From Halorubrum sp. 48-1-W (GTDB lineage Archaea > Halobacteriota > Halobacteria > Halobacteriales > Haloferacaceae), in contig NZ_QMIM01000021.1 of the NCBI RefSeq assembly GCF_003287355.1, positions 1 through 64,000 of the forward strand: a stretch of 64,000 nt of DNA, read 5' to 3'. Below, in pieces: positions 1-64,000 of this stretch. The notes beneath the pieces are model-generated. The model had not been told where the DNA came from. It saw only the letters and a program-made list of their open reading frames with translations, and searched no databases. Made by a program: the position numbers and the translations under genes. Positions within the stretch are counted from its first letter, which is position 1, and every line of letters starts with the position of its first letter.

Positions 1-55
1 CGCCCTCCGGGCGCTCACCGGCACGCCACCGCAGAATCGTTCGTTCCTTCACCTG
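1..55 (+). repeat. Terminal piece of the dispersed palindromic element (copy 0)
   Basis: This is the right-hand end of a dispersed element whose remainder lies off the left edge. The 55 bases are a perfect inverted copy of 17630-17684. They include the hairpin GCGCCC-TCC-GGGCGC and end in TTCACCTG. Nothing convincing is coded between here and 222; frames crossing this stretch are shadows. Confidence 0.85.
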
Positions 56-222
56 AATCGAGCGATCCTCGTTCGGATGTGAGAACCGTTCTCTGACACC
101 CCCGACCGATCGGCATCGTACGACGTCTCTTCGGCGCGTCCGTTCGGCGTCCGACCGGGGCGTCCATCCCCGCCACGGGCGGACACACAACCCCTTTGAC
201 CCGTCGCGTCGTATCGACGGAC

Positions 223-705
223 GTGTTCTTCGACGAGGACGACGAGGGCGAGGTCTCCTTCGGGGAGAGTTCCGACGCCGAACGCGAGATGACGCCGGAC
301 ATCCCGAAGGCACCCTCGGTGAAGACGTTCGACGACGACGGCGACTTCTCCGCTGCCGGCGACGTCGATAGCGACACCCTCCGTGCGTTCGTCGTCGCCG
401 TGATCTACGCGAACGTCGCGGTCCTCCTCGTCGCGCTCGGCCCGCTGGTCTGGTACTTCGAGGGGTGGGGGCGGATCGGCGCGGGCCTCCTCGCGGTCGG
501 GCTGGTGGCGGGGGTCCGGACGTACCAGACGTATCGCGCGTGGGACCGGTCGCGCGACGACGACGACGCGGACGAAGCCGGCGAGAACGACGACGACGTG
601 GACGCGGATGCGGGTTCGATCGACGCGGGTACGGGCACGGCGGACGACGACGCGGACGTGGACCCGGCGGCGGCCCCCGACACCGATCGATCCCCGGAAC
701 GATAA
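223..705 (+). CDS. Small acidic two-helix membrane protein (DUF7322-like)
   Basis: About 160 residues from a GTG at 223; an in-frame TTG at 196 would add nine residues. The N-terminal 50 residues are acidic. Two hydrophobic segments follow at roughly 53-76 and 83-98, and the C-terminal 55 residues are an Asp/Ala-rich, probably unstructured tail. The pattern fits the haloarchaeal DUF7322 membrane family, judged by eye. It lies 27 bp before the next gene on the same strand and probably shares its transcript. Function unknown. Confidence 0.65.
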   Translation: MFFDEDDEGEVSFGESSDAEREMTPDIPKAPSVKTFDDDGDFSAAGDVDSDTLRAFVVAVIYANVAVLLVALGPLVWYFEGWGRIGAGLLAVGLVAGVRTYQTYRAWDRSRDDDDADEAGENDDDVDADAGSIDAGTGTADDDADVDPAAAPDTDRSPER

Positions 706-732
706 TCCGTGCCGGCGCCGTACCCGCTTCCC

Positions 733-1245
733 ATGCAGACGGTCCGCGACGCCGACGGCGACACGTACCTCCTCGTGAAGCGGTCCGGCGAGTCGAGCCG
801 GGTTCGGGATCCCGAGACGGGCGAGGAGCGGTACGTCGCGAACGACGCGCTGGAGGTCGTCGACGGCGAGTCGCCGCTCGCGACCGCCGCAGGCGGAGTA
901 CCGGAGCCGGTCCGCCGGACGATCCGGGCGGTCCACGACGACCGGACGCTGGGACTGCTCGTCGAGTTCGTCGACCGGGGGCCGCTATCGGTTCTCGCGC
1001 TCGGTGACGCCTACGACATGTGCGAGTCCGACCTCCACGGCCGGCTCGCCGAGTTCCGCGTCGCGGGGCTGATCGAAGAGGCAGACGTGGGCGGTCGCCG
1101 GGGATACGCCGCGACGCCGACGGCCGAGGAGGCGGTCCGGCTACTGCGCAGCGAGGGGACGGCAGAGGGGCCAACCGACGACGCGGAGCCGACCGACGAC
1201 GCGGAACCGACCGACGACTCGGCGCCGGCTGAGGGCGGCTCGTAA
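733..1245 (+). CDS. Haloarchaeal protein with C-terminal winged-helix region (DUF7346-like)
   Basis: 170 residues from ATG 733; an upstream in-frame GTG at 709 is less likely. The N-terminal 50 residues look like a small beta domain. Residues about 60-135 resemble a winged helix, with a helix-turn-helix followed by a GRRGY wing and a 'TPTAEEAVRLL' helix. The tail repeats a PTDDAE unit made of a short in-frame tandem repeat. The gene converges on rad50 with a 37 bp gap. A DNA-binding or repair-associated role is possible but is only inferred from fold and neighbour. Confidence 0.65.
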   Translation: MQTVRDADGDTYLLVKRSGESSRVRDPETGEERYVANDALEVVDGESPLATAAGGVPEPVRRTIRAVHDDRTLGLLVEFVDRGPLSVLALGDAYDMCESDLHGRLAEFRVAGLIEEADVGGRRGYAATPTAEEAVRLLRSEGTAEGPTDDAEPTDDAEPTDDSAPAEGGS

Positions 1246-1282
1246 CGGGTCACCCCCCTCGGCGGTCTCCGTTCGGCCCGGT

Positions 1283-3976
1283 TCAGTCGTCCGCGAGCGA
1301 CGCGACGTCGACCCCGGCAGCGTCCTCCCGGGTGACGGTCGACCGGTTCGTTCGCGGGTCCTTCTCGACGGTCACGAGCTCGTCTGCGGCGCCGACCAGC
1401 TCGTCGTCGTGGCTCACGATAACGATCTGTTTGACGCCGAACCCGCGCATCTCCTCGACGAGGTCCACGAGCCGGGAGACGTGTCCGGAGTCGAGGAAGA
1501 CGGTCGGCTCGTCGAGGATGAGCGGCGGCGTCGGCGCGGCCCCCTCGATCCCCTCCGCGAGCAACCGGTAGATCGCACAGCGCAACGAGAGATTGAAGAG
1601 CGCCCGTTCCCCGCCGGAGAGCTGTTCGGGATCGAGCGCCTCTCCGTCCTTCTGGTAGACGGTGAGCGCGTACTCGCCGTCGAGTTCGATGTGCGAGTAC
1701 GCGTCGTTGCCGTACACCAGCTCGAACGTCTCGTTGAGGGTGCGTTCGAGCTCGCGGACGTTGCGCTGGCGGAGCTCCGCACGGAGGTCGCCGTAGGTCG
1801 CCTCCAGCTCGGTCGCCTCCTCGTGAAGCGACTCGAGCCCTGCGACGGTCTCGGCGAGCGCTTCGCGTTCCTCTCTGAGCTCCTCTAACGCCTCGATCTC
1901 ACCTCTCACGCCGCCGATCGCGTTCTGGAGTTCGGTTCGTCGCCCGTCGAGCCGGTCGAGCTCCTCGTCGACCTTCTCGAGGTACTCCTCCGCCTCCCGT
2001 TTCCGTTCCGTCGCCGTCTCGACCGCCGCCTCGTCGACCGTCTCCCGCAACGCGTCGCGTCGCTCGCGCTTGTCGGCGAGCCGGTCGCGCCGCTCGTCGT
2101 TCACCGCCTCGAGGTTCTGCCGCTTCTCGCGGCGACGCTCGATCGTCGCGTTCAGCTCCTCGACGGTCGACAGCCGGTCCTCGACCACGTTCACCGCCTC
2201 GCGGGCGTCCTCGACGGTCGCTAAGGCGTCCTCCAACTCGTCCACGTGCTCGGCGGCTTCCTCGGCCTCCTCGCGTTTCTCCACGGCGACCTCCCGGGTC
2301 GATTCGGCCTCCTCACGGAGCTCCGCTGCCCGTTCGCGTTTCTCCGCCACGGCGTCCCGCTTCGATCCGGCCTCCTCGCGTCTCTCCGCGGCTCGTTCCT
2401 CGAGGGTCGCGGTCCGCTCGTCGATCCCGTCGAGCCGTTCGGCCGCCTCGACGAGCGCGTCGAGCGACCCGATCCGATCGTCGAGGTCGCTCGCACGCTC
2501 GCGGGCGTCCGACAGCTCCGTCTCCAGCTCCGCGACGCGCTCGCGGTCCGCCTCGATCCCCGTCGTGTGGGGAGAGTCTTCGACGGGCTGGCCGCATTCG
2601 GGACACTTGTCCGCTGCGAGCAGTTCCTCGGCCTCCGCGACGCGCTCGCGGGCGTTCTTCAGCTCCGCCTCCAGCTCGGCGACCCGCTCGCGGACCTCGC
2701 CGTGTCGCTCCCGCAACGTCTCGCGACGCGTCCGCACCTCGTCGCGGTCGACGTCGGCGTCGACCGCCTCGAACCGCCCGCGGAGCGTCTCCGCCTCCGC
2801 TTCCAGCTCCTCGATCGCGGACTCGTGCTCCGCAACGGCCGACTCCGCGGCCTCGGCCTCCTCCGCGAGGTCGTCGGCCTCGTCCGTCATCTCCGCTGCG
2901 CGGTCGGCGAGGTCGTCGGCCTTCCCCGCGAGGTTCGTCGCCTGGTTGCGGAACGCCTCGGCGTTCACCCGCCGGTCGTCGAGCGACTCGCGGACCTCGG
3001 TTTCCCGGTCATCGAGCGCCTCCCGGCGCCTCGCTATCGCCTCGTCGGTCGCCGTCTCGAGGCCGGCCGCGTCGAGCCGCTCGTCGATCCCGGACTCGAC
3101 CGACTCGATCCGCTCGCGGGTCTCGCGGATCGCCTCCCGGTGCTCGTCGCGTTCGCGTTCCGTCTCGCGGATAGCCGACTCGATCGCGTCGATCTCCTCC
3201 TCGAGTTCCGCCAGCTCGGTCCGTTTCTCCGCGTGGGTCGCGAGCGTCTCGGCCGCCTCCGCCCGCGTCTCCTTCGCGCGCTCCCGCTGGTCCTCGTAGC
3301 GGTCGATGTCCCCGGTCACCTCGGCGAGGTCGCTCTCGAGCCCGTTGAGCTGTTCGTGGAGGTTCTCGTCCTCCTTGCGTTCGATCCGCGCCTCCTTCTC
3401 GTCGAGCACGGCCCGCTTGGCGTTCAGCACGTCCTCCACGCCCAGGCGGGCGTCGCCCGCGCGCTCGCGGTACTCCTCGAGCGTGCCCAGCTGGAGGAGG
3501 TCGTCGATCACGTCCTGGCGCCCGCTCGGCGTGGCGTTGATGAGCGCGTTCACCTCGCCCTGTCGGACGTACGCACAGTTGACGAACGCGTCGGCGTCCA
3601 TCCGGAGGAGCTCGGTCACGAACCGCCGAACCGCCGTCGCGCCGTCGCGCGTCGCGTCGCCGCCGGCAGTCGTCTCGAGCGAGCACGCGTGGTCGACGCG
3701 GTCGTCGTACCGTCGGAGCTGTCGCTCGATGTGATAGGCGACCCCGTCGTGGGTGAACCAGAGGTCGACCCCGGTCTCCTCCTCGCCGTTCGTGATCACG
3801 TCCTCGAGGGTCCCCTCCAGTGCCTTCGAGCCGTAGAGGGCGAAGAAGCAGGCCTCGAGCAGCGACGACTTGCCGCTACCGTTGATCCCGTGGATGACGG
3901 TGACGCCCTCGGAGAGCCGGAGGTCCGCGTCCCCGTACGGCTTGAAGTTCGAGAGCCGGATCCGGTCGAACCTCAC
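1283..3976 (-). CDS. rad50: DNA double-strand break repair ATPase Rad50
   Basis: 897 residues, full length for an archaeal Rad50. An N-terminal Walker A (GINGSGKSS, about 30-38) is followed by long heptad-rich coiled coils. A zinc hook CPECGQ lies near residue 455. A second coiled coil leads to the C-terminal half with the signature LSGGERALF and Walker [12 protein letters not shown]. With Mre11 it forms the ATP-regulated nuclease complex that tethers and processes DNA ends. Its ATG overlaps the mre11 stop by 4 bp, so the two are translationally coupled. No HerA or NurA gene is adjacent; nurA lies 41 kb away. Confidence 0.97.
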
Positions 3977-5361
3977 AGGTAGTCCTCCATGGAGACCTGT
4001 CCGTCCGCCGGCGTCGGCGACTCGGTCGGTTCGTCGTCCGCGTCTTCGCCGTCCCTGCCGTCGCCGGCGTCGTGCTCCGTGTCGATATCGTCGGCGTCGT
4101 GCTCCGTGTCGATATCGTCAGCGTCGTCGTCAGCGTCGGCGTCACCGTCCTCGACGACCGTGTCGCCCTCGTCGTCGTCAGCGTCGGTGTCCCCGTCGTC
4201 CTCCGTGCCGTCTCCTTCCGTGCCGTCCCCTTCCGTGCCGACGAACGCGCCGGGATCGTCGAGTCGTTCCTCGACGCGGCCCTTCACCGTCTCGCGGACG
4301 TTGCTGTCGACGACCGTGTCCGACCGGACCACGTCGTCGACGTCGAGCCCGGCGGACGAGAGCCCCATCCCCTCGATCCGATCGCGGACGGCCGCCTCGG
4401 GGTCGGCGAAACTCACGTCGAACTCCTCGTCGGCCTCGACCGTCCGGCGGTCGGTGACGCGCGCGACGAGCGCGCCCTCCGCGTCCGCGAACGCCTCGAC
4501 CGCCGCCGGGGTGACCGGGTCGCCCTCGCCCGTTATGTCGACGAGGACGACCGCGTCCGCGAGGTCGTGCTCGCGGACCCGCTCGCGGACGCGCGCTTCG
4601 CCCTCCCCGGGTCCGAGATCGACGCTCACGAAGACGAACTCCCGGGTGTCGAGCGCGCGCCGGCGGATCCCCACGCGGTCGTCGCCGCCGACTGCCGCCT
4701 CGTCGAAGGTGACGAGGTTGTAGCCGCGGCCCTCCCGCTCGCTAGCGCTCGCGCGCTCGGTCGACCCCGGATAGGTGACCCACGTCCCCGCGACCTCGGC
4801 GCGGTCGGGGGTGTGGTTGTCGCCGAGGAGCATCGCGTCGAAGTCGACGTCGCTCTCGGCGAGGACGGCCTCGGTGTCCCAGTCCGCGTGCGCGAAGGGC
4901 TCGAAGAGACCGTGGGCGACGAGCGCGGCGTAGTCGGCGTCGTGCGGCTCGAACGCGTACTCGAGCTCGTCGCGCCGGGAGACGGGGACGTGGTCGAGCC
5001 CGTAGAAGGCGACGTCGCCGACGACGGTCGGCGACCCGTCGAGCCGGGTCGCGAGCCCCAGCCGCTCGAGGAGGTCGAGCCACTGGCCCCCGCGCGTCGA
5101 CTCGTGGTTCCCCACGACGGCGAGGAAGGGAACGCCGGCGTCGGCGAGCCGACGGAGGACGCCGATCGTCCCCATGAGGTCGGGGAGCTCGGGCCGGCGG
5201 TCGTGGAAGAGGTCGCCCGCGTGGACGACGGCGTCGACGTCGTCGTCGACCGCGTCGTCGACGACGGCCCCGAACGCGTCGAGGAAGTCCTGGCGTCTGA
5301 CCGGCGAGTGGTACTGCTGGTACCCGATGTGGGTGTCGCCGGTGTGGATCACCCGTGTCAT
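3973..5361 (-). CDS. mre11: DNA repair exonuclease/endonuclease Mre11
   Basis: 462 residues. Calcineurin-like phosphoesterase motifs appear in order: [10 protein letters not shown] (near 8), HAGDLFHDR (near 47), VGNHES (near 83), a His in VAHGLFEP, and LLGDNHTPD near 180. The last motif normally reads GHxH; here the first His is Asp. Residues beyond about 370 are an Asp/Glu-rich tail containing two in-frame copies of a 27 bp unit at about 4068-4121; Rad50 contact and DNA-capping regions precede it. The start overlaps the upstream gene by 4 bp and the stop overlaps rad50 by 4 bp, giving a three-gene operon. Confidence 0.96.
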
Positions 5362-5785
5362 CTGGTCGGCGGTTGGCCCGTGTCGGATTTAGGGGTTCCG
5401 GGGCGGTCGGGGGCGGCGGCTTCGGGGCGGTCGGGAAGAGTGAGTCCGGGGCGGTCGGGGGTGGCGGCCTCGGAGCGGTCGGGGGCGGTAGCTCCCGACC
5501 CGTGGGGCCGGCCGTCGGCTCCCGAGGCTGCGGCCCGGTACCGGCGGTACGCCGCCAGCGCCTCCCGCCCGCGGTCGGCGAGGTCGTCGTCGCCGGCGCG
5601 GTCCGCCTCCGCGACCGCCGCGACCAGCCGGTCGAGCCCGACGGACTCGACGAACCCGGCCGCCCGGCGGAGGTCGGACCGGGCGGCGTCCGCCTCGTCT
5701 ATCACCGCCACGTAGGGGCGGGCGCGGTGTCCGTCCGGGTCGCCAGCGCGGCGAGCGCTCGCTTGACGTCGTCTGTCGAGACCAC
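5358..5785 (-). pseudogene. First gene of the mre11-rad50 operon, apparently frameshifted
   Basis: The open frame ending at 5358 (…YVAVIDEADAARSDLRRA…) codes well from about 5711 downwards, but its only ATG (5804) gives an atypical Arg/Pro-rich N-terminus. A GTG at 5785 in another frame opens a plausible haloarchaeal start (VVSTDDVKRALAALATRTDT) that runs into a stop just where the good frame begins. One missing C in the C-rich run near 5713-5722 would join them. A TTTAAT box at about 5808-5816, 25 bp upstream of 5785, supports the GTG start. The C-terminus is built of repeated PDRPE/PDRPG units. Family unknown; sequencing error is possible. Confidence 0.6.
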
Positions 5786-5900
5786 ACGGCGGCTGGGGCG
5801 ACATGGGAATTAAACCCTCGGACGGCTGGCCAGTCGTCCACCGTCGACCTGCTCGTCGCGCGAGGTTTTTTCCCCACCCGGGTCGGGATCGGTTCACTAG

Positions 5901-7298
5901 ATGACCGAACCCATCCACGAGCTACCGGACGAAACGCGGCGGGAACTCGAATCGTTCGTCACCGACTGGGTCACCGACGACGAGATCCCCGGAGCGAGCG
6001 TCGCTATCGTCCGTGACGACCGGATCGTTTACGCCGACGGGTTCGGCGCCCGCGACCTACGCGACAACGCCCCGGCGAGCCGGGACACGCTGTACGGGAT
6101 CGGGTCGTGTACGAAGTCGTTCACGGCCCTCTCGGTCATGCAACTCGTCGGATCCGGCGACGTCGATCCGGCGGACCCGATCTCGGAGTACGTCCCGTAC
6201 CTCGACAGCGTCGAGGGCGAGCCGATCACGATACACGAGCTCATGACACACACCTCCGGGATGCCGAGCGACGGGAGCGCGGTCGTCCTCATCGCGCGGT
6301 TGATGGGTGCCGACCCGATCGAGGTCCCGCTGAGCAGCGAGCAGGACTTCAGGCGTCACCTCGAGGGCTCCCTCCCGGAGCGCGTCCTCGAGGACGACCG
6401 GTTCTTCTACTACAACTCCGGGTTCACCGTCCTGGGTCACCTCGTCGAGGAGGTAACCGGACGCGCGTTCCCGGAGTACGTCGAAGCCGAGGTGTTGGAC
6501 CCGCTCGGAATGGATCGGTCGACGTTCTCGGCGGACGCCGTCGCCGCCGATGACGACGGGCTCACGCCGTACTATACGGACGACGGGGCGACCGTCGAAG
6601 GGGAGTTCCCCGACGACGGGAACCTCCACGCGCCCGGCGGACTGTTGAGTTCCGTGACCGAACTGTCGGCATACCTCCGTATGAACATGAACGGCGGCCG
6701 GTACGAGGGGACTGAGCTACTGGATCCCGAGCTGCTCGCCAGGATGTACGAGCGGCACTCGACACGACGGACGACCCTCGACGGGTCGAGGGAGGACTAC
6801 GGCTACGGGTGGATGATCTCGGACTTGCTCGGCGACACGCTCGTCGGTCACGGCGGGTCGGTCGGCGTTTCGAACGCGTTCGTCGGCTTCCTCGAGGAGG
6901 CCGAAATCGGCGTCGCGGTCGCCTGTAACACCAGCACGGAGACACATCCGATGTTCGTGGGTCCCGCCCTGCTGTCGCTCCTCGACGGTACCGACCCGGC
7001 GGAAACAGTCCCGATTTTCGCCCTCCGGGAGAAGCTCGGGGCGGTGACCGGGGAGTACGAGTCGTATCGGGGGATCCAGTCGGCAACGGTCGATCGGCGG
7101 GGCGGGATGCTCGAACTGACGCTGTCGACGGAGCTATCGAGCCAGACGTATCAACTCGTTCCCGAATCGTTGGATCCCACCGAGTACCTGTTCTATACGG
7201 TTGCCGAATCGGGCCACCGGATCCCAGTCGAGTTCCGACGCGAAGACGACGGGCTCTCGATGACGATCCAGCGGTGGCGGCTTCACTCCCGGGAGTGA
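5901..7298 (+). CDS. Serine hydrolase of the class C beta-lactamase/DD-peptidase fold
   Basis: 465 residues, no signal peptide. The catalytic triad motifs are present: SCTK (Ser69, Lys72), YYN near 169-171 (Tyr-x-Asn type) and HGG near 318. The C-terminal 100 residues form a beta-rich domain ending in RWRLHSRE. The start is ATG 5901. Haloarchaea lack peptidoglycan, so the substrate is probably a small peptide, ester or D-amino acid compound rather than murein; this is inference. A close paralogue with the same C-terminal end lies at 43345-44745. Confidence 0.85.
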   Translation: MTEPIHELPDETRRELESFVTDWVTDDEIPGASVAIVRDDRIVYADGFGARDLRDNAPASRDTLYGIGSCTKSFTALSVMQLVGSGDVDPADPISEYVPYLDSVEGEPITIHELMTHTSGMPSDGSAVVLIARLMGADPIEVPLSSEQDFRRHLEGSLPERVLEDDRFFYYNSGFTVLGHLVEEVTGRAFPEYVEAEVLDPLGMDRSTFSADAVAADDDGLTPYYTDDGATVEGEFPDDGNLHAPGGLLSSVTELSAYLRMNMNGGRYEGTELLDPELLARMYERHSTRRTTLDGSREDYGYGWMISDLLGDTLVGHGGSVGVSNAFVGFLEEAEIGVAVACNTSTETHPMFVGPALLSLLDGTDPAETVPIFALREKLGAVTGEYESYRGIQSATVDRRGGMLELTLSTELSSQTYQLVPESLDPTEYLFYTVAESGHRIPVEFRREDDGLSMTIQRWRLHSRE

Positions 7299-7417
7299 CA
7301 CACCGACGATCGCGTCGTCGCCACGCCGATCGATCGGCAACCTCGTTTCCACTGCCGGGCGGACACGATCTCTCTCACGTCTTCCCCCTCACGTCTGTCC
7401 CCGGTACAGCGTTCGAC

Positions 7418-7681
7418 TCACACAGCTAGCGAATACAGCCGCTTCCGGGCGTCGGTGAACGAGAACCGGGCGTCGATCACGTCCTCCTCCTCGAGCCGGG
7501 AGAGCGCGTACCGGACGGTCCGCGGCGGGAGGAGCGTCTCCTCGGCGAGCTGGCTCTGGGTCAGCGTGTCGTTGTAATCGAGGACCTTCGCGACGAGCTT
7601 GGCGCTCGGTGGCAGGTCGCGAACGGGCTCCCAGCGGTCCGAAACGTCCTCGTCGGCTGCGACGGGTTCCGTGGTGCTCAT
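7418..7681 (-). CDS. Small winged-helix (MarR/TrmB-like) transcriptional regulator
   Basis: 87 residues. A single winged helix covers about 25-85: 'SAKLVAKVLDYND', then a Q-S-Q-L-A-E helix, recognition helix 'PPRTVRYALSRLEEE' and the wing 'ARFSFTDARKRLY'. No effector domain is present. It is divergent from pan across a 141 bp AT-rich gap holding a palindrome at the expected promoter position, which suggests autoregulation. Small proteins of this design are common haloarchaeal regulators; target genes are unknown. Confidence 0.8.
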   Translation of the reverse strand: MSTTEPVAADEDVSDRWEPVRDLPPSAKLVAKVLDYNDTLTQSQLAEETLLPPRTVRYALSRLEEEDVIDARFSFTDARKRLYSLAV

Positions 7682-7707
7682 GCGTGGCCATCAGTAATTC
7701 ATGCCGT

Positions 7708-7720
7708 TAAATAATATTTA
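7708..7720. promoter_or_regulatory. 13-bp AT palindrome, candidate operator
   Basis: TAAATAATATTTA is a perfect palindrome around a central A. It sits 27-39 bp upstream of the ATG at 7681, where the TATA box of the leaderless winged-helix gene should lie. Autoregulation is inferred. Confidence 0.45.
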
Positions 7721-7785
7721 CTATCCTCTTTTATTACTATTGGGCATTCATTCTCCCGACGGGGCGGGTCCCGAGTGCCCCCACC

Positions 7786-7818
7786 CGAAACCTCTTATCC
7801 GCGAGACGCTTTATCCTC
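7786..7818 (+). promoter_or_regulatory. Probable promoter of pan
   Basis: The stretch carries 'gaaacctcttatcc', compatible with BRE plus TATA and centred about 28 bp before the ATG at 7823, and a second weaker 'ctttatcctc' closer in. This is assignment by spacing only. Confidence 0.4.
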
Positions 7819-7822
7819 GACA

Positions 7823-9040
7823 ATGAGCGACACCGTCGACGACGTCGACATGCCCTACGACGAGGGGTCGGCGTCGAGACAGGAGAAGATCGAGACCCTC
7901 CAGGAACGCCTGGAGGTTCTCGAGACCCAGAACGAAGAGATGCGCGACAAGCTCCTCGACGCGAACGCCGAGAACAACAAGTACCAACAGAAGCTCGAGC
8001 GGCTCACCCACGAGAACAAGAAGCTCAAGCAGTCGCCGCTGTTCGTGGCCACCGTCCAGGAGCTCACGGAGGACGGCGCGGTGATCAAGCAGCACGGCAA
8101 CAACCAGGAGGCGCTGACGGAGATCACCGACGAGATGCGCGAGGAGATCGACCCCGACGACCGCGTCGCGGTCAACAACTCGCTTTCCGTCGTCAAGAAA
8201 CTCGAGAAGGAGACGGACGTCAGGGCTCGCGTCATGCAGGTCGAACACTCCCCCGACGTCACGTACAACGACATCGGCGGGCTCGAAGAGCAGATGCAGG
8301 AGGTGCGCGAGACCGTCGAGATGCCGCTCGAACACCCCGAGATGTTCGAAGACGTCGGGATCACGCCGCCCAGCGGCGTCCTCCTGTACGGCCCGCCGGG
8401 AACCGGCAAGACGATGCTGGCGAAGGCGGTCGCCAACGAGACCGACGCCACGTTCATCAAGATGGCCGGCTCCGAGCTGGTCCACAAGTTCATCGGGGAG
8501 GGCGCGAAGCTCGTCCGCGACCTGTTCGAGGTCGCCCGCGAGAACCAGCCCGCCGTCCTCTTCATCGACGAGATCGACGCGATCGCCTCCAAGCGGACGG
8601 ACTCGAAGACGAGCGGCGACGCCGAGGTCCAGCGCACGATGATGCAGTTGCTCTCGGAGATGGACGGCTTCGACGAGCGCGGCGAGGTCCGGATCATCGC
8701 CGCCACCAACCGGTTCGACATGCTCGACCCCGCCATCCTCCGGCCCGGCCGCTTCGACCGGCTCATCGAGGTCCCAAAACCCGACACCGCCGGCCGGGAG
8801 ATCATCTTCCAGATCCACACCCGCAAGATGAACCTCGCCGACGGGATCGACTTCACCGAACTCGCCGCCATGGTCGAGGACGCCTCCGGCGCGGACATCA
8901 AGGCGATCTGTACCGAGGCGGGGATGTTCGCGATCCGCGACGACCGGACGCAGGTCACGCTCGAGGACTTCCTCGAGGCCTACGAGAAGCTCCAGGAAAC
9001 CGACGACACCGGCGCCGACGACTCGCTCGCGTTCGCGTGA
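7823..9040 (+). CDS. pan: Proteasome-activating nucleotidase (PAN), AAA+ unfoldase
   Basis: 405 residues from ATG 7823; in-frame sequence upstream to 7775 is probably untranslated. Residues about 15-75 form a coiled coil ending in KLKQSPLFVATV, followed by an OB domain. The AAA+ module carries Walker A GPPGTGKT near 190-197, Walker B LFIDEIDAI near 249 and the second region of homology ATNRFDMLDPAILRPGRFDR (arginine fingers). PAN hexamers unfold proteins into the 20S proteasome. The C-terminus ends SLAFA rather than the hydrophobic-Tyr-x motif known from some PANs, so gate opening may differ. Confidence 0.95.
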   Translation: MSDTVDDVDMPYDEGSASRQEKIETLQERLEVLETQNEEMRDKLLDANAENNKYQQKLERLTHENKKLKQSPLFVATVQELTEDGAVIKQHGNNQEALTEITDEMREEIDPDDRVAVNNSLSVVKKLEKETDVRARVMQVEHSPDVTYNDIGGLEEQMQEVRETVEMPLEHPEMFEDVGITPPSGVLLYGPPGTGKTMLAKAVANETDATFIKMAGSELVHKFIGEGAKLVRDLFEVARENQPAVLFIDEIDAIASKRTDSKTSGDAEVQRTMMQLLSEMDGFDERGEVRIIAATNRFDMLDPAILRPGRFDRLIEVPKPDTAGREIIFQIHTRKMNLADGIDFTELAAMVEDASGADIKAICTEAGMFAIRDDRTQVTLEDFLEAYEKLQETDDTGADDSLAFA

Positions 9041-9191
9041 TCGACCGGTCAGCGTCGAGTACTTCTCTCGATCCGATCGAGCTGTCGCCGACCGAGCCGT
9101 CGCAGACCGAGCAGGCGTCCGCCGGGCGAACGAATCGAAAGGCAGTGGTTTATGTCGAGCGCCGTCGTGCCCCGATCAACGAGGGACCATC

Positions 9192-9347
9192 GTGACGACC
9201 GAAGAGTTCTCGTGTCCGGGCTGTGACCAGACCATCGAGGTGAACGACGAGATGCGCGAGACCATTCTCGAGGTCGGCTGTCCGGTCTGTACGGCCGTCG
9301 TGAGTCCGGACGACTTCGTCCAGATCTCGTCCGGCAGTTCTTCCTGA
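9192..9347 (+). CDS. 51-aa zinc-ribbon protein (DUF7560-like), twin 1
   Basis: GTG start at 9192, stop at 9345-9347. Two CxxC knuckles (CPGC and CPVC) are separated by about 19 residues, the geometry of a rubredoxin-like zinc ribbon. Between them runs 'EVNDEMRETILEVG'. The twin at 9905-10057 has the same layout. Such haloarchaeal ribbons are probably protein- or RNA-binding adaptors, but no function is assigned. Confidence 0.75.
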   Translation: MTTEEFSCPGCDQTIEVNDEMRETILEVGCPVCTAVVSPDDFVQISSGSSS

Positions 9348-9360
9348 GGGCCCGTTCTCG

Positions 9361-9813
9361 CTACTCGTCGCGGTCGACGGTGACCGTCCGGCCGGTCAGT
9401 CGGTCGGGGGCGAGCCGGTAGAGCTGGATGTCGAGAGCGGGCTTGTCGTCCGCCCAGATCTCGAAGAGCGGGCGGCGGGTCTCGCCGTACTGGGCGATCC
9501 GCTCGGGGGTGAGTTCGGCGGGGTCGACACGCTCGAGCGTCCCGACGGCGACGACGCTCGTGTAGGCGTCGCCGTCCTCCTCGTACACCACGATCCGAGC
9601 GTCGGGATCGGAGCCGAGGAACTCGCGCTTCTCGCTGTCGACGGTCGAAACCAGTCGCAGGAACGTCTCGCGTGTGTCCCCGTCGTAGCCGTAGGAGATC
9701 GGGATCGCGTACGGGGCGTCGTCGCGGGCGAGCGAGAGCACGCCGGTCTCGTGGCGGGCGAGGAACGCGTCGATCGCCGACGTGGACATCTCGGTCTCGC
9801 GCTTCGTCGTCAT
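9361..9813 (-). CDS. Pyridoxamine 5'-phosphate oxidase-like FMN-binding protein
   Basis: 150 residues of split-barrel type, with the characteristic opening 'FLARHETGVLSLARDDAPYAIPISYGYDG' region and an RIVVYEEDGDAYTSVVAVGTLE strand block. ATG 9813 is preferred over ATG 9789 because a TTTATCC box lies about 27 bp upstream (9838-9846). It probably binds FMN or another flavin or heme; substrate unknown. It lies between the two zinc-ribbon twins and converges with the first. Confidence 0.8.
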   Translation of the reverse strand: MTTKRETEMSTSAIDAFLARHETGVLSLARDDAPYAIPISYGYDGDTRETFLRLVSTVDSEKREFLGSDPDARIVVYEEDGDAYTSVVAVGTLERVDPAELTPERIAQYGETRRPLFEIWADDKPALDIQLYRLAPDRLTGRTVTVDRDE

Positions 9814-9904
9814 ACCCTACGTCTCGACATACGGGGGGATAAACCACACGAGACCGACCGACGGCCGCGGCGCTCGCCGGGCTGGAGGCCGTCTCGCCGG
9901 CGGG

Positions 9905-10057
9905 TCACTCCACCGTCGGGGCGGTGAGGTCGGCGTCGACGACGGGCGCGCCGCAGACGACACAGCCGGCTTCGAGCAACGCCTCCCGCATCGCGTCGTC
10001 CACCTCGAAGGAGTGGCGACACTCCGGGCAGACGAACGTGTGTGTGGGTGTCGTCAT
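9905..10057 (-). CDS. 50-aa zinc-ribbon protein (DUF7560-like), twin 2
   Basis: ATG 10057; a longer in-frame start at 10087 is less likely. Two CxxC pairs (CPEC, CVVC) flank 'EVDDAMREALLEAG', closely matching the miniprotein at 9192-9347 in length, spacing and the DxMRE core. The pair looks like an ancient duplication on opposite strands. Function unknown. Confidence 0.75.
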   Translation of the reverse strand: MTTPTHTFVCPECRHSFEVDDAMREALLEAGCVVCGAPVVDADLTAPTVE

Positions 10058-10128
10058 GGATACGGATAGCACGGGCGTTCCTATCAAACGATCATCGAGT
10101 TCTCACGCCGTCAGAATCCGACCCGGCC

Positions 10129-10243
10129 GAGCACGGTCGCGACGTCGTCAGTCGAGCACGGTCGCGACGTCGTCAGTCGAGCACGGTCGCGGGCGTCGTC
10201 AGTCGAGCACGGTCGCGGGCGTCGTCAGTCGAGCACGGTCGCG
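10129..10243 (-). repeat. Tandem repeat of 25-26 bp re-copying the end of the adjacent gene
   Basis: Units start at 10129, 10154, 10179, 10205 and 10231 (25, 25, 26, 26 bp; the last is partial and coding). The unit contains, on the minus strand, the last codons and TGA stop of the Bat-type gene (TVLD-stop). Four near-identical copies therefore lie after the stop. No unique spacers are present, so this is not a CRISPR. Confidence 0.9.
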
Positions 10244-10893
10244 AGGATCTTCCGTTGGGCGGCAGCGATGTGCTCGCTGAACGTCGACCGATCGATGCCG
10301 AGGTCCGCCGCGACCTCGCCCGCGTTCGCACCCTTCGGGTGATCGAAGTAGCCGGCGTCGTACGCCGCCGAGAGGACCTCCCGCTGTCGTTCCGTCAGTT
10401 CACTCCGGTCGAAGGTGACCGGGTCGCTCTCCTCGGGCGTCGTCGACGACTGTAACAGCCGAAGCACCTGCATGTCCGCACACGACTCCTGGAGTTCCTC
10501 GAGGACCGTCCGCAGCGTCGGGAGGTCCGTCGCGTGAAACGTCACGAGGAGCCGACCGTCGCGGACCGCCGTCTCCGTCGCCGGGACCCCGTGGCGGTCG
10601 AGCACCGAGAACGGCGACTCGTCCACGCAGGGCACCTCGAACCGGTATGCCGCCTTCCGGCCGTAGTCGAACACCGTCTCGACGTTCTCGGGGACGTCGA
10701 GGTCGGCGTCGGCGAGGAACTCGATGACGACGGTGTCGCCGTCGGGAGCCTCGTCCCCGTCGGCCACGGCCGACGCGGGGGTAACCCGACTCCGCGCCAC
10801 GCTGTAGATCGGGATCGACCCGTCGACGACGCCGTCGAACGGCGACGGCGACACCGTCGGCAGCGAGACCTCCGCCCTGATACCGGCTCCCAT
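10225..10893 (-). CDS. Bat-type (bacterio-opsin activator-like) HTH_10 regulator
   Basis: 222 residues. The first 150 residues form the alpha/beta sensing domain typical of this family. The C-terminal 60 carry the HTH_10 module: 'LTERQREVLSAAYDAGYFDHP', then 'GEVAADLGIDRSTFSEHIAAAQRKIL'. Members regulate diverse haloarchaeal genes. The only plausible partner nearby is the divergent HTH gene at 11016. The start ATG 10893 is the first in frame. Its 3' end is the source of the tandem repeat at 10129-10243. Confidence 0.88.
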   Translation of the reverse strand: MGAGIRAEVSLPTVSPSPFDGVVDGSIPIYSVARSRVTPASAVADGDEAPDGDTVVIEFLADADLDVPENVETVFDYGRKAAYRFEVPCVDESPFSVLDRHGVPATETAVRDGRLLVTFHATDLPTLRTVLEELQESCADMQVLRLLQSSTTPEESDPVTFDRSELTERQREVLSAAYDAGYFDHPKGANAGEVAADLGIDRSTFSEHIAAAQRKILATVLD

Positions 10894-11015
10894 CGTTCGT
10901 TACTCCCCGCCACCGGACAAAACGTTGGTGGCCCGTCGCGCTCGCGGGGTGTCGTATAAAACACCCCGCATATACAGGGACGGGGTTCGGGGGGATAGAG
11001 CCCCGATCGGTAGGT

Positions 11016-11402
11016 ATGAAACGCAACCCGTCCCGCGTGGGTGGACCGACGACGCTGACGGAGGCCGACGACCTGGATACGGCGTTCGACGCGCTCTCGG
11101 ACGCCGACTGCCGGCGGATCCTCGCCACGGTGGACGAGCCGATGACCACGAGCGAGATCGCCGACGACTGCGACATCGCGCTCTCGACGGCGTATCGCAA
11201 AGTCGAGCGACTGAGCGAGACCCCGCTTCTCACCGAGGGAGTCCGGTTCGACCCCGACGGCGACCACGCAGCCGAGTACTCGCGGGGAGTCACCGACGCC
11301 ACCGTCGAACTCACCGACGCCGGCGTCCGGCTGACGGTGGAATCCGAAGCGATCGACGCCATCGGTACAGCCTTCGACACACCGGAGATCTCGGCCGACT
11401 GA
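11016..11402 (+). CDS. Winged-helix DNA-binding protein (ArsR/DUF7344-like)
   Basis: 128 residues. 'LDTAFDALSDADCRRILATVDEPMTTSEIADDCDIALSTAYRKVERL' regions form a helix-turn-helix with an ArsR-like start; a short strand region 'AEYSRGVTDATVELTDAGVRLTV' follows. It lacks a metal-binding Cys pair, so metal sensing is unlikely. It lies 86 bp upstream of the PAS kinase on the same strand and divergent from the Bat-type regulator, so it may control either. Confidence 0.75.
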   Translation: MKRNPSRVGGPTTLTEADDLDTAFDALSDADCRRILATVDEPMTTSEIADDCDIALSTAYRKVERLSETPLLTEGVRFDPDGDHAAEYSRGVTDATVELTDAGVRLTVESEAIDAIGTAFDTPEISAD

Positions 11403-11458
11403 ACCGGAACGACCGACGACGCGGTTCGTTTTCGATCCTGAGAACTGGACGACTACGG

Positions 11459-11468
11459 TTATATATCC
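11459..11468 (+). promoter_or_regulatory. TATA box of the PAS histidine kinase gene
   Basis: TTATATATCC lies 21-30 bp upstream of ATG 11489, the spacing expected for a leaderless haloarchaeal transcript. It decides the start over longer in-frame extensions. Confidence 0.6.
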
Positions 11469-11488
11469 CTTTCGCGGAACGTCCCCGT

Positions 11489-13075
11489 ATGACCGGTCCG
11501 CCGGACGCCGCCACCCTCCTCGATCTCACTCGGGAGACGGTCGCCGTGACCGACGGGGAGGGCGTCTTCAGCTACCTCAACGCGGCGGCCGGCAACCTCC
11601 TCGGCTTCGATAGGGACGACCTCGTGGGCCAGAACGTCTTCGAGCTCGTCCATCCGGACGACGAGCCCCGGTTCCGGACGGTCTTCGCCGACGTCGTCGA
11701 CGGCGGCGTCTCCCCGCGGGAACCGTCCGAACTCCGGTACGGGACCGCCCACGGCGACTGGCTCTGGGTACAGGTCGATCTGTACCCGCCCGAGGAGACC
11801 GGCATCGACGGATACGTGTTGAGCCTGCGGGACGTTACCGAGGAGGTCGAGTCGATCCGTCGGCTGGAGACGATCGTCTCGAAGTCGCCGGACGTCCTCT
11901 GGATGTTCGACGCCGACTGGTCGGAGCTGTTGTTCGTCAACGGATCCATCGCGGACGTGTTCGGCCTGACGGCGGGCGAACTCCGTGTTCACCCTCGGCG
12001 GTTCCTCGAAGTCGTCTACCCCGGCGATCGCCCGTTCGTCGAACGCGCGATGGCCCGGCTCTCGGCCGGCGAGACGGTGCGGATCGACTACCGGGTCGTG
12101 CCGTCCGAGGGGGAGATCAAGTGGCTCCGTGTGCCCGGCGAGCCGGTCTACGCCGACGACGGCGACGAGATCGTCGCGGTGGTCGGGTTCGCCCGCGACG
12201 TCACCGACGAGTACCGACGCAATCGCCAGCTCACGGTGATGGACAACCTGTTGCGTCACACCGTCCGCAACGACATGAACGTCGTGATGGGGACCGCAGC
12301 GCGGATCGCCGACCGGACGACCGGACGGCCGGCGGCGGACGCCGAAACGATCCGGGGGGTCGCCGAGGAGTTGCTCGAGACCGCGGAGAAACAGCGGGAC
12401 GTGATCGATCTGCTGGGGCGAGGCGGCTCGCCCGGCCCGACCGCGGTCGAACCGATCGTGCGGGACGCGGTCGACGCGGTGCGGGCTGAGGAGCCGACCG
12501 GCGAGCTCTCCGTCTCGTGTCCCGCCGACCCGGTCGTGCTCGCGATCGACGACCTCGAGTACGCCGTCGTCGAACTCGTCGAGAACGCGGTCGACCACGC
12601 CGAGTCGACCCCCGTCGTCCACGTCGAGGTCGACGTCTCCGACGACACCGTGGAGATCGCGGTCCGGGACAACTGTCCACCGATCCCGGCCGAACAGCGC
12701 AGGGTGATCACCGACGAGTGGGAGATGGACCACCTCAGACACACCGTCGGAATGGGGTTGTGGCTGGTGTACTGGGTCGCCGACCGCTCCGGGGGCGAAC
12801 TCGCCTTCGACAGGCATCCCGACGGGAACGTCGTCTCCCTCTCGCTCCCGAGGGCGTCCGCCACCGCACTCGACGATGCTCCGGTCGCAGACGACGTGGG
12901 ACGCGACGGGATAACGGCAGGGAGCGGAACGCCTCGAACGAGCGGGAACGTCACTGACGGCGGGAACGTCGCTGACGGCGGGGACGTTGTGGACGACAGG
13001 GAGACAGCCGCGGACGGGAGCGGTCCCGGTTCGGGACGCGAACGGGACTCCGGGGGCGGGGTCGCCCCCGAGTGA
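11489..13075 (+). CDS. PAS-domain sensor histidine kinase
   Basis: 528 residues, no membrane segment, hence cytoplasmic. Two PAS domains (about 10-130 and 130-250) precede the phospho-acceptor helix 'LLRHTVRNDMNVVMG' with His near 256. The ATPase part has an N box (VELVENAVDHAE), a G1-like block (VRDNCPPIP) and G2 (VGMGLWLVYWV). The last 70 residues are a low-complexity tail with in-frame GNVTDG/GNVADG repeats. No response regulator lies in the neighbourhood, so the partner is encoded elsewhere. Ligand unknown. Confidence 0.88.
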   Translation: MTGPPDAATLLDLTRETVAVTDGEGVFSYLNAAAGNLLGFDRDDLVGQNVFELVHPDDEPRFRTVFADVVDGGVSPREPSELRYGTAHGDWLWVQVDLYPPEETGIDGYVLSLRDVTEEVESIRRLETIVSKSPDVLWMFDADWSELLFVNGSIADVFGLTAGELRVHPRRFLEVVYPGDRPFVERAMARLSAGETVRIDYRVVPSEGEIKWLRVPGEPVYADDGDEIVAVVGFARDVTDEYRRNRQLTVMDNLLRHTVRNDMNVVMGTAARIADRTTGRPAADAETIRGVAEELLETAEKQRDVIDLLGRGGSPGPTAVEPIVRDAVDAVRAEEPTGELSVSCPADPVVLAIDDLEYAVVELVENAVDHAESTPVVHVEVDVSDDTVEIAVRDNCPPIPAEQRRVITDEWEMDHLRHTVGMGLWLVYWVADRSGGELAFDRHPDGNVVSLSLPRASATALDDAPVADDVGRDGITAGSGTPRTSGNVTDGGNVADGGDVVDDRETAADGSGPGSGRERDSGGGVAPE

Positions 13076-13189
13076 CGGGCGGGACTCGACCCGTCGCGTC
13101 GACCGGCGTTCCCCGAACGGTAGCGTGGATTCTCGGCCCCGGGAATCAGTCACCGTCATTAAAGCCGTGGTCCCCGTAGACGGGAGACG

Positions 13190-15319
13190 ATGGGTACGCT
13201 CAACGAACTGTTCGACCCGGACCGGGTCGCGGTCGTCGGCGCGACGGCCCGCGAGGGGGCGGTCGGCCGCGCCGTCACGTCGAACCTGCTCGCGGACTTC
13301 GACGGCGAGACGGTTCCCGTCAACCCGAACTACGACGAGGTGCTCGGGACGCCCTGCGTCGACGAGGTCGGCGACGCCGACGCCGACGTCGCGGTCGTCG
13401 TCGTTCCCCCCTCGATCGTGTTGGACGCCATCGAGGCGTGCGGCGAGGCGGGGGTCGGCAACGTCGTCGTGATCACCGCGGGGTTCGGCGAGACGGGCCA
13501 GGACGGCGCGGCACGCGAGCGCCGCCTCGCCGAGATCGCCGACGAACACGAGTTGAACCTCGTCGGCCCCAACAGCCTCGGGATCATGTCGACGCCCTCG
13601 GGCATGAACGCCACGTTCGGCCCCGAGAACGCCCTGCCCGGCGGGCTCTCCTTCATGAGCCAGTCGGGTGCGTTCGTCACCGCGGTCCTCGACTGGGCCA
13701 ACGACAACGGCGTGGGGTTCAAAGACGTCGTCTCGCTCGGGAACAAGGCCGTGTTGGACGAGACCGACTTCGTCGACCACTGGGGCGACGACGAGGGGAC
13801 CGACGTGATCATCGGCTACCTCGAGGGGATCGAGGACGGCCGCGGGTTCATCGAGACCGCCCGTGAGACCGCCGCCGACACCCCGATCGTGGCCGTGAAG
13901 TCCGGTCGGACGAGTGCGGGCGCGCAGGCCGCGTCCTCACACACCGGCACGCTCGCCGGCTCCGAGAAGGCCTACGAGGCGGGTCTCGACCAGGCGGGCG
14001 TCATCCGCGCGGAGTCGGTCGACGAGCTGTTCGACGCCGCGGGCATCCTCGGTAGCCAGCCCCTTCCCGACACCGACAGCGTCGCGATCGTCACGAACGC
14101 CGGCGGCCCGGGCGTGATGGCGACGGACGCGGTCGGCGACGCCGGCCTCGAGCTTGCCTCCTTCACGGCCGAGACCACCGACGCGCTCCGCGAGTCGATG
14201 CCCGACGGGGCGAACGTCCACAACCCCGTCGACGTGATCGGCGACGCGGACGTCGACCGGTTCCGCGAGGCGCTCGAGACCGTCCTCGCCGACGGGGACG
14301 TCGGGGCTGGGCTGGTGTTGGCCGCGCCGACCGCGACGCTCCAGTTCGACGAGCTGGGCGAGGCGGTGCGCGAGACCGTCGCGAACGTCGACGCGCCGGT
14401 GGCCGCCTGCCTGATGGGCGGCGACCGGACCCGCGAGCCGAAACGGAAGCTCCAAGAAGCGGGGATCCCCTGCTACTTCGATCCCGCCCGCGGGATCGAG
14501 AGCCTCGCGACGCTCGCGGAGTACCGCGACATCAGAGCGCGCGAGTACGCCCAGCCGATGTCGTTCGACGTCGACCGCGAGCGCGCCCGCGAGGTGCTCT
14601 CGTCGGTCCGTGACCGCGACGACAACCGCCTCGGCGTGGAGGCGATGGCGCTGCTCGACGCCTACGGCATCCCCACCCCGACCGGCGAGATCGTCGGCTC
14701 GCCGACGCGCGCGAGCGAGGTCGCAGCCGGGATCGACGGCGACGTGGTCATGAAGATCGTCTCGCCGGACATCCTACACAAATCCGACATCGGCGGCGTC
14801 GCGGTCGGCGTCGCCGACGCGGACGTGGCCGACACCTACGAAGACCTGATCACTCGCGCGCGGAACTACCAGCCGGACGCGACGATCCTCGGCGTCCAGG
14901 TCCAGGAGATGGTCGACCTCGACGACGGCGTCGAGACCATCGTCGGGATGAACCGGGACCCGCAGTTCGGCCCGCTCGTGATGTTCGGACTCGGCGGGAT
15001 CTTCGTGGAGGTGATGGAGGACACCGCCTTCCGCGTCGCGCCGGTCTCCGAGCCCGAAGCGCGCGGGATGACCGAGGAGATCCGCTCGGCGCCGCTGTTG
15101 CGCGGGGCACGCGGGCGCGACCCGGTCGACGTCGACGCCGTGATCGACACGATCGGCCGGCTCTCACAACTCGTCACCGACTTCCCCGCGATCATGGAAC
15201 TCGACATCAACCCGCTCGTCGCGCTGCCCGACGACGACGGCGGCGCGAACGCCGCCGCCGTCGACGTGCGACTCACCGTCGACCCGGAGGAACTCGACTT
15301 CGAGGAACCCAACCAATGA
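13190..15319 (+). CDS. acd: Acetate-CoA ligase (ADP-forming), fused alpha-beta subunits
   Basis: 709 residues. The N-terminal CoA-binding Rossmann domain (RVAVVGATAREGAVG) and succinyl-CoA synthetase-like domains (alpha part, about 1-460, with 'SSHTGTLAGSEK') are joined to a C-terminal ATP-grasp beta part (about 480-700, 'VMKIVSPDILHKSDIGGV'). It converts acetyl-CoA, ADP and Pi to acetate, CoA and ATP, the usual acetate-forming energy step of halophilic archaea. Other acyl-CoAs are possible. Its stop overlaps the next start (ATGA). Confidence 0.93.
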   Translation: MGTLNELFDPDRVAVVGATAREGAVGRAVTSNLLADFDGETVPVNPNYDEVLGTPCVDEVGDADADVAVVVVPPSIVLDAIEACGEAGVGNVVVITAGFGETGQDGAARERRLAEIADEHELNLVGPNSLGIMSTPSGMNATFGPENALPGGLSFMSQSGAFVTAVLDWANDNGVGFKDVVSLGNKAVLDETDFVDHWGDDEGTDVIIGYLEGIEDGRGFIETARETAADTPIVAVKSGRTSAGAQAASSHTGTLAGSEKAYEAGLDQAGVIRAESVDELFDAAGILGSQPLPDTDSVAIVTNAGGPGVMATDAVGDAGLELASFTAETTDALRESMPDGANVHNPVDVIGDADVDRFREALETVLADGDVGAGLVLAAPTATLQFDELGEAVRETVANVDAPVAACLMGGDRTREPKRKLQEAGIPCYFDPARGIESLATLAEYRDIRAREYAQPMSFDVDRERAREVLSSVRDRDDNRLGVEAMALLDAYGIPTPTGEIVGSPTRASEVAAGIDGDVVMKIVSPDILHKSDIGGVAVGVADADVADTYEDLITRARNYQPDATILGVQVQEMVDLDDGVETIVGMNRDPQFGPLVMFGLGGIFVEVMEDTAFRVAPVSEPEARGMTEEIRSAPLLRGARGRDPVDVDAVIDTIGRLSQLVTDFPAIMELDINPLVALPDDDGGANAAAVDVRLTVDPEELDFEEPNQ

Positions 15320-16374
15320 CAGACACCACCACACTCGTCACTGCGACCGGAGAAGGCACGGGAAAGACCGCGATCACCCTCGCGCTCGCGCGACTCACGG
15401 CCGACCGCGACGGGAGCGTCGGATACATGAAACCGAAGGGCACCCGCCTTCAGTCGAACGTCGGCAAGACGCTCGACCGCGACCCGATGCTCGCCCGGGA
15501 GGTGCTCGACCTGGACGCCGAGATGCACCAGATGGAGCCCGTCGTCTACTCGCCGACGTTCGTCGAGGGCGCGATCCGCGGGACCGAGGACCCGACCGCC
15601 CTCCGCGAACGGATCCGCGAGGAGTTCGACGAGCTCGCAGCCGACCGCGACCACATGTTCGTCGAGGGCGGCGGCGACTGGACCACCGGGGGCGTGGTCG
15701 ACCTCACCGACGTCGACGTCGCCGACCTGCTCGACGCCCGGGTCGTCCTCGTGGCGGAGTACGGGACGCCGGCCGACCTCGACCGGGTCCTCGCCGCCGC
15801 CGACGCGTTCGGCGACCGGCTCGCGGGCGTCGTCTTCAACAAGGTGGGCGACACCGCCTTCGATTCGCTCGATCACGACGGCATCCCGTTCCTCGAGTCC
15901 CGCGGTATCCCGGTGTTCGGGGCGCTCCCCCACGAGAAGGAGCTCGCGGGCGTCACCGTCGCGGACCTCGCCGACGAGCTCGGCGCGGAGCTCCTGACCG
16001 AGGGCCCCATGGACGCGTTCGTCGAGCGATTCCTCGTCGGCGCGATGGGCGGCGACGAGGCGCTACGGCACTTCCGGCGCGCCCGCGACGCCGCGGTGAT
16101 CACCGGCGGCGACCGTGCGGACGTCCAGGCCGCCGCCCTCGACGCCTCCGGCGTCAAGTGTCTCGTGCTCACCGGCGGTCACCGGCCCTCGGGCGCGGTA
16201 CTCGGCCGGGCCGCGGAGGCCGGGACGGCCGTGCTCGCGATGAACACCGACACCGCGACGGCGATAGACCGGGTGGAGGCGGTGATACGCGGCGGCCGGA
16301 CCCGCGACGCCCGAACTGTCGACCGGATGGCGGAGCTGCTCACTGCGCACGCGGACCTCGACGCGATCGTCTGA
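15316..16374 (+). CDS. P-loop plus DRTGG-domain protein, phosphotransacetylase N-domain-like
   Basis: 352 residues. The N-terminal part resembles dethiobiotin synthetase-type P-loop proteins (TATGEGTGKTAITLALARL, near 9-27; VFVEGGGDWTTGG). The C-terminal 140 residues form a DRTGG domain ('AAVITGGDRADVQAAALDASGVKCLVLTGG' region). The same arrangement occurs as the regulatory N-terminus of some bacterial phosphotransacetylases; the catalytic PTA domain is absent. The 4 bp overlap with acd suggests co-synthesis and a regulatory role in acetyl-CoA/acetate metabolism (inference). Confidence 0.85.
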   Translation: MTDTTTLVTATGEGTGKTAITLALARLTADRDGSVGYMKPKGTRLQSNVGKTLDRDPMLAREVLDLDAEMHQMEPVVYSPTFVEGAIRGTEDPTALRERIREEFDELAADRDHMFVEGGGDWTTGGVVDLTDVDVADLLDARVVLVAEYGTPADLDRVLAAADAFGDRLAGVVFNKVGDTAFDSLDHDGIPFLESRGIPVFGALPHEKELAGVTVADLADELGAELLTEGPMDAFVERFLVGAMGGDEALRHFRRARDAAVITGGDRADVQAAALDASGVKCLVLTGGHRPSGAVLGRAAEAGTAVLAMNTDTATAIDRVEAVIRGGRTRDARTVDRMAELLTAHADLDAIV

Positions 16375-16415
16375 GCGTCCCCGACGAACGCGGTCGTCTG
16401 AACGTCCCCGACGAG
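16362..16415 (+). repeat. 27-bp tandem duplication spanning a stop codon
   Basis: Units 16362-16388 and 16389-16415 are nearly identical. The first contains the last codons and TGA of the DRTGG gene; the second is an untranslated copy directly after it. Confidence 0.8.
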
Positions 16416-16497
16416 GGACGACGACGTCGACGAAGCCGACCCCAGATCGGGTGAACGTCTGACGTACTGTTTTCACGATGGGAGACGAGGGGGGCGT

Positions 16498-17559
16498 ATG
16501 ACTAGTCTCTCGGAGGCGTACGGGGGGAAAGGGCGCTCCGAGGTCGACCCGCGGCGGCTGTCGCTCGGTGCGGGGCTGTTCGGCGGCGGCACGCTACTTC
16601 TCGTCGTGGGGATCCTCGTGGCCGCGGAGGTGGTCGTCCCGAGCGGGTACAGTTCGGGGGCTGCGAGACGTCTCGGCGGGATCCTCGGCGGCATCGGCGT
16701 CCCGCTCGTCACGCTCGGCGTGATGGCCGTCCTGCCGGCCGACCGGCGCACCCGGGCAGCGGCCGTCGTCGGGGCAGCGATCATGACGCTCGGCGTGGCG
16801 CTGTTCTCGCAGGCGTACCCGAACCACTGGGTCGGCGGCCCGCGCCCGGAGCTCGTGGACCTCACGCTCCCGACGGCGGGCGTCTACTTCCTCGGGGCGG
16901 CGACCACGATGTGGTGCGTGTTCGTCGGCGTCGCCAACTTCAAGACCCGCAACGACCCGGGCGGGACGGTGACGATGGAGGTGACCCACAAGGGCGAGAC
17001 CAAGGTCATCGAGGTCGACCGCGACCAGGTTCGAGGGCTCGGCGGCGGGGTCGGGCTACTGGGTGGGACGCCCGACGGCGACGTCGAGACGCAGACGAAC
17101 CGGTCGGACGCACCGACGGGTTCCGGTGCGGACGGCGGCAGGTCGACCCAGAGCGGTGGGATCGGCGGCTCGGCCTCGGGCGGCGGGGTCGGCGGCTCGG
17201 CCCCGAGCGGTGGGGTCGGCGGCTCGCTCGGCACGCCGTCGGCGGCCCCGTCGGGTCGCAGCGACGGCGGGAGCTCGGCGACCGACCTCTCCTCGCCGCT
17301 GGACGGCAGTGGGTCGGGCGGGGATGATGGCCCCGCATCGACCGTTCCGACACCCGACACGCCGACGGCCCCGAACGGTTCACGGGGTCGGTCACCGGAG
17401 GAGAACGCCGTCGCACGCGACGGTCCCGGCGACACCTACTGCGGGAACTGCGCGGAGTTCGACTACGTCCGGACCGACGACGGGATACAGCCGTACTGCG
17501 GCCACTACGACGAGCTGATGGACGACATGGAGGCGTGCGAGCAGTGGACGCCGCGGTGA
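16498..17559 (+). CDS. Haloarchaeal membrane protein with C-terminal Cys cluster (DUF7139-like)
   Basis: 353 residues. Four hydrophobic segments lie in the first 150 residues. A cytoplasmic-looking stretch 'MEVTHKGETKVIEVDRDQ' follows, then a Gly/Ser-rich linker made of 27 bp in-frame repeats (about 17150-17230). The compact C-terminal module has Cys pairs in 'YCGNCAEF' and 'YCGHYDELMDDMEACEQW', probably a metal site. The architecture is recurrent in haloarchaea; the family label is from memory and function is unknown. Confidence 0.7.
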   Translation: MTSLSEAYGGKGRSEVDPRRLSLGAGLFGGGTLLLVVGILVAAEVVVPSGYSSGAARRLGGILGGIGVPLVTLGVMAVLPADRRTRAAAVVGAAIMTLGVALFSQAYPNHWVGGPRPELVDLTLPTAGVYFLGAATTMWCVFVGVANFKTRNDPGGTVTMEVTHKGETKVIEVDRDQVRGLGGGVGLLGGTPDGDVETQTNRSDAPTGSGADGGRSTQSGGIGGSASGGGVGGSAPSGGVGGSLGTPSAAPSGRSDGGSSATDLSSPLDGSGSGGDDGPASTVPTPDTPTAPNGSRGRSPEENAVARDGPGDTYCGNCAEFDYVRTDDGIQPYCGHYDELMDDMEACEQWTPR

Positions 17560-17629
17560 CCGTCCCGTTCGGCTCCGTTGAGATCCTCAACGAGTGACAG
17601 GTACGGAATTCGTTCGCGGATGCTCACTA

Positions 17630-17998
17630 CAGGTGAAGGAACGAACGATTCTGCGGTGGCGTGCCGGTGAGCGCCCGGAGGGCGCGAACCGACCGCGAGG
17701 GAGTCGGTGGTCCGACGCGAAGCGGAGGACCACCGACGAGGCTGGGGAGGTGTGAGGTGCGGTGCTGTGCGGTGCGGGTGGGATTCAAAGGGGCAGTCGT
17801 GAGGACGAAGCACGGCGACGTAAGCACTGGAAGGAGCGAGCAGTGCGAGCGACTGAAGCGCACAACGAGCCGCGCGAGTCCTCGCGACTGGGGCTTTGGA
17901 GGTATTCACCTCGCCAGCAACGATCTCGTTCCTATCAAGTCGATCTCTCACGAAACAACGGTACTATTAGCATTCGGTATAGACTGACTGTTTCAGGC
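17630..17998 (-). repeat. Dispersed palindromic element, copy A (near full length)
   Basis: Read on the minus strand, the element runs from about 17998 (CCTGAAACAG) through GATCGTTGCTGGCG, CAAAGCCCCAG, a long stem (17878-17890 with 17794-17806, one G-T mismatch), CTGCCCCTTTG and a pyrimidine-rich block. It then has hairpins 17704-17736 (10 bp stem) and 17671-17685 (GCGCCC-GGA-GGGCGC on plus) and ends in TTCACCTG at 17630. The terminal 55 bp equal the inverted complement of 1-55. It fills the 17560-18054 gap; no credible gene lies in it. Confidence 0.9.
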
Positions 17999-18054
17999 GA
18001 TTACACGCCTAATTAATAGAATTTCAACGAAGCCTCCCGTCCCGTGTTCAGCCT

Positions 18055-19164
18055 TCAGGTCGGCTCCCCGGTCGGGAGCTGTGACTCGGCGATCGCGAAC
18101 GTGAGCGTGCTCAACACGCCGAGCAGGGTCCCGACCGCGAGCGCCATCGCCAGGTCCGCGAGCTCCAGCGAGGTGACGCCCGGCGCGGGCGGGAGGAGGA
18201 ACCCGGACACCGCGTACAACACGACCGCGATGGCGACGACGTAGAACGGGGCGTTGAGGTACCGCCACCGGAAGCGCCCGGCGAGGTACTCGTCGGTGAT
18301 CTGCCCGAGGCTGGAGGTCACGCCCGCCACGGCGAGCCACTGGACGAAGCCGTGGACGAACGCGGTGACCGTCGCGGTCGCCGGGAGGCTCCCGTCGACG
18401 ACGCCGCGGACCGCCTCGACCGTCTCGGTCCCCTGGACGCCCCCGACGAGGATCAACGCGAGCGCGACGACGTACGTGATGAGCGTCACCCGACCGGCGT
18501 AGAGCACGTTCCGGACCGCGTCGGCCGCGCCGTCGACGGTCTCCTCCAGCCCCAACCCGCGGAACAACGAGTAGAGGCCGACCCCGCCGGAGATGAGTCC
18601 GAGCACGGCCGCCCCCTCCACGTCGAAGAGGTTCGCGACCACGACGAGCGGGTAGATGAGGAGCAGTATCCCGAGCGGAACGAGGATGGTCCCGCGGGTC
18701 TCGGGGTCGGCGAGCACCTGCTTGATGGTGTAGTACAGCGACTCGAGGTCCTGTGCCTGTCGGACGACGACGCGGCGGACCCCGTCGATCCGCATCCGCG
18801 AGCGGATCACGGGGAGCACCGACTCGTCCTGGGCGCCGTCGGTGATCACGATCGCGGAGACGTCCTCGCCGGTCGACAGCTCGGCGAGCACCCGATCGAC
18901 CTCCGCGCCCACCGCGCGGTTGGCCTTCACGTCCGGGCCGTCGACGCCCGTGACGGCCGCGACCTCGACCGTCTCCCCCTCGCCTGCCAGCTCGTCGTGG
19001 ACCGTCACGCCCTGGAACAGGACGTTCACGTCCGAGTCCTCGGGGTCGGCCGTCGCGAGCGCGACCGCGGCCTCGGTGACCTCGTCGTCGCCGATGACGG
19101 GGGTGGGGATCCCCGTCTTCCGGCCGAGGTCGTCGTCGAGGTCGACACAGAGGACGAGCAGCAT
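18055..19164 (-). CDS. DUF373 family integral membrane protein
   Basis: 369 residues. A soluble N-terminal domain of about 145 residues starts with 'MLLVLCVDLDDDLGRKTG', a hallmark of the archaeal DUF373 family. It contains 'SAIVITDGAQDESVLPVIRSRM', and seven or so hydrophobic helices follow (about 165-360). The architecture looks like a sensory or nucleotide-handling head on a membrane base, but no activity is known. Divergent from the oxidoreductase at 19323. Confidence 0.9.
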   Translation of the reverse strand: MLLVLCVDLDDDLGRKTGIPTPVIGDDEVTEAAVALATADPEDSDVNVLFQGVTVHDELAGEGETVEVAAVTGVDGPDVKANRAVGAEVDRVLAELSTGEDVSAIVITDGAQDESVLPVIRSRMRIDGVRRVVVRQAQDLESLYYTIKQVLADPETRGTILVPLGILLLIYPLVVVANLFDVEGAAVLGLISGGVGLYSLFRGLGLEETVDGAADAVRNVLYAGRVTLITYVVALALILVGGVQGTETVEAVRGVVDGSLPATATVTAFVHGFVQWLAVAGVTSSLGQITDEYLAGRFRWRYLNAPFYVVAIAVVLYAVSGFLLPPAPGVTSLELADLAMALAVGTLLGVLSTLTFAIAESQLPTGEPT

Positions 19165-19322
19165 TCACCGGGGGTATGCGAGGGGTCGGCATATGCTTTC
19201 GGCTCGGCGTGGCGGCGTCCGGAGACGGACGGTGAGTACGACCGTCGTCGCTCTCGCCGGTCGTGTAGCGCGGACGCCACTCCGGACGGGCCTTGATGAC
19301 GCTGGCCGCCGTTGACCGGGAC

Positions 19323-20786
19323 ATGCAGGAGTTCGATTTCCTCGTTATCGGGTCGGGATCGGGACTGGACGTGGCGAACGCGATGGCCGGCCAGGGGAAC
19401 TCGGTCGCGGTGATCGAGGAAGGCCGGCTCGGCGGCACGTGTCTCAACCGCGGCTGTATCCCCTCGAAACGGCTCCTCTATCACGCCGAGGTGCTGGAGA
19501 CGATCGAGGCTGCCGGCGAGTTCGAGATCGACGCCGAGGTGACCGGTGTCGACTTCGCGGAGATCGTCCGGAAGGTGAACGACGACGTCTCCGGGAGTTC
19601 CGAGTCCATCCGTCGAGGGCTCTCCTCATCGAACAGCCACGACCTGTTCTCGGGGACCGGCAAATTCGTCGACGAGCGCACGGTCGAGGTCGTCGACGGC
19701 GACGACGAGGGCGCCACGCTGCGGGCCGACACCGTCCTGATCGCCACCGGCACGCGGCCGTCGATCCCGCCGATCGACGGGATCGAGGCGGTGGAGTACC
19801 TCACGAGCACGGAGGCGCTCCGGCTCGAATCGCCGCCGGACCACCTCGTGATCGTCGGCGGCGGGTACATCGCGGCCGAGCTCGGCCACTTCTTCGGGAC
19901 GTTCGGCAGCGACGTGACGATCGTCGGCCGGCGCGATCACCTCCTCCCCGAAGCGGACGGGGAGGTCGGCGAGGCCTTCACCGACCGCTACGCCGACCGG
20001 TTCGAGGTGTATACGGGCTACGAGGCCGTCGCAGCCGACGAGGCTGGCGGCGAGGTGACCGTCGAGGCCTGCCCGTACCCCGAGGCCGACTCGGTCCGGG
20101 CGGGCGGGGAGACGGTCGGGGCGCCCGGGGACGCCGAGGACGTCACCGTCACGGGCGACGCCCTGTTGGTCGCGGCCGGTCGCCGCCCGAACACCGACAT
20201 GCTGAACCTCGACGCCACGGGCGTGAAGACCGACGCAGCCGGCTTCGTCGAGACCGACGAGTACCTCCGGACGGACGCCGAAGGGGTGTGGGCGCTCGGC
20301 GACGTCGTCGGCGAGTACCTGCTGAAACACAGCGCGAACCACGAGGCCAGGACGGTGATCCGGAACCTGCTCGGCGACGAGCCCGAGCCGGTCGACTACT
20401 CGGCGATGCCGTTCGCGGTGTTCGCCTCGCCCGAGGTGGCCGGCGTCGGCGCGCGAGAACGGGACCTCCGCGAGACCGACGTCGAGTACGCCACCCGGAC
20501 CTACCCGTACGACGAGACGGCCCGCGGGAGCGCGATGCACGCCGAGGGATTCGTCAAGGTCCTCATCGACCTCGACGGCACCATCGAGGGGTGTCACATC
20601 GTCGGCCCCGAGGCGTCGAACCTGATCGAGGAGGTCGTCGTCGCGATGACCGCGGGTTCGGGGACCGTCGCGGACATCCGTGAGGCGGTCCACGTCCACC
20701 CGGCGCTCTCCGAGGTCGTCGACCGGGCGTTCTCCGGGCAGTTCTCGCGAGGCGGCGGACACGACCACCAGCACCACCACGACTAA
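19323..20786 (+). CDS. FAD-dependent pyridine nucleotide-disulfide oxidoreductase
   Basis: 487 residues from ATG 19323. The FAD Rossmann motif is GSGSGLDVA (10-18) and the redox pair is Cys40/Cys45 in GGTCLNRGCIPSK. An NAD(P) motif GGGYIAAELGHFF lies near 180, with a C-terminal dimerisation domain containing the HxxxxE pair 'HVHPALSEVV'. The tail is His-rich (GGGHDHQHHHD). It would usually be annotated dihydrolipoyl dehydrogenase. No 2-oxoacid dehydrogenase genes are nearby, and the N-terminus resembles thiol-disulfide reductases, so bis-gamma-glutamylcystine reductase is a real alternative. Confidence 0.85.
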   Translation: MQEFDFLVIGSGSGLDVANAMAGQGNSVAVIEEGRLGGTCLNRGCIPSKRLLYHAEVLETIEAAGEFEIDAEVTGVDFAEIVRKVNDDVSGSSESIRRGLSSSNSHDLFSGTGKFVDERTVEVVDGDDEGATLRADTVLIATGTRPSIPPIDGIEAVEYLTSTEALRLESPPDHLVIVGGGYIAAELGHFFGTFGSDVTIVGRRDHLLPEADGEVGEAFTDRYADRFEVYTGYEAVAADEAGGEVTVEACPYPEADSVRAGGETVGAPGDAEDVTVTGDALLVAAGRRPNTDMLNLDATGVKTDAAGFVETDEYLRTDAEGVWALGDVVGEYLLKHSANHEARTVIRNLLGDEPEPVDYSAMPFAVFASPEVAGVGARERDLRETDVEYATRTYPYDETARGSAMHAEGFVKVLIDLDGTIEGCHIVGPEASNLIEEVVVAMTAGSGTVADIREAVHVHPALSEVVDRAFSGQFSRGGGHDHQHHHD

Positions 20787-20867
20787 CCGTCACGGCCACT
20801 CTACAGCCGAACACGGCCACTTCCCGATCGGCCGAGCGGTTTTGTCGCTCCCCACCGAACGGCTCGT

Positions 20868-21404
20868 ATGAACGATCGCGGTCACCTCCCTCGGCGTCGG
20901 CTGTTGGCCGGCGTCGGGAGCGGCGGCGCACTGGGAGCGCTGGCCGGCTGTGCCGAGAGCGACAGCGACGACGACACCGACACTGACGGTGACGCGGTCG
21001 ACGGAACCGGATCGGAACCGCCCGGTGCTGACGAACTCGACCTCCGAGAGGCGAACGTCGTCGACGTCGCGTTCGAGCCGGCCGACGACGGCTACGCGTT
21101 CGACGTGACGCTCCACCACGACGACGACGGCGAGGAGGGCTACGCGAACTGGTGGCAAGTCGAGCGCCTCGACGGGACACGGCTCGGCCACCGCGACCTG
21201 CTCCACGCCCACTCGGAACAGCCGTTCACGCGGTCCGAGACGGTCGAAATCCCCGACGACGTGACCTGTGTCGTCGTCCGCGGACACGACGAGACCCACG
21301 AGTACGGCGGCGTCGCCGCCGTGGTCGACCTCGACGCGAGGGAGGTGCGTCGCGTCGATCAGGGTCCCGAGCCGCGGTCGTTCGACGCGTCGGACTGCCC
21401 GTGA
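20868..21404 (+). CDS. Secreted Tat-type lipoprotein, function unknown
   Basis: 178 residues. The leader 'LPRRRLLAGVGSGGALGALAGC' region has twin arginines, a hydrophobic core and a lipobox ending in Cys28, so the protein is probably Tat-exported and lipid-anchored. An acidic Asp/Thr linker precedes a single beta-rich domain of about 120 residues with 'EGYANWWQVERLDG' and 'HEYGG'. No family recognised beyond haloarchaeal lipoproteins with this fold. Confidence 0.75.
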   Translation: MNDRGHLPRRRLLAGVGSGGALGALAGCAESDSDDDTDTDGDAVDGTGSEPPGADELDLREANVVDVAFEPADDGYAFDVTLHHDDDGEEGYANWWQVERLDGTRLGHRDLLHAHSEQPFTRSETVEIPDDVTCVVVRGHDETHEYGGVAAVVDLDAREVRRVDQGPEPRSFDASDCP

Positions 21405-21526
21405 CGCGGTCGAGCGCTCGCGCCGCCCCACCGACCAGGAGTGGTACGACATCGCATGTCGAATCGGCGTCTCGAACACACACCCGCGGACGGGTTTTGT
21501 ACCGGAGGTGGCTTTTCGAGGGTACG

Positions 21527-21883
21527 ATGGCAAAAGCCGCAATCGTGATCCTGGCCGGCAACGAATCGCACGCCGACTACGGCCGCCTGGCGAACGGGCT
21601 GGAGGCCGCGAAGGAGTTCGCCGAAACCGACGGCGACGAGGTCGAGGTCATCTTCGACGGCGCGGGAACCCAGTGGATCCCGGAGCTCGAAGACGAAGAG
21701 AGCGACTACCACGAGCTCTACCAGGCGGTCCGCGACGATGCGGCGGTCTGTGACTTCTGCTCCGGCGCGTTCGGCGTCGACGAGGCGGTCGCAGACTCCG
21801 GCCTCGTCACCCTCGACGAGTACGACGGCCACCCAAGCATCCGTTCGCTCGTCGACGACGACTACGAGATCATCACGTTCTGA
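21527..21883 (+). CDS. DsrE/DsrF-like family protein
   Basis: 118 residues from ATG 21527. Alpha/beta fold opening 'MAKAAIVILAGNESHADYGRLANGLEAAKEF' and a CDFCSGAFGV segment holding the two cysteines. DsrE-like proteins act in sulfur relay or as small thiol proteins; the substrate is unknown here. Tandem repeats follow the stop. Confidence 0.82.
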   Translation: MAKAAIVILAGNESHADYGRLANGLEAAKEFAETDGDEVEVIFDGAGTQWIPELEDEESDYHELYQAVRDDAAVCDFCSGAFGVDEAVADSGLVTLDEYDGHPSIRSLVDDDYEIITF

Positions 21884-21892
21884 AAGCCCCGC

Positions 21893-21937
21893 GTCACCGT
21901 ACCCTCGGAGTTCGGGTCACCGCACCCTCGGAGTTCA
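21893..21937 (+). repeat. About 22-bp tandem duplication after the DsrE-like gene
   Basis: Two copies of a unit GTCACCGYACCCTCGGAGTT begin at 21893 and 21916, starting 10 bp after the stop codon. Confidence 0.75.
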
Positions 21938-21983
21938 CGTTGAGTGGCTCGGTACGCGCGACACACCAGTGAATCGATGTTCG

Positions 21984-22037
21984 TTGGGGGGTTACAGCCA
22001 GATATCGGGTTTCGGGGGTTACAGCCAGATATCGGGT
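21984..22037 (-). repeat. 27-bp tandem duplication abutting the amidohydrolase stop
   Basis: Units 21984-22010 and 22011-22037 differ at one position. The second unit ends on the first base of the minus-strand TAA stop at 22037-22039. Confidence 0.8.
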
Positions 22038-23392
22038 TAGAGTTCGATGCCGGCTTCCTCGATCAGTCGATGGCCGGAGGCAACGAACCGGTCGAACTCC
22101 TCGTGGACCTTCGGGTTCGTCAACTCGCCGTCGCGTTTGACGACCTCGCCGTCGACGAGGACGGTGTCGATGTGTGAGGGGTCCGACTGGAACACCACCG
22201 TCTGGACCGGCGAGTGCGAGGGGGCGGTGATGAAGTCGGACGCGTCGAACAACACGAGGTCGGCGCGCTTGCCGGGCGTGATGGTGCCGATCTCGTCGGC
22301 CATACCGAGGGCTTCGGCCCCCTCGATGGTGGCCATCTCGAGGGTGTCCTGGGCGGTGATGCTCACCCCTGTGACCTCCTCGTCGCCCTCGAGGACCGCC
22401 TGGTTGTCGAACATCCGTTGGACCTGCATGCCGATCCGCATCTGACTACCCATGTCGCCGCTGACGTTCGAGCACACGTCGACGCCCCACGTCGGACGAC
22501 CGCCGGCTTTCAGCACCTTTCCGGTGACAGGGATTCCGTGGCCCATCTGCATCTCGACCTCGGGCGTCGACGAGAAGGAGACCCCCTGCTCGACGGCGTA
22601 GTCGACGTCCTCCTGGGCGAAGTGGTTCCCGTGGGCGACGTTGACGTCGGGACCGAGGTCGTCCTCGAGGCAACCGAACCCCTGGTAGTCGTCGCCGTAC
22701 ACCGACGAGGGCCACAGCGCGGCCCCCATGTGGATCGTCGAGAGCACGCCCATCTCTCGAGCCAGCAGCAAGTCGCTACGGGCGGTCTCGTCGGTACAGA
22801 AGTCCGGCCCGCGGAGCCCGAGCGCCAGGCCGAGCAGGTCGTCGTCGCGGATCCGTTCGTCGTAGAGGTCGCGTACCTTCCCCTCGGGGAGGCCGACGTC
22901 GCTTTCGTACCACCACTTCGCCGCGTCGTCACCGGGCGGACCGTAGGTGTACACCGCGCGCAGGCCGGCGTCCTTCAAGGCGTCGACGGCCCGTTCGCCG
23001 TGTTCGAGGGTGTTGGGGTACGACCAGTCCAACGTCGTGGTCGTGCCCGTGTGGAGCTTCTCGAACGCGCCGAAGAGGCCGCCGAGGTACATGTCCTCGG
23101 GTCGATAGAGCCCGGTCATGTTGCCGAGCATGTGATCGAAGTACTCGTTCATGAGCGACCAGTCCCCGGCGATGCCCCTGACCTGAGTCTGTGCGAGGTG
23201 GATGTGTGAGTCGACGAACCCGGGGACGACGACGTGGTCGGAGGCGTCGATCTCCTCGGCGTTCGATGCCGACAGCCCGGTGCCGACCTCGACGATCTCG
23301 CCGTCCTCGATCAGGACGTCGGCCTCGTCGAGATCCCCTACGTCGGGATCGAGCGAGACCACGGTCCCGTTCCGCACGATCGTTTGTGTCAT
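22037..23392 (-). CDS. Metal-dependent amidohydrolase (cytosine/guanine deaminase-like)
   Basis: 451 residues. An N-terminal composite beta domain 'VLIEDGEIVEVG' precedes the metal ligands His63 and His65 (SHIHLAQTQVRG), further His residues in 'IHMGAALW' and 'AHGNHF', and the late 'GVDVCSNVSGD' segment with an Asp. The C-terminal 'TPGKRADLVLFDAS' is diagnostic for the superfamily. Likely an aminohydrolase of a nucleobase, triazine-like or other heterocycle; the substrate cannot be read out. It lies on the strand opposite the TetR gene with a 487 bp gap between starts. Confidence 0.85.
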   Translation of the reverse strand: MTQTIVRNGTVVSLDPDVGDLDEADVLIEDGEIVEVGTGLSASNAEEIDASDHVVVPGFVDSHIHLAQTQVRGIAGDWSLMNEYFDHMLGNMTGLYRPEDMYLGGLFGAFEKLHTGTTTTLDWSYPNTLEHGERAVDALKDAGLRAVYTYGPPGDDAAKWWYESDVGLPEGKVRDLYDERIRDDDLLGLALGLRGPDFCTDETARSDLLLAREMGVLSTIHMGAALWPSSVYGDDYQGFGCLEDDLGPDVNVAHGNHFAQEDVDYAVEQGVSFSSTPEVEMQMGHGIPVTGKVLKAGGRPTWGVDVCSNVSGDMGSQMRIGMQVQRMFDNQAVLEGDEEVTGVSITAQDTLEMATIEGAEALGMADEIGTITPGKRADLVLFDASDFITAPSHSPVQTVVFQSDPSHIDTVLVDGEVVKRDGELTNPKVHEEFDRFVASGHRLIEEAGIEL

Positions 23393-23576
23393 GTTCGATG
23401 AGAGGGTTTGACCAAGAGGTTAAAACTTTACCGGGCGGTAAAGTCGTGTCGAGACCGCGAGATGGTCACCGTATTTCGGATGAAGGTCTCGAACGACGGT
23501 TCGCACGTTCCCTTCTCAACCGTTCTGGGTTGGCCGATACCGGGTAATCCCGGATCGGTCGATCAAGGTGAAGCGC

Positions 23577-23775
23577 CGATCTATCGCCCAAGCGGTGGCG
23601 TCGCTATCGCCCAAGTGGGGGCGTCGCCGGCGCGAAGGGCCGGCTACCAGAGGCGCGGAGCGCCTTACGATTGGGGCTTTGGACGTCTGGGGCCTTGGAG
23701 GTGGTCTCCGAAGTCGCCATCACCGCCCCCACAAAGTCACCATCACTGCCCCCGCAACGAAACGCCCTGGATCAC
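23577..23775 (-). repeat. Dispersed palindromic element, degenerate copy E
   Basis: On the minus strand, matches to the family include GGCGACTTCGGAGA and doubled CCAAGGCCCCAG/CCAAAGCCCCAA blocks. They also include the hairpin at 23652-23664 (GGCGC-GGA-GCGCC on plus) and the near-perfect one at 23626-23644 (GCCGGC flanks). A local duplication of about 24 bp (CTATCGCCCAAG…) lies at 23581-23628. The rest of the 23393-23879 gap holds promoters of the two divergent genes at most. Confidence 0.65.
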
Positions 23776-23879
23776 ACGGTCCGTACGACTAGCGGACGAA
23801 TCGAAAAGGATAGTCACCCGAATCGAGACCGGACCCGACGGAGCAATCGTATTATGTACCACACACGTAGAGTACCGGT

Positions 23880-24590
23880 ATGAGCGAGTCATCGGACGAG
23901 TCCTCGGGCGAGTCCTCGGACGTGGCCGCCGGCGATCCGTCTGACGGGTCCTCGATCGGATCGTCGGACGAGCCCGTCGATAGCGGCGACGACACGGTCT
24001 CGGCTAAGGACACGAAGGAGGTGATCATGGAGGCGACGTTTCGCGCGCTGAGCAAACACGGGTACAAGGACCTACGGATGCGCGACATCGGCGAGGAGAT
24101 GGACCTCACCCGACAGGTGATCCACTACCACTTCGACGGGAAGTACGACCTCATGTCCTCGTTCCTCGAGCACATCATCGACCAGTACGAGGGCAGCGTG
24201 GTCGTCGAACGCGACGCCGATCCCCGAACAGAGCTCCGCGCACGGATCGATCAGTGTCTGTTCGGGCCGGAGTTCGAGCAGTTCGGCCACTGGGACCGGA
24301 TGAAGGTGTACCACGAGCTGTACACGCAGGCGCAAAACGACGGGGTACACCGCGAGGTGTTCAACGACCACTACGATCGGATCCGCGGTAGCATCGTCGA
24401 GGTCGTCGAGGAAGGGATAGAGGAGGGCGTCTTCCGTGACGTCGACGCCGAACGGATGGGCCAACTCATCACCGACGTCATCCACTCCGCCCGCGGCCGG
24501 CGCATCTCGCTCGGCCACGAGGACGCCCCCGAGGAGGCACGGAAGGCGATGAACGAGTTCGTCCTGGACTCGTTGGAGCGAACGGAGTAG
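23880..24590 (+). CDS. TetR/AcrR family transcriptional regulator
   Basis: 236 residues. A 42-residue Ser/Asp-rich N-terminal extension precedes the TetR HTH: 'EVIMEATFRALSKHGYKDL', 'MRDIGEEMDLTRQVIHYHF', 'DGKYDLMSSFLEHI'. The C-terminal ligand domain spans about 105-236. It is divergent from the amidohydrolase and convergent with the CoA-transferase; either may be a target. The extension is built from repeated SSDESS/SSGESS units. Confidence 0.9.
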   Translation: MSESSDESSGESSDVAAGDPSDGSSIGSSDEPVDSGDDTVSAKDTKEVIMEATFRALSKHGYKDLRMRDIGEEMDLTRQVIHYHFDGKYDLMSSFLEHIIDQYEGSVVVERDADPRTELRARIDQCLFGPEFEQFGHWDRMKVYHELYTQAQNDGVHREVFNDHYDRIRGSIVEVVEEGIEEGVFRDVDAERMGQLITDVIHSARGRRISLGHEDAPEEARKAMNEFVLDSLERTE

Positions 24591-24637
24591 CGTGTAGCCG
24601 GAACCGATCGACTCCGCCTACCCGTCTCCGTCCCCGT

Positions 24638-24707
24638 CTACTCGTCTTCGTCCCCGCCTCCACCTACTCGTCTTCGTCCCCGCCTCCACCTACTCGTCGT
24701 CGTCCTC
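24638..24707 (-). repeat. 26-bp tandem repeat re-copying the CoA-transferase 3' end
   Basis: Units at 24638-24663 and 24664-24689, and a coding partial unit from 24690. Each carries, on the minus strand, acidic codons followed by TAG, duplicating the end of the CoA-transferase gene downstream of its own stop. A weaker fourth copy may start near 24618. Confidence 0.85.
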
Positions 24708-25928
24708 ACCGAAGACGCCGAGTTCCGCGAGGCGGTCGATCTCCGCCTCGGAGTAGCCTCGTTCGCGGAACACCTCGCGGTTGTGTTCGCCGAGGAGCGG
24801 CGGCGGGAGTTCGAAGCCGCTGGCCGCGTTGCGGAACTTGAGCGGGTGCTCGATCACGGGGACGTCGCCGAGTTCCGGGTGTTCGATCTCCGTGATCGTC
24901 CCGCGCGCGTCGATCTGGGGGCTGTTGAGGGCCTCCTCGACGCTGTACACCGGGCCGGCGGGGACCCCCGCGTCCTCGGCGATGACCTCGATCCACTCGT
25001 CCGTCGTCTTCTCGGCGAGGGTGGCTTCGATCTCCGCTTCCAGTTCGTCGAGGTGTTCGACGCGGTCGGCGTTCAGCTCGAAGCGGTCGTCTTCGGGAAG
25101 GTCAGGGCGGTCGAGCGCCTCGCAGAGTTCGCCCCAGAGCTTCTCGTTGAGGATACAGATGTTGATGAACCCGTCCTTCGTCTCGAACGTCTGGTACGGC
25201 GCGAGCACCGGGTCCTTCGTCCCCATCCGCTTCGTCTCCTCGCCCGCGAAGACCATCCCCGCCTGTTTGGTGAGCCACGGGAGCGCCGCCTCCAACATGC
25301 CGAGGTCGATGTACTCCCCCTCACCGGTCCGTTCGCGCCGGTAGAGCGCGGTCGTCGCGCCGAAAGCCGCCCACATCGCCGTGATGAGGTCCGTCATCGG
25401 GAGCCCGACCTTCACGGGTTGGCGACCCGCCTCGCCCGTGACGCTCATGATCCCGCTCATTCCCTGGATGAGGAGGTCGTATCCCGAGCGCTCGCGCCAC
25501 GGACCCGTCTGTCCGAACGCGGAGATCGCGAGGTAGATCAGGTCGTCGTTGTGCTCGACGAGCGTGTCGTAGTCGACGTCGAGCCGCTCCGCGGTTCCGG
25601 GACGGAAGTTCTGGATGAAGACGTCGGTCTCCTCGACGAGCTCGTACAGAGCGTCCTTGGCGTCGGGGTTCTTCAGGTCGAGTTCGAGGCTCTTCTTTCC
25701 GTAGCTCAACGTCCAGTAGTACGGCGACTCCCCCTTGATGAAGGGTGGACCGGAGTGTCTGACGGCGTCGCCGTACCCGGGCTGTTCGACCTTGACGACT
25801 TCCGCCCCCTGGTTCGCCAGCATCGCCGAACAGAAGCCACCGGTGACGAACGTCGAGAGGTCGAGCACCGTCACCCCCTCCAAGATCTTTCCACCGTCGG
25901 CTCCGACCTTCTCGTTGCCGTCAGTCAT
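24690..25928 (-). CDS. Class III CoA-transferase (CaiB/BaiF family)
   Basis: 412 residues, the normal length. The N-terminus 'LEGVTVLDLSTFVTGGFCSAMLANQGAEVVKVEQPGYGD' region is typical. It is followed by 'ELDLKNPDAKDALYELV', 'NFRPGTAERLDVDYDTL' and the C-terminal 'PAGPVYSVEEALNSPQIDARG' block. The family moves CoA between acyl-CoA and carboxylic acid acceptors through an aspartyl intermediate. The acid cannot be predicted. It ends next to the origin region, oriented away from it. Confidence 0.92.
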   Translation of the reverse strand: MTDGNEKVGADGGKILEGVTVLDLSTFVTGGFCSAMLANQGAEVVKVEQPGYGDAVRHSGPPFIKGESPYYWTLSYGKKSLELDLKNPDAKDALYELVEETDVFIQNFRPGTAERLDVDYDTLVEHNDDLIYLAISAFGQTGPWRERSGYDLLIQGMSGIMSVTGEAGRQPVKVGLPMTDLITAMWAAFGATTALYRRERTGEGEYIDLGMLEAALPWLTKQAGMVFAGEETKRMGTKDPVLAPYQTFETKDGFINICILNEKLWGELCEALDRPDLPEDDRFELNADRVEHLDELEAEIEATLAEKTTDEWIEVIAEDAGVPAGPVYSVEEALNSPQIDARGTITEIEHPELGDVPVIEHPLKFRNAASGFELPPPLLGEHNREVFRERGYSEAEIDRLAELGVFGEDDDE

Positions 25929-25997
25929 GGAAACACCCGAAACGTGGTCGAAATACCCACGATCGGGGCTGTTCGTCGTCGGTTCGGTGATCGGGAC

Positions 25998-26166
25998 CGC
26001 AGATCGACGTCGCGGTCACCGCGCAGATCGACGTCGCAGTCACCATCAAGTAACCCGTGGATCCGTACCATGTGTAGTAGATGGTTTGCTGACCGGATGG
26101 AAAAACTATCGCCCATCGCAGGATGATCACAGGATGTCGATGTGTGTCACAGGATGTCGATGTGTG
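25998..26166. repeat. Two short tandem duplications on the left side of the origin
   Basis: A 24 bp unit (CGCAGATCGACGTCGCRGTC…) repeats at 25998 and 26022. A perfect 20 bp unit repeats at 26127-26146 and 26147-26166. They lie between the CoA-transferase start and the left origin box. Confidence 0.75.
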
Positions 26167-26178
26167 TAGCTCACCGTG

Positions 26179-26447
26179 GTCCCCACCCTTTCGAGTAAGC
26201 CCCCCACCCCTTCGTTTCGAGTGGAGACGGGAGGAGAGGTGGGTTGGTCGTTCCGAAGTCGCTCGCGGAGAGATATATACGGGTAGAAATACGTTCAAAC
26301 AATACAAACTCTAATGAATTTTTATTTGAAGGATTGTCGAGGGTACTGTTATACGTTATATGTGATAAATCTACCTATCCCAAAAAAGCGTCTCTACCAC
26401 CCCCACCCCGTGATACCAGTTCCACCCGAAATGAAGGGGTGGGGGGG
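26179..26447. other. Replication origin (oriC): two inverted ORB boxes around an AT-rich core
   Basis: The 26 bp boxes at 26200-26225 (minus) and 26421-26446 (plus) share TCCACYCGAAAYGAAGGGGT plus a run of G, with only two mismatches, in inverted orientation with G-runs pointing outward. This matches the archaeal origin recognition box with the haloarchaeal G-string. About 195 bp lie between, strongly AT-rich at 26270-26390 for this genome. A partial third box lies at 26179-26199. orc1/cdc6 starts 300 bp to the right. The region 26448-26749 holds a further AT-rich patch (26480-26520) and the orc1 promoter. Confidence 0.9.
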
Positions 26448-26749
26448 TCCACGGAGTGTGTACCACGTTCGCCTCCGGATAGTACCGAATTAATAACATA
26501 TTAGTGTGCGTATATCCGATACTGCCGGGTTGGACCGCCGATCCGGGCCACCTAACTGAACGGTCGAGTCGATCTCCGCGATATCTAGTTCGGAGAGGAA
26601 CACTTTTGTAGCACGTCTTCATCTGGTTCGACTGCATCAATTGGACACACTCGCACGCCGAAGCGCCCTCTGATCGGGCCATCTCGGACGTATTCGGCAT
26701 CTCTCTACTCGTGCGGGTGCGGTCTCCACCTGAAATACAAGGGTACAAA

Positions 26750-28507
26750 ATGGACAACGGGGAACACACGTCACACACGACCGATTCAGGGAACGAGGCC
26801 GAACCGGAAGACGACGGACCGGATTCGGATGGAGTTGACGGTACCGGCAACGCGGATTCCGATCCGACTCTCACTGACACTACTAACACTACTGACACCA
26901 CTGACACTGATACCACCGACACCACCGACACTACCGACGATACGATCACCTCCGTTCAGAATTCTGACGGGGGTCTCGGCGGAGTTGACACCGACGATAT
27001 CGACCCCAACGGAACTGGCCTCAACGGGAGTGAAACCGGGCGAGACGACGAGTTCGATGCCGGGAGTCGCGACCGATCCTCGACCGACGTCGATCTGGAC
27101 GGCGTCGTCCTCGACGACGACGACAACCAGGGCCTGTTCGACGATCTCCTCTCGGGTGAACCGATCTTCGAGAACAAGGAAGTCCTCCGTCCCTCGTACA
27201 CTCCTCACGAGCTACCGCACCGAAACGACCAGATCAACCGGATGGCGACCATTCTCGTCTCGGCGCTCCGTGGGGAGACGCCATCGAACATCCTCATCTA
27301 CGGGAAGACGGGGACCGGCAAGACCGCCTCCGCGAAGTTCGTCTCCCAGGAGCTCGAGTCGACTTCCCAGAAGTACGACGTTCCCTGCGAGGTCGAGTAC
27401 ATCAACTGCGAGGTGACGGACACCCAGTATCGAGTGCTCGCACAGCTCGCGAACACCTTCATCGAGAAGAACCAACGGATCATCTCCGACCGGCTCGACC
27501 GATACCGCGAACTCGAATCGGCGGCCACCGACGACCCGACCGCGCTCGAATCGACCGAGTTCTCCACTCGGGAAGCGCTCCGATCCCGGATCGATCGTTT
27601 GGACGCGGACGCCGAAGGGATGGAGGAGGTGCCGATGACCGGGTGGCCGACGGACCGCGTGTACACGACTTTCTTCGACGCGGTCGACTACCACGAGCGC
27701 GTGGTCGTCATCATGCTCGACGAGATCGACAAGCTCGTCGAGAAGAGCGGCGACGACACGCTGTATAACCTCTCGCGGATGAACTCCGAGCTCGACAACT
27801 CCCGCATCTCGATCATGGGGATCTCGAACGACCTGAAGTTCACCGACTTCCTCGATCCCCGGGTCAAATCCAGTCTCGGCGAGGAGGAGATCGTCTTCCC
27901 GCCGTACGACGCGAACCAGCTCCGGGACATCCTCCAACACCGCGCCGACATCGCGTTCAAAGGGGACGCGCTCACCGACGACGTGATCCCGTTGTGTGCG
28001 GCCTTCGCTGCCCAGGAACACGGGGACGCGCGTCGCGCGCTCGACCTCCTCCGAACCGCGGGCGAGCTCGCGGAGCGCTCGCAAGCCGAGATCGTCGCCG
28101 AGAAACACGTCCGGCAGGCCCAGGACAAGATCGAACTCGACCGCGTCGTGGAGGTGGTCCGAACGCTCCCGACCCAGAGCAAGATCGTCCTCTTCGCCGT
28201 GATCCTCCTCGAGAAGAACGGCGTCCACAACATCAACACCGGCGAGGTGTTCAACATCTACAAGCGCCTCTGCGAGGAGATCGACGCCGACGTGCTCACC
28301 CAGCGCCGCGTTACCGACCTCATCAGCGAGCTCGACATGCTCGGGATCGTCAACGCGGTCGTCGTCTCGAAGGGACGTTACGGCCGAACGAAGGAGATGG
28401 GGTTGTCGGTTCCGGTCGAGGAGACCGAGGCGGTCCTCCTGTCGGACTCGCGGCTCGGCGACATCGAGAACGCACAACCGTTCGTTCAGGCTCGATTCGA
28501 CAACTGA
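26750..28507 (+). CDS. orc1: Orc1/Cdc6 replication initiator
   Basis: 585 residues from ATG 26750; an in-frame GTG at 26711 would add 13. The first 125 residues are an acidic Thr/Asp extension with TDTTDT-type repeats. The AAA+ domain has Walker A GKTGTGKT (185-192), Walker B IMLDEIDKL (D324, E325) and sensor motifs 'GISNDLKF' and 'GDARRALDLL'. A C-terminal winged helix covers about 480-585. Orc1/Cdc6 binds ORB boxes and recruits MCM. The adjacent matching boxes make this the cognate initiator. The protein is long because of the extension. Confidence 0.96.
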   Translation: MDNGEHTSHTTDSGNEAEPEDDGPDSDGVDGTGNADSDPTLTDTTNTTDTTDTDTTDTTDTTDDTITSVQNSDGGLGGVDTDDIDPNGTGLNGSETGRDDEFDAGSRDRSSTDVDLDGVVLDDDDNQGLFDDLLSGEPIFENKEVLRPSYTPHELPHRNDQINRMATILVSALRGETPSNILIYGKTGTGKTASAKFVSQELESTSQKYDVPCEVEYINCEVTDTQYRVLAQLANTFIEKNQRIISDRLDRYRELESAATDDPTALESTEFSTREALRSRIDRLDADAEGMEEVPMTGWPTDRVYTTFFDAVDYHERVVVIMLDEIDKLVEKSGDDTLYNLSRMNSELDNSRISIMGISNDLKFTDFLDPRVKSSLGEEEIVFPPYDANQLRDILQHRADIAFKGDALTDDVIPLCAAFAAQEHGDARRALDLLRTAGELAERSQAEIVAEKHVRQAQDKIELDRVVEVVRTLPTQSKIVLFAVILLEKNGVHNINTGEVFNIYKRLCEEIDADVLTQRRVTDLISELDMLGIVNAVVVSKGRYGRTKEMGLSVPVEETEAVLLSDSRLGDIENAQPFVQARFDN

Positions 28508-28540
28508 GGGGACTTTGCGACTTTCACAACCGAGAAAACC

Positions 28541-29548
28541 TCACACAGCGACGGCGGACCCTGACCCTTCCACCGACGTTCGAACCCCGCCGGTTTCGGT
28601 TCCGTGAACCCCGTCCCTTTCGGGGATTCCTTCGATCCCGGTGTCGGTCGTCGACGACACCACGACGGTCCCGAGCACGTCGCTCACCTCCGCCTGCCCG
28701 GTCGTTATCAGCCGGACGTACCCGAGGTACGGCACCCGAACCCTGGCGACGCCGGTCACCCATTCGGCGGCCACGGGCTCGGCGAGCCCGTTCGCCTGGT
28801 CGTACTGGCGGTTGTTGTCGCCGAGGGTGACGAACCCGGCGTGTGGTGCGGGACAGTTCCGGAGCTCCGCACAGTCGTCGGCGTTGTGGTACCGATCGTC
28901 GGCCCGGTCGTACCAGTTCTCGCCCTCCTCGACGTGAAACATCGCGCGGTGGATGATCGGCGACGCCTGCCTCCCGGGGGGTTGATAGATCACGACCGAA
29001 CCGTAGTCGCCGAACGTTCGGTAGCCGCTTTCCTCACCCACCTCGTGGGTCACGACTCCGAGGTCGTTGTCCCCGACGTCAGGCGCGAGCCGTCCGGGTT
29101 CGGTGACGAACACCAGGTCGCCGGTCTTCATGTTGGGCTCCATGCTCGCCGATTCGACCGCGACCATCGGCGGCCAGACGCCGCTGACCGCGAACAGGAT
29201 CAACCCGATCAAGAGTACGATCGCGACGCTGGAGAGCATCTCCCGGAGCCACATGAGCGGCCCCTCCATGTCGTGACGGAACCGGTAGAGCAGGCCCGGA
29301 TCCCTCTCACCGCTTCTCGTGTTCACCGTTCGAATGTCGGCGTCCGGATCCTCGCCGCCCATCTCCGTTTTGACTCCGCCGTCATCGGTCGTTTCGACTC
29401 CGCCGTCATCGGCCGGATAGTCGGTGTCCGAATCGATGCCGGTCTCGGTGTCCGAATCGATGCCGGTCTCGGTATCGGCACCGCTATCGGCCGGATCGTC
29501 GACGGGCGAGTCGTTCCCGCTCGTCGCCGGCCGATCTTCGGGGTCCAT
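28541..29548 (-). CDS. sec11: Archaeal signal peptidase I (Sec11-like, S26B)
   Basis: 335 residues. An acidic N-terminus of about 85 residues with 24 bp-unit repeats (TETGIDSD, VETTDDGG) precedes a membrane helix at about 103-124. Catalytic Ser135 lies in SASMEPN, with His in PIIHRAMF near 197 and Asp in GDNNRQYDQ near 243. The Ser-His-Asp type is archaeal/eukaryotic, as opposed to the bacterial Ser-Lys. It cleaves Sec signal peptides at the outer face of the membrane. A second hydrophobic stretch near 285-315 may anchor the C-terminus. Confidence 0.9.
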   Translation of the reverse strand: MDPEDRPATSGNDSPVDDPADSGADTETGIDSDTETGIDSDTDYPADDGGVETTDDGGVKTEMGGEDPDADIRTVNTRSGERDPGLLYRFRHDMEGPLMWLREMLSSVAIVLLIGLILFAVSGVWPPMVAVESASMEPNMKTGDLVFVTEPGRLAPDVGDNDLGVVTHEVGEESGYRTFGDYGSVVIYQPPGRQASPIIHRAMFHVEEGENWYDRADDRYHNADDCAELRNCPAPHAGFVTLGDNNRQYDQANGLAEPVAAEWVTGVARVRVPYLGYVRLITTGQAEVSDVLGTVVVSSTTDTGIEGIPERDGVHGTETGGVRTSVEGSGSAVAV

Positions 29549-29786
29549 CGTGCCGGATTTGGCGGCTTTCGGTGATAAGTTTCCGGGTCCCGTCCGACGA
29601 GGCCCCCGGGGCAGGGCCTGCTTTCAAGCGTCCAGTCTCAGACGCCTCGTTTCAATTGATCCGGCGGATCCGGCCAGACCGTGACAGTTCGACTGCGCCG
29701 TCGATCGGGATCGACGGAAAAAACTCGATCGGATCGTCGTCTCTCGGTCCCGGACTCCGGTCGCTGTCGACTCAGTCGTCGTCGAC

Positions 29787-30080
29787 TCAGTCGTCGTCGA
29801 CGATCACTTCGACGGGGCCGGCGTCGGCGCTCTCGTCGTCGTCCGATCCGGTTCCGGGCGTTTCCGAACCCTTCTGTTGCCAGTAGAGCCCGCCCGCGAC
29901 CGCGAGAACGACCCACGAACGCCAGTTCGCGAGGTTCAGCGTGTAGCCGATCCCGAACGGCTTCTCGACTAACATTCCCTTCTCCGGTTGCCAGTACGAC
30001 GAGAGGAGCCGACCGAGGCTCGGTCGATCGAAGTTGTACGGGATCCCGAGGATCTCTCCCGACGACGGTTTGTCTCCCAT
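29787..30080 (-). CDS. DUF5808 domain protein, small membrane-associated
   Basis: About 97 residues from ATG 30080 (in-frame extension to 30104 possible). The core 'ILGIPYNFDRPSLGRLLSSYW' and 'FGIGYTLNLANWRSW' matches DUF5808. It is followed by one short hydrophobic helix 'VVLAVAGGLYW' and an acidic tail. Members sit beside membrane or transport genes; function unknown. Confidence 0.82.
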   Translation of the reverse strand: MGDKPSSGEILGIPYNFDRPSLGRLLSSYWQPEKGMLVEKPFGIGYTLNLANWRSWVVLAVAGGLYWQQKGSETPGTGSDDDESADAGPVEVIVDDD

Positions 30081-30129
30081 ACCCGTACCTCGCGCGCCGG
30101 ACATAAAAATCGTGTCGACGACGACCCGC

Positions 30130-31932
30130 TCAGCGATACCGGCCCCGACCCCGTACCTCGCGGAGCCGATCCAGGACCGCTGTCGCTCCTTCCTCCCGAT
30201 ATCCGTCCTCGAACGCGTCGATGAGCCGATCGGGATCCGTCGCCGTCGCGGTCACCGACCCCTCGAACACGTGGAGGTCCATCGCGTGGTCCTCGACGTG
30301 TCCGGTGTGATACCCCAGACCGAAGTCGATGAGGTACGTCGGATCGCGAGCGCCCCCGGAATCGGATTCCCCATGCCCGATCCTGACGTTTCGTGTCGTG
30401 GGGTCGCCGTGAACGAACCCCGCATCGTGGATTCGCGCGAGGTGTCGACCCACGGACCGGACCGCTCGTCCCGTCCGATCCGCTCGTCCCGTCCGATCCG
30501 CTCGTCCCGTCCGATCCGCTCGCTCTCCGTTGTCCCCACTGAGAGCCCTCGCCAGGTCACGTTCCCCGACGTACTGGAGGGTCAGCGTTGCCTCCGGAAC
30601 GTCGACGTCGTACACGAGCGGCGTCGGGACCCCCGCCCGCCGTGCCTCGCTCGTCAACCGAGCTTCGGCGACCGTCCGATCCCGCCGAAGCGAGCGGTCC
30701 AACGCCGGATGTCGGTACCCCTTCGGGATCCGACGCTTCCGAACGATCGGCCCGTCGACGTCGTCAGTACCGTCGGCGTCGTCGGCACCCTCGGAGTCGT
30801 CGACGCCGTCGGCGGCCACGACCTCCACGACCGCCTCGGCTCCCCGACGGTCGCGGTCGTCGTCGTTCTCCGGATCGCCCCCGCGTTCGGTCCCGAGCCG
30901 GGCGACGGACGGCTCGTCGTCCCGCCACGTCACCGGCACCTGATCCGGCCGAAAGTTCGGATCGATACGTGACTCGCGGATCTCGAGCGTGTCGCCCGCT
31001 GTAGCCATCTTCGCGCCGAGCACCGCGATCATCCCGGCGTTGTCGCGGAGGTACCGCGGCTCGGGCGCGTGAAACGCCGCATCGCGGGCTGTACACATCT
31101 CCGCGAGCATCTCGCGGAGCCGGTCGTTCTGACCGACGCCCCCACCCAACACGAGTTCGTCCGCCCCCGTCAACGAGAGCGCCCGCTCGGAGACCTCCGT
31201 GAGCATGGCGAAGACGTGCTCTTGAAGCGAAAAGCAGACCTCCTCGACCGGCTCGCCGGCGTCGTACGCGTCGTTCGCGGCCGAGCTGATCCCCGAAAAG
31301 GAGAAGTCCATCCCCTTGACGACGTACGGAAGTTCGAGGAGTTCGACCGCGTCGGACCCTCCCTCCGCCCCCGAGACCTCCGCGGCGGCGGCTTCGACCT
31401 TCGGCCCGCCGGGATGGCTCCACCCGACGTGCCGGGTGAACTTGTCGATCGCGTTGCCGACGCCGGCGTCCATGGTCTCGCCGAGGACGCGGTACCGCCC
31501 GTCGTGGTAGCCGAGCAGGTGGGCGTTCGCGCCCGAGGCGTTCAGACACACCGGGTTCGAGAAGCCGGATTCGTGGCGGCCGATCTCGAGGTGGGCGACC
31601 ATGTGGTTGACGCCGACGAGGGGGACGTCGAGCCCGCCCGCCAGCGAGCGCGCCGCGGTCCCGACCGTCCGGAGACACGGGCCGAGCCCGGGTCCGCGGG
31701 AGAAGGCGACGGCGTCGATCGCGTCCGGGCCGTACGTCGCCTCGGCGGCGTCGAGCACCGTCGCGACCACCTCCGGGATGGCCTCCGACATGTGCTCCGC
31801 GGCCTCGCGCGGGTGAATACCGCCGCTATCGGGTTCGTAGGGATCGGATTCGATACGCGTCGAGCCTGTCTCGGTGTCGTGGAGGGCGGCGCTCGCACAC
31901 CACGCCGTTCCTTCGAGACCGAGAACTCGCAT
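30130..31932 (-). CDS. kae1-bud32: Kae1-Bud32 fusion, tRNA t6A synthesis (KEOPS)
   Basis: 600 residues. The Kae1 part (1-325) holds the metal ligands His110 and His114 (HMVAH) and 'SRGPGLGPCLRTVGTAARSLA'. An acidic linker, then the Bud32 kinase-like part (about 405-600), carries catalytic 'HGDPTTRN' and DFG in 'LIDFGLGYHTGHVEDHA'. The complex transfers threonylcarbamoyl to A37 of ANN-decoding tRNAs. Fusion of both subunits is known in several euryarchaea. An 18 bp unit repeats in frame (DRTGRA repeats, about 30468-30525). It lies 12 bp after rps24e. Confidence 0.96.
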   Translation of the reverse strand: MRVLGLEGTAWCASAALHDTETGSTRIESDPYEPDSGGIHPREAAEHMSEAIPEVVATVLDAAEATYGPDAIDAVAFSRGPGLGPCLRTVGTAARSLAGGLDVPLVGVNHMVAHLEIGRHESGFSNPVCLNASGANAHLLGYHDGRYRVLGETMDAGVGNAIDKFTRHVGWSHPGGPKVEAAAAEVSGAEGGSDAVELLELPYVVKGMDFSFSGISSAANDAYDAGEPVEEVCFSLQEHVFAMLTEVSERALSLTGADELVLGGGVGQNDRLREMLAEMCTARDAAFHAPEPRYLRDNAGMIAVLGAKMATAGDTLEIRESRIDPNFRPDQVPVTWRDDEPSVARLGTERGGDPENDDDRDRRGAEAVVEVVAADGVDDSEGADDADGTDDVDGPIVRKRRIPKGYRHPALDRSLRRDRTVAEARLTSEARRAGVPTPLVYDVDVPEATLTLQYVGERDLARALSGDNGERADRTGRADRTGRADRTGRAVRSVGRHLARIHDAGFVHGDPTTRNVRIGHGESDSGGARDPTYLIDFGLGYHTGHVEDHAMDLHVFEGSVTATATDPDRLIDAFEDGYREEGATAVLDRLREVRGRGRYR

Positions 31933-31944
31933 TCGGTCGCCGTC

Positions 31945-32250
31945 TCAGGCCTCTTCGCCGTCGTCGCCGTCGGCACCGATCTTGTTCCGCTCGAGCATGT
32001 AGTCCTGCTCGACGTCGAGCGCGTCCCCTGCGGAGTCGTACACCTTCGCGTAGCCGATCGTCTTGCGCATCCCGAACTTCGTGTCGAGTTCGTGAACGAC
32101 GACCTCCTCGGAGGCCTTGTCGAGCTTGGCCGCGAGCGAGTCGCGGACCGAGAGGCGGGAGGGGGTCGCCTCGTCGTGGACCGTCTCGAAGCGGATGTCC
32201 GTTCGGTGCAACATGGGGTTTTCTTCCTCGGAAATGATGTCGACGTCCAT
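31945..32250 (-). CDS. rps24e: 30S ribosomal protein S24e
   Basis: 101 residues. 'MDVDIISEEENPMLHRTDIRFE' opens the S24e fold and 'HELDTKFGMRKTIGYAKVYDS' is the conserved centre. The acidic C-terminus is typical of halophiles. A CTTTTA promoter-like stretch lies about 30 bp upstream (near 32280-32290). First gene of an apparent rps24e-kae1/bud32 transcript. Confidence 0.95.
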   Translation of the reverse strand: MDVDIISEEENPMLHRTDIRFETVHDEATPSRLSVRDSLAAKLDKASEEVVVHELDTKFGMRKTIGYAKVYDSAGDALDVEQDYMLERNKIGADGDDGEEA

Positions 32251-32614
32251 GGTTCAGTTACGTGTACTACCCCCCGAACGCTGTAAAAGGATTTCGAAGC
32301 GGGTGGAGGGCCGTTCGAAGGGTTCTCCCGCCCGTTCGGTTGCCAGCAGTTCGTTCCGGCGGTTCAGTTACGGTTCGTTCCGGCGGTTCCGTTCTGCTGT
32401 CGGCAGTCCGATCCGCAGGTCGGTCCACACCCCTCGCTCGAACCCCTTCCTTTCCACTGGAACTCAGGCCGTCAAACGACTGCCCTCGGTCCAGTACGGT
32501 GATTTTCGACCCGTTCCGGAGTTGATCGACCCGGCTCGAACACTTTCGCTCCGGTAGGTCGGTTCGGTCCGTCACGGGCGGTTCCGCTCCGGATCGGATC
32601 GGCGTCCCGAGCCG
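32251..32614. repeat. Gene-free gap with a 24-bp tandem duplication
   Basis: The 364 bp gap holds units 32347-32370 and 32371-32394 (YRGTTCGTTCCGGCGGTTC core, few mismatches) and a weaker related copy just before. The rps24e promoter is at its left end. Nothing else is recognisable. Confidence 0.7.
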
Positions 32615-33220
32615 CTATCGGGCGTCGCCGTTCGGAGCGTTCGACCCGGACAGACCGAGGATATCGAACGCGGCGTCGACGTCGCCCGCGAGCCGCTCGA
32701 ACAGTTCGCGGGCCGTCCGCCGGCGCTCCGGGGTGATCTCGACCCGAACCATTCCCTCGCCGGGTTGCCCGTACACGACGCTCGCCCCGTCGGGAGCGGA
32801 GAGGATCGCCGGTAACGCGGCCAGGTCCTCCTCGCCGTCGACTTCGATCGTGACCGGGTCCGGGTCGGCGAGCGCGTCCGCGAGCGCCTGGAGGAGCGCC
32901 ACGGTGAGCGTCGCCGGAGGATTCTCGACGTGAACCCGTTTCTCGTCGCCGGCGGCGAGACCATCCGATATCTCCGTCCGAACGGCCTCCCGCTCGGTCT
33001 TGCCGTCGACGAGCGCGACGTCCGGAACGCGACCCGCCTCCCGGAGGTGGTACGTCACGACGTCGCCGACGGCGACGATCGGCGCGTCGGGCGCGTCGTA
33101 CGCTGTCCGGCTCTCCGCCGCGGCCGCGAGCAACACGTCGGGGTCGGTCGTCACCGGCCCCATCGGGTGTTTGAACGCGTCGCGAAGCGAGTCGGGAAGG
33201 GTCACGATCGGGTCCGCCAT
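32615..33220 (-). CDS. GTP-dependent dephospho-CoA kinase (DUF359 family)
   Basis: 201 residues. The conserved 'PVTTDPDVLL', 'IVAVGDVVTYHL', 'PDVALVDGKTER' and 'VVYGQPGEGMV' blocks identify the archaeal DUF359 family, shown to phosphorylate dephospho-CoA with GTP as the last step of CoA synthesis. Length is normal. It lies downstream of spt4 on the same strand with a 141 bp gap, a common archaeal neighbourhood. Confidence 0.9.
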   Translation of the reverse strand: MADPIVTLPDSLRDAFKHPMGPVTTDPDVLLAAAAESRTAYDAPDAPIVAVGDVVTYHLREAGRVPDVALVDGKTEREAVRTEISDGLAAGDEKRVHVENPPATLTVALLQALADALADPDPVTIEVDGEEDLAALPAILSAPDGASVVYGQPGEGMVRVEITPERRRTARELFERLAGDVDAAFDILGLSGSNAPNGDAR

Positions 33221-33361
33221 GCCTGGCCGTACGGCGTCGTCGTATGAAGAGTCGTGTGGTCGCTCGCTGTCTCAGGGGATCGCGGACGGGCGGATCGGCG
33301 GTTCCACGGGAAACGTGGGGGTCTCAGATCGTGTGGTGGTGCGGTAGCCAGGTAACGGCGG

Positions 33362-33559
33362 CTATCTGACCTTCAGCGCGTACGATCCCGACTTCGAGAC
33401 GTTCATCTCCTCGGCGATCTGGCTCTCCTCGGGGTTCGTGACGATGACGTAGCCGGCCCAGTCCTCCGTCAACGAGGAGGACCCACAGAGCTCGCAGGTC
33501 TGTGCGTCCGGGTCGTTGACGTAGTGGCACTCGCGGCAGGCGAGCCGATCCTCCGCCAT
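33362..33559 (-). CDS. spt4: Transcription elongation factor Spt4
   Basis: 65 residues with a four-Cys zinc ribbon: CRECH at about 8-12 and CELCG at about 22-26. The C-terminal 'NPEESQIAEEMNVSKSGSYAL' is the Spt5-binding part typical of archaeal Spt4 (formerly RpoE2). Spt4-Spt5 increases RNA polymerase processivity. Its ATG overlaps the rpo7 stop by one base, so the two are translationally coupled. Confidence 0.95.
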   Translation of the reverse strand: MAEDRLACRECHYVNDPDAQTCELCGSSSLTEDWAGYVIVTNPEESQIAEEMNVSKSGSYALKVR

Positions 33560-34140
33560 CAGTCGTCCTCCCCGGTCGCGCCGGCCTCGGCTCGCCGGCG
33601 ACGGTCGCTCTCGAGCCAGTCGTGCTTGCCGAGCCCCGGCTGTTTGGCGGTGAGCCCGATCTTCGAATCGCGGGGGTTCCGCTCGTCGACGCTCTTCGTG
33701 ACGACCCGCACCCGGACCGCGTCGTCGACGCCGAGGCTCTTATCGGAGTCCGAGGAGGCGAGCTGCTGGTTCGCCCCGTCGAAGGTGAGGTACTCGTCCG
33801 TGATCTGCGAGACGTGGAGCAGGCCGTCGACCGGTCCGATTCCGACGAACGCGCCGAACTCGACCGTCTCGACGACCGTCCCGTCGACGACCTCCTGCAT
33901 GTCGGGGTCGAACGTGAGCGCGTCGAACTCGGCCTCGTAGTAGACGCCGGGGCGGTTGTGGAGGACCGCCCCCTCCCCGATGTCGTGGACCTCGATGACG
34001 CTCACGACGCTACCGACGTCCTCGTCCATTCGTCCTTCCAGCTTGTCCTGGAGCAGGGCCTTCACCCGCTCGTCGGTGACGTCCGCCAGGTGCTCCGGCG
34101 GGACCTCGACCGTGTCCTTGAGTCGAACTCGTTTGTACAT
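33559..34140 (-). CDS. rpo7: DNA-directed RNA polymerase subunit Rpo7 (E')
   Basis: 193 residues. The N-terminal RNP-like domain 'MYKRVRLKDTVEVPPEHL' is followed by an S1/OB domain from about 80 ('GTVVETVEFGAFVGIGPVDGLLHVSQITDEY'). With Rpo4 it forms the polymerase stalk that binds emerging RNA. It is followed directly by spt4 in the usual archaeal order. Confidence 0.95.
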   Translation of the reverse strand: MYKRVRLKDTVEVPPEHLADVTDERVKALLQDKLEGRMDEDVGSVVSVIEVHDIGEGAVLHNRPGVYYEAEFDALTFDPDMQEVVDGTVVETVEFGAFVGIGPVDGLLHVSQITDEYLTFDGANQQLASSDSDKSLGVDDAVRVRVVTKSVDERNPRDSKIGLTAKQPGLGKHDWLESDRRRRAEAGATGEDD

Positions 34141-34291
34141 GTGCGTGGGTTGTGTCTGTGATCGCGTGTGTCGTCCGATCGCGCGTGTCGCGTCCGTCGT
34201 TTCCGTCGGCCGGTTCGTCTCCGCCCGCGAGCCGCCGCCACCGTCGATCCCGGTTTCTCGACGATGTCGGTGGCCGTCCAGCCCGCTTCAG

Positions 34292-34717
34292 CTACGGGTC
34301 CGTTACCGTGAGTGTGTTCCGCCCCCGTAAACAGATTACCGGTGTGTCCGCGTCCAGTACCCGTTCCACGAGCGGCCGGTCGAGCGTGACCACGTACGCG
34401 ACCCGACCCGCCCGCGCGAGATCGACGAGCGCGTCGTCGCCGTACGCCCCGTCGACCTCGATCGTCCGGGCCCGGTCCGCGAGGTCCGCGCCGACGCTCG
34501 CCGCGGTCGCCGCCTTCCCTGCCCCCGATCCGAGCTCGACGAGCTCGTCGACGACCGCGGACGGCACGACCGGGTCGTAGCTCCCGAGGAGCCGGTCGAG
34601 CTCCTCGAACAGCCGCACGTTCGCCTCGACCGGGGCCATCAGCGCGCTCGCGTCGAGCGCGACGACGGGGCGGTCGTCGTCGGGGCGGTCGTCGATGTCG
34701 GGGTCCTCGTCGGTCAC
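34292..34717 (-). CDS. PIN-domain RNase (Fcf1/Utp24-like)
   Basis: 141 residues. PIN-type acidic residues are visible: Asp22 in 'VALDASALM', Asp/Glu in 'VVDELVELG', 'DDALVDLA', and the late 'VTLDRPLVERV'. The position beside aIF2-gamma is conserved in archaea, where the protein is related to eukaryotic Fcf1 and is predicted to act in rRNA processing. It begins 1 bp after the aIF2-gamma stop, implying coupling. A Val-rich acidic N-terminus precedes the domain. Confidence 0.88.
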   Translation of the reverse strand: MTDEDPDIDDRPDDDRPVVALDASALMAPVEANVRLFEELDRLLGSYDPVVPSAVVDELVELGSGAGKAATAASVGADLADRARTIEVDGAYGDDALVDLARAGRVAYVVTLDRPLVERVLDADTPVICLRGRNTLTVTDP

Positions 34718-34718
34718 G

Positions 34719-35963
34719 CTACGACAGCGTCCCGACGCCGATCAGCCGCCACCGCGCGCCGACGCGACGGTTGATCGCGATCTGTGCGCCCTCCTCGGCA
34801 CACACCGGGCGCTTGAGGCGGACCTCGCACTCGCCGTCGCGCGCGCTCGTCACCGCGCCGACGGTGGTCGCGGTGCCGACGGTCAACATGAGGGGCTCGC
34901 CGGTCGATATCTCCTCGATGTCGCTGTCGCCGCTCTCGTCGTCCTCCCCGCCGACGACGCGGTCGAGGAGGTCGACCTGCATCTCGAACTCGTGTCGGGT
35001 CGGCGGGAGCGTCCCGGGCTCGCCGGCGACCTGTCCGGCGAGCGCGTCGCCCTTCGTCAGGCTGGGGTCGAGTCCCGTCCCGACGCCGAGCAGACCGCCC
35101 GGTTTCGCGGACTCGACGCCCTGCTCGCCGGCCTGAAGCGACCGGATCGACGTCTCGAGGGCTCGCCACTCCGTCTGTCCCTCCTCTTCGACCTCGCGGC
35201 CGGGGCGGATCTCGAGCCCGTCGCCGACCGACAGCTCACCCTGGACGAGCGAGCCGCCGACGACGCCGCCTTTGAGTTCCGCGGCGGTCGCGCCGGGGCG
35301 GTTGATGTCGAACGACCGGGCCGCGAACATCCGGGCGTCCTCGTCGGGGTCGCGCTCCGGGGTCGGGATCTCCGTCTCGATCGCCTGGATGAGGAGGTCC
35401 AGGTTGACCTCCTGGCCCGCCGAGACCGGGACGATCGGCGCGCCCTCCGCGACGGTCCCGTCGATGAACTCCCGGATCTGTTCGTAGTTGTTCACCGCGC
35501 GGTCGCGGTCGACGAGGTCGACCTTGTTCTGGGCGACCACGATGTTCTCGATCCCGATGAGGTCGAGCGCCATCAGGTGTTCCTCGGTCTGTGCCTGCGG
35601 CACGTCCTCGGTCGCGCTCACGACGAGGACCGCCCCGTCCATGATCGACGCGCCCGAGAGCATCGTCGCCATCAGCGTCTCGTGTCCGGGGGCGTCCACG
35701 AACGACACGGTCCGTAGCGGCTCGCTTTCGGAGCCGTCGGGGCACTCCTCGTCCGTCGTGTAACACTCGGGCTCGTCGACGCCGGGACAGCGGCGGAACG
35801 TCGCGTCCGCGTACCCGAGCCGGATCGAGATCCCGCGTTTCATTTCCTCGCTGTGCTGGTCGGTCCACGAGCCGGACAACGCCTGGACGAGCGTCGTCTT
35901 CCCGTGGTCGACGTGACCGACGAGACCGATGTTCACCTCCGGTTGTGTGTTGGCTTGGGTCAC
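34719..35963 (-). CDS. eif2g: Translation initiation factor aIF2 subunit gamma
   Basis: 414 residues from a GTG at 35963 ('[18 protein letters not shown]'). The open frame extends far upstream to 36722, but that part is non-coding in character. The GTPase motifs are GHVDHGKT (16-23), DAPGH and NKVD. A Cys-rich knuckle ([16 protein letters not shown]) lies in domain I, and two beta-barrel domains follow. It binds Met-tRNAi with the alpha and beta subunits. A CTTTATCAC box about 55 bp upstream is the likely promoter. Confidence 0.96.
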
Positions 35964-36185
35964 TGTGTTCCCTCCTAACGGAGCAGTCTTACCCGAATTT
36001 TCGCCCCGTGCGAGTGATAAAGTTGCTGTTATAGCGGCGTCGTGGCTCCCCGTCACCCCCGTTTCGAGTCGATCCGCGTCATCGGGTATCGATCGGATCG
36101 ACGTCGAGGGCGACCTGAACCGGAACGATGCCGTGCCCGCCGTTCCGACGCCGATATACGGCTCACGTCCGTAGTCGGGGCCACG

Positions 36186-36662
36186 ATGGGATACGCGTGT
36201 CCGGTGTGTGCGACCCCGCAACGCGACGGCGAGCACCTCGCTCACCACCTCGCGTTCACGGCGATGCTCCACGGCGACGACCACGAGGCGTGGCTCGACG
36301 ACCACGCCCCGGGCTGGGAGACGGCCGACCCCGCGGGCCTCGCCGAGGACGTCGTCGACCACGCCGAGCCCGCCGAGTACCACGAGGTGTTCGAGGACAC
36401 GACCGACCGGGGTCGACCGGACCTCGATCCGGGGATGGGCAGTGGCCACGACCACCCTCACGATGACGGCAGACACGGCGGTACGCCGATCTCCGGAGCC
36501 GGGACGACCGACCCCGAAACGGCGGCCGCCCTCCGAGAGGCGCGCGACCTGACGCGCCGGATGTACGAGGACGAGGGCGAGGAAGACGAAAACGACGGGA
36601 CGCCCGAGTCGGACGACGGCTCCCCCAGTGACGGCTCCTCCGGCGACGATCCCTCCAGATAG
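36186..36662 (+). CDS. DUF5810 family haloarchaeal protein
   Basis: 158 residues from ATG 36186. The start '[28 protein letters not shown]' has a CxxC and two His, like a C2H2-type zinc knuckle. '[12 protein letters not shown]' follows, then a disordered His/Gly segment, a helix '[19 protein letters not shown]' and an acidic tail. The family is restricted to haloarchaea and the role is unknown. Followed by the DUF5809-like gene, a recurring pairing as far as I recall. Confidence 0.8.
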
Positions 36663-36724
36663 TACGCACGCGTGATCCGTCCGCGTACCCGAACGGTCTT
36701 TTCGCTCGCCGGCAACGACCACGC

Positions 36725-37189
36725 ATGGAGACGAGGGGCGTGTTCGCGCCGACGACCCGCGAGGAGGCGATCGACCGCTACGAGGCCGTCGGCTCGGCTG
36801 CGCGGGTGATCGTTCGGGAGACGGCCAAGGCGATGGAGTTCGACGCCGACGAGTACGCGGAGCGGGTCACCCCGGCCGTGGTCGAGACCGCCCGCGACGC
36901 CGCCTTCGCCGAACTGCTCGTCGTCCACCTCGCCGACCGCGACGAGTTCGACGGGTGGCTCGAAGCGAGCGAGTTCGACCCCGACGCCGTCGTCGAACTC
37001 GGCTCCGAGCACGTCGATCGGGTCGCGTGGCACCCGGTCCCGTTCGCGGGGACCGTGGTCGCGACGACGTTCCAGGACCGCCCCGACGCGGCAGCGAGCA
37101 CCCTCCGACGCAACGCCTTCGGCCGGGTGTACCGCGACGTCTTCGACGCCGGTGACGAGGGCGGGCGCGGATCCGAGGCGGACGAATAG
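36725..37189 (+). CDS. DUF5809 family haloarchaeal protein
   Basis: 154 residues, mostly helical. '[22 protein letters not shown]' opens and '[17 protein letters not shown]' is the most conserved-looking part. No catalytic motif or membrane segment is visible. It lies 62 bp after the DUF5810-like gene on the same strand. Confidence 0.78.
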
Positions 37190-37257
37190 GGTCGGAGCGA
37201 CGCTGTCCGGGTGGACCCGACGAACACCGTTAGGTGTCCAGGGGACGTATCCGGATC

Positions 37258-38394
37258 ATGCCCAACCGATCGACCGGGACCCCCGTCATCCTGACGGTCG
37301 CGTCCGTGGCGGCGCTCGTGTCCGTGGCGCTCGCGTCGCTCGCGACGGTCGCCGTCCACCCGGTGGCCGCCCACGTGGACTACGTCACCGAGGACTCCGG
37401 GGACCCGATCGACGCGGTCACGTTTCTGGTGGAGGTCCTCTCGGACCCGTTCAACGCTGTGGTGTTCGGCGTATCCGGCGCCGTCGTGGTCGCCGGGATC
37501 GCGGCGTACCTCTGGGTGCGGCCGACGATCCGCGACGTGGTCGTCCTCCGGGAGAAGCTCGTCAGCTACGGCGACCTGGTCCCGTGGATGTTGCGGCTCT
37601 CGATCGGACTTCCGCTCGTTGGGGCCGGCTTCCAGGGGTACCTGTTCGCGCCGACCCTATCGTTCGATCCCTCCGCGAGCCTCCTGCTCAGAGCGCTCTT
37701 CATCGGGATCGGGTTCTGTGTCCTCTTCGGGCTCGCGACCCGGATCGTCTCCGCGGTCGGCCTGCTGACGTTCGGGTGGGTTCTGGTCGCCGTCGACCCG
37801 GGGGTCGTCATCGCGATGGAGTACGTCCCGATCCTGCTCGCGTTGCTCGTCGTCGGCGGCGGTCGCCCGAGCGCGGACGACATGCTGTTGGCGGTCGCGA
37901 GCACGCCCGACACCTACTACGGGCGGATCGACCCGGTCCACCACCTGAAGGCGTTCCTCGACGACTCGATGGCCGCGCTCCGCGAGTACGTCCCGACGCT
38001 CCTCCGCGTCGGCATGGGCGTGACGTTCGTCTACCTCGGGCTGATCGAGAAGCTCGCCGATCCGGGACGGGCCCTGCTCGTCGTCGAGAAGTACGACCTG
38101 ACCGCGGTCGTCCCGGTCGACCCCGGGCTCTGGGTCGTCGGCGCGGGCGTCTCGGAGGTCGTGGTCGGGCTGGCGCTGGTCGCCGGCTTCTTCACCCGCG
38201 GCGCGGCCGCGGTCTCGTTCGTCCTCTTTACGACCACGCTGTTCGGGCTCCCGGACGACCCCGTGTTGGCACACGTCGCGCTGTTCGGGTTGGCCTCGGC
38301 CGTGTTCACGCTCGGGTCGGGCCCCCTCTCGTTCGACCGGTGGTTCGGTCGTCCCGCCCTCGAGGAGGGAGAGTCGGCGATCCCGACGGATTGA
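37258..38394 (+). CDS. DoxX-like integral membrane protein
   Basis: 378 residues from ATG 37258, with about ten hydrophobic helices. The C-terminal half ('LLRVGMGVTFVYLGLIEKLADPGRA', 'FFTRGAAAVSFVLFTTTLFG') resembles the DoxX/DoxD four-helix unit, and the N-terminal half looks like a diverged duplicate. DoxX proteins are linked to thiol or quinone redox processes, but no specific function follows here. Confidence 0.78.
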   Translation: MPNRSTGTPVILTVASVAALVSVALASLATVAVHPVAAHVDYVTEDSGDPIDAVTFLVEVLSDPFNAVVFGVSGAVVVAGIAAYLWVRPTIRDVVVLREKLVSYGDLVPWMLRLSIGLPLVGAGFQGYLFAPTLSFDPSASLLLRALFIGIGFCVLFGLATRIVSAVGLLTFGWVLVAVDPGVVIAMEYVPILLALLVVGGGRPSADDMLLAVASTPDTYYGRIDPVHHLKAFLDDSMAALREYVPTLLRVGMGVTFVYLGLIEKLADPGRALLVVEKYDLTAVVPVDPGLWVVGAGVSEVVVGLALVAGFFTRGAAAVSFVLFTTTLFGLPDDPVLAHVALFGLASAVFTLGSGPLSFDRWFGRPALEEGESAIPTD

Positions 38395-38484
38395 CCGGGG
38401 CCTCCCCGCAGTCGAGGACTCGTCCCGTCGAACGGGGCCTCTCGAACGGCCCACGCTTATGGACCGCCGCGTCCTGCCTCCCGT

Positions 38485-39771
38485 ATGAACGTAGACATCG
38501 GTAACGCGCTCGGCACCCAACCGGGGCTCACGGAGGAGACCCTCGACCGGCTCGACGACCGCGTCGCGGACGCCCACGACCGGATCGCCCGGGGGATGGA
38601 GACCGACGAGTTCGGCTACGCCTCGCTGTCCCTGCCCGAGACGGCCGACCCGACGGCGATCCGCGAGGCGGTCGCCCCCTTCGAAGACCCGGTTGCGGTC
38701 CTGACCGTCGGGATCGGCGGGAGCGCGCTCGGCGCGGCGACGCTCGCGGACGCGCTCGAGAGCGACGTGGACGCGTACTTCCTCGACAACGTCGACCCCG
38801 ACCACGTCGACGGCCTACTCGCCGACCTCCCGCTGGAGGAGGTCGTCGTCAACGTGGTCTCCCGGTCGGGGACGACCGCCGAGACGCTCGCGAACTTCCT
38901 CGTCGTCCGCGAGGCGATGGACGCGGCGGGCGTCGACTGGACCGAGCGCACGCTCGTCACGACCGGCGAGGAGGGAAACCTCCGACAGCTCGCGGAGACC
39001 CACGACCTCCCCGCGCTCGACGTCCCCAAGGGGGTCCCGGGCCGCTTCTCCGTGCTCTCGACGGTCGGGCTCGCGGTCGCCGCCCTCCAGGGCCACGACG
39101 TCGAGGCGGTGCTCGAAGGGGGACGAGAGGGGATGGACGCGCTCTCCGGGTCGCTCTTCGAGTCGCCGGCGTACGCCTACGGCGCGACGACCTACGCGCT
39201 CGCGGAGCGGGGGGCGCTCACGAACGCGTTCATGCCCTACGCGGAGTCGCTGGAGACGTTCGCGGAGTGGTTCGCCCAGCTGTGGGCCGAAAGTCTCGGG
39301 AAGGACGGGATCGGGCAGACGCCCGCCCGCGCGCTCGGCGCGACCGACCAGCACTCACAGCTCCAGCTCTATCGCGCGGGGCCGCCGGACAAGCTCGTCA
39401 CGCTCGTCCGGCCGACCGATCGCGCCGACGTGCCGGTCCCCGAGACCGACCTGGAGGGGCTCTCCTACCTCGGCGGCTCGTCGCTCGGCGACCTCCTCGA
39501 CGCGGAGTTCGAGGCGACGGAGGCGAGCCTCACAGCCGCCGACGTGCCGAACGTCCGGGTCGAGGTCGACCGCGTGGACGAGCGCGCGCTCGGCGAACTG
39601 CTGTACGGGATGGAGGCCGCCTGCGTGCTCTACGGCGAACTGGCGAGTGTCTCGACGTTCACCCAGCCGGCCGTCGAGTGGGGGAAGCGGGCGGCCCGCG
39701 GCCTGCTCGGCGGCGGTGAGTTCGCCGAAACAGCGGCGGTCGCCGACAAGCGCGAGTTCCGGATCGACTAA
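38485..39771 (+). CDS. pgi: Glucose-6-phosphate isomerase
   Basis: 428 residues of the classic PGI fold. 'TVGIGGSALGAATL' near 75 and 'VNVVSRSGTTAETLANF' near 125 bind the sugar phosphate. 'AESLGKDGIGQTPARALGATDQHSQLQL' contains the catalytic Glu/His region, and the last Lys lies in 'VEWGKRAARGLL'. It interconverts glucose- and fructose-6-phosphate, mainly for gluconeogenesis in haloarchaea. It is somewhat short, as usual for this lineage. Confidence 0.93.
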   Translation: MNVDIGNALGTQPGLTEETLDRLDDRVADAHDRIARGMETDEFGYASLSLPETADPTAIREAVAPFEDPVAVLTVGIGGSALGAATLADALESDVDAYFLDNVDPDHVDGLLADLPLEEVVVNVVSRSGTTAETLANFLVVREAMDAAGVDWTERTLVTTGEEGNLRQLAETHDLPALDVPKGVPGRFSVLSTVGLAVAALQGHDVEAVLEGGREGMDALSGSLFESPAYAYGATTYALAERGALTNAFMPYAESLETFAEWFAQLWAESLGKDGIGQTPARALGATDQHSQLQLYRAGPPDKLVTLVRPTDRADVPVPETDLEGLSYLGGSSLGDLLDAEFEATEASLTAADVPNVRVEVDRVDERALGELLYGMEAACVLYGELASVSTFTQPAVEWGKRAARGLLGGGEFAETAAVADKREFRID

Positions 39772-39796
39772 CACGCCGCGTCGCCTAGCGCCGACG

Positions 39797-40525
39797 ATGA
39801 CCGAGGAGCTCCCCGCGCCGGTCGACGCCGCCCTCCGCGTCGCGAGCGCCGTCTTCGCGATCGTGTTCGCGCTCGTCGTCGCGAGCGCGCTCGCCACGCC
39901 GTTCGCCGACCTCGCGGTCCGGCTCGGCCTCGTCGCCGACGGCGGAAACGGGTGGCAACTCCTCCGGACGCTCGGCCAGTTCGCGGGCTTCCTCGTGGCC
40001 GTGGCCGGCTATCTCGTGTTCACCGACCAGCGGGACCTCCTCCGGTTCTCGCGGCCGTCGCTCCGGGAGGTCGGGATCGTCTTCGGCGCGGGGATCCTCC
40101 TCTTGGGGCTCCAGTACAGCTCGCTTTTCGCCCTCCGGGAGGTCGGACTCTCGACCGGGCAGAACCAGGCGGTCGTGCCCGCCGGCGACCCCGTCGGCTA
40201 CTACCTCGCGATGGTCGCCGTCTCGCTGTTCGTCGTCGGCCCCGTCGAGGAGGTCCTCTTCCGGGGGGTCGTTCAGGGCGGGCTCCGCCGGGCGTTCGAC
40301 GCGCCTCCCGCGATCCTGCTCGCGAGCGTCCTCTTCGGGCTCGTCCACCTCTCGGGGATCCAGGGGACGGCTGTCGAGCGGTGGGCGTACGTCGCGGTCG
40401 TGATCCTGTTGGGGTGCGTGCTCGGGTACCTCTACGAGCGGACCGGGAACGTGTTGGTGCCCGGGCTCGCCCACGGCGTGTACAACGCCGCGATCTACGC
40501 GGTGTTGCTCGCGAACGCGGTTTGA
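39797..40525 (+). CDS. CPBP family intramembrane metalloprotease
   Basis: 242 residues with about seven hydrophobic segments. The motifs are EEVLFRG (E151, E152), 'FGLVHLSG' (His near 187) and 'GLAHGVYNA' (His near 229), the CAAX protease/bacteriocin-processing signature. The substrate is unknown; protein prenyl-type or membrane-peptide processing is inferred from the family. It starts 25 bp after pgi, on the same strand. Confidence 0.9.
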   Translation: MTEELPAPVDAALRVASAVFAIVFALVVASALATPFADLAVRLGLVADGGNGWQLLRTLGQFAGFLVAVAGYLVFTDQRDLLRFSRPSLREVGIVFGAGILLLGLQYSSLFALREVGLSTGQNQAVVPAGDPVGYYLAMVAVSLFVVGPVEEVLFRGVVQGGLRRAFDAPPAILLASVLFGLVHLSGIQGTAVERWAYVAVVILLGCVLGYLYERTGNVLVPGLAHGVYNAAIYAVLLANAV

Positions 40526-40578
40526 GGCGGGTTCGTCGAACCCGTGTCAACGACCGGGACGGGCGTTCGACCCTGCCA

Positions 40579-40607
40579 ATATATTTCGACTAGAAAAAGA
40601 AATATAT
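40579..40607. promoter_or_regulatory. Inverted repeat/TATA region before the HTH-toxin-like pair
   Basis: ATATATTTC (40579-40587) and GAAATATAT (40599-40607) are exact inverted repeats with an 11 bp spacer. The right arm lies 24-32 bp before ATG 40631, at TATA position. Binding of the HTH protein would block the promoter, so this is a candidate autoregulatory operator. Confidence 0.6.
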
Positions 40608-40630
40608 GTGCTAATCCCGTCACGCGACGT

Positions 40631-41149
40631 ATGGCGGACGATACCCACCGCGACGGTCCACCGCCGTTCGAGAGGCCGTTCGAGGACGAGGACACGAAGC
40701 AACGCGTGTACGGTGCGGTGCTTCACGCCAGAGAGCCGATGACGGCCGCGGAGATCGCCGACCGGGCGGACTGCTCGACGGAGTCGGCGCGGACGCACCT
40801 GTCCTTCTACGCCGAGCTCGGCATCGTCGTCCGCCACGAGGGTCGGCCGGCCGGGTACGAGCGCAACGACGACTACTTCGAGTGGCGACGGGTGAACGAA
40901 CTGGCGCGGAGGCATACCGTCGACGAGCTACAGGCTCGTGTGTCGGAGCTGACCGACCGGATCGAGTCGTACCGTGCCGAGTACGACGCCGACTCGCCCG
41001 CCGACGTCCACGTCCTCGAGTTCGACGCGGAACGGATCGACGACGTCTACGCGGACCTCGGCGACTGGGCTACCGCCATCGAGGAGCGTCGTCTCCACGA
41101 GCGCGCCCGGAGGGATGCCGCCGGTCCCGCGGCGTCGTCGTACGGCTAA
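40631..41149 (+). CDS. HTH regulator, DUF7342-like; putative antitoxin
   Basis: 172 residues from ATG 40631. The winged HTH covers about 20-85 ('AREPMTAAEIADRADCSTESARTHLSFYAELGIVV'), followed by a helical region 'VDELQARVSELTDRIESYRAEY' and a short C-terminal domain. It precedes the next gene by 1 bp. Haloarchaeal DUF7342-type regulators are repeatedly paired with a small second protein; the arrangement, overlap and inverted-repeat promoter look like a toxin-antitoxin module. Role inferred. Confidence 0.75.
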   Translation: MADDTHRDGPPPFERPFEDEDTKQRVYGAVLHAREPMTAAEIADRADCSTESARTHLSFYAELGIVVRHEGRPAGYERNDDYFEWRRVNELARRHTVDELQARVSELTDRIESYRAEYDADSPADVHVLEFDAERIDDVYADLGDWATAIEERRLHERARRDAAGPAASSYG

Positions 41150-41150
41150 C

Positions 41151-41582
41151 ATGGTTCCGGCGGACGACGGCGCGAGTCCCGCGCCGATAGACCGGTCGGT
41201 GATGGAGCGGATGGGTTCCCGGTTCGCCGGAAGCCGAACGGTCGAGTCCGCGACGATCGTCGAGGAGGGCGGATTCCACCTCCGCGTCGAGCTGTCGGGA
41301 GACTACTACCCCAACGAGGTGTCCGCACGCTTCGAGATCCGCTGGTACCGCAACGACGACTTCTCCGTCCACTACCAGGAGGTGTGGCGGGACGGCGCGT
41401 GGCAGTGCCGATGGGACCGCCATCCGAACGTACACAACTCGCGGGACCACTTCCACCCGCCGCCGACTGCCGGTCGTATCGACGCGGAGGACGGCCGGTG
41501 GCCGGACGACCATCGGGACGTGTGTCGTCTCGTTCTGGACTCCCTCGAGGAACGCGTCGAGACGCTGTGGGACCGTCGGTAG
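41151..41582 (+). CDS. Small partner protein of the HTH regulator; putative toxin
   Basis: 143 residues from ATG 41151. Beta-rich core 'TIVEEGGFHLRVELSGDYYP', 'ARFEIRWYRNDDFSVHYQE', then a His-rich segment 'RWDRHPNVHNSRDHFHPPP' with several conserved-looking His, Arg and Asp residues, which could form an RNase-like or metal site. It is one base from the HTH gene and so co-translated. A toxin role is inference from the layout. Confidence 0.65.
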   Translation: MVPADDGASPAPIDRSVMERMGSRFAGSRTVESATIVEEGGFHLRVELSGDYYPNEVSARFEIRWYRNDDFSVHYQEVWRDGAWQCRWDRHPNVHNSRDHFHPPPTAGRIDAEDGRWPDDHRDVCRLVLDSLEERVETLWDRR

Positions 41583-41689
41583 CCGGAGGGCTCGGTGAAC
41601 TGTGGGTCCATCGAATCGACTTTCGGTCCCTTTCCGGTCCCTTTTCCGTCACTCGTGGGCTTCCGTGGCTTCCACGAGTCGATCGCGAA

Positions 41690-41953
41690 CTACTCCGAAT
41701 CCCGGAGCAGGAGGTAGATGACGACCACCAGAAGCATCACGTCGATGCCCGCCACCACCGTCAGTGGCGTCCCGAACCCCCACTGCCAGGCCCACTCGTT
41801 TCCCCTGGATCTGGCGTCGCGGTACAGCCATCGACCGACCGTCGCCCAGAGGACCACGAGGGCGAACAGGAGCCACAGCTCGTCCCGGGCCACGACGACG
41901 CCCGGAAGGATCTCGTCGGTCGTCACCTGCGCAGCGGAGGGCGGATCGAGCAT
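41690..41953 (-). CDS. Small two-helix membrane protein
   Basis: 87 residues. Hydrophobic helices lie at about 27-42 ('LWLLFALVVLWATVGRW') and 62-83 ('PLTVVAGIDVMLLVVVIYLLL'), joined by 'RDARSRGNEWAWQWGFG'. Haloarchaea have similar small proteins of unknown role. Convergent with the toxin-like gene. Confidence 0.65.
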   Translation of the reverse strand: MLDPPSAAQVTTDEILPGVVVARDELWLLFALVVLWATVGRWLYRDARSRGNEWAWQWGFGTPLTVVAGIDVMLLVVVIYLLLRDSE

Positions 41954-42141
41954 TCGATCCGACGTCCGTGCGCGTGTTAATTAGTCCGTCGCTCCGGCCA
42001 GTCGTCGTCTCGAAGCGGCACTACGGAGTTGTCGACGCGGTGACGGTCTCCCGAACCCCACCTCGCGGCCTCCCGCCGACGGCGAGGTCCGGGACGGCCG
42101 CGGTTCGAGGCCGGAGCGGTCGTGTCGCTTCCCGGACCGGA

Positions 42142-43029
42142 TCACCCGCCCGCGGCGCGCTCCGTCACCGTGACTTCGCCGGAGAGCTCCTGTGCGGAGG
42201 CCGGAGCGAGCGTGATGTCCTCCGCGTCGAAGCGTCGCTTCACCGCCCGGCGGAAGTCCGATCGGAGCGTCAGGACGTCCGCGTTTGCGGGGTCTTCGAT
42301 CCACAGTTCGGCCTCGACCGTGATCGCGTTCTCCCCGAGTTCGACGACGCGCACGTTCGGTGCCGGGTCGTCGAGGACCGACTCCCGGTCCGTCGCGACC
42401 TGCCGGAGTTCCATCAGGGCCCGCTCGAGGTCCTCGTCGTAGGCGACGTACACCCGTTCCGTGACCCGGTACGTGTCGCGGCCGTAGGGCCGCGTCAGCG
42501 CGTTGGCCGTGAGGTCGGTGTTCGGGACCGAGATCGTCTCGTTGTCCGGCGTCCGGACCCGCGTCACCCGGAAGTCGACCGCCTCCACGATCCCCTCCCC
42601 GCCCGGCCACGCGATCCAGTCGCCGACGTTGAAGTCGGGATCGGCCACGAGGAAGATCCCGCTGATGAGCGACCCGAACACCTGCTGGCCCGCGATGCCG
42701 AAGACGAACGTGATGGCCGCGATGACGACCGCCGACCGGGTGAGCACGTCCCCGTAGCCGGCGGCGACCACGCCCGTCAGGGTCGCGAACCCGAGCAGGG
42801 CCACCTGGAGGTACGTCTCCACTGCGGACTCGATCGTGGGGTTGTTTCGGTTCCGCGCCCGCACGATCCGGAGCGCGGACGGAACGACGACGACCCGGCC
42901 GACGAGGTAGACGACCGCGAGCGCGCCGAGAAACCAGAACAGCTCCGAGAACACCCGATCGTACGCCGAAAACAGCTCCGTCGTTCCCCCCGGCAGTGAT
43001 ATCCGGCCGGTCGGTCTCTGGCCGATCAT
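42142..43029 (-). CDS. Small-conductance mechanosensitive channel (MscS family)
   Basis: 295 residues from ATG 43029; the frame continues upstream into the dispersed repeat, which is not coding. Three helices lie in the first 130 residues. TM3 and the MscS signature 'FGIAGQQVFGSLISGIFLVADPDFNVGDWI' are followed by a beta domain 'VEAVDFRVTRVRTPDNETISVPNTDL' and an alpha/beta vestibule. The channel opens under hypo-osmotic membrane tension. The promoter is probably in the gap holding copy D. Confidence 0.92.
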   Translation of the reverse strand: MIGQRPTGRISLPGGTTELFSAYDRVFSELFWFLGALAVVYLVGRVVVVPSALRIVRARNRNNPTIESAVETYLQVALLGFATLTGVVAAGYGDVLTRSAVVIAAITFVFGIAGQQVFGSLISGIFLVADPDFNVGDWIAWPGGEGIVEAVDFRVTRVRTPDNETISVPNTDLTANALTRPYGRDTYRVTERVYVAYDEDLERALMELRQVATDRESVLDDPAPNVRVVELGENAITVEAELWIEDPANADVLTLRSDFRRAVKRRFDAEDITLAPASAQELSGEVTVTERAAGG

Positions 43030-43144
43030 ACTGTCATGTGGCGGCGAACGAACAAAAAGCCCGTATCGATGGCGGGTGTGGATCCCCGTCCCCAGGGCTC
43101 GGTTGACGTCGATTCCGTTGAAATCTGATTCTTCAGATATATTC

Positions 43145-43327
43145 TCACCTGAAACAGCCGGTCGATGAGAGCTACTAATGGTACGGTTGTTTCGATCGAG
43201 ATCGGCTTGATAGGAACGAGATCGTTGCTGGCGAGGTGAACACCTCCAAAGCCCCAGTCGCGAGGACTCGCGCGGCTCGTTGTGGTTCTCGTCGCTCACT
43301 GCGTTCGCTCCTGCGGTCCTTACGCCG
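43145..43327 (+). repeat. Dispersed palindromic element, truncated copy D
   Basis: The plus strand starts at CACCTGAAACAG (about 43147) and matches the left half of copy A closely, including ATCGTTGCTGGCGAGGTGAA and CAAAGCCCCAGTCGCGAGG. It stops after CCTTACG near 43325, so the right stem arm and hairpins are lost. It abuts the 3' end of the serine hydrolase gene (stop at 43345) and occupies most of the 43030-43344 gap. Confidence 0.85.
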
Positions 43328-43344
43328 GTCGGAACGAACTGCAG

Positions 43345-44745
43345 TCACTCGGTCTTGTGTAGTCGCCAGCGCTGGACGAACAGGTCAACCTCTCCCGGCT
43401 CGGTAACCTCGAACTCGACAGAGACTCGCTCGCCGGTGGCTGTGACCGCTTGGAACGTGTGGTTGTCGGGGGCAAGGCTGATCGGCTGGAGCTGGAGTGT
43501 CCGGTCGCCCGTGTAGCCATCGAGCGTCAGCGTCAGGGCAGCACCGTCCCGTTCGACGACCGCCGACTGAATGCCTCGATAGGACTCATAGGTGCCAAGT
43601 AGGGGGTCGGCTTGTTCGTCGAGCGCAAGCTGTGGGACGACTTGCGTTGGCTCGACACCGCGGAGAAGCGCGAGCACACCAAGCATCGCTGTCGTCGGGC
43701 GGTGTTCGGAAGCAATGTTACAGCCGATCGTGACACCCACCTCAGCGTCCTCGAGAAACCCCATCGCGGCGGTGGTCGTGCCCATCATCCCGCCGTGGCT
43801 GACGAGGCGGTCCGCAAGATACGAGCGGATACCCCACCCGTACCCGTAGTGGCGTGCGGTACCGTCGAGCAGTTCTCCACGGGTCGCGTGCGGCTCGTGC
43901 ATCCGAGCGATCTGCTCGGCGGCGACGAGGTCGCTCTCGCCGATCGCGCCGCCGTGCATCATCGCTGTCAGGTAGGTGGCTAGTTCCTCAACGGAACTGT
44001 ACAGCCCACCTGGGGCGTACAGCGACGCATCAAAGGCGAGTTCGCCGGCAACAGTCTCGTCGTCTTTACGATAGTAGGGCACCATCCGGTCAGCCGCAGC
44101 CTCGAAGCCCGCACGGGTGAACCCCGAGCGAGTCATCTCCAATGGCGCTAGAATTCGTTCGCGGATATAGTCCGCGTAATCATCGCCGCTGACGATTTCG
44201 ATGATCAGCCCCAACAGCGTGTAGCCGGCGTTGTAGTAGAAAAACGGGTTCTTGTTCTCGAGCCGACGTTCTGTGGTTGACCCTGCGACGTGCCGGCGGA
44301 AGTCGTCGCCTCCGCTGACGGGCACCTCGATGTCGCCGGCGCCGGTGAGCCGCCGGATCAAAACGCTGAGGCTACCGTCGCTGGGCATCCCCGACGAGTG
44401 GGTCAACAGCTCGTGGATCGTCACCGGCTCGCCGGGCACCTCGCTCAGATGTGGCAGGTAGTCGTCGATGGGGTCCTTGACAGTGAGTTCACCGGCGGCG
44501 GCCAGTTGCATAATTCCCAACGCGGCGAACGACTTCGAACAGGAGCCGATTCCGTACAGCGTCGCCGGCGTCGCTGGCGTATTCGACGCCAGCTCACGCG
44601 CCCCGTAGCCCGTAGCGTACGCGAGGTCGTCACCATCAATGATAGCGAGACTCGCGCCCGGAATCCGGTCGTCGCTGAGCCACTCGGTCATGAACTCGTC
44701 GATCGCCCTCGTCGTCGTGTCCGAGAGTGTCGTCTTCTCCGTCAT
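43345..44745 (-). CDS. Second serine hydrolase of the class C beta-lactamase fold
   Basis: 466 residues, colinear with the hydrolase at 5901-7298: SCSK (Ser-x-x-Lys near 69-72), 'FFYYNAGYTLLG', 'HGGMMG', and the shared C-terminal 'GTYESYRGIQSA' and 'QRWRLHKTE'. Codon use looks less GC-biased than in neighbours (for example ctcaacggaactgtacag runs), which with the truncated repeat at its 3' edge hints at acquisition or relocation. Substrate unknown. Confidence 0.85.
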   Translation of the reverse strand: MTEKTTLSDTTTRAIDEFMTEWLSDDRIPGASLAIIDGDDLAYATGYGARELASNTPATPATLYGIGSCSKSFAALGIMQLAAAGELTVKDPIDDYLPHLSEVPGEPVTIHELLTHSSGMPSDGSLSVLIRRLTGAGDIEVPVSGGDDFRRHVAGSTTERRLENKNPFFYYNAGYTLLGLIIEIVSGDDYADYIRERILAPLEMTRSGFTRAGFEAAADRMVPYYRKDDETVAGELAFDASLYAPGGLYSSVEELATYLTAMMHGGAIGESDLVAAEQIARMHEPHATRGELLDGTARHYGYGWGIRSYLADRLVSHGGMMGTTTAAMGFLEDAEVGVTIGCNIASEHRPTTAMLGVLALLRGVEPTQVVPQLALDEQADPLLGTYESYRGIQSAVVERDGAALTLTLDGYTGDRTLQLQPISLAPDNHTFQAVTATGERVSVEFEVTEPGEVDLFVQRWRLHKTE

Positions 44746-44965
44746 ACCATGGCCTCGGGGCGCGGGTGCTTCAAACGGTGGGGAGCGCCTGTGGATCCAA
44801 TCTTAAGAGCGAAAACCTACGACCTGTGTTGCCGATTCTGACGATCACTAGTGGCGACCGCTCACCGTCGCGCCGCCGCGAATCGATAGCGTACTCACCT
44901 GTCCCGACCGGAACCGGATCCGAACCGTCGCTCGACGAGGATCACCACGGAGGCGTTCACGCCGT

Positions 44966-46270
44966 TCAGTACCGGTCTTTCCCCCACCGGTGGTCGTCGT
45001 AGGTGGCCTGCTGGTCGCTGTCGAACCGCTCCTCGAACTTCCGGCGGAGCGCCGACTTCTCCGTGGCGTCGATCCGCGCGAGCGCGTCGGCCTTCCCGAC
45101 CGCAGCGGGCGGCCCCCGGGTCGTCGCCACCTCCGCGAGCACCTGCCGGGTCAGCCGGTCGCGCGTTTCCTCGTCGCGGGTGAACGCGTAGGGGGCCTCC
45201 AGCTTGTAGGTCACGTCGGTGCGCGGGTCGTACAGCACCATGAAGGTGGGTTCGTACAGTTCGGGGTCGAGCCCGCGGTCGATCCCGAGCGCGTCGGCGT
45301 CGGCCGCCATCGTCCCGTCCGCGCCGCCGCGGCTGTGGAACCAGGTGGTGAACGTGAGGTCGTCGTCGAGGCGGGAGCGGGCCCCCCGCCCACCTCCGCT
45401 CCCGCTCCGTCCGGTGCTTCCGGCCCGTCCGGCGCTCCCGTCCTCCTCCCGCAGTTCCAGGAGCCGGGTGAAGAGCGCGGTGTCGTCGGGCCAGGGCGAC
45501 TCGAACCCCTTCCGGGCCAGCGCCCGCACGACCGTCCGGCTCGAGGGGTTCTTCACGAAGCCGGCGAGGGGGACGTCGCGCTCGACGAACCGCTCGACGA
45601 GCCGGACGTACTTCTCGACGACCGCCCGCGGCTTCGCCTCCCGCGCGAGCTCGCCGAGTTCGGGGTCGCGGTCCCCCCAGGTGAACAGCTCCTTGGGGTA
45701 GATCGGGCCGTCCAGTATCAGGAGCTCCCCGACCTCGTCGGCGTGGTCGAGCGCGTGGGTGCCCTCCGCGAGGTAGAGCGCGAGCGCGTGGACGACCCCC
45801 TCGGCGTACCGGTTCACCCGCGGCGCGTGGAGCACGCGCTGGCGGGTGTGGCCCGCGTCCCGCTCCGTCCACTCGCCGTCGAAGTCGGCGGTCGAGTCGC
45901 CGGCGTGGACCGTCGCGACGATCGTCCGGTCGCGGTGGAGGTCGAGGTCGGTCGGCTCGGCTGCCATCGCCGCGTGGGCCACGTCGACGACCAGGCCGTT
46001 CTTGAACGTCGTCGGGTTGATCGTTCCGGAGTCGAGCCCGTGTACCGTCCCGAACGGCCGCTCCGCGAGCGCCACGTCGTCGATGGATACGCGCCGGCGC
46101 TCGTGGTCGGCGACGGGCTCGATCACGACCCGGCCGTCACGCCGGAGCCCGGTGAGCCAGTCGTCCCACACCCGCCCCGCGAGGTCCTCGTGGTCCGTCG
46201 TGTCCACGTCGCCCGCGATCCCGTACGCGAGCCGCGCGATGTTCTCGACGTGAATGGGGTCGAGGGTCAC
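44966..46270 (-). CDS. nurA: NurA 5'-3' nuclease (DNA end resection)
   Basis: 434 residues from a GTG at 46270. 'TVHGLDSGTINPTTFKNGLVVDVAHAAM' carries the first active-site Asp, 'LLILDGPIYPKELF' the second, and 'RVNRYAEGVVHALALYLAEG' lies between. The C-terminal half has 'EKSALRRKFEERFDSDQQ'. NurA works with HerA on Mre11-Rad50-processed ends. In this genome it is apart from mre11-rad50 and no herA is seen in the window. Confidence 0.88.
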   Translation of the reverse strand: MTLDPIHVENIARLAYGIAGDVDTTDHEDLAGRVWDDWLTGLRRDGRVVIEPVADHERRRVSIDDVALAERPFGTVHGLDSGTINPTTFKNGLVVDVAHAAMAAEPTDLDLHRDRTIVATVHAGDSTADFDGEWTERDAGHTRQRVLHAPRVNRYAEGVVHALALYLAEGTHALDHADEVGELLILDGPIYPKELFTWGDRDPELGELAREAKPRAVVEKYVRLVERFVERDVPLAGFVKNPSSRTVVRALARKGFESPWPDDTALFTRLLELREEDGSAGRAGSTGRSGSGGGRGARSRLDDDLTFTTWFHSRGGADGTMAADADALGIDRGLDPELYEPTFMVLYDPRTDVTYKLEAPYAFTRDEETRDRLTRQVLAEVATTRGPPAAVGKADALARIDATEKSALRRKFEERFDSDQQATYDDHRWGKDRY

Positions 46271-46334
46271 ACCCGTACTGTGGTTCGGCGCGAGTTAAAG
46301 GTGAGTCGGCTTCGGCGGTACGTCGATCGGGACG

Positions 46335-46679
46335 CTACCGCTCCCGAACGTCGTCGGGGGCGGACGCCTCCCCTCCCGTTTCGGCGTTTCGTTCGTCCTC
46401 GCCTTTCCGTTCGTCCTCGCCTTTCCGTTCGTCTTCACCTCCCCGTTCGTCCAAGAGCCTGTTCCTGAACCGGTCGAGCCCCAGCGTGAGAACGAAGAAG
46501 CCACCCCCGACGTACAGGAGCGACTGCGGTTCCGCGACGAGTCGACTTATCAGACCGTTCCCGTACCCGATCACGGTGCTCAGATACCCCAGTACCGACG
46601 CGGTCCACCCGAGCCCCGTGAGCCCGGTGAGCTGGTTAAGCAGGTCTTTCTCGGTGTCGTGTCTGGATTCGCTCGGCAT
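46335..46679 (-). CDS. Small hypothetical membrane protein
   Basis: 114 residues. Two weak hydrophobic segments ('GWTASVLGYLSTVIGYGNGLI', 'LLYVGGGFFVLTLGL') precede a charged tail with three GEDERK/GEDERN units from an 18 bp in-frame repeat. A TAAACTTATC stretch about 45 bp upstream may be its TATA. No family recognised. Confidence 0.55.
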   Translation of the reverse strand: MPSESRHDTEKDLLNQLTGLTGLGWTASVLGYLSTVIGYGNGLISRLVAEPQSLLYVGGGFFVLTLGLDRFRNRLLDERGGEDERKGEDERKGEDERNAETGGEASAPDDVRER

Positions 46680-46864
46680 GGAACTGTTAATACTCGCTTA
46701 ACTGTGCGTATCCGACGACGGTAGATAAGTTTATTTCACAGCATCGTGACTGTATTTCTTCTGTGACTGTCTCGATCGAACCGACGTGACCTCCCTCGGA
46801 TCGATCGGTGCTCGGGTGCCCCGCCCCCGGCCTCCGCCGGGAGCGAACGGGGGGACCGGAACGG

Positions 46865-47284
46865 CTACGCGTTCCCCGGCTCGTCGCCTACGACGCGTTC
46901 GAGGACGGGCAACACTCGTTTTATTTCCGCGCCGTCCTCGACGAACACCAGCGTCCGCGGCGGGCGTACCGCCTTCGGCCTGACACGTAGCCCGGCCTCG
47001 CCGGCGGCGTCGGCGACCCGTTCCGGCGCGCGCCGGAACTCGATCCGCACGCGGTCCGGCTGGACGTACACGTCCGCGACGACGTCGCTGTCACCCGTTT
47101 CGCCGGCGTTGTCCCCGCCGGAAACGTCGACCAGCCGGAACGCCAACGCGCCGTCGGCTGTCGGCTCCACGTCGGGGTCGGCGTCCGCCACGTCGAGGTC
47201 GCGGAGTCGCCCGCGGTCGCCGGTCACCTCGGAGGCGAACAGCTGGCCGATCCGGACCCCGTCCGTCAGTCGGTCCGCGACCAT
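46865..47284 (-). CDS. Haloarchaeal hypothetical protein (DUF7993-like)
   Basis: 139 residues from ATG 47284, overlapping the upstream DUF2240 gene by the ATGA junction; the longer frame to 47743 is a shadow of that gene. Beta-rich: 'MVADRLTDGVRIGQLFASEVTG', 'DVVADVYVQPDRVRIEF' and 'RTLVFVEDGAEIKRVLPVLERVV'. Translational coupling implies a joint role with DUF2240. Function unknown. Confidence 0.68.
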   Translation of the reverse strand: MVADRLTDGVRIGQLFASEVTGDRGRLRDLDVADADPDVEPTADGALAFRLVDVSGGDNAGETGDSDVVADVYVQPDRVRIEFRRAPERVADAAGEAGLRVRPKAVRPPRTLVFVEDGAEIKRVLPVLERVVGDEPGNA

Positions 47285-47736
47285 CACTCGCCCCCCGCCA
47301 GCTCCGCTCGTACGTCCTCGACGAGGTGGTCGACGCGCGCGCCCTGCTCTTTCGCGTAGAGGACGGCGGCCGCCTCGATCGTCACCGCGAGCGCGCGCTG
47401 GCGCTCGTTGATCCCGGCGACCGCCCGCTGCTTTTCGACGCCCGCGGAGACGATCGCGTCGAGGGCGGTCTCGAAGGTGGACTGTTCGCGCAGCACGTCC
47501 TCGTCGGGCCGAAAGTCTTCCGGGACGACGACCTCGTCGGGGTCGAAGCGCGCGACCAGCTCGCCGTCCTCCTCGTCGACGAGCCCGCGTCCCACGGCCA
47601 CGTCGACGAGCCGCTTCGCCTGGTCCGGCGAGAACCACTCGCGTTCGAGCGAGAGCGCGACGACGAACTCGCCCTCGCCCAGCCGCTCCGCGGCGTGTCG
47701 CTTGAACGGGGCCGCGACGGTCGCTTCGAGGCTCAT
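47284..47736 (-). CDS. DUF2240 family protein
   Basis: 150 residues. 'FKRHAAERLGEGEFVVALSLEREWFSPDQAKRLVDVAV' and 'SGVEKQRAVAGINERQ' fit the archaeal DUF2240 family, which looks like a winged-helix domain plus a helical C-terminus. Archaea-specific, perhaps nucleic-acid binding. First gene of a two-gene operon. Confidence 0.82.
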   Translation of the reverse strand: MSLEATVAAPFKRHAAERLGEGEFVVALSLEREWFSPDQAKRLVDVAVGRGLVDEEDGELVARFDPDEVVVPEDFRPDEDVLREQSTFETALDAIVSAGVEKQRAVAGINERQRALAVTIEAAAVLYAKEQGARVDHLVEDVRAELAGGE

Positions 47737-47791
47737 GTCCCACCCGGGGCCGTCGACCGGGGTAAACGTACCGGGTCGGGAGGCTTCCCGC

Positions 47792-48493
47792 TCACCCGTC
47801 CGCCACCTCGACGAGCCGGGTCGCGGTCGCCTTCCAGGCGATCCACACGTCCGTCCCCGGTCGGATCCCGAGCCGCTCCGCGCTCCCGTCGGTGACGAGC
47901 GCCCGGACCGTCGCGTCCCCGGCGTCGACGCGGACCGCGTGGACCGTCTCGCCGCGGTCGACCGCCTCGACCCGCCCTCGACGTCGGTTCCGCTCGCTCG
48001 TCTCGGTCGGCTCGCGGTCTGCTCCCGCCGGACGAACCGCCACGGCGTCCGCGCCGATCCGTACCTGGACGCGGTCGTCGGCTGTCAGCCCCTCGTGGAG
48101 CCCCCACACCGTCCCGATCGGCGTCTCGACCGCGGCCAGCTCTCCGTCGACCGTCGCGACCGTTCCCTCGAGGACCGTCTCCGGCACGCCGGCGGTCGCC
48201 TCGATAGCGGCCGACAGCCGGTCGTAGCGGCCGAGGACCCGGCTCCCGCGATCGGTCAGCCGGCTCCCGCCGCCGCCGCTCCCGCCCCGGTTGCGCTCCA
48301 CGAGGGCGCCGAAGGCGGCCTCCAGGGCGTCGATCCGCGAGAGCGCGCGCGCTCGCGAGCGCCCCAGATCGGCGGAGGCCCGCGCGACCGATCCCGTTCG
48401 AGCTATCGCGCGGAGCAGGGCCGCGTCGCGACCGTCGAACTCGACGTCGCCCTCGACGAGCGTCGCGCGGCCCCTCCCGGTCGCGTCTCCCAT
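47792..48493 (-). CDS. ModE-like regulator with TOBE domains
   Basis: 233 residues from ATG 48493 (GTG 48496 possible). The N-terminal LysR/ModE-type winged helix is 'FDGRDAALLRAIARTGSVARASADLGRSRARALSRIDALE'. The C-terminal half has two TOBE-like beta units ('TPIGTVWGLHEGLTADDRVQVRI', 'LGIRPGTDVWIAWKATATRLV') that bind oxyanions such as molybdate or tungstate. It lies 93 bp after the transporter ATPase gene on the same strand, making tungstate/molybdate-responsive control of that operon the natural reading. Confidence 0.85.
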   Translation of the reverse strand: MGDATGRGRATLVEGDVEFDGRDAALLRAIARTGSVARASADLGRSRARALSRIDALEAAFGALVERNRGGSGGGGSRLTDRGSRVLGRYDRLSAAIEATAGVPETVLEGTVATVDGELAAVETPIGTVWGLHEGLTADDRVQVRIGADAVAVRPAGADREPTETSERNRRRGRVEAVDRGETVHAVRVDAGDATVRALVTDGSAERLGIRPGTDVWIAWKATATRLVEVADG

Positions 48494-48586
48494 CACACGG
48501 GAGTACCCGCGGCCGGCGAGTTAATCCCTCCGGCGGTACGCCGAGGGAGACTCGCCGCTCGAGTCGGCGCGTCGTTTCCCGGCGGA

Positions 48587-49351
48587 TCAGTACACCAACT
48601 CGCCGTCGATGAACCGTCGAGTCCGTGGGTCCCGCGGGTTCTCGAACACCCGCTCGGTCGGGCCGATCTCCGATATTCCTCCGTCGAGAAGCACTGCGAC
48701 GCGGTCCGCGACCCGCTCGGCCTGGTGCATGTCGTGGGTCGCGACGCCGACGCCGATGTTCCGGTCCCGCGCCTCGGCGATCGCGTCCTCGATGACCGCG
48801 GTGTTCCGCGGGTCCAGATCCGAGGTCGGCTCGTCGAGCAGCAGGACGTCCGGCTCGTACGCCAGCGCGCGGGCGAACGAGACGCGCTGCGCCTCGCCGC
48901 CCGAGAGCGACGCCGCGTGCTGGCCCGTCTTCTCCGTCAGCCCGACGACCTCGAGCGCCTCCGTGACGGCCTCGTGGGTGCCGTTCGCCCCCGCGATCGC
49001 CCGCAGTTCGTCGCGGAGCCGCTCGCCCCACGACCGCCGGACGCGTAATCCGTACTCGACGTTGCGGGCGACCGGCGCGTCGAAGAGGCTCGCCTCCTGG
49101 AACACCATCCCGATCCGCCGTCGCAGGGCGAGCCGTTTCGCCTCGTCGACGCCCCACACGTCCGTGCCGTCGAAGGTCACCGTGCCCTCGTCGGGCTCGA
49201 GCGAAAGCGCGAGCATTCGGAGCAGGGTCGTCTTTCCGACGCCCGACGGCCCGATGATCGCGACCACCTCCCCGGTTCCGACGTCGATCGCGAGGTCCTC
49301 GAACACGCGGTCGTCCCCGTACGACTGGCAGACGTCGGTCGCGCGGAGCAT
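48587..49351 (-). CDS. tupC: Tungstate-type ABC transporter, ATP-binding protein
   Basis: 254 residues with Walker A GPSGVGKTT near 34, signature LSGGEAQRVSFARALAYEP near 149, Walker B LLLDEPTSDLD and a switch His in 'GVATHDMHQ'. The best fit is the TupC/WtpC group, given the permease and binding protein next to it. Its ATG overlaps the permease stop by one base. Phosphate- or molybdate-type uptake is the alternative. Confidence 0.88.
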   Translation of the reverse strand: MLRATDVCQSYGDDRVFEDLAIDVGTGEVVAIIGPSGVGKTTLLRMLALSLEPDEGTVTFDGTDVWGVDEAKRLALRRRIGMVFQEASLFDAPVARNVEYGLRVRRSWGERLRDELRAIAGANGTHEAVTEALEVVGLTEKTGQHAASLSGGEAQRVSFARALAYEPDVLLLDEPTSDLDPRNTAVIEDAIAEARDRNIGVGVATHDMHQAERVADRVAVLLDGGISEIGPTERVFENPRDPRTRRFIDGELVY

Positions 49352-50109
49352 CAGCGCTGTACCCCCTGGTCGCCGAAGCGGACGACCACGGCGTTGACCG
49401 CCAACACGAGTGCGACCAGGACCCCTCCGAGCACCATCGCCGTCTCGTACTGGCCCTGGCGGGCCTCGAGCTGGATCGCGGTCGTCAGCGTCCGCGTCTT
49501 CGATATCCCGTCCGAGCTCGTGATGTTGCCACCGACGATGAGCACGGAGCCGACCTCGCTGATGGCGCGGCCGAACCCCGCCAGGATCGCCGTCGCGATC
49601 CCGTAGCGCGCCTCCTTGAGCACGACCAGCGCGGCGTCGAGGCGCGTCCCGCCGAGGACGCGCGCGGCGTCGCGGACGTCGTCGCTCACGCCCGTGATGG
49701 CCGCGAGACTGATGGCGGTGATCGGCGGCGTCGCGAGCACGAACTGTGACATGATCATCGCCTCCTTGGTGAATATCAGCTCCAGCGACCCGAGCGGGCC
49801 CTGGTTGGAGACGGCGAACAACACGAGGAGTCCGACGACCACACTCGGGAACCCCATCCCCGTGTTGATCACCGACTTGACGAGTCCCTTTCCGGGGAAG
49901 TCGGTGAAGCCCAGGAAGATGGCCACCGGGACGCTGAACAGCGTGCTCAGGGTGACGGCGATGAGGCTCACGTACAGCGAGACGTAGACGATGCTCGAGA
50001 CGTACCCCTCCCTGAACGGGAGGTCGACGAGAGCCACCGCCGACTCAGTGAGGACCACCACCGGTCCGACGAGGGCTGCCGCCGGCTGGACGACCGATTC
50101 GACTGGCAC
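49351..50109 (-). CDS. tupB: Tungstate-type ABC transporter, permease
   Basis: 252 residues from a GTG at 50109, with five or six helices. The EAA loop of the ABC permease fold is visible as '[41 protein letters not shown]'. The N-terminus '[21 protein letters not shown]' fits the TupB family. Starts 2 bp after the binding-protein stop. Confidence 0.88.
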
Positions 50110-50111
50110 GC

Positions 50112-51038
50112 TTACCCGTCGGACGACTCGCTACTCCAGCCTTCCGGAACGTACTGCTGGAAGTCCGAGTCCTCCGAGACGGCCTCGGGGAAGAACAGCT
50201 GTTCCCCGTTCATCTGGTACTCCGAGATTGCCTCCTGGGCCTCGGGACTCGTGATCCACCCGATGTACGCCATCGCGAGGTCGTAGTTGGCGTTCTCGTG
50301 GACGCCGGGGTTGACCGCCATGATCCCGTAGGGGTTCGAGAGGATCTCCGGGCCATCCTCGATCGGACCCTGAACCAGAATGACGAGGTCGATCTCCGAG
50401 CGCTGGGAGATGAACGTGCCGCGATCCGAGAGCGTGTACGCGCCCTGCTGGGTGGCGTTGTTCAGCGCCTCGCCCATCCCGGTGCCCGTCTCCTGGTACC
50501 AGTCGCCGCCGGGGTCGACGCCTGCCTCCTCCCAGAGGTTCAGCTCCTTCGTGTGCGTCCCGGAGTTGTCGCCGCGCGAGACGAACGGGGCCTCCGCGTC
50601 GGCGATGGCGACGAGCGCCTCCGTCGCCGACTCCGTCCCCTCGATCCCCGCCGGATCGTCCTCCGGCCCGACGATGACGAAGTCGTTGAACATGAGGTCA
50701 CGCCGGTTGACGCCGTAACCGTCGCTCATGAACTCGTCCTCGAGCCCGCGGGCGTGGACCATCACCACGTCGGCGTCGCCGTTCCGCGCCGACTCGAGGG
50801 CCGCACCGGTCCCCTGGGCGACCGCCTCGACGCTCACGCCGTACATGTCCTCGAAGTCGCCGTGGATCTCGTCGAGCAGTCCCGTGTCGTAGGTGCTCGT
50901 CGTGGTCGTGAGCGTGAGCGTTTCGCCCGCCACGCCCGCGCTCTGTTCCTCCTCACCCGTGAGCCCGGAACAGCCGGCGAGCCCGGCGAGCGTCCCCGTC
51001 CCTAGCGCCGTGAGCACCTCCCGACGATGTATCGACAT
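50112..51038 (-). CDS. tupA: Tungstate-type ABC transporter, substrate-binding lipoprotein
   Basis: 308 residues from ATG 51038. Tat-lipobox leader: '[20 protein letters not shown]', lipid-anchored Cys23. '[42 protein letters not shown]' and '[34 protein letters not shown]' are characteristic of TupA tungstate/molybdate-binding proteins. The start codon lies within an inverted repeat. First gene of tupABC. Confidence 0.92.
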
Positions 51039-51048
51039 AGATACATCG
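51025..51048. promoter_or_regulatory. Inverted repeat over the tupA start codon
   Basis: CGATGTATC (51025-51033) and GATACATCG (51040-51048) are exact inverted repeats with a 6 bp spacer containing most of the ATG. As DNA it may be an operator for the ModE-like regulator; as RNA it would hide the start codon in a hairpin. Confidence 0.55.
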
Positions 51049-51409
51049 ACCGTGGCGACACACAAATACGTTGTGGTCGTGGACGAAACCGGATCCGGCT
51101 ACTCACTCTCGGTTCCGATCGGCACGGGACCCCTCGATCTCGGATCGAGAAACACGGATGGCGTCGTTTGGTGGTCCGGTACCGCGTCAGCAGCTCCCGA
51201 CCCCCGTCTCCCGTTTCCCATCGACTCGCCGTTTCTCGTCGTGATAGACGTAATTGAAAACCGTTACTCCTCCGCGGCGGCGCGCGTCGCGATCACGGAG
51301 CGCGAGGGGGCGACCTCGTTCCCGTCCACGGCCGCCCGATCCGTGCCTCGCGGTGTCGTGGAGCCTCGTAACGGACGCGTTTATACGCCTCGGCGGGGTA
51401 TTCCGAGGT
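51049..51409. other. Divergent intergenic region, tupA / GTPase
   Basis: About 360 bp without a credible gene. It holds a probable tupA promoter near 51062-51075 ('caaatacgttg') and a TTATACGC box at 51380-51388, about 25 bp before ATG 51410, for the GTPase gene. Nothing else stands out. Confidence 0.5.
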
Positions 51410-52396
51410 ATGATATTCGAGGGCCTCCCGACGACCCCCCGTTCGGAGGAGCTCGTCGACAAGGCGTTCTCGCGGGCAGCCCGCGCCGGTCGCGCGAAGC
51501 GCGGCCACGAGGCCCAGGAGTCGATGCTGCGGACGGCGGGAAACGTGCTCTCGGACAACCTCGAGAACGTGGTCGTCTCCTGGCCCGACTTCGGCTTCGA
51601 CGTCGACCCGTTCTACTACGAGCTTGCCGACGCCATCGTCGACGTCGACCGCCTCCGACAGGCGCTCGCGCAGGTGATGTGGGCGAGCCGGCGGATCGAG
51701 TCGCTCCGCGACGAGTACACGACGAAGATCCGTAACTCAGACGTCGACACCGCGCGGAAACACCGCAAGCAGGCGTTCGCCCGCATGGCGGACGTCATGG
51801 ACCAGATCGAAGACGACCTCCGGTACATCGGCGACTCCCGCGACGACCTGCGCGACTTGCCCGACATCCGGCCGGACGAGCCCGCGATCGTCGTCGCCGG
51901 CTACCCCAACGTCGGCAAGTCGTCGTTCGTCAACCGGGTCACCCGCGCCTCGAACGAGATCGCGGAGTACCCGTTCACGACCCGCGGCGTTCACGTCGGC
52001 CACTTCGAGCGCGACCACGTCCGCTACCAGATCGTCGACACGCCGGGCCTGCTCGACCGACCCGAGGACGAGCGCAACGACATCGAGCGGCAGGCGGTGA
52101 GCGCGCTCGAACACCTCGCCGACGTCGTCCTCTTCGTGCTCGACCCCTCCGGCGACTGCGGCTACCCCCTCGACGTCCAGCTCGAGCTCCGCGAGGAGGT
52201 CCGGGCGCTCTTCGACGAGTCGATCCCGCTTCTCACCGTCGCGAACAAACACGACCGCTTCGACGCCGTGCGCGCCGAGGCCGTCGACGCGACGATGAGC
52301 GTCACCGAGGACGAGAACGTCGAGCGCGTCCTCGAGATGGCCGTCGAGGCGGTCGCCTTCGTGCCGGACCTCCCGACGCGCGACCCCGAGGAGTAG
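51410..52396 (+). CDS. NOG1-type GTPase
   Basis: 328 residues from ATG 51410. The N-terminal helical domain 'MIFEGLPTTPRSEELVDKAFSRA' and long helices to about 155 are typical of NOG1. The G domain follows: GYPNVGKSS near 163, 'PFTTRGVHVGHFE' (switch I), 'DTPGLLDRP', 'NKHDRF'. Eukaryotic Nog1 acts in 60S ribosome assembly; an analogous role is likely. A TATA-like box lies upstream. Confidence 0.92.
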   Translation: MIFEGLPTTPRSEELVDKAFSRAARAGRAKRGHEAQESMLRTAGNVLSDNLENVVVSWPDFGFDVDPFYYELADAIVDVDRLRQALAQVMWASRRIESLRDEYTTKIRNSDVDTARKHRKQAFARMADVMDQIEDDLRYIGDSRDDLRDLPDIRPDEPAIVVAGYPNVGKSSFVNRVTRASNEIAEYPFTTRGVHVGHFERDHVRYQIVDTPGLLDRPEDERNDIERQAVSALEHLADVVLFVLDPSGDCGYPLDVQLELREEVRALFDESIPLLTVANKHDRFDAVRAEAVDATMSVTEDENVERVLEMAVEAVAFVPDLPTRDPEE

Positions 52397-52428
52397 TCCC
52401 CTCCCGAACCCTGCGGCGTCGGCCTCGC

Positions 52429-54684
52429 TCACTTGACACTCGGTTCCTCGTCGTCGTTCCCGGCGTCGTCGTTCTCGTCGCCGTCGTTCCCGGCGTCGTC
52501 GTTCTCGTCGCCGTCGTTTCCGTTGTCCCCGTCGTTTCCGTTGTCCCCGTCGTTTCCGTTGTCCCCGTCGTTCCCGGCGTCGGTTCCGTCCTCCGTATCC
52601 CTGTCGTCGTGATCCGTGATCACCGCCGGCTCCGGCGGCCGGTCGTCCTCGTCGTTCTCGTCCTCGTCGGGGTCGTCGTGATCGGTGACGATCGCGGGCT
52701 CCGACGGTTCGTCGTCGGCTTCTCCGCCCTCCTCCCGGTCGTCGTCCACCCCGTTCGGGCCGACCGCGTCGGCGTCGTCGCCCCGGTCCTTCCGGACCTC
52801 CGTCCCGCTCGAGCCGTCCGGGTCGCGTTCGACGGCCCCGTTCGGCGGGCCGGTCTCCCGCCGCCCGGAGCCGAACAGCCGGTCGCGGATCGACCGACTG
52901 CTCGGCCGCTCGGCGAGCAGTACCGAGCAGTCCACGTCGTGGATCACGTCGAGGTGGAGCGAGTTCGAGACGAGCCGCGAGAGCAATCCCTTCTCGGTCG
53001 CGCCGATGACCACGAGCGTGTGCTCTTTCGCCTCCCGGACGATCGCCGCCTCGACGTCGCCGCCGTCGTCGACGACCCGTTCGGCGTCGTCGACGTCGTT
53101 CTCGTCGGCCCACGCGGCGAGGAAGCGCTCACCCCGCTCGCGGTCCGCCGGTCCGTCGACGACGTGTAACAGCGTCACCTCGGCGTCGGCGGTTCGCGAG
53201 AGCACGCTCGCCACCTCCGCGCCCAGTTGCGAGTCCGGGCCGCCGGACGTGGGCAACAGGACCCGCGAGGTGTCCAGGTCGGTCTCGCTCAGGATGAGGA
53301 AGTCACACGGGAGCTGGTTGGTGAGCTCGTCTATCGGCCGCTCCGCGCGGGCGGCGTTCCAGAGCTGGTCCTCGCCCCACCCCATCAGCACCGCCTCGGG
53401 ACGGGTCCGGCGGGCCATGTTGAACACCTCCTCGAAGGAGCGGTGCGTGACCACCGTCGAGGTCGACACGTCGACGTCGTAGCCCTCGGCGGTCTCCCGG
53501 AGGCCAGTCATCCCCTCCGCGGAGACGTCGGCGATCCGGCCCGCCCCCGCCGACAGCGACATCCGCTCGGGGGCCTGGACGACGTGGACGATGTGGACGA
53601 GCCCGTCCTCGTGGTCGCTCGCAAGTCGGCTCGCGAGCTCGACGATCGGTCCGTCAGTCCGCGGGTTCGAGATGGGGACCATGATCCGGTGGCCCTCGCT
53701 CGCGAACAGCGTCGCCTCCGTGGCGTCGAGGATGGGGACGTACGACCGCCCCGCAGCCCGGCCGAGCAGCCACTCGGGCACGGTGAGCCGGCGGTTCATC
53801 CCCTCGAAGCGCGCCTCCTCGAGCCGCTCCTCGCTGGTCTGGAAGTAGTTGACCAGCGTGACGAGCACCACGCCGCCGACCGTGTTGCCGAGGAGCACCG
53901 GGAGCACGAACCCGAACAGCCCGTCGTAGAGGGTGACGTCGCCGCCGTAGAGCCCGATGGCGCCGACGAACAGCAGGTACAACACCTCCGTAAAGGAGAC
54001 CACGACGTGGTAGAGGTTCCCGAGCGGGATCGCGAGGAACGCGAGGTAGACGACGAGCAGGCGGGTGACGGAGTTCGTCGAGGCGAAGCCGACCCAGACT
54101 ACGCCGGCGACGATCAGCCCCGCCACCGCCGCCTTGAAAAAGAGCGGCCAGAAGCCGACGTCGAACCCGCTACTGGAGACGTAGATCGCGGCGTCGACGG
54201 TGTCGCCGGAGAAGACGCCGCCGTACGAGAGGACGAGCGCGCCGACCGCGCCGCCGGTGAAGTTGCCCGCGAGGACGATCCCCCAGTGGCGCAACAGCGT
54301 CGGGACGCTGGCGAGCCGCTCGAGGGTCAACGCCACCGGCGGTAGCGTGTTCTCCGTGTACAGCTGGTAGCCGCCGATGATGATGTAGATGAACCCCAAC
54401 GGGTACAACGCGACGCTCAATATCGGGTGGCCGTCGGTCGCGTCGGTCAACGAGACGTACAACAGGAACGTGATCGTGATCGCCAACCCGGCGGCGACGC
54501 CGCTGAAGAACAGCTCGCGCCGGCCCGAGGTCACCTCCTCGTCGGCCGCGGCAACGATCCGCTGGAACACCTCGTCCGACGAGAAGCGGTCCCGGACCGC
54601 CTCGCCGACGGCGGGCGCACCGCTTCGCGATCGCTCGACCACCTCTCGCATGGAGTCGTCGTCGGGGTCGGTGGGGCCCGTCAC
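52429..54684 (-). CDS. Formate/nitrite transporter (FNT) fused to UspA domains
   Basis: 751 residues from a GTG at 54684; ATG 54651 is the alternative. Residues about 15-290 form the six-helix FNT channel ('LAGNFTGGAVGALVLSYGGVFSG', 'LVVYLAFLAIPLGNLYHVVVSF', 'VLLGNTVGGVVLVTLVNYF'). Two Usp-type domains follow (about 325-465 and 480-610; 'VLLPTSGGPDSQLGAEVASVL'). The last 130 residues are an acidic low-complexity tail of NDGDNG and NDAG units from in-frame 18 and 30 bp repeats. FNT-Usp fusion suggests ligand- or stress-gated anion flux, inferred. Confidence 0.85.
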   Translation of the reverse strand: MTGPTDPDDDSMREVVERSRSGAPAVGEAVRDRFSSDEVFQRIVAAADEEVTSGRRELFFSGVAAGLAITITFLLYVSLTDATDGHPILSVALYPLGFIYIIIGGYQLYTENTLPPVALTLERLASVPTLLRHWGIVLAGNFTGGAVGALVLSYGGVFSGDTVDAAIYVSSSGFDVGFWPLFFKAAVAGLIVAGVVWVGFASTNSVTRLLVVYLAFLAIPLGNLYHVVVSFTEVLYLLFVGAIGLYGGDVTLYDGLFGFVLPVLLGNTVGGVVLVTLVNYFQTSEERLEEARFEGMNRRLTVPEWLLGRAAGRSYVPILDATEATLFASEGHRIMVPISNPRTDGPIVELASRLASDHEDGLVHIVHVVQAPERMSLSAGAGRIADVSAEGMTGLRETAEGYDVDVSTSTVVTHRSFEEVFNMARRTRPEAVLMGWGEDQLWNAARAERPIDELTNQLPCDFLILSETDLDTSRVLLPTSGGPDSQLGAEVASVLSRTADAEVTLLHVVDGPADRERGERFLAAWADENDVDDAERVVDDGGDVEAAIVREAKEHTLVVIGATEKGLLSRLVSNSLHLDVIHDVDCSVLLAERPSSRSIRDRLFGSGRRETGPPNGAVERDPDGSSGTEVRKDRGDDADAVGPNGVDDDREEGGEADDEPSEPAIVTDHDDPDEDENDEDDRPPEPAVITDHDDRDTEDGTDAGNDGDNGNDGDNGNDGDNGNDGDENDDAGNDGDENDDAGNDDEEPSVK

Positions 54685-54780
54685 TGCCCTACACAGGGAA
54701 ACCGTAATAAAAAGTACTTGCTCTTTCCCCCGACCGAGGGGCTCGGACGCCCGCCTCGGACTCGCGCACTTCGTGGCTGT

Positions 54781-56073
54781 TCACGCCCGGTCGACGGTCA
54801 CGAGCCGGACCTCGACGCGCGGATCTCCGGGAGCCACCGCGTCGATCCGCCCCTCGAGTGTCGTCGCCGCCCCGTCGATCGAGACCCCGGGCGGCGCGCC
54901 GACCGTGACGACCACGCGCTCCGTCTCCCGCGGCGGGATCGTCCCGGTGCGTTCGATCTCCAGTTCGAGCAGCTCGGCCTCCGGATCGAGCGCCGCCAGT
55001 TCGTCGCCGACCGCGTTCCGGATGTCGGTCTCCGTGGTGGACGCGACGTAGCTGTCGTAGGTGACGCCGCCGAGGAACACGCTCAACATCGCGATCGCGG
55101 CGACGAGGACGACGACGCGTTTCACGAGCGCCGCCTGCGCCTCGTCCTCGCGGAACCAGTGCTCGGGGCGGTACCCCTCGTACCACAACATCACGAGCGC
55201 TGCGAGGTTGATCGAGAGCACGTTCACCGCGACGATCACGCCCGCGCCGATCACGAGCCGCGGGATCGAGAAGGCGATCCCGATGCCGACGGCGGCCGCC
55301 GGCGGGATCAACGCGACCGCGATCATCACGCCGACGAGCGTGGCTGAGATGCCCGACATGAGCGAGACGATCCCCGCGACGCCGGCCCCGATCGCCACCG
55401 CGAGCACGAGCACGCTCGGGGCGAGCCGCTCCGCGACCTCGGCGAGTTCGAGCGGGTCGATGCCAGGTGGAACCAGTCCCAACGTCCGGAGCGACACGGC
55501 GAACAGCGTCGCAGCCCCGATCGCGACGATGACGCCGAGCAATTGCATCCGAACCCCACGCCGGAACATCTCCTCGTCGTCGACGACGGTGCCGATGGCC
55601 GCCGACATCGCGGGTCCGATCAGCGGGGCGATCACCATCGACCCCACGACGGTCGCCGGCGAGTCCAAAAGCAGGCCGGCCGTGGCGATCACGGCCGATA
55701 TCACCGTCATCATGATGTACGTCCGCATTCCCGAGGCGAGCTCGTCCGCCTTCGCCTGGAGCTCCTGTCTCGAGATCCGGTCCTCGTCGCGGTCCGACTC
55801 CTCGGCGTACTCGGCCTTCAACGCCTCGAAGCGCCGGGAGATGACCGTCTCGGCCGCGACGATGACCGTGTAGGTCCTGTCGTCGATGCCGGCCTCGCCT
55901 AGCCGCTCGAGGACGGGCTCGACGGCCGCCTTCGGTAGCGCGAACGTCGCGACGCCCGTGTACTCGCGGTTGCTCGTCTCGTCGGTGACGACGTAGTCGA
56001 CCCCTTCCTCCTCGAGTGCGCGTACGACGGCTGTGCGCTTCCCCGCCGGGATCATGACCTGTACGAGTCGCAC
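54781..56073 (-). CDS. TIGR00341/DUF389 family membrane protein
   Basis: 430 residues from a GTG at 56073 ('MRLVQVMIPAGKR…', the typical family start). The soluble N-terminal domain of about 90 residues contains 'VVTDETSNREYTGVATF'. Six helices follow with 'TAGLLLDSPATVVGSMVIAPLIGPAMSAAIGTV' and 'IPPAAAVGIGIAF', then a beta-rich C-terminal domain. DUF389 proteins are conserved but of unknown function. Divergent from the small protein at 56221. Confidence 0.9.
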   Translation of the reverse strand: MRLVQVMIPAGKRTAVVRALEEEGVDYVVTDETSNREYTGVATFALPKAAVEPVLERLGEAGIDDRTYTVIVAAETVISRRFEALKAEYAEESDRDEDRISRQELQAKADELASGMRTYIMMTVISAVIATAGLLLDSPATVVGSMVIAPLIGPAMSAAIGTVVDDEEMFRRGVRMQLLGVIVAIGAATLFAVSLRTLGLVPPGIDPLELAEVAERLAPSVLVLAVAIGAGVAGIVSLMSGISATLVGVMIAVALIPPAAAVGIGIAFSIPRLVIGAGVIVAVNVLSINLAALVMLWYEGYRPEHWFREDEAQAALVKRVVVLVAAIAMLSVFLGGVTYDSYVASTTETDIRNAVGDELAALDPEAELLELEIERTGTIPPRETERVVVTVGAPPGVSIDGAATTLEGRIDAVAPGDPRVEVRLVTVDRA

Positions 56074-56220
56074 GGTCCGTGCTCTTCGCGGCGAGGCTTA
56101 TAATCGGTGGTCGCCGTTCTCTACGGTCCGGCCGATCGGCGGCTTCGGGGGGTTCCAGCGGATCGGGACGTCGTCGGAAACGGAACTTTAATGCGCGAAT
56201 CGCTCCCAGTTCCCGACGAG

Positions 56221-56472
56221 ATGCTCTCGCCGCTGTTCATCGACACGTTCCTGCTCGATTATCACCTCGGGCACGTCCTGTTGCTCGCGTTCGTCGCCTC
56301 GCTGCTCGGGGTGCTCCCGCTGAAGTCACAGAAGGTGATCGCCGCGGTGATCATCACCTTCGGCCTGATATTCTCGATGTCCCCATACACGACCATGCCG
56401 GCGTGGTACATCCTCCTCGGGATCGGTCTGGTGGTCATCGGGCCGTTGCTGTGGACGACGGCCGACTCGTAG
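56221..56472 (+). CDS. Small three-helix membrane protein
   Basis: 83 residues from ATG 56221; ATG 56191 would add ten but is only 1-2 bp from the ACTTTAA box at 56181-56189, which fits a transcript beginning near 56221. Hydrophobic helices are 'HVLLLAFVASLLGVLPL', 'VIAAVIITFGLIFSM' and 'YILLGIGLVVIGPLLW'. Haloarchaeal homologues are expected. Function unknown. A 26 bp tandem duplication follows. Confidence 0.72.
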   Translation: MLSPLFIDTFLLDYHLGHVLLLAFVASLLGVLPLKSQKVIAAVIITFGLIFSMSPYTTMPAWYILLGIGLVVIGPLLWTTADS

Positions 56473-56480
56473 CCCCCGTC

Positions 56481-56532
56481 GCGTCCCCGTCCGTCCCGAC
56501 TTCCCCGCGTCCCCGTCCGTCCCGACCTCCCC
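56481..56532. repeat. 26-bp tandem duplication downstream of a small gene
   Basis: Units 56481-56506 and 56507-56532 differ at one base or none. They begin 8 bp after the stop codon of the membrane protein at 56221-56472. Confidence 0.8.
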
Positions 56533-56629
56533 GCTGTGTCCTCTCGATCCCGTCCCCTCCCGTGTTCCCCCGGTCTCGACCCCGATCGCGATCCCGCTCC
56601 TTTTTGACTCCCCGGAGCAACGCCTCCGC

Positions 56630-57511
56630 ATGGTCACGGTACGGGCACCCGCAACCAGCGCGAACCTCGGGAGCGGCTTCGACGTCTTCGGGGCGGCGCT
56701 CTCGCGGCCCGCGGACGTCGTCACGGTCGAGCGGGCCGACCGGACCACCATCGAGGTGACCGGCGTCGGGGCCCAGTACATCCCGGAGGACCCCGACGGC
56801 AACACCGTCGGGGCGGTCGTCGAGGCGCTCGACGCGCCCGCGAACATTCACATCGACAAGGGCGTCCGCCCGGCGTCCGGGCTCGGCTCCTCGGCGGCCA
56901 GCGCCGCGGGCGCGGCGGTCGCGCTCAACCGGCTGTACGACCGCGGGTACTCCCGCGAGGAGCTCGTCCCCATCGCCGCCGAGGGCGAGGCGGTCGTCTC
57001 CGGCGTCGCCCACTCCGACAACGTCGCGCCCTCGCTTCTCGGCGGCTTTACGATCACGACGACCGCCGGCACCCACAGCGTCGACGCCCGCGTCCCCCTC
57101 GTGGTGTGTCTCCCCGACGTGGCGGTCTCGACGCGGGATGCCCGCCGGGTCGTCCCCGAGACCGCCTCGATGGACGACCTCGTCGAGACCGTCGGCAACG
57201 CGGCAACGCTCGCGGTCGGGATGTGTCGCTCGGACCCGACGCTCGTCGGCGCGGGCATGAGCGACCCGGTCGTCACGCCCGAACGCGCCCGGCTCATCAC
57301 CGGCTACGACGCGGTCCACGACGCCGCCCTCGCAGCGGGTGCGACCGGCGTCACGGTGAGCGGGGCCGGCCCCGCGGTCGTCGCAGTCTGCCGTGGGGGG
57401 GACCGACAGGCGATCGCGGCCGCCATGCTCGACGCGTTCGCCGACGCCGACATCGACGCCCGCGCCTACCAGACCCGGATCGGCGGGGGCGCGACGGTGT
57501 TGGAGGAGTAG
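56630..57511 (+). CDS. thrB: Homoserine kinase
   Basis: 293 residues of the GHMP kinase family. 'VRAPATSANLGSGFDVFG' opens, the phosphate-binding loop is 'PASGLGSSAASAAGAAVAL' near 80, and the C-terminal motif 'GVTVSGAGPAVVAV' is near 240. It makes O-phosphohomoserine for threonine synthesis. No other thr genes are next to it. ATG 56630 is unambiguous. Confidence 0.92.
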   Translation: MVTVRAPATSANLGSGFDVFGAALSRPADVVTVERADRTTIEVTGVGAQYIPEDPDGNTVGAVVEALDAPANIHIDKGVRPASGLGSSAASAAGAAVALNRLYDRGYSREELVPIAAEGEAVVSGVAHSDNVAPSLLGGFTITTTAGTHSVDARVPLVVCLPDVAVSTRDARRVVPETASMDDLVETVGNAATLAVGMCRSDPTLVGAGMSDPVVTPERARLITGYDAVHDAALAAGATGVTVSGAGPAVVAVCRGGDRQAIAAAMLDAFADADIDARAYQTRIGGGATVLEE

Positions 57512-57548
57512 CGTCGGCGAGGTCGGCCGTCGCCGTCCCGCCTTCGGC

Positions 57549-58778
57549 TCACGACCGCCGGATCGGCGAGGTCATACAGTGGATCCCGCCGCCCCCGTTC
57601 GTGAGGTTGTCCGGGTCGAGTCCCTCGCCGTCCGGCAACACCTCGACGCCCTCGCGTTTCAGCCGTTCGATGGTCCGGTTCTCCTCGGGGTCGTACTCGC
57701 CGTCGTCGGTCTCGTAGATGGGGAGGACGGTCCCGTCCGAGACGGTGAGGAAGTTGGTCGCCCACCGCTCCGGGTAGGGCGCGTCGACGACCTCGTAGCC
57801 GTGGCGGTCGAGCAGCTCGGCGACGGTCTCCTCGCCCCGGCGCTCGTACCCGTCGCCGGCCCGCTCGAACACCTCGACGGTCGCGGCCTCGATCAGCGGC
57901 TCGCGCGCGACCGCGAGCCCCTCGGCGGCGACGTTGAGCCAGCCGTCGAGGTGTAACAGTCGCGAGGAGGTACCGTGCTCGACGGCGAGCCGCTCGTCGG
58001 CCGCGAGCGGCGGCCGGACCAACCCGACCTCGTCGTAGCCGACCGCGCCCGCTTCGAGCAGCTCCAGTCCGCCGTCGTAGGTGGTCCGGAAGACGGTCTC
58101 CTCGCCGTCCTCAAGCGCCGAGACGCCCACGAGCGCGAACTCGCCGAGCGGGAGGAAGTCCCCGCCCTCGAGGGTCTCGGTCGCGCTCGTCCGGTGGGCG
58201 ATCGACGCCCCGCGGGCGCGCCACGCCGCCTCGATCAGCGGTCGCTCCCGCCGCCGGGTCGCGGTGCCGAGCCGAGGCAGGATCGGGCCGCGGTCGCCGA
58301 CGAGCTGGCAGTCGCGCTGGAAGTAGAGGTTCGTCACCGCGCGCTCGACGCGGACGCTCGTGTCGACCGTTTCGCCAGCTTCGTCCGTCGCGTCCGACCC
58401 GCCGGTCCGCCCGACCGTCGGCCCGAGCAGGACGGCCTGGAGCCGCTCGTAGGCCGACGCCTCCTCGAGGTTCTCCGCGAGTTCCTCGCGCGTCGGCGGG
58501 GCCGGACCGCCGCCGTCGACGTCTATCGCCTCCGCCAAGAACTCCCGGAGGACGCCGCCGTCGGCGAGGTCCTCGTGGAGGTGGCGGACCTCGACGCCCG
58601 CGTCCTCGAGGGCCTCGACCATCCGCCGGTGCTCGCGTTTCGCCTCGCGCACGGAGAACGGCCGCGCGAAGTGGTTCGGTCCCGGGTCCATCGCGCCGAT
58701 CGCCGCCTCGATCCCCGGCTCGTGAACCCGCACCGCGCGCAACGTGTCGTACTCCGCCTCGACTGTCGGCTCCGGCAT
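57549..58778 (-). CDS. Amidinotransferase/arginine deiminase-like enzyme
   Basis: 409 residues of the pentein fold. 'VHEPGIEAAIGAMDPGPNHF' opens, 'NLYFQRDCQLVGDRG' follows, 'TETLEGGDFLPLG' carries the Glu-Gly-Gly-Asp substrate motif, 'LLHLDGWLNVAA' the catalytic His region, and 'GGGGIHCMTSPI' the nucleophile Cys near the C-terminus. Candidate reactions are arginine deiminase or dimethylarginase-type hydrolysis; the substrate is unresolved. It converges on thrB. Confidence 0.85.
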   Translation of the reverse strand: MPEPTVEAEYDTLRAVRVHEPGIEAAIGAMDPGPNHFARPFSVREAKREHRRMVEALEDAGVEVRHLHEDLADGGVLREFLAEAIDVDGGGPAPPTREELAENLEEASAYERLQAVLLGPTVGRTGGSDATDEAGETVDTSVRVERAVTNLYFQRDCQLVGDRGPILPRLGTATRRRERPLIEAAWRARGASIAHRTSATETLEGGDFLPLGEFALVGVSALEDGEETVFRTTYDGGLELLEAGAVGYDEVGLVRPPLAADERLAVEHGTSSRLLHLDGWLNVAAEGLAVAREPLIEAATVEVFERAGDGYERRGEETVAELLDRHGYEVVDAPYPERWATNFLTVSDGTVLPIYETDDGEYDPEENRTIERLKREGVEVLPDGEGLDPDNLTNGGGGIHCMTSPIRRS

Positions 58779-58840
58779 GTGATGGTGTCGCGTACCGAAC
58801 TCGCACGAATAAACGGATCGGGATCGGTCGATGGGTGTAT

Positions 58841-59088
58841 GATCGTTGCTGGCGCGGTGAACGTCCTCAAAGCCCCAGCCTCACGGCTGCCCCTTTGAGT
58901 CCCGTCCCGCACAGCCCCGCAACCGCACCTCACGCCTCCCCAGCCTCGCTGCTCACTTCGTTCACAGCGTCCCTCGCGGGCTGCTCGCGCCCCGGTGGGG
59001 CGCTCGCAGGCGCAGGGCGAGAGCGACGCTCTCGCTTGAAGCCGGCGCGAAGCGCCGGCGACGCCACCGCAACTCGGTCATTGGTTCT
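58841..59088 (+). repeat. Dispersed palindromic element, copy B (internally deleted)
   Basis: It begins at GATCGTTGCTGGCGCGGTGAA. The central loop is missing: CAAAGCCCCAGCC-TCAC-GGCTGCCCCTTTG keeps the clamp (58868-58872 with 58893-58897) and a 5 bp inner stem (58876-58880/58885-58889). A conserved pyrimidine-rich block follows, then three triloop hairpins: 58987-59003 (loop GGT), 59017-59035 (loop GAC) and 59041-59059 (loop GAA). It ends in GCCACCGC and a diverged tail, filling the 58779-59167 gap. Confidence 0.88.
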
Positions 59089-59167
59089 CTTGCTCTGAAA
59101 ACACGAAGCGAAACCCTGCTGAGAACAGTTCTCCGGCACTTCCCGCGTACGGCGTCCGTCTCCCGAT

Positions 59168-60076
59168 CTAGACGCCGCGGCCCTGGAGCTTCTCCGCTTC
59201 GGGCAGCGACTCGTTCGACTGCCCTTTCATCCCCTTGCCGATCCCGGTGGCGATGGCGGCGAGCTCGTCGGGGTCGTCCCAGTTGTTGACGGCCTCGACG
59301 ATCGCGTTGCCCATCTCGACGGGGTCCTCCGCGCCGAAGATGCCGGAGCCGACGAAGATGCCGTCACAGCCGTGGTACATCATTAGCGCGGCGTCCGCGG
59401 GCGTCGCGATCCCGCCGGCCGCGAAGTTGACGACCGGGAGCCGACCGAGGTCGGCGGTCTCATGGACCAGGTCGCGGGGTGCGCCGTGCTCGCGGGCCCA
59501 CTTCTCGCGCTCCTCGTGGTTGAGTCCCGAAAGCGTCCGGATCTGGTTTTTGATCGTGCGCTGGTGTTTGACCGCCTGGTTGACGTCCCCGGTGCCGGCC
59601 TCGCCCTTCGTGCGGATCATGGCCGCGCCCTCGCGGATCCGCCGGAGCGCCTCCGGCAGGTCCCGTGCGCCGCAGACGAACGGCGAGGCGAAATCGCGCT
59701 TGTCGGTGTGGTACTCGTCGTCGGCGGGCGTGAGCACCTCGCTCTCGTCGATCATGTCGACGCCGAGCGACTCGAGGATCTCCGCCTCCTTGCGGTGACC
59801 GATCCGCGATTTTCCCATCACGGGGATGGAGACCTCGTCGATGATCTCGGTGACGTTCGCGGGGTCGGGCATCCGGGCGACGCCGCCGCGCTTTCGGATG
59901 TCGGCCGGGACGGCCTCCAGCGCCATCACCGCGACCGCGCCGGCGTCCTCCGCGATGCGGGCCTGCTCGCGGGTGACGACGTCCATGATGACGCCCCCCT
60001 TCTGCATCCGCGCGAAGCCGCGCTTGACGAGCTCGGTGCCCCGCTTCAGTTCCTCCAGATCCGTAGGCTCGGGCAT
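59168..60076 (-). CDS. pdxS: Pyridoxal 5'-phosphate synthase lyase subunit PdxS
   Basis: 302 residues from ATG 60076. '[39 protein letters not shown]' holds the ribose-5-phosphate site; '[34 protein letters not shown]', '[14 protein letters not shown]' and '[12 protein letters not shown]' follow in the normal order. It assembles PLP from R5P, G3P and PdxT-delivered ammonia. pdxT is not in the window. Divergent from mobA. Confidence 0.96.
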
Positions 60077-60195
60077 ATCGATCGGTAGGATCGCGGGCCA
60101 CTTAACGGGTCGCTTTCGGCGGAATACCGGCCGTCGATCGGCGCGGTTCCGAGCGTCGCGGTCGTCGGTCCCTCGCCGTGTCGACCGGGACGCCT

Positions 60196-60252
60196 CACCA
60201 CAAACTCGAAACGTCACCACAAACTCGAAACGTCACCGCAAACTCGAAGACG
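60196..60252. repeat. 19-bp tandem repeat, three copies, between pdxS and mobA
   Basis: Unit CACCACAAACTCGAAACGT at 60196, 60215 and 60234, the third diverged. It lies in the divergent promoter region, 22 bp before the mobA ATG. Confidence 0.8.
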
Positions 60253-60273
60253 GTCGCCCGCGAGGACTCACGC

Positions 60274-60951
60274 ATGCCGACCGGAGCCATCATCGCGGGC
60301 GGGCGGTCGACGCGCTTCGGCGACGCGGACAAATCCGTCGCCGAACTCGGCGGGGTTCCGATGATCCGTCGGGTCGCCGACCGACTGGCGGGCGTCGACG
60401 ACCCGGTCCCGCCGGGCGCGTCGCGGGCCGCCGGCTGTGACCCGGTCGTCGACGACCTCGTCGTGAACTGTCGGCCGGACCAGCGCGAGGCGATCGCGGA
60501 GGCGTTGGACGGGTATCCCCTCCCGACCCGGTGGGCGCTCGACGACGAGCCCGACCGCGGGCCGCTCGCGGGGATCCGCAACGCCTGCCGGGCTACCCCC
60601 GGCGAGTACGCGCTCGTCGTCGCCTGCGACGTCCCGTTCGTCGACCCGTCGTTCGCAGCGACGCTGTTCGCCGACGCGGCTGTCGCCGACGCCGACGCGG
60701 CGATCCCCCGGCTCGACGACCGGTGGTTCCAGACGACGCAGGCGGTCTACCGCGCCGACGCGACGACGGCCGCCTGCGACCGGGCGCTCGCCCGCGGCGA
60801 CGGGAAGGTCCTCGCAGCCGTCGAGGAGCTGTCGGTCGTCCGCGTCGACGACGCGACGATCCGCGAGCGGACGACGGAACACACCTTCACGAACGTCAAC
60901 ACCCGCGAGGAGTTCGAGGCGGCGGAGGCCCGCCTCGCCGAGTACGTCTGA
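60274..60951 (+). CDS. mobA: Molybdenum cofactor guanylyltransferase
   Basis: 225 residues from ATG 60274; in-frame upstream sequence is the tandem repeat. 'AIIAGGRSTRFGDADKSVAELGG' is the nucleotide-binding signature, followed by 'DEPDRGPLAGI', 'VVACDVPFVDP' and 'NVNTREEFEAAEARL'. It adds GMP to molybdopterin for bis-MGD enzymes. Fits the tungstate uptake genes at 47.8-51 kb functionally, though not physically linked. Confidence 0.9.
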   Translation: MPTGAIIAGGRSTRFGDADKSVAELGGVPMIRRVADRLAGVDDPVPPGASRAAGCDPVVDDLVVNCRPDQREAIAEALDGYPLPTRWALDDEPDRGPLAGIRNACRATPGEYALVVACDVPFVDPSFAATLFADAAVADADAAIPRLDDRWFQTTQAVYRADATTAACDRALARGDGKVLAAVEELSVVRVDDATIRERTTEHTFTNVNTREEFEAAEARLAEYV

Positions 60952-60994
60952 CGCGGTCGCTCCGATCGCTCCCGCCCCGTCGGCCCCTGCCCCA

Positions 60995-61531
60995 TCAGCC
61001 CCGGAGGACCTCGTAGGCGCGGTTCAGCTCCTTGAACGCCTCCTCGTCGCCGTCCTCTGCGTCGGGGTGGAGCCGTTTCGCCCGCTCGCGGTACGTGGAG
61101 CGGACGGTCTCGCGGTCGGCGCTCGGGTCGAGGTCCAGCGTCGCGTACGCCTCCCGCTCGGACATCGCCCGCGTGGAGGGTGCCCGGTCACGGGGGTCGC
61201 GGGAGCCGTTCCCGAAGCGTCCGGACCGCGATGCGTCGGTCCCAGTCCGTCCGCCGGCTCCGGCACTGCGATACGCGTCGCGGCGGTTCTCACCGGCGCG
61301 GGCGCGCTGTCGCGCGCGCTCGCGCTCCGTCGGCCCGATCCGGTCGGCCTCGCGGCGCACCCGCTCGCGGAGCCGGCCGCTGGCGTGGAACCACATGAGG
61401 TACGCCGCCACCCCGAACGGGACGGCGACCGCCAACAACAGCGGGTTGACGACGACGCCGGCGACGACGAGGAGCGCCGTCAGCCCGACGAACGTCGCAG
61501 TTATTCCCACGAGGACGGTGCTGTTCGTCAC
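60995..61531 (-). CDS. Membrane-anchored J-domain protein
   Basis: 178 residues from a GTG at 61531. Two hydrophobic helices (about 5-27 and 30-47) are followed by a basic region and a Gly/Ser linker. The C-terminal J domain has HPD (155-157) in 'RAKRLHPDAEDGDEEAFKELNRAYEVL'. It recruits and stimulates DnaK at the membrane. Confidence 0.88.
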   Translation of the reverse strand: MTNSTVLVGITATFVGLTALLVVAGVVVNPLLLAVAVPFGVAAYLMWFHASGRLRERVRREADRIGPTERERARQRARAGENRRDAYRSAGAGGRTGTDASRSGRFGNGSRDPRDRAPSTRAMSEREAYATLDLDPSADRETVRSTYRERAKRLHPDAEDGDEEAFKELNRAYEVLRG

Positions 61532-61636
61532 GGTCGCACTGGGGGTTCCAGAACTGTAAGGCTCCCGGGCGGGACTCCCCCGTCATCGCCGCTACTGGAA
61601 CGGGGATCCCGATCGATATCGGTGTGAACGGAGGAG

Positions 61637-62031
61637 GATCGTTGCTGGCGCGGTAAAGGCGACTTCGGAGAACACCGCCAAAGCCCCAGCCGCTCGGTAC
61701 TACAGAGCAGCGAGTACGACTTCGGAGAACACCGCCAAAGCCCCAGCCGCGAGGCGGGCGCACGCTCGTTGTGCTCCTCAGTCGCTCACTCCGTTCGCTC
61801 CCTGCGGTGCTTACGTCGCCTGCGCCCGCCTCGCGCCTGCCCCTTTGAGTCCCACCCCGCACAGCCCCGCACCGCACCTCACACCTCCCCAGCCTCGCGA
61901 CTCGCTTCGCTCGCCGCGTCCAGCGAGGGACCGAAGGTCCCTCTGGCAGCCGGCGCGAAGCGCCGGCGACCTCGCGGGCTCCTCGCGCCCTATCGGGCGC
62001 TCGGAGGCGCGCCACCGCGATCGCTCGTTCT
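61637..62031 (+). repeat. Dispersed palindromic element, copy C (most complete)
   Basis: GATCGTTGCTGGCGCGGT is followed by a 32 bp block twice (61661-61692, 61718-61749), each with CCAAAGCCCCAGCCG. A 15 bp perfect stem (61748-61762 with 61821-61835) sits inside the CAAAG/CTTTG clamp (61736-61740/61843-61847). Next come the pyrimidine-rich block and hairpins 61925-61943 (loop GAA), 61949-61967 (loop GAA) and 61985-62000 (loop TATC). It ends GCCACCGCGATCGCTCGTTC. No real gene: frames through it are interrupted and differ between copies. Confidence 0.92.
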
Positions 62032-62125
62032 TTGGGCTGATTTAAACGGATCCTGTGTCTGGTGTCTGAACCGTTCGATTACACCCTCGGTTCGTCTCGA
62101 GCGCCGCTCCACCCGTCGGTCCGTG

Positions 62126-62137
62126 TCGTTTATACTT
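62126..62137 (+). promoter_or_regulatory. Probable TATA box of mutS
   Basis: GTTTATACTTG lies about 25-30 bp before ATG 62159, the spacing for a leaderless or short-leader transcript. Confidence 0.5.
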
Positions 62138-62158
62138 GCGGACGACCCGGTTGCGGGT

Positions 62159-64000
62159 ATGTCAACGGCGGACCGGGAGACGGTTACGGGGGTTCCGCCC
62201 GGGATCGCGACAGCCCGCGAGGAGCTCACGCCGATGCTCTCACAGTACGCGGAGCTGTGTGCTGCCCACGAGGACGCCCTCGTCCTCTTCCAGGTCGGCG
62301 ACTTCTACGAGGCGTTCTGCGAGGCCGCCGAGGCCGTCGCGCGCGTGTGCGAAGTCACGCTCACCGAGCGCTCCGACTCGACCGGCGACTACCCGATGGC
62401 GGGGATCCCCATCGACAACGCCGGCTCCTACCTCGAGGCGTTGCTCGACGCGGGCTACCGCGTCGCGATCGGCGACCAGGTCGAGGACGCCGAGGCAGCC
62501 TCCGGGCTCGTCGACCGCGCCGTGACGGAGGTGATCACGCCGGGGACCGTCGTCGAGGACGACCTCCTGGAGTCGGGGACGACCAACTACGTCGCAGCGG
62601 TGACCGTCGAGCGGGAGGCGTCCGGGACCGACCGCGACACGGCCCCGACGCTCGGGCTCGCTGCCGTCGACGTCGCCACCGGCGAGTGTCTCGTCACCGC
62701 GGGTGATCCGGCCACCGTCGGCGAGGAACTCGACCGGATCGCGCCCGCGGAGGTGATCGTCGGCCCCGGGGTCGTCGATGCCGACCGCCCGGACTTCGAT
62801 CCCACTGCCGGCGACCCGGACCGGACGGTCCACGGTCACGACCCCGCCGTCTTCGAGCGCTCGGCCGCGATCGGTCGGCTGGAGCCGTACGTCCCGGCGC
62901 CCGAGCGGCGGTTCGCCTGCGACGCGGAGCTTCGCGCAGCGGGCGCGGTGTTGGCGTACGCGGAGTACACGCAGGGGGACGACGGCCCGCTCGAGTACGT
63001 CTCGCGGGTCCGGCGGTACGACCCCCGCGACCGGCTACGGCTCGACGCGGCGGCACAGCGCAGCCTCGAACTCTTCGAGAACCGCGGGCTCGGCGCGAGC
63101 GACACGCTGTTCGACGTCCTCGATTCGACGAACTGTGCGCTCGGCCGGCGGTGTCTCGAGCGGTGGCTCCGGCGGCCCCTCGTCGACGCCGAGGCGATCC
63201 GCTCGCGCCACGACGCGGTGGGCGAACTCGCGGACCGGACGCTCGTCCGTGAGGGGATCGCGGACGCGCTCGCGACCGCCTACGACCTCGAACGGCTCGT
63301 CGGCCGGGTCTCCCGCGGTCGCGCGGACGCCCGCGACCTCCGGTCGCTGTACGCCACGCTCGCGGTCGTGCCCGAGCTGAAGGCGACGCTCTCGGGCGCG
63401 GCGGGGGACGACGCTGGAGTCGCCGACCCCCGGACCGACCACCTCCGCGCCCTCCGCGACCGGCTTGACGAACTCGGCGAGGTCCGCGATCTGATCGACT
63501 CGGCGATCGCGGCCGATCCGCCCCAGGAGATCACCGAGGGTGGCGTGATCCGCGAGGGGTTCGACGACGACCTCGACGACCTCCGATCGACCGAGCGGGC
63601 GGGTCGCGAGTGGGTCGCCGACCTGGAGGCGCGCGAACGCGAGCGCACCGGGATCGACTCGCTGTCGGTCGGTCACAACCGGGTCCACGGCTACTACATC
63701 GAGGTGACCGACGCCAACCTCGATCGGGTGCCCGACGACTACCGCCGCCGCCAGACGCTGAAGAACAGCGAGCGGTACTACACGCCCGCGCTGAAGGAGC
63801 GCGAGGAGGAGATCGTCGGGGCGGCCGAACGCGCGGACGCCCTGGAGTACGAGCTGTTCGTCGAGGTCCGCGACCGGGTCGCAGCGGAGACCGAGCGGGT
63901 CCAGGCGCTCGCGGACGCGCTCGGCGAACTGGACGCGCTGGCGTCGCTCGCAGCGGTCGCCGTCGCGAACGACTACGTCCGCCCCGCGGTCGTCGACGAC
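62159..64000 (+). CDS. mutS: DNA mismatch repair protein MutS (3' end outside the window)
   Basis: 614 codons are open from ATG 62159 to the right edge with no stop. The mismatch-sensing motif is [10 protein letters not shown] (F49, E51). '[33 protein letters not shown]' follows, then the connector, lever ('[21 protein letters not shown]') and clamp ('[13 protein letters not shown]', '[22 protein letters not shown]') domains. The ATPase domain lies beyond 64000. A MutS1-type repair protein, about two thirds present. Confidence 0.95.

Follow-up and report, generated by a model that had tools for sequence, protein, structure and literature searches.

The repeat and its copies in the window

The window, i.e., the 64,000-nucleotide stretch of contig NZ_QMIM01000021.1 of Halorubrum sp. 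48-1-W analysed here, contains copies of a dispersed, non-coding and previously undescribed repeat, of which the hairpins noticed in a preliminary description of this DNA are parts; the open papers on Halorubrum yielded no description of the element. In what follows "folded strand" designates the minus strand of copies B and C, i.e., their reverse complement, and the plus strand of copy A. Copy B, recognized by its sequence, its motif and its alignment to about 50 copies of the genome, occupies positions 58841–59070 (folded strand minus). Copy C (61637–62018, minus) is a full form comprising two tandem units, a long hairpin, the motif, the hairpin P1, an inserted double-hairpin (DH) module and the hairpin P2, and copy A (17653–17925, folded strand plus) is carried by a MITE whose inverted repeats occupy 17571–17586 and 18019–18034. 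The P2-end fragment of another copy is found at the contig edge (1–33, minus) and a partial copy (43090–43310, minus) consists of the left part of the carrier MITE and of the first half of the element.

Oriented like copy C, a full form begins with one or more tandem units ending with CCAAAGCCCCAG, followed by the long hairpin CAAAG..CCTCGCGACTGCCCCTTTG and by a C-rich linker, after which come the invariant motif, P1, CTCCCTCGCG, P2 and finally GCGCCACCGC, where conservation ends abruptly. On the folded strand P2 has the sequence CTCC-GA-GCGCCC-loop-GGGCGC-GA-GGAG, and in 93/113 copies a GA lies on either side of its inner stem. P1 and the upper part of the long hairpin have a ladder structure, tandem GA mismatches separating blocks of two Watson-Crick pairs and a GNA triloop forming the cap, as in GC-GA-AC-(GAA)-GT-GA-GC. 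Tandem units (~50–60 bp) upstream of the long hairpin were seen at the loci L017, L015 and L023; in other species a TATA-like box is present in each unit.

In copy B the long hairpin is reduced to ~30 nt with CAAAG..CTTTG arms (58868–58897, minus), a collapsed state recognized from the sequence and from the full-length versions in other copies. It is followed by the invariant motif (58929–58948, minus), CTCACGCCTCCCCAGCCTCG on the plus and CGAGGCTGGGGAGGCGTGAG on the folded strand, found in 49–51 copies of the genome and genus-wide. P1 (58947–58969, minus) reads GCTGT-GA-AC-(GAA)-GT-GA-GCAGC, a tandem-GA ladder with a GAA triloop as its cap, an assignment based on its sequence and on the ladder statistics given below, and P2 (58981–59009, minus) reads CTGC-GA-GCGCCCC-(ACC)-GGGGCGC-GA-GCAG, as indicated by the sequence, the GA/GA flanks and covariation. 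At its 3′ end (59063–59070, minus) the element has GCCACCGC on the plus strand, conservation ending sharply at ACCGC. The P2 of copy C (61979–62006, minus), CTCC-GA-GCGCCC-GATA-GGGCGC-GA-GGAG, is likewise identified by its sequence and GA flanks.

The linker that joins the motif to the long hairpin on the folded strand (e.g., 61849–61877 of the window) contains 59% G and little A, and is G-rich in every case although its length varies; formation of a G-quadruplex is possible. A coding gene on this strand was considered and rejected, the linker lengths being evenly distributed over the three frames and stops occurring at all positions, with early stops being common.

Direct reading confirmed the coordinates, stems and loops that the preliminary description had given for the hairpins of all three copies, namely GCGCCCC-GGT-GGGGCGC (58987–59003), GCGAGAGC-GAC-GCTCTCGC (59017–59035) and GCCGGCGC-GAA-GCGCCGGC (59041–59059) in copy B, GAGGGACC-GAA-GGTCCCTC (61925–61943), GCCGGCGC-GAA-GCGCCGGC (61949–61967) and GCGCCC-TATC-GGGCGC (61985–62000) in copy C, and GCGCCC-TCC-GGGCGC on the reverse strand of copy A. 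Nevertheless, whereas the hairpin 58987–59003 lies within P2 of copy B and is a structure of the element proper, the triloop pairs at 59017–59059 (copy B) and 61925–61967 (copy C) belong to a separate mobile insert; the specific loops that had been quoted are largely those of a different, inserted mini-element.

The double-hairpin modules

The DH insert of copy B (59014–59062, plus strand), 49 nt long and having the structure AGG-stem(GAC)-TTGAA-stem(GAA)-GAC, contains the hairpins 59017–59035 and 59041–59059. It is absent from the orthologous locus of a sister species (L170 of G011), also located 3′ of pdxS, where the uninterrupted element reads GGTGGC|GCGCCTGCG, and comparison of the two loci reveals no target duplication. 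The module of copy C (61922–61970, plus), recognized by its sequence and by the existence of related plasmid modules, is inserted between GTCC and CTCGCG. The members of the DH family have two hairpins, a linker (e.g., TGGCA, GCCA or TTGAA) and a 3′ GAC. These modules of 49–55 nt, endowed with similar triloops, insert into the element without duplicating the target; they are found at several element sites as well as in IS605-type genes, and related modules occur on plasmids of Natrinema, Haloterrigena and Halobacterium. One module splits a TnpB gene of the source genome (L245, G000:C7, ~1145–1200), separating DLGV from NSLAVAS; it is out of frame and there is again no target duplication. Another is embedded in the right-hand, palindromic end of an IS605-type element (L238).

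In Haloquadratum, SMR-A repeats enter the palindromes of IS605-type elements and leave no duplication (PMC3119063). The DH modules resemble them in being short, in lacking target duplications and in residing often in, or next to, the palindromes of other elements, IS605-type ends being among the targets common to both. On the other hand, SMR-A repeats are ~110 bp long and have long, prominent inverted terminal repeats, unlike the two separate hairpins and the 3′ GAC of the 49–55-nt modules.

Distribution of the element

A search of the source genome with copy C returned at least 72 matching pieces, 40 of 174 candidates having been scored. The invariant 20-mer CTCAYRCCTCCCCAGCCTCG marks ~50 copies, and the motif is present in 49–51 copies vs 1–4 occurrences of a reversed control pattern, the copy number being a lower bound since the assembly breaks at copies of the element. 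Contigs C5, C9, C12, C19, C29, C30, C32 and C40 of this genome (G000) are among the many that start or end in a copy.

Copies of the family are numerous and dispersed, and its presence varies from genus to genus in a patchy manner. The motif occurs in all Halorubrum genomes searched, at 13–181 copies per genome, and outside of Halorubrum in one genus with 31 copies and in a second, probably Halorussus, with 0–106 copies depending on the species, whereas no copies were found in most other genera searched. The copies of the second genus retain GCGAGGGA, the motif and the GA ladders. Such patchiness speaks for a mobile element rather than for a housekeeping RNA. In the second genus some elements (loci L266, L268 and L269 of G082) are arranged head to head in pairs, a long inverted repeat surrounding GCAGTAGCTAGC.

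An exact-motif search of IMG/VR gave no match and neither did the phage records match the element, so that a viral origin was rejected on these grounds. No bias of orientation with respect to replication is visible in G019 where, among the matches listed and counted by hand, the plus copies are distributed 40/20 and the minus copies 40/28 between two parts of the chromosome.

Selection acts on a single strand

The sequence of the element varies while its fold is kept, and this holds for one strand only. In 116 unselected copies, paired solely by position, the initial 12 positions of the long stem contain 46 G·T wobbles and 7 A·C oppositions on the folded strand. In an alignment deprived of the rows having clearly non-homologous arms, a selection that favors pairing, 98% of the pairs of the long stem are standard and 10/12 are changed on both sides. 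For P2, changes on both sides affect 8/10 pairs. The covariation scores, which none of 500 shuffles reached, are several-fold above those of slid controls.

The GA ladders are just as asymmetric, 157 ladder hairpins being found on the folded strand and 6 on the other; for ladders with at least two rungs the figures are 61 (39 distinct sequences) vs 0, a background of 749 kb containing 3 when both its strands are counted, and in the second genus 9 ladders are on the folded strand and none on the other. As the copies are related, these copy counts overstate the number of independent events. The strand bias of wobbles and ladders indicates that it is a single strand that is folded and selected, and rules out a symmetric cruciform.

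Template switching can mimic covariation, and functionless palindromes could in principle be kept perfect by this process during replication. Two copies with different flanks do share a 257-bp tract at 98.8% identity, which points to sequence exchange between copies. However, this explanation fails to account for the strand bias of wobbles, GA/GA loops and GNA triloops, as well as for the invariant motif, and is considered very improbable.

Loop types: DNA or RNA?

The preliminary description had proposed a preference for triloops, in particular of the GNA type. A census of hairpins whose arms measure at least 7 bp, in which 126 kb of element zones were set against 816 kb of background drawn from the same loci, bears out both points: triloops close 133 of the 252 hairpins of the element zones (53%) vs 259 of 1307 in the background (20%), and GNA or its complement accounts for 67/133 of the former triloops (50%) and 18/259 of the latter (7%). 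What has to be revised is the strand, as the element's own hairpins favor GNA on the strand opposite to that originally read. On the folded strand the GGT loop of copy B is ACC and the TATC loop of copy C is GATA; P1 triloops are GNA in 62/92 cases and TNC in 2, a count in which not all events are independent because P1 types recur among copies, while those of P2 comprise 23 GNA, 9 TNC and 51 others.

RNA-type loops do not prevail in the other copies: GNRA is found in 0/38 tetraloops of the element zones vs 14/264 of the background (either strand, arms of at least 7 bp), and UUCG in none of these 38. Moreover, the GNNA tetraloops of P2 have a pyrimidine in the third position in 15 cases out of 17 (GNYA 15, GNRA 2), which is not the GNRA rule of RNA. 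Tetraloops of the d(cGNNAg) type are known to be stable in DNA. GAA triloops are described as ultra-stable in DNA (PMC11101458). Based on these loop types, i.e., the presence of GNA triloops and the lack of GNRA and UUCG loops, the folded strand is likelier to be DNA than RNA.

The alternative is that the folded strand corresponds to a structured non-coding RNA, a putative transcript starting from a TATA-like box near P2 and spread by carrier transposons. Tolerance of G·T and tandem GA pairs are features known also in RNA, which weighs against the ssDNA reading. Boxes of sequence TTTATAA occur in many copies at fixed places outside both ends, 7–14 nt outside the P2 end and ~36–43 nt before the long hairpin (50/131 and 42/135 copies), as would suit transcription, and the box near P2 would place the start approximately at P2. 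Furthermore, the G·T tolerance is strand-specific, and RNA parameters give the folded strand a higher calculated stability than its complement in 118/121 copies. On the other hand, the boxes are present in under half of the copies and none was seen beside the second-genus copies among the matches listed, Rfam gave no match at the gathering threshold, the presence of the element is patchy, and the GNRA/UUCG count of 0/38 and the 15 vs 2 excess of pyrimidine-third GNNA loops do not suit an RNA. On balance, an RNA is the less likely reading.

Carriers and mobility

Some copies of the source genome are located between the ends GGCTCYGTTGAAATCC of DDE-transposon MITEs (e.g., 17571–18034 of the window) and are bordered by approximate 8-bp duplications, with 7/8 matches in two copies. 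The transposon having these ends encodes DDE_Tnp_1, and a related MITE of 401 bp with GGCTCYGTTGAAATCC ends (L208, 1501–1901) has a perfect 8-bp duplication, AGAAATAT. These facts lend some credit to the premise that the element is ordinary MITE cargo, whose conservation would be only apparent, reflecting recent spread. Yet the MITE features concern a subset of copies and come with imperfect duplications, most copies have no GGCTCYGTTGAAATCC ends, the flanks differ in several other species, copies devoid of such ends are indeed seen in other species, and the structure is left unexplained; this possibility appears decidedly improbable. In several Halorubrum species the flanks of L063, L072, L095, L142 and L161 are other inverted ends, GCGGGAGTGAGT..ACTCACTCCCGC, which are a second kind of carrier. 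At the pdxS locus the element is present, absent or reduced to a remnant, and no clean empty site was found for the main element.

The preliminary description had also implied that the element depends on an HUH/Y1 transposase (TnpA, RAYT-like), in which case it would be an IS200/IS605-derived PATE moved by such an enzyme. The near-terminal palindromes, the lack of a transposase gene, the strand specificity and the IS605 genes that adjoin a few copies are compatible with this origin, and PATEs are abundant in Haloquadratum (PMC3119063). However, Y1_Tnp (PF01797) was not detected in two near-complete Halorubrum genomes with 119 (G016) and 128 copies (G019), nor in genomes of other genera with 106 (G082), 44 (G159) and 32 copies (G138), whereas G106 and G126 have Y1 genes and zero copies; no conserved IS605-like terminal oligonucleotide was recognised. 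Since its presence does not track copy number, Y1/TnpA was discarded as a requirement, and a Y1-moved PATE is deemed unlikely.

That the element acts as folded ssDNA, as had been suggested, is sustained insofar as a single strand is folded and bears GNA triloops, DNA being favored over RNA by the loop types. The hairpins would accordingly be members of a non-autonomous, non-coding and putatively mobile repeat family, whose folded strand carries the GA-flanked P2, the GA-ladder P1, the invariant G-rich motif with its linker and the long hairpin topped by GA ladders. This strand may become exposed as ssDNA upon copying or excision of the element, and the sheared G·A pairs and GNA triloops could give it a compact shape that a strand-specific enzyme or host factor recognises, some copies being carried in addition by ordinary DDE-transposon MITEs. 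A family of mobile repeats, one strand of which folds as ssDNA and is read by a strand-specific factor, is in our opinion the best explanation of the data, with about an even chance of being correct. That the element represents a new mobile class, working as folded ssDNA of one specific strand built from tandem sheared-GA ladders and GNA triloops and moved or replicated by a non-Y1 ssDNA-processing enzyme, is proposed more tentatively and may well prove wrong.

Sequence data seldom reveal selection that acts on the loops and non-canonical pairs of a single DNA strand; with up to ~180 copies per genome in many species, the element offers a natural experiment on the single-strand folds needed by a cell or by a mobile element, points to a strand-specific process in haloarchaea and lends itself to a clear ssDNA vs RNA test.

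Relationship to known elements

Within the haloarchaeal palindromic repeats the structural signature of the element is unusual and testable. The element most resembles the haloarchaeal PATEs, yet is unlike every described kind that was found. Like the PATEs of Haloquadratum walsbyi (PMC3119063), it is non-coding, high-copy, haloarchaeal and provided with near-terminal palindromes, and both are heterogeneous in sequence and targeted by smaller inserts; it differs in having a fold kept with compensatory changes, GA ladders and an invariant G-rich motif, and in lacking a link to Y1, occurring as it does in genomes without Y1 genes. With the bacterial REP/REPIN sequences and their RAYT it shares the nature of an interspersed palindromic repeat probably acting as folded ssDNA, but it has no RAYT/Y1 association, is much longer and has another architecture. 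Some copies, lying between DDE-transposon ends with approximate 8-bp duplications, recall MITEs, from which the element differs in that its core is independent of any single set of ends. Finally, in the attC sites of integrons structure prevails over sequence and one strand is folded; the element has both properties in common with them, a likeness that amounts to resemblance only.

Follow-up and report, generated by a model that had tools for sequence, protein, structure and literature searches.

Dispersed palindromes of bacteria do not usually range beyond one species or genus, and the bacterial BOX and Correia elements are modular, intergenic, foldable and MITE-like. REPs are species-specific (PMC6006769). 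PATE and SMR elements have been described in Haloquadratum; PATEs possess neither inverted ends nor duplications and are related to IS605 ends (PMC3119063).

The element discussed here was found in a stretch of 64,000 nucleotides from Halorubrum sp. 48-1-W, hereafter the window. Its core is a hairpin (P1) followed by the tail AGTCCCRCCC, and orthologous sites are occupied or empty depending on the species. Like PATE and SMR elements it is haloarchaeal, transposase-free, palindromic or inverted-repeat, and present in high copy number; unlike PATEs, with which it was compared by description as was SMR, its bounded copies have inverted ends and duplications. The modular, intergenic, foldable and MITE-like character of BOX and Correia elements is shared, but the sequences are unrelated and these bacterial elements lack a class-wide invariant loop. 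It resembles REP, BIME and REPIN sequences as a set of high-copy intergenic palindromes with conserved structure and some inverted pairs, and differs from REPs in that P1 is about 100 nt long, contains an invariant 3x3 loop and is kept across genera. With IS5-family MITEs it has in common inverted ends of approximately 17 bp, 8-bp duplications, a non-coding sequence and parent ends in the genome; unlike in an IS5-type MITE, few copies keep these ends, the core covaries and is much better conserved than they are, and P1 is class-wide.

We consider it somewhat probable that this is a dispersed, non-autonomous mobile repeat of haloarchaea with a structure-constrained core. The original prediction had proposed either a mobile element or a structured RNA/DNA element, and both descriptions apply, since some copies have transposon ends and duplications and the core covaries. 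That it did not recognise a described class agrees with the absence of an Rfam hit (the sole significant hit obtained with element copies was a neighbouring tRNA), of any annotation, and of a description in the open-access literature, where text matches of three element blocks were chance-like and in unrelated papers, and the class motif matched one unrelated paper.

Copies in the window and organization of the cassette

All six predicted copies are present, with their blocks at the positions given and above chance, and they occur on either strand as had been claimed (Table 1). For instance, CAAAGCCCCAG is found seven times in the window with at most one mismatch, where 0.29 occurrences are expected, and GCACCTCACACCTCCCCAGC three times, compared to 0.00 in shuffles. 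The edge-cut copy consists of a right end alone, and the degenerate copy is indeed decayed. The copy placed at 17630-17998 is real, but its boundaries widen to a transposon-like unit that has inverted ends and is flanked by 8-bp duplicates differing at one base. The copy placed at 43145-43327 is truncated inside P1, but it starts near 43111 with the inverted end of that same unit. The paired hairpin P1, CAAAG-CCC-CAG...CTG-CCC-CTTTG, accounts for what had been called a variable stem. Compared with shuffled sequences, the long P1s of the window are much more stably folded, with z of about -3.6 to -6.5.

Table 1. Copies of the element in the window and their component parts
Feature	Position	Strand	Remarks
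Full cassette: left block, one extra 57-bp module, P1, C-rich linker, P2 and P3 hairpins, CACCGC edge	61637..62031	+	Four relatives have an empty site here
Extra tandem 57-bp left module, starting CAAAGCCCCAG	61679..61735	+	
P1 hairpin, CAAAG-CCC-...-CCC-CTTTG	61736..61847	+	Fold z -4.4 (+ strand), -6.5 (- strand)
Conserved tail AGTCCCACCC, then C-rich linker with CACCTCACACCTCCCCAGCCTCG at its end	61848..61897	+	
P2 region, hairpin and nested palindromes	61898..61969	+	Comparison with other copies
P3 hairpin with TC/TC internal loop, edge GCCACCGC	61970..62019	+	
Copy with minimal P1 (58868-58897), nested palindromes	58841..59088	+	Flank common to G136; orientation reversed in G057 and G038
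Copy between inverted ends GGCTCCGTTGAGATCCT / AGAATTTCAACGAAGCC; P1 at 17786-17898	17571..18034	-	
Left 8-bp target duplication TCCCGTTC	17563..17570	.	Right copy TCCCGTCC at 18035-18042; 7/8 bases match
Left half, cut off within P1, with the left terminal repeat	43111..43327	+	
Decayed copy	23577..23775	-	Unoccupied site in G057 and G136, element present in G153
Only the right end kept: 3' strand of P3, GCCACCGCAGAATCGTTCGTTCC	1..55	+	

On the plus strand the Halorubrum cassette consists of a left arm, GATCGTTGCTGGCG, the modules, P1, a linker running from CTTTGARTCCCRCCC to CACCTCACRCCTCCCCAGCCTCG, P2, P3 with its TC/TC loop, and the edge. The left modules are 57 or 51 bp long and begin with CAAAGCCCCAG; between zero and four of these are found in tandem. 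The variable parts contain nested palindromes. The module spacer is species-specific, and linker identity is 0.87 and 0.90 within species and 0.88 between species. The original prediction found no consistent frame, and a coding function is rejected because the stops in the modules differ between species and the lengths of linker and stem are not multiples of three. In many Halorubrum (L061-L100, L199-L278), TTTATAAA boxes recur at fixed spacing, both within the 57-bp modules and beyond the core; the genome studied here has a GTAC-containing sequence in their place.

With gene calls made by a simple codon-score method, 3 of 105 copies fall inside predicted genes, so that the claim of an exclusively intergenic location is nearly, but not strictly, correct. 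Positions between convergent genes are enriched (37/88 elements versus 22%), and no strand preference relative to genes was found. A gene leader or terminator is ruled out by this lack of orientation bias.

Distribution and conservation of the P1 core

The source genome is a Halorubrum-type draft (69 contigs, 3.58 Mb). It gave some 40 matches when searched with the 61637 copy and 50 with a 70-nt profile of the 3' block; in all it contains about 45-50 copies. Many of these copies sit at contig ends, as is seen with repeats that break assembly; the element is unannotated and breaks draft assemblies. Two complete genomes, G132 and G144, contain at least 150 and 142 copies, respectively. Searches extended to other haloarchaea, as the original prediction had suggested, gave many further copies. 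The large family that it foresaw is real, but its range was underestimated: it is not confined to a single genome or genus and extends over most of the class Halobacteria. All same-genus genomes in the family sample have matches to the element, and among the matches listed for a strict 20-mer the named ones are all Halorubrum (about 30 species) or an archaeal MAG. Of 391 Halobacteria genomes, 286 contain the 19-mer GCCCCTTTSARTCCCRCCC from the 3' side of P1 with one mismatch allowed, and it is found in 68 of 86 genera. The highest number is 190, in G132, and G252, a member of another family, has 120; the reversed-pattern control was essentially empty. Relatives in other genera keep the same order of parts. 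A phage-borne element was also considered and dropped: exact-match searches of viral contigs returned 0 and 2 contigs, none of them from phages.

P1 has the form NAAAG-CCC-[variable stem, approximately 100 nt]-CCC-CTTTN, followed by the tail. In 198 Halorubrum P1s, 96.3% of positions are paired, versus 87.9% when the 3' arms are shuffled. The pairs flanking the CCC/CCC loop hold in nearly every one, while the loop itself is unpaired throughout (at least 196/198 at each position), and the pair types of the upper stem vary at the same position, for instance C-G 63, A-T 57 and G-C 56. Because in other genera a partner arm was accepted only above a pairing threshold, decoys were run as a control; the arm was present for 51 of 58 motifs in the fetched relatives, and 5 of 257 decoys passed. 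These 51 P1s are paired at 96.7% of positions (69.9% shuffled), exhibit 208 two-sided changes (55 shuffled), and invariably contain the 3x3 CCC/CCC internal loop. The closing helix likewise changes on both sides between genera, being CAAAG/CTTTG, GAAAG/CTTTC, GGAAG/CTTCC or, in one Haloarcula-group copy, GCAAG/CTTGC; the outer pair is C-G in Halorubrum and G-C elsewhere, and GGAAG/CTTCC is found in genus g10. Since the 3' motif served as search key in the other genera, its conservation there is partly the result of selection. The last CCC of the tail, which lay outside this selection in Halorubrum, is conserved at 98.5-99%, and the neighbouring bases vary. Most genera of an archaeal class share a single fold in which mismatch loop and tail are invariant while the stem sequence turns over, and a fold that is kept as its stem changes is a strong signal of structure recognition.

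Might mutation alone, through palindrome correction by template switching, preserve the pairing with no selection on the fold? The near-perfect Watson-Crick stems and the many nested palindromes are what such a process would leave behind, but it should also have repaired the CCC/CCC mismatches, which are practically uncorrected, and the unpaired tail is nearly invariant; we regard this explanation as very unlikely.

Of 200 Halorubrum copies, 183 have all four C/G triplets intact and at fixed spacing, although the base that separates two of the triplets varies. On the G-rich strand, GGG-Y-GGG-(AYTSAAA)-GGG-[hairpin]-GGG could form a G-quadruplex between two helices, and the molar potassium of the haloarchaeal cytoplasm could favour this. 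That P1 and its tail constitute a class-wide quadruplex-duplex switch read by a dedicated factor, which would be a new kind of dispersed genomic element, is an unlikely extension of these observations. The minus strand of the tail, GTGGGAYTGAAA, resembles the 3' terminus of type I-B CRISPR repeats from haloarchaea; this likeness is broken in Halorubrum by a base-paired change.

Within the source genome, core identity is 87-89%, compared to 55-57% for the outer arms and 51% for random sequence, and in every pair among 20 copies the core exceeds the arms. Taken with the linker, which is as similar between species as within them, these values are in keeping with upkeep of a consensus and not with a recent burst.

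Ends, target duplications and empty sites

Comparison with related species confirmed that sites can be empty. The 61637 site is unoccupied in four relatives, and the 23577 site in two but not in a third. At the 58841 site the orientation of the element differs between species. The surrounding interval (58831-59146) is hypervariable, holding the element either way round, another inserted gene in G136, small genes in G153, and an island of approximately 25 kb in G089.

Both inverted ends (approximately 17 bp) are kept by 14 of 226 scanned copies, the other 212 having no recognisable pair. Ten of these 14 bounded copies are flanked by 8-bp duplications matching at six or more of the eight bases, three of them perfectly (GGTAGCAC, AATTTCAT and ACCGATTT). 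The search for matching ends near a transposase was also positive, since in the same genome identical GGCTCTGTTGAAATCCT ends enclose an IS5-family transposase (NF033579); no matching 8-bp duplication was found for the transposase unit itself. Because so few copies keep both ends, transposition is supported for the bounded copies rather than for most. We propose that the bounded copies are moved in trans by the IS5-family transposase, that the ends would decay after insertion, and that the core may be retained since a putative factor recognises the folded DNA as a hairpin or cruciform. Derivation from a fragment of one known IS is ruled out by the cross-genus structure. A unit of 462 bp (L191:594-1055) that lacks the core also carries the inverted ends of the IS5 transposon and is flanked by a perfect 8-bp duplication, TTGCGATC; it represents a second family of MITEs belonging to that transposon.

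A different route would be that of a REP/RAYT-like or PATE-like element, in which an HUH (Y1) transposase processes the hairpin in single-stranded form and the unpaired bases serve as the recognition code. The element is intergenic, of high copy and kept in structure more than in sequence; Y1 genes are present in most Halorubrum genomes tested, IS605-type ends adjoin some copies, and PATEs are known from Haloquadratum (PMC3119063). Some P1 motifs of the Haloarcula group (L358, L371, L375) are arranged tail to tail, 59-60 bp end to end, much like BIMEs. Against these stand the absence of a GT[AG]G tag at a distance of 0-2 nt from the foot of the hairpin (0/51, either strand), and the Y1 genes of G132 and G144, none of which has an element closer than 1.5 kb. 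In G000 (the source genome) and in G100, a single Y1 gene lies about 0.2-1.1 kb from an element. Moreover, two copy-bearing genomes have no Y1 gene, one genome with Y1 has no copies by pattern, and the Halorubrum copies with duplicated targets carry IS5-type ends. We consider this route improbable, and Y1 transposase is rejected as a general partner, its presence not tracking copy number. IS200/IS605-type ends adjoin the element in 3 of 30 copies of the source genome (left flanks L024, L028 and L029), as if it were a preferred landing place.

RNA, DNA and the plasmid gene context

A TATA-like box lies outside the P3 edge, mostly by 6-8 nt, in roughly half of the Halorubrum copies, versus a background of 1.4%. 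Together with an excess of C.A over G.T mismatches on the Halorubrum plus strand (74 versus 16), which could reflect G-U pairs in a minus-strand RNA, and the purine-rich internal loops of that strand (GGG/GGG, GA/GA), this is what would be expected if the G-rich minus strand encoded a structured non-coding RNA, folded as P3, P2, linker and P1, whose genes were spread by mobile ends. Of the 24 copies scored in the source genome, however, 22 have no such box, and much of the mismatch asymmetry resides at one position. In the class as a whole, G-U (or its complement) makes up about 1% of stem pairs, and the few wobbles in the stems of other genera exhibit no asymmetry (9 versus 12). More than 150 copies per genome, indifferent to gene direction, would also be unusual for RNA genes, and Rfam contains no match. 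An RNA of this kind seems doubtful to us. The scarcity of wobble pairs in other genera, the lack of the box in the source genome and the absence of orientation bias lead us to lean, short of proof, to an element that probably acts as folded DNA rather than RNA.

On Haloarcula plasmids such as pNG500 and pHH126, one P1 is found upstream of an OB-fold (SOSS-B-like) gene, in line with it and at a distance of about 400-610 bp; the domain assignment of the gene product is weakly supported. This is true for 17 of 18 full-length homologues in the Haloarcula group, and the P1 is more conserved than the non-coding DNA immediately upstream of it; under the mobile-repeat reading the fold would have been kept here. 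The gene is absent from several high-copy Halorubrum, from which it follows that the protein is not a general partner of the element; it is rejected in this role, its presence being independent of copy number.

The plasmid arrangement, the intact triplets, the genus-stable linker and the enrichment between convergent genes might all be explained by a DNA site selected by the host, for protein binding, a quadruplex or chromosome organisation, with mobility incidental. Copy number within one genus ranges from 0 to about 190, from which we conclude that most copies are not essential, and we judge such a site a rather unlikely explanation for the family. The element would mark a factor or process common to haloarchaea and approachable in the culturable Haloarcula hispanica. 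On the Haloarcula plasmids, P1 keeps a fixed distance from the OB-fold gene and is embedded in a non-coding stretch of approximately 1.2 kb (L380:4001-5761, L386-L403), which is possibly a replication or control region.
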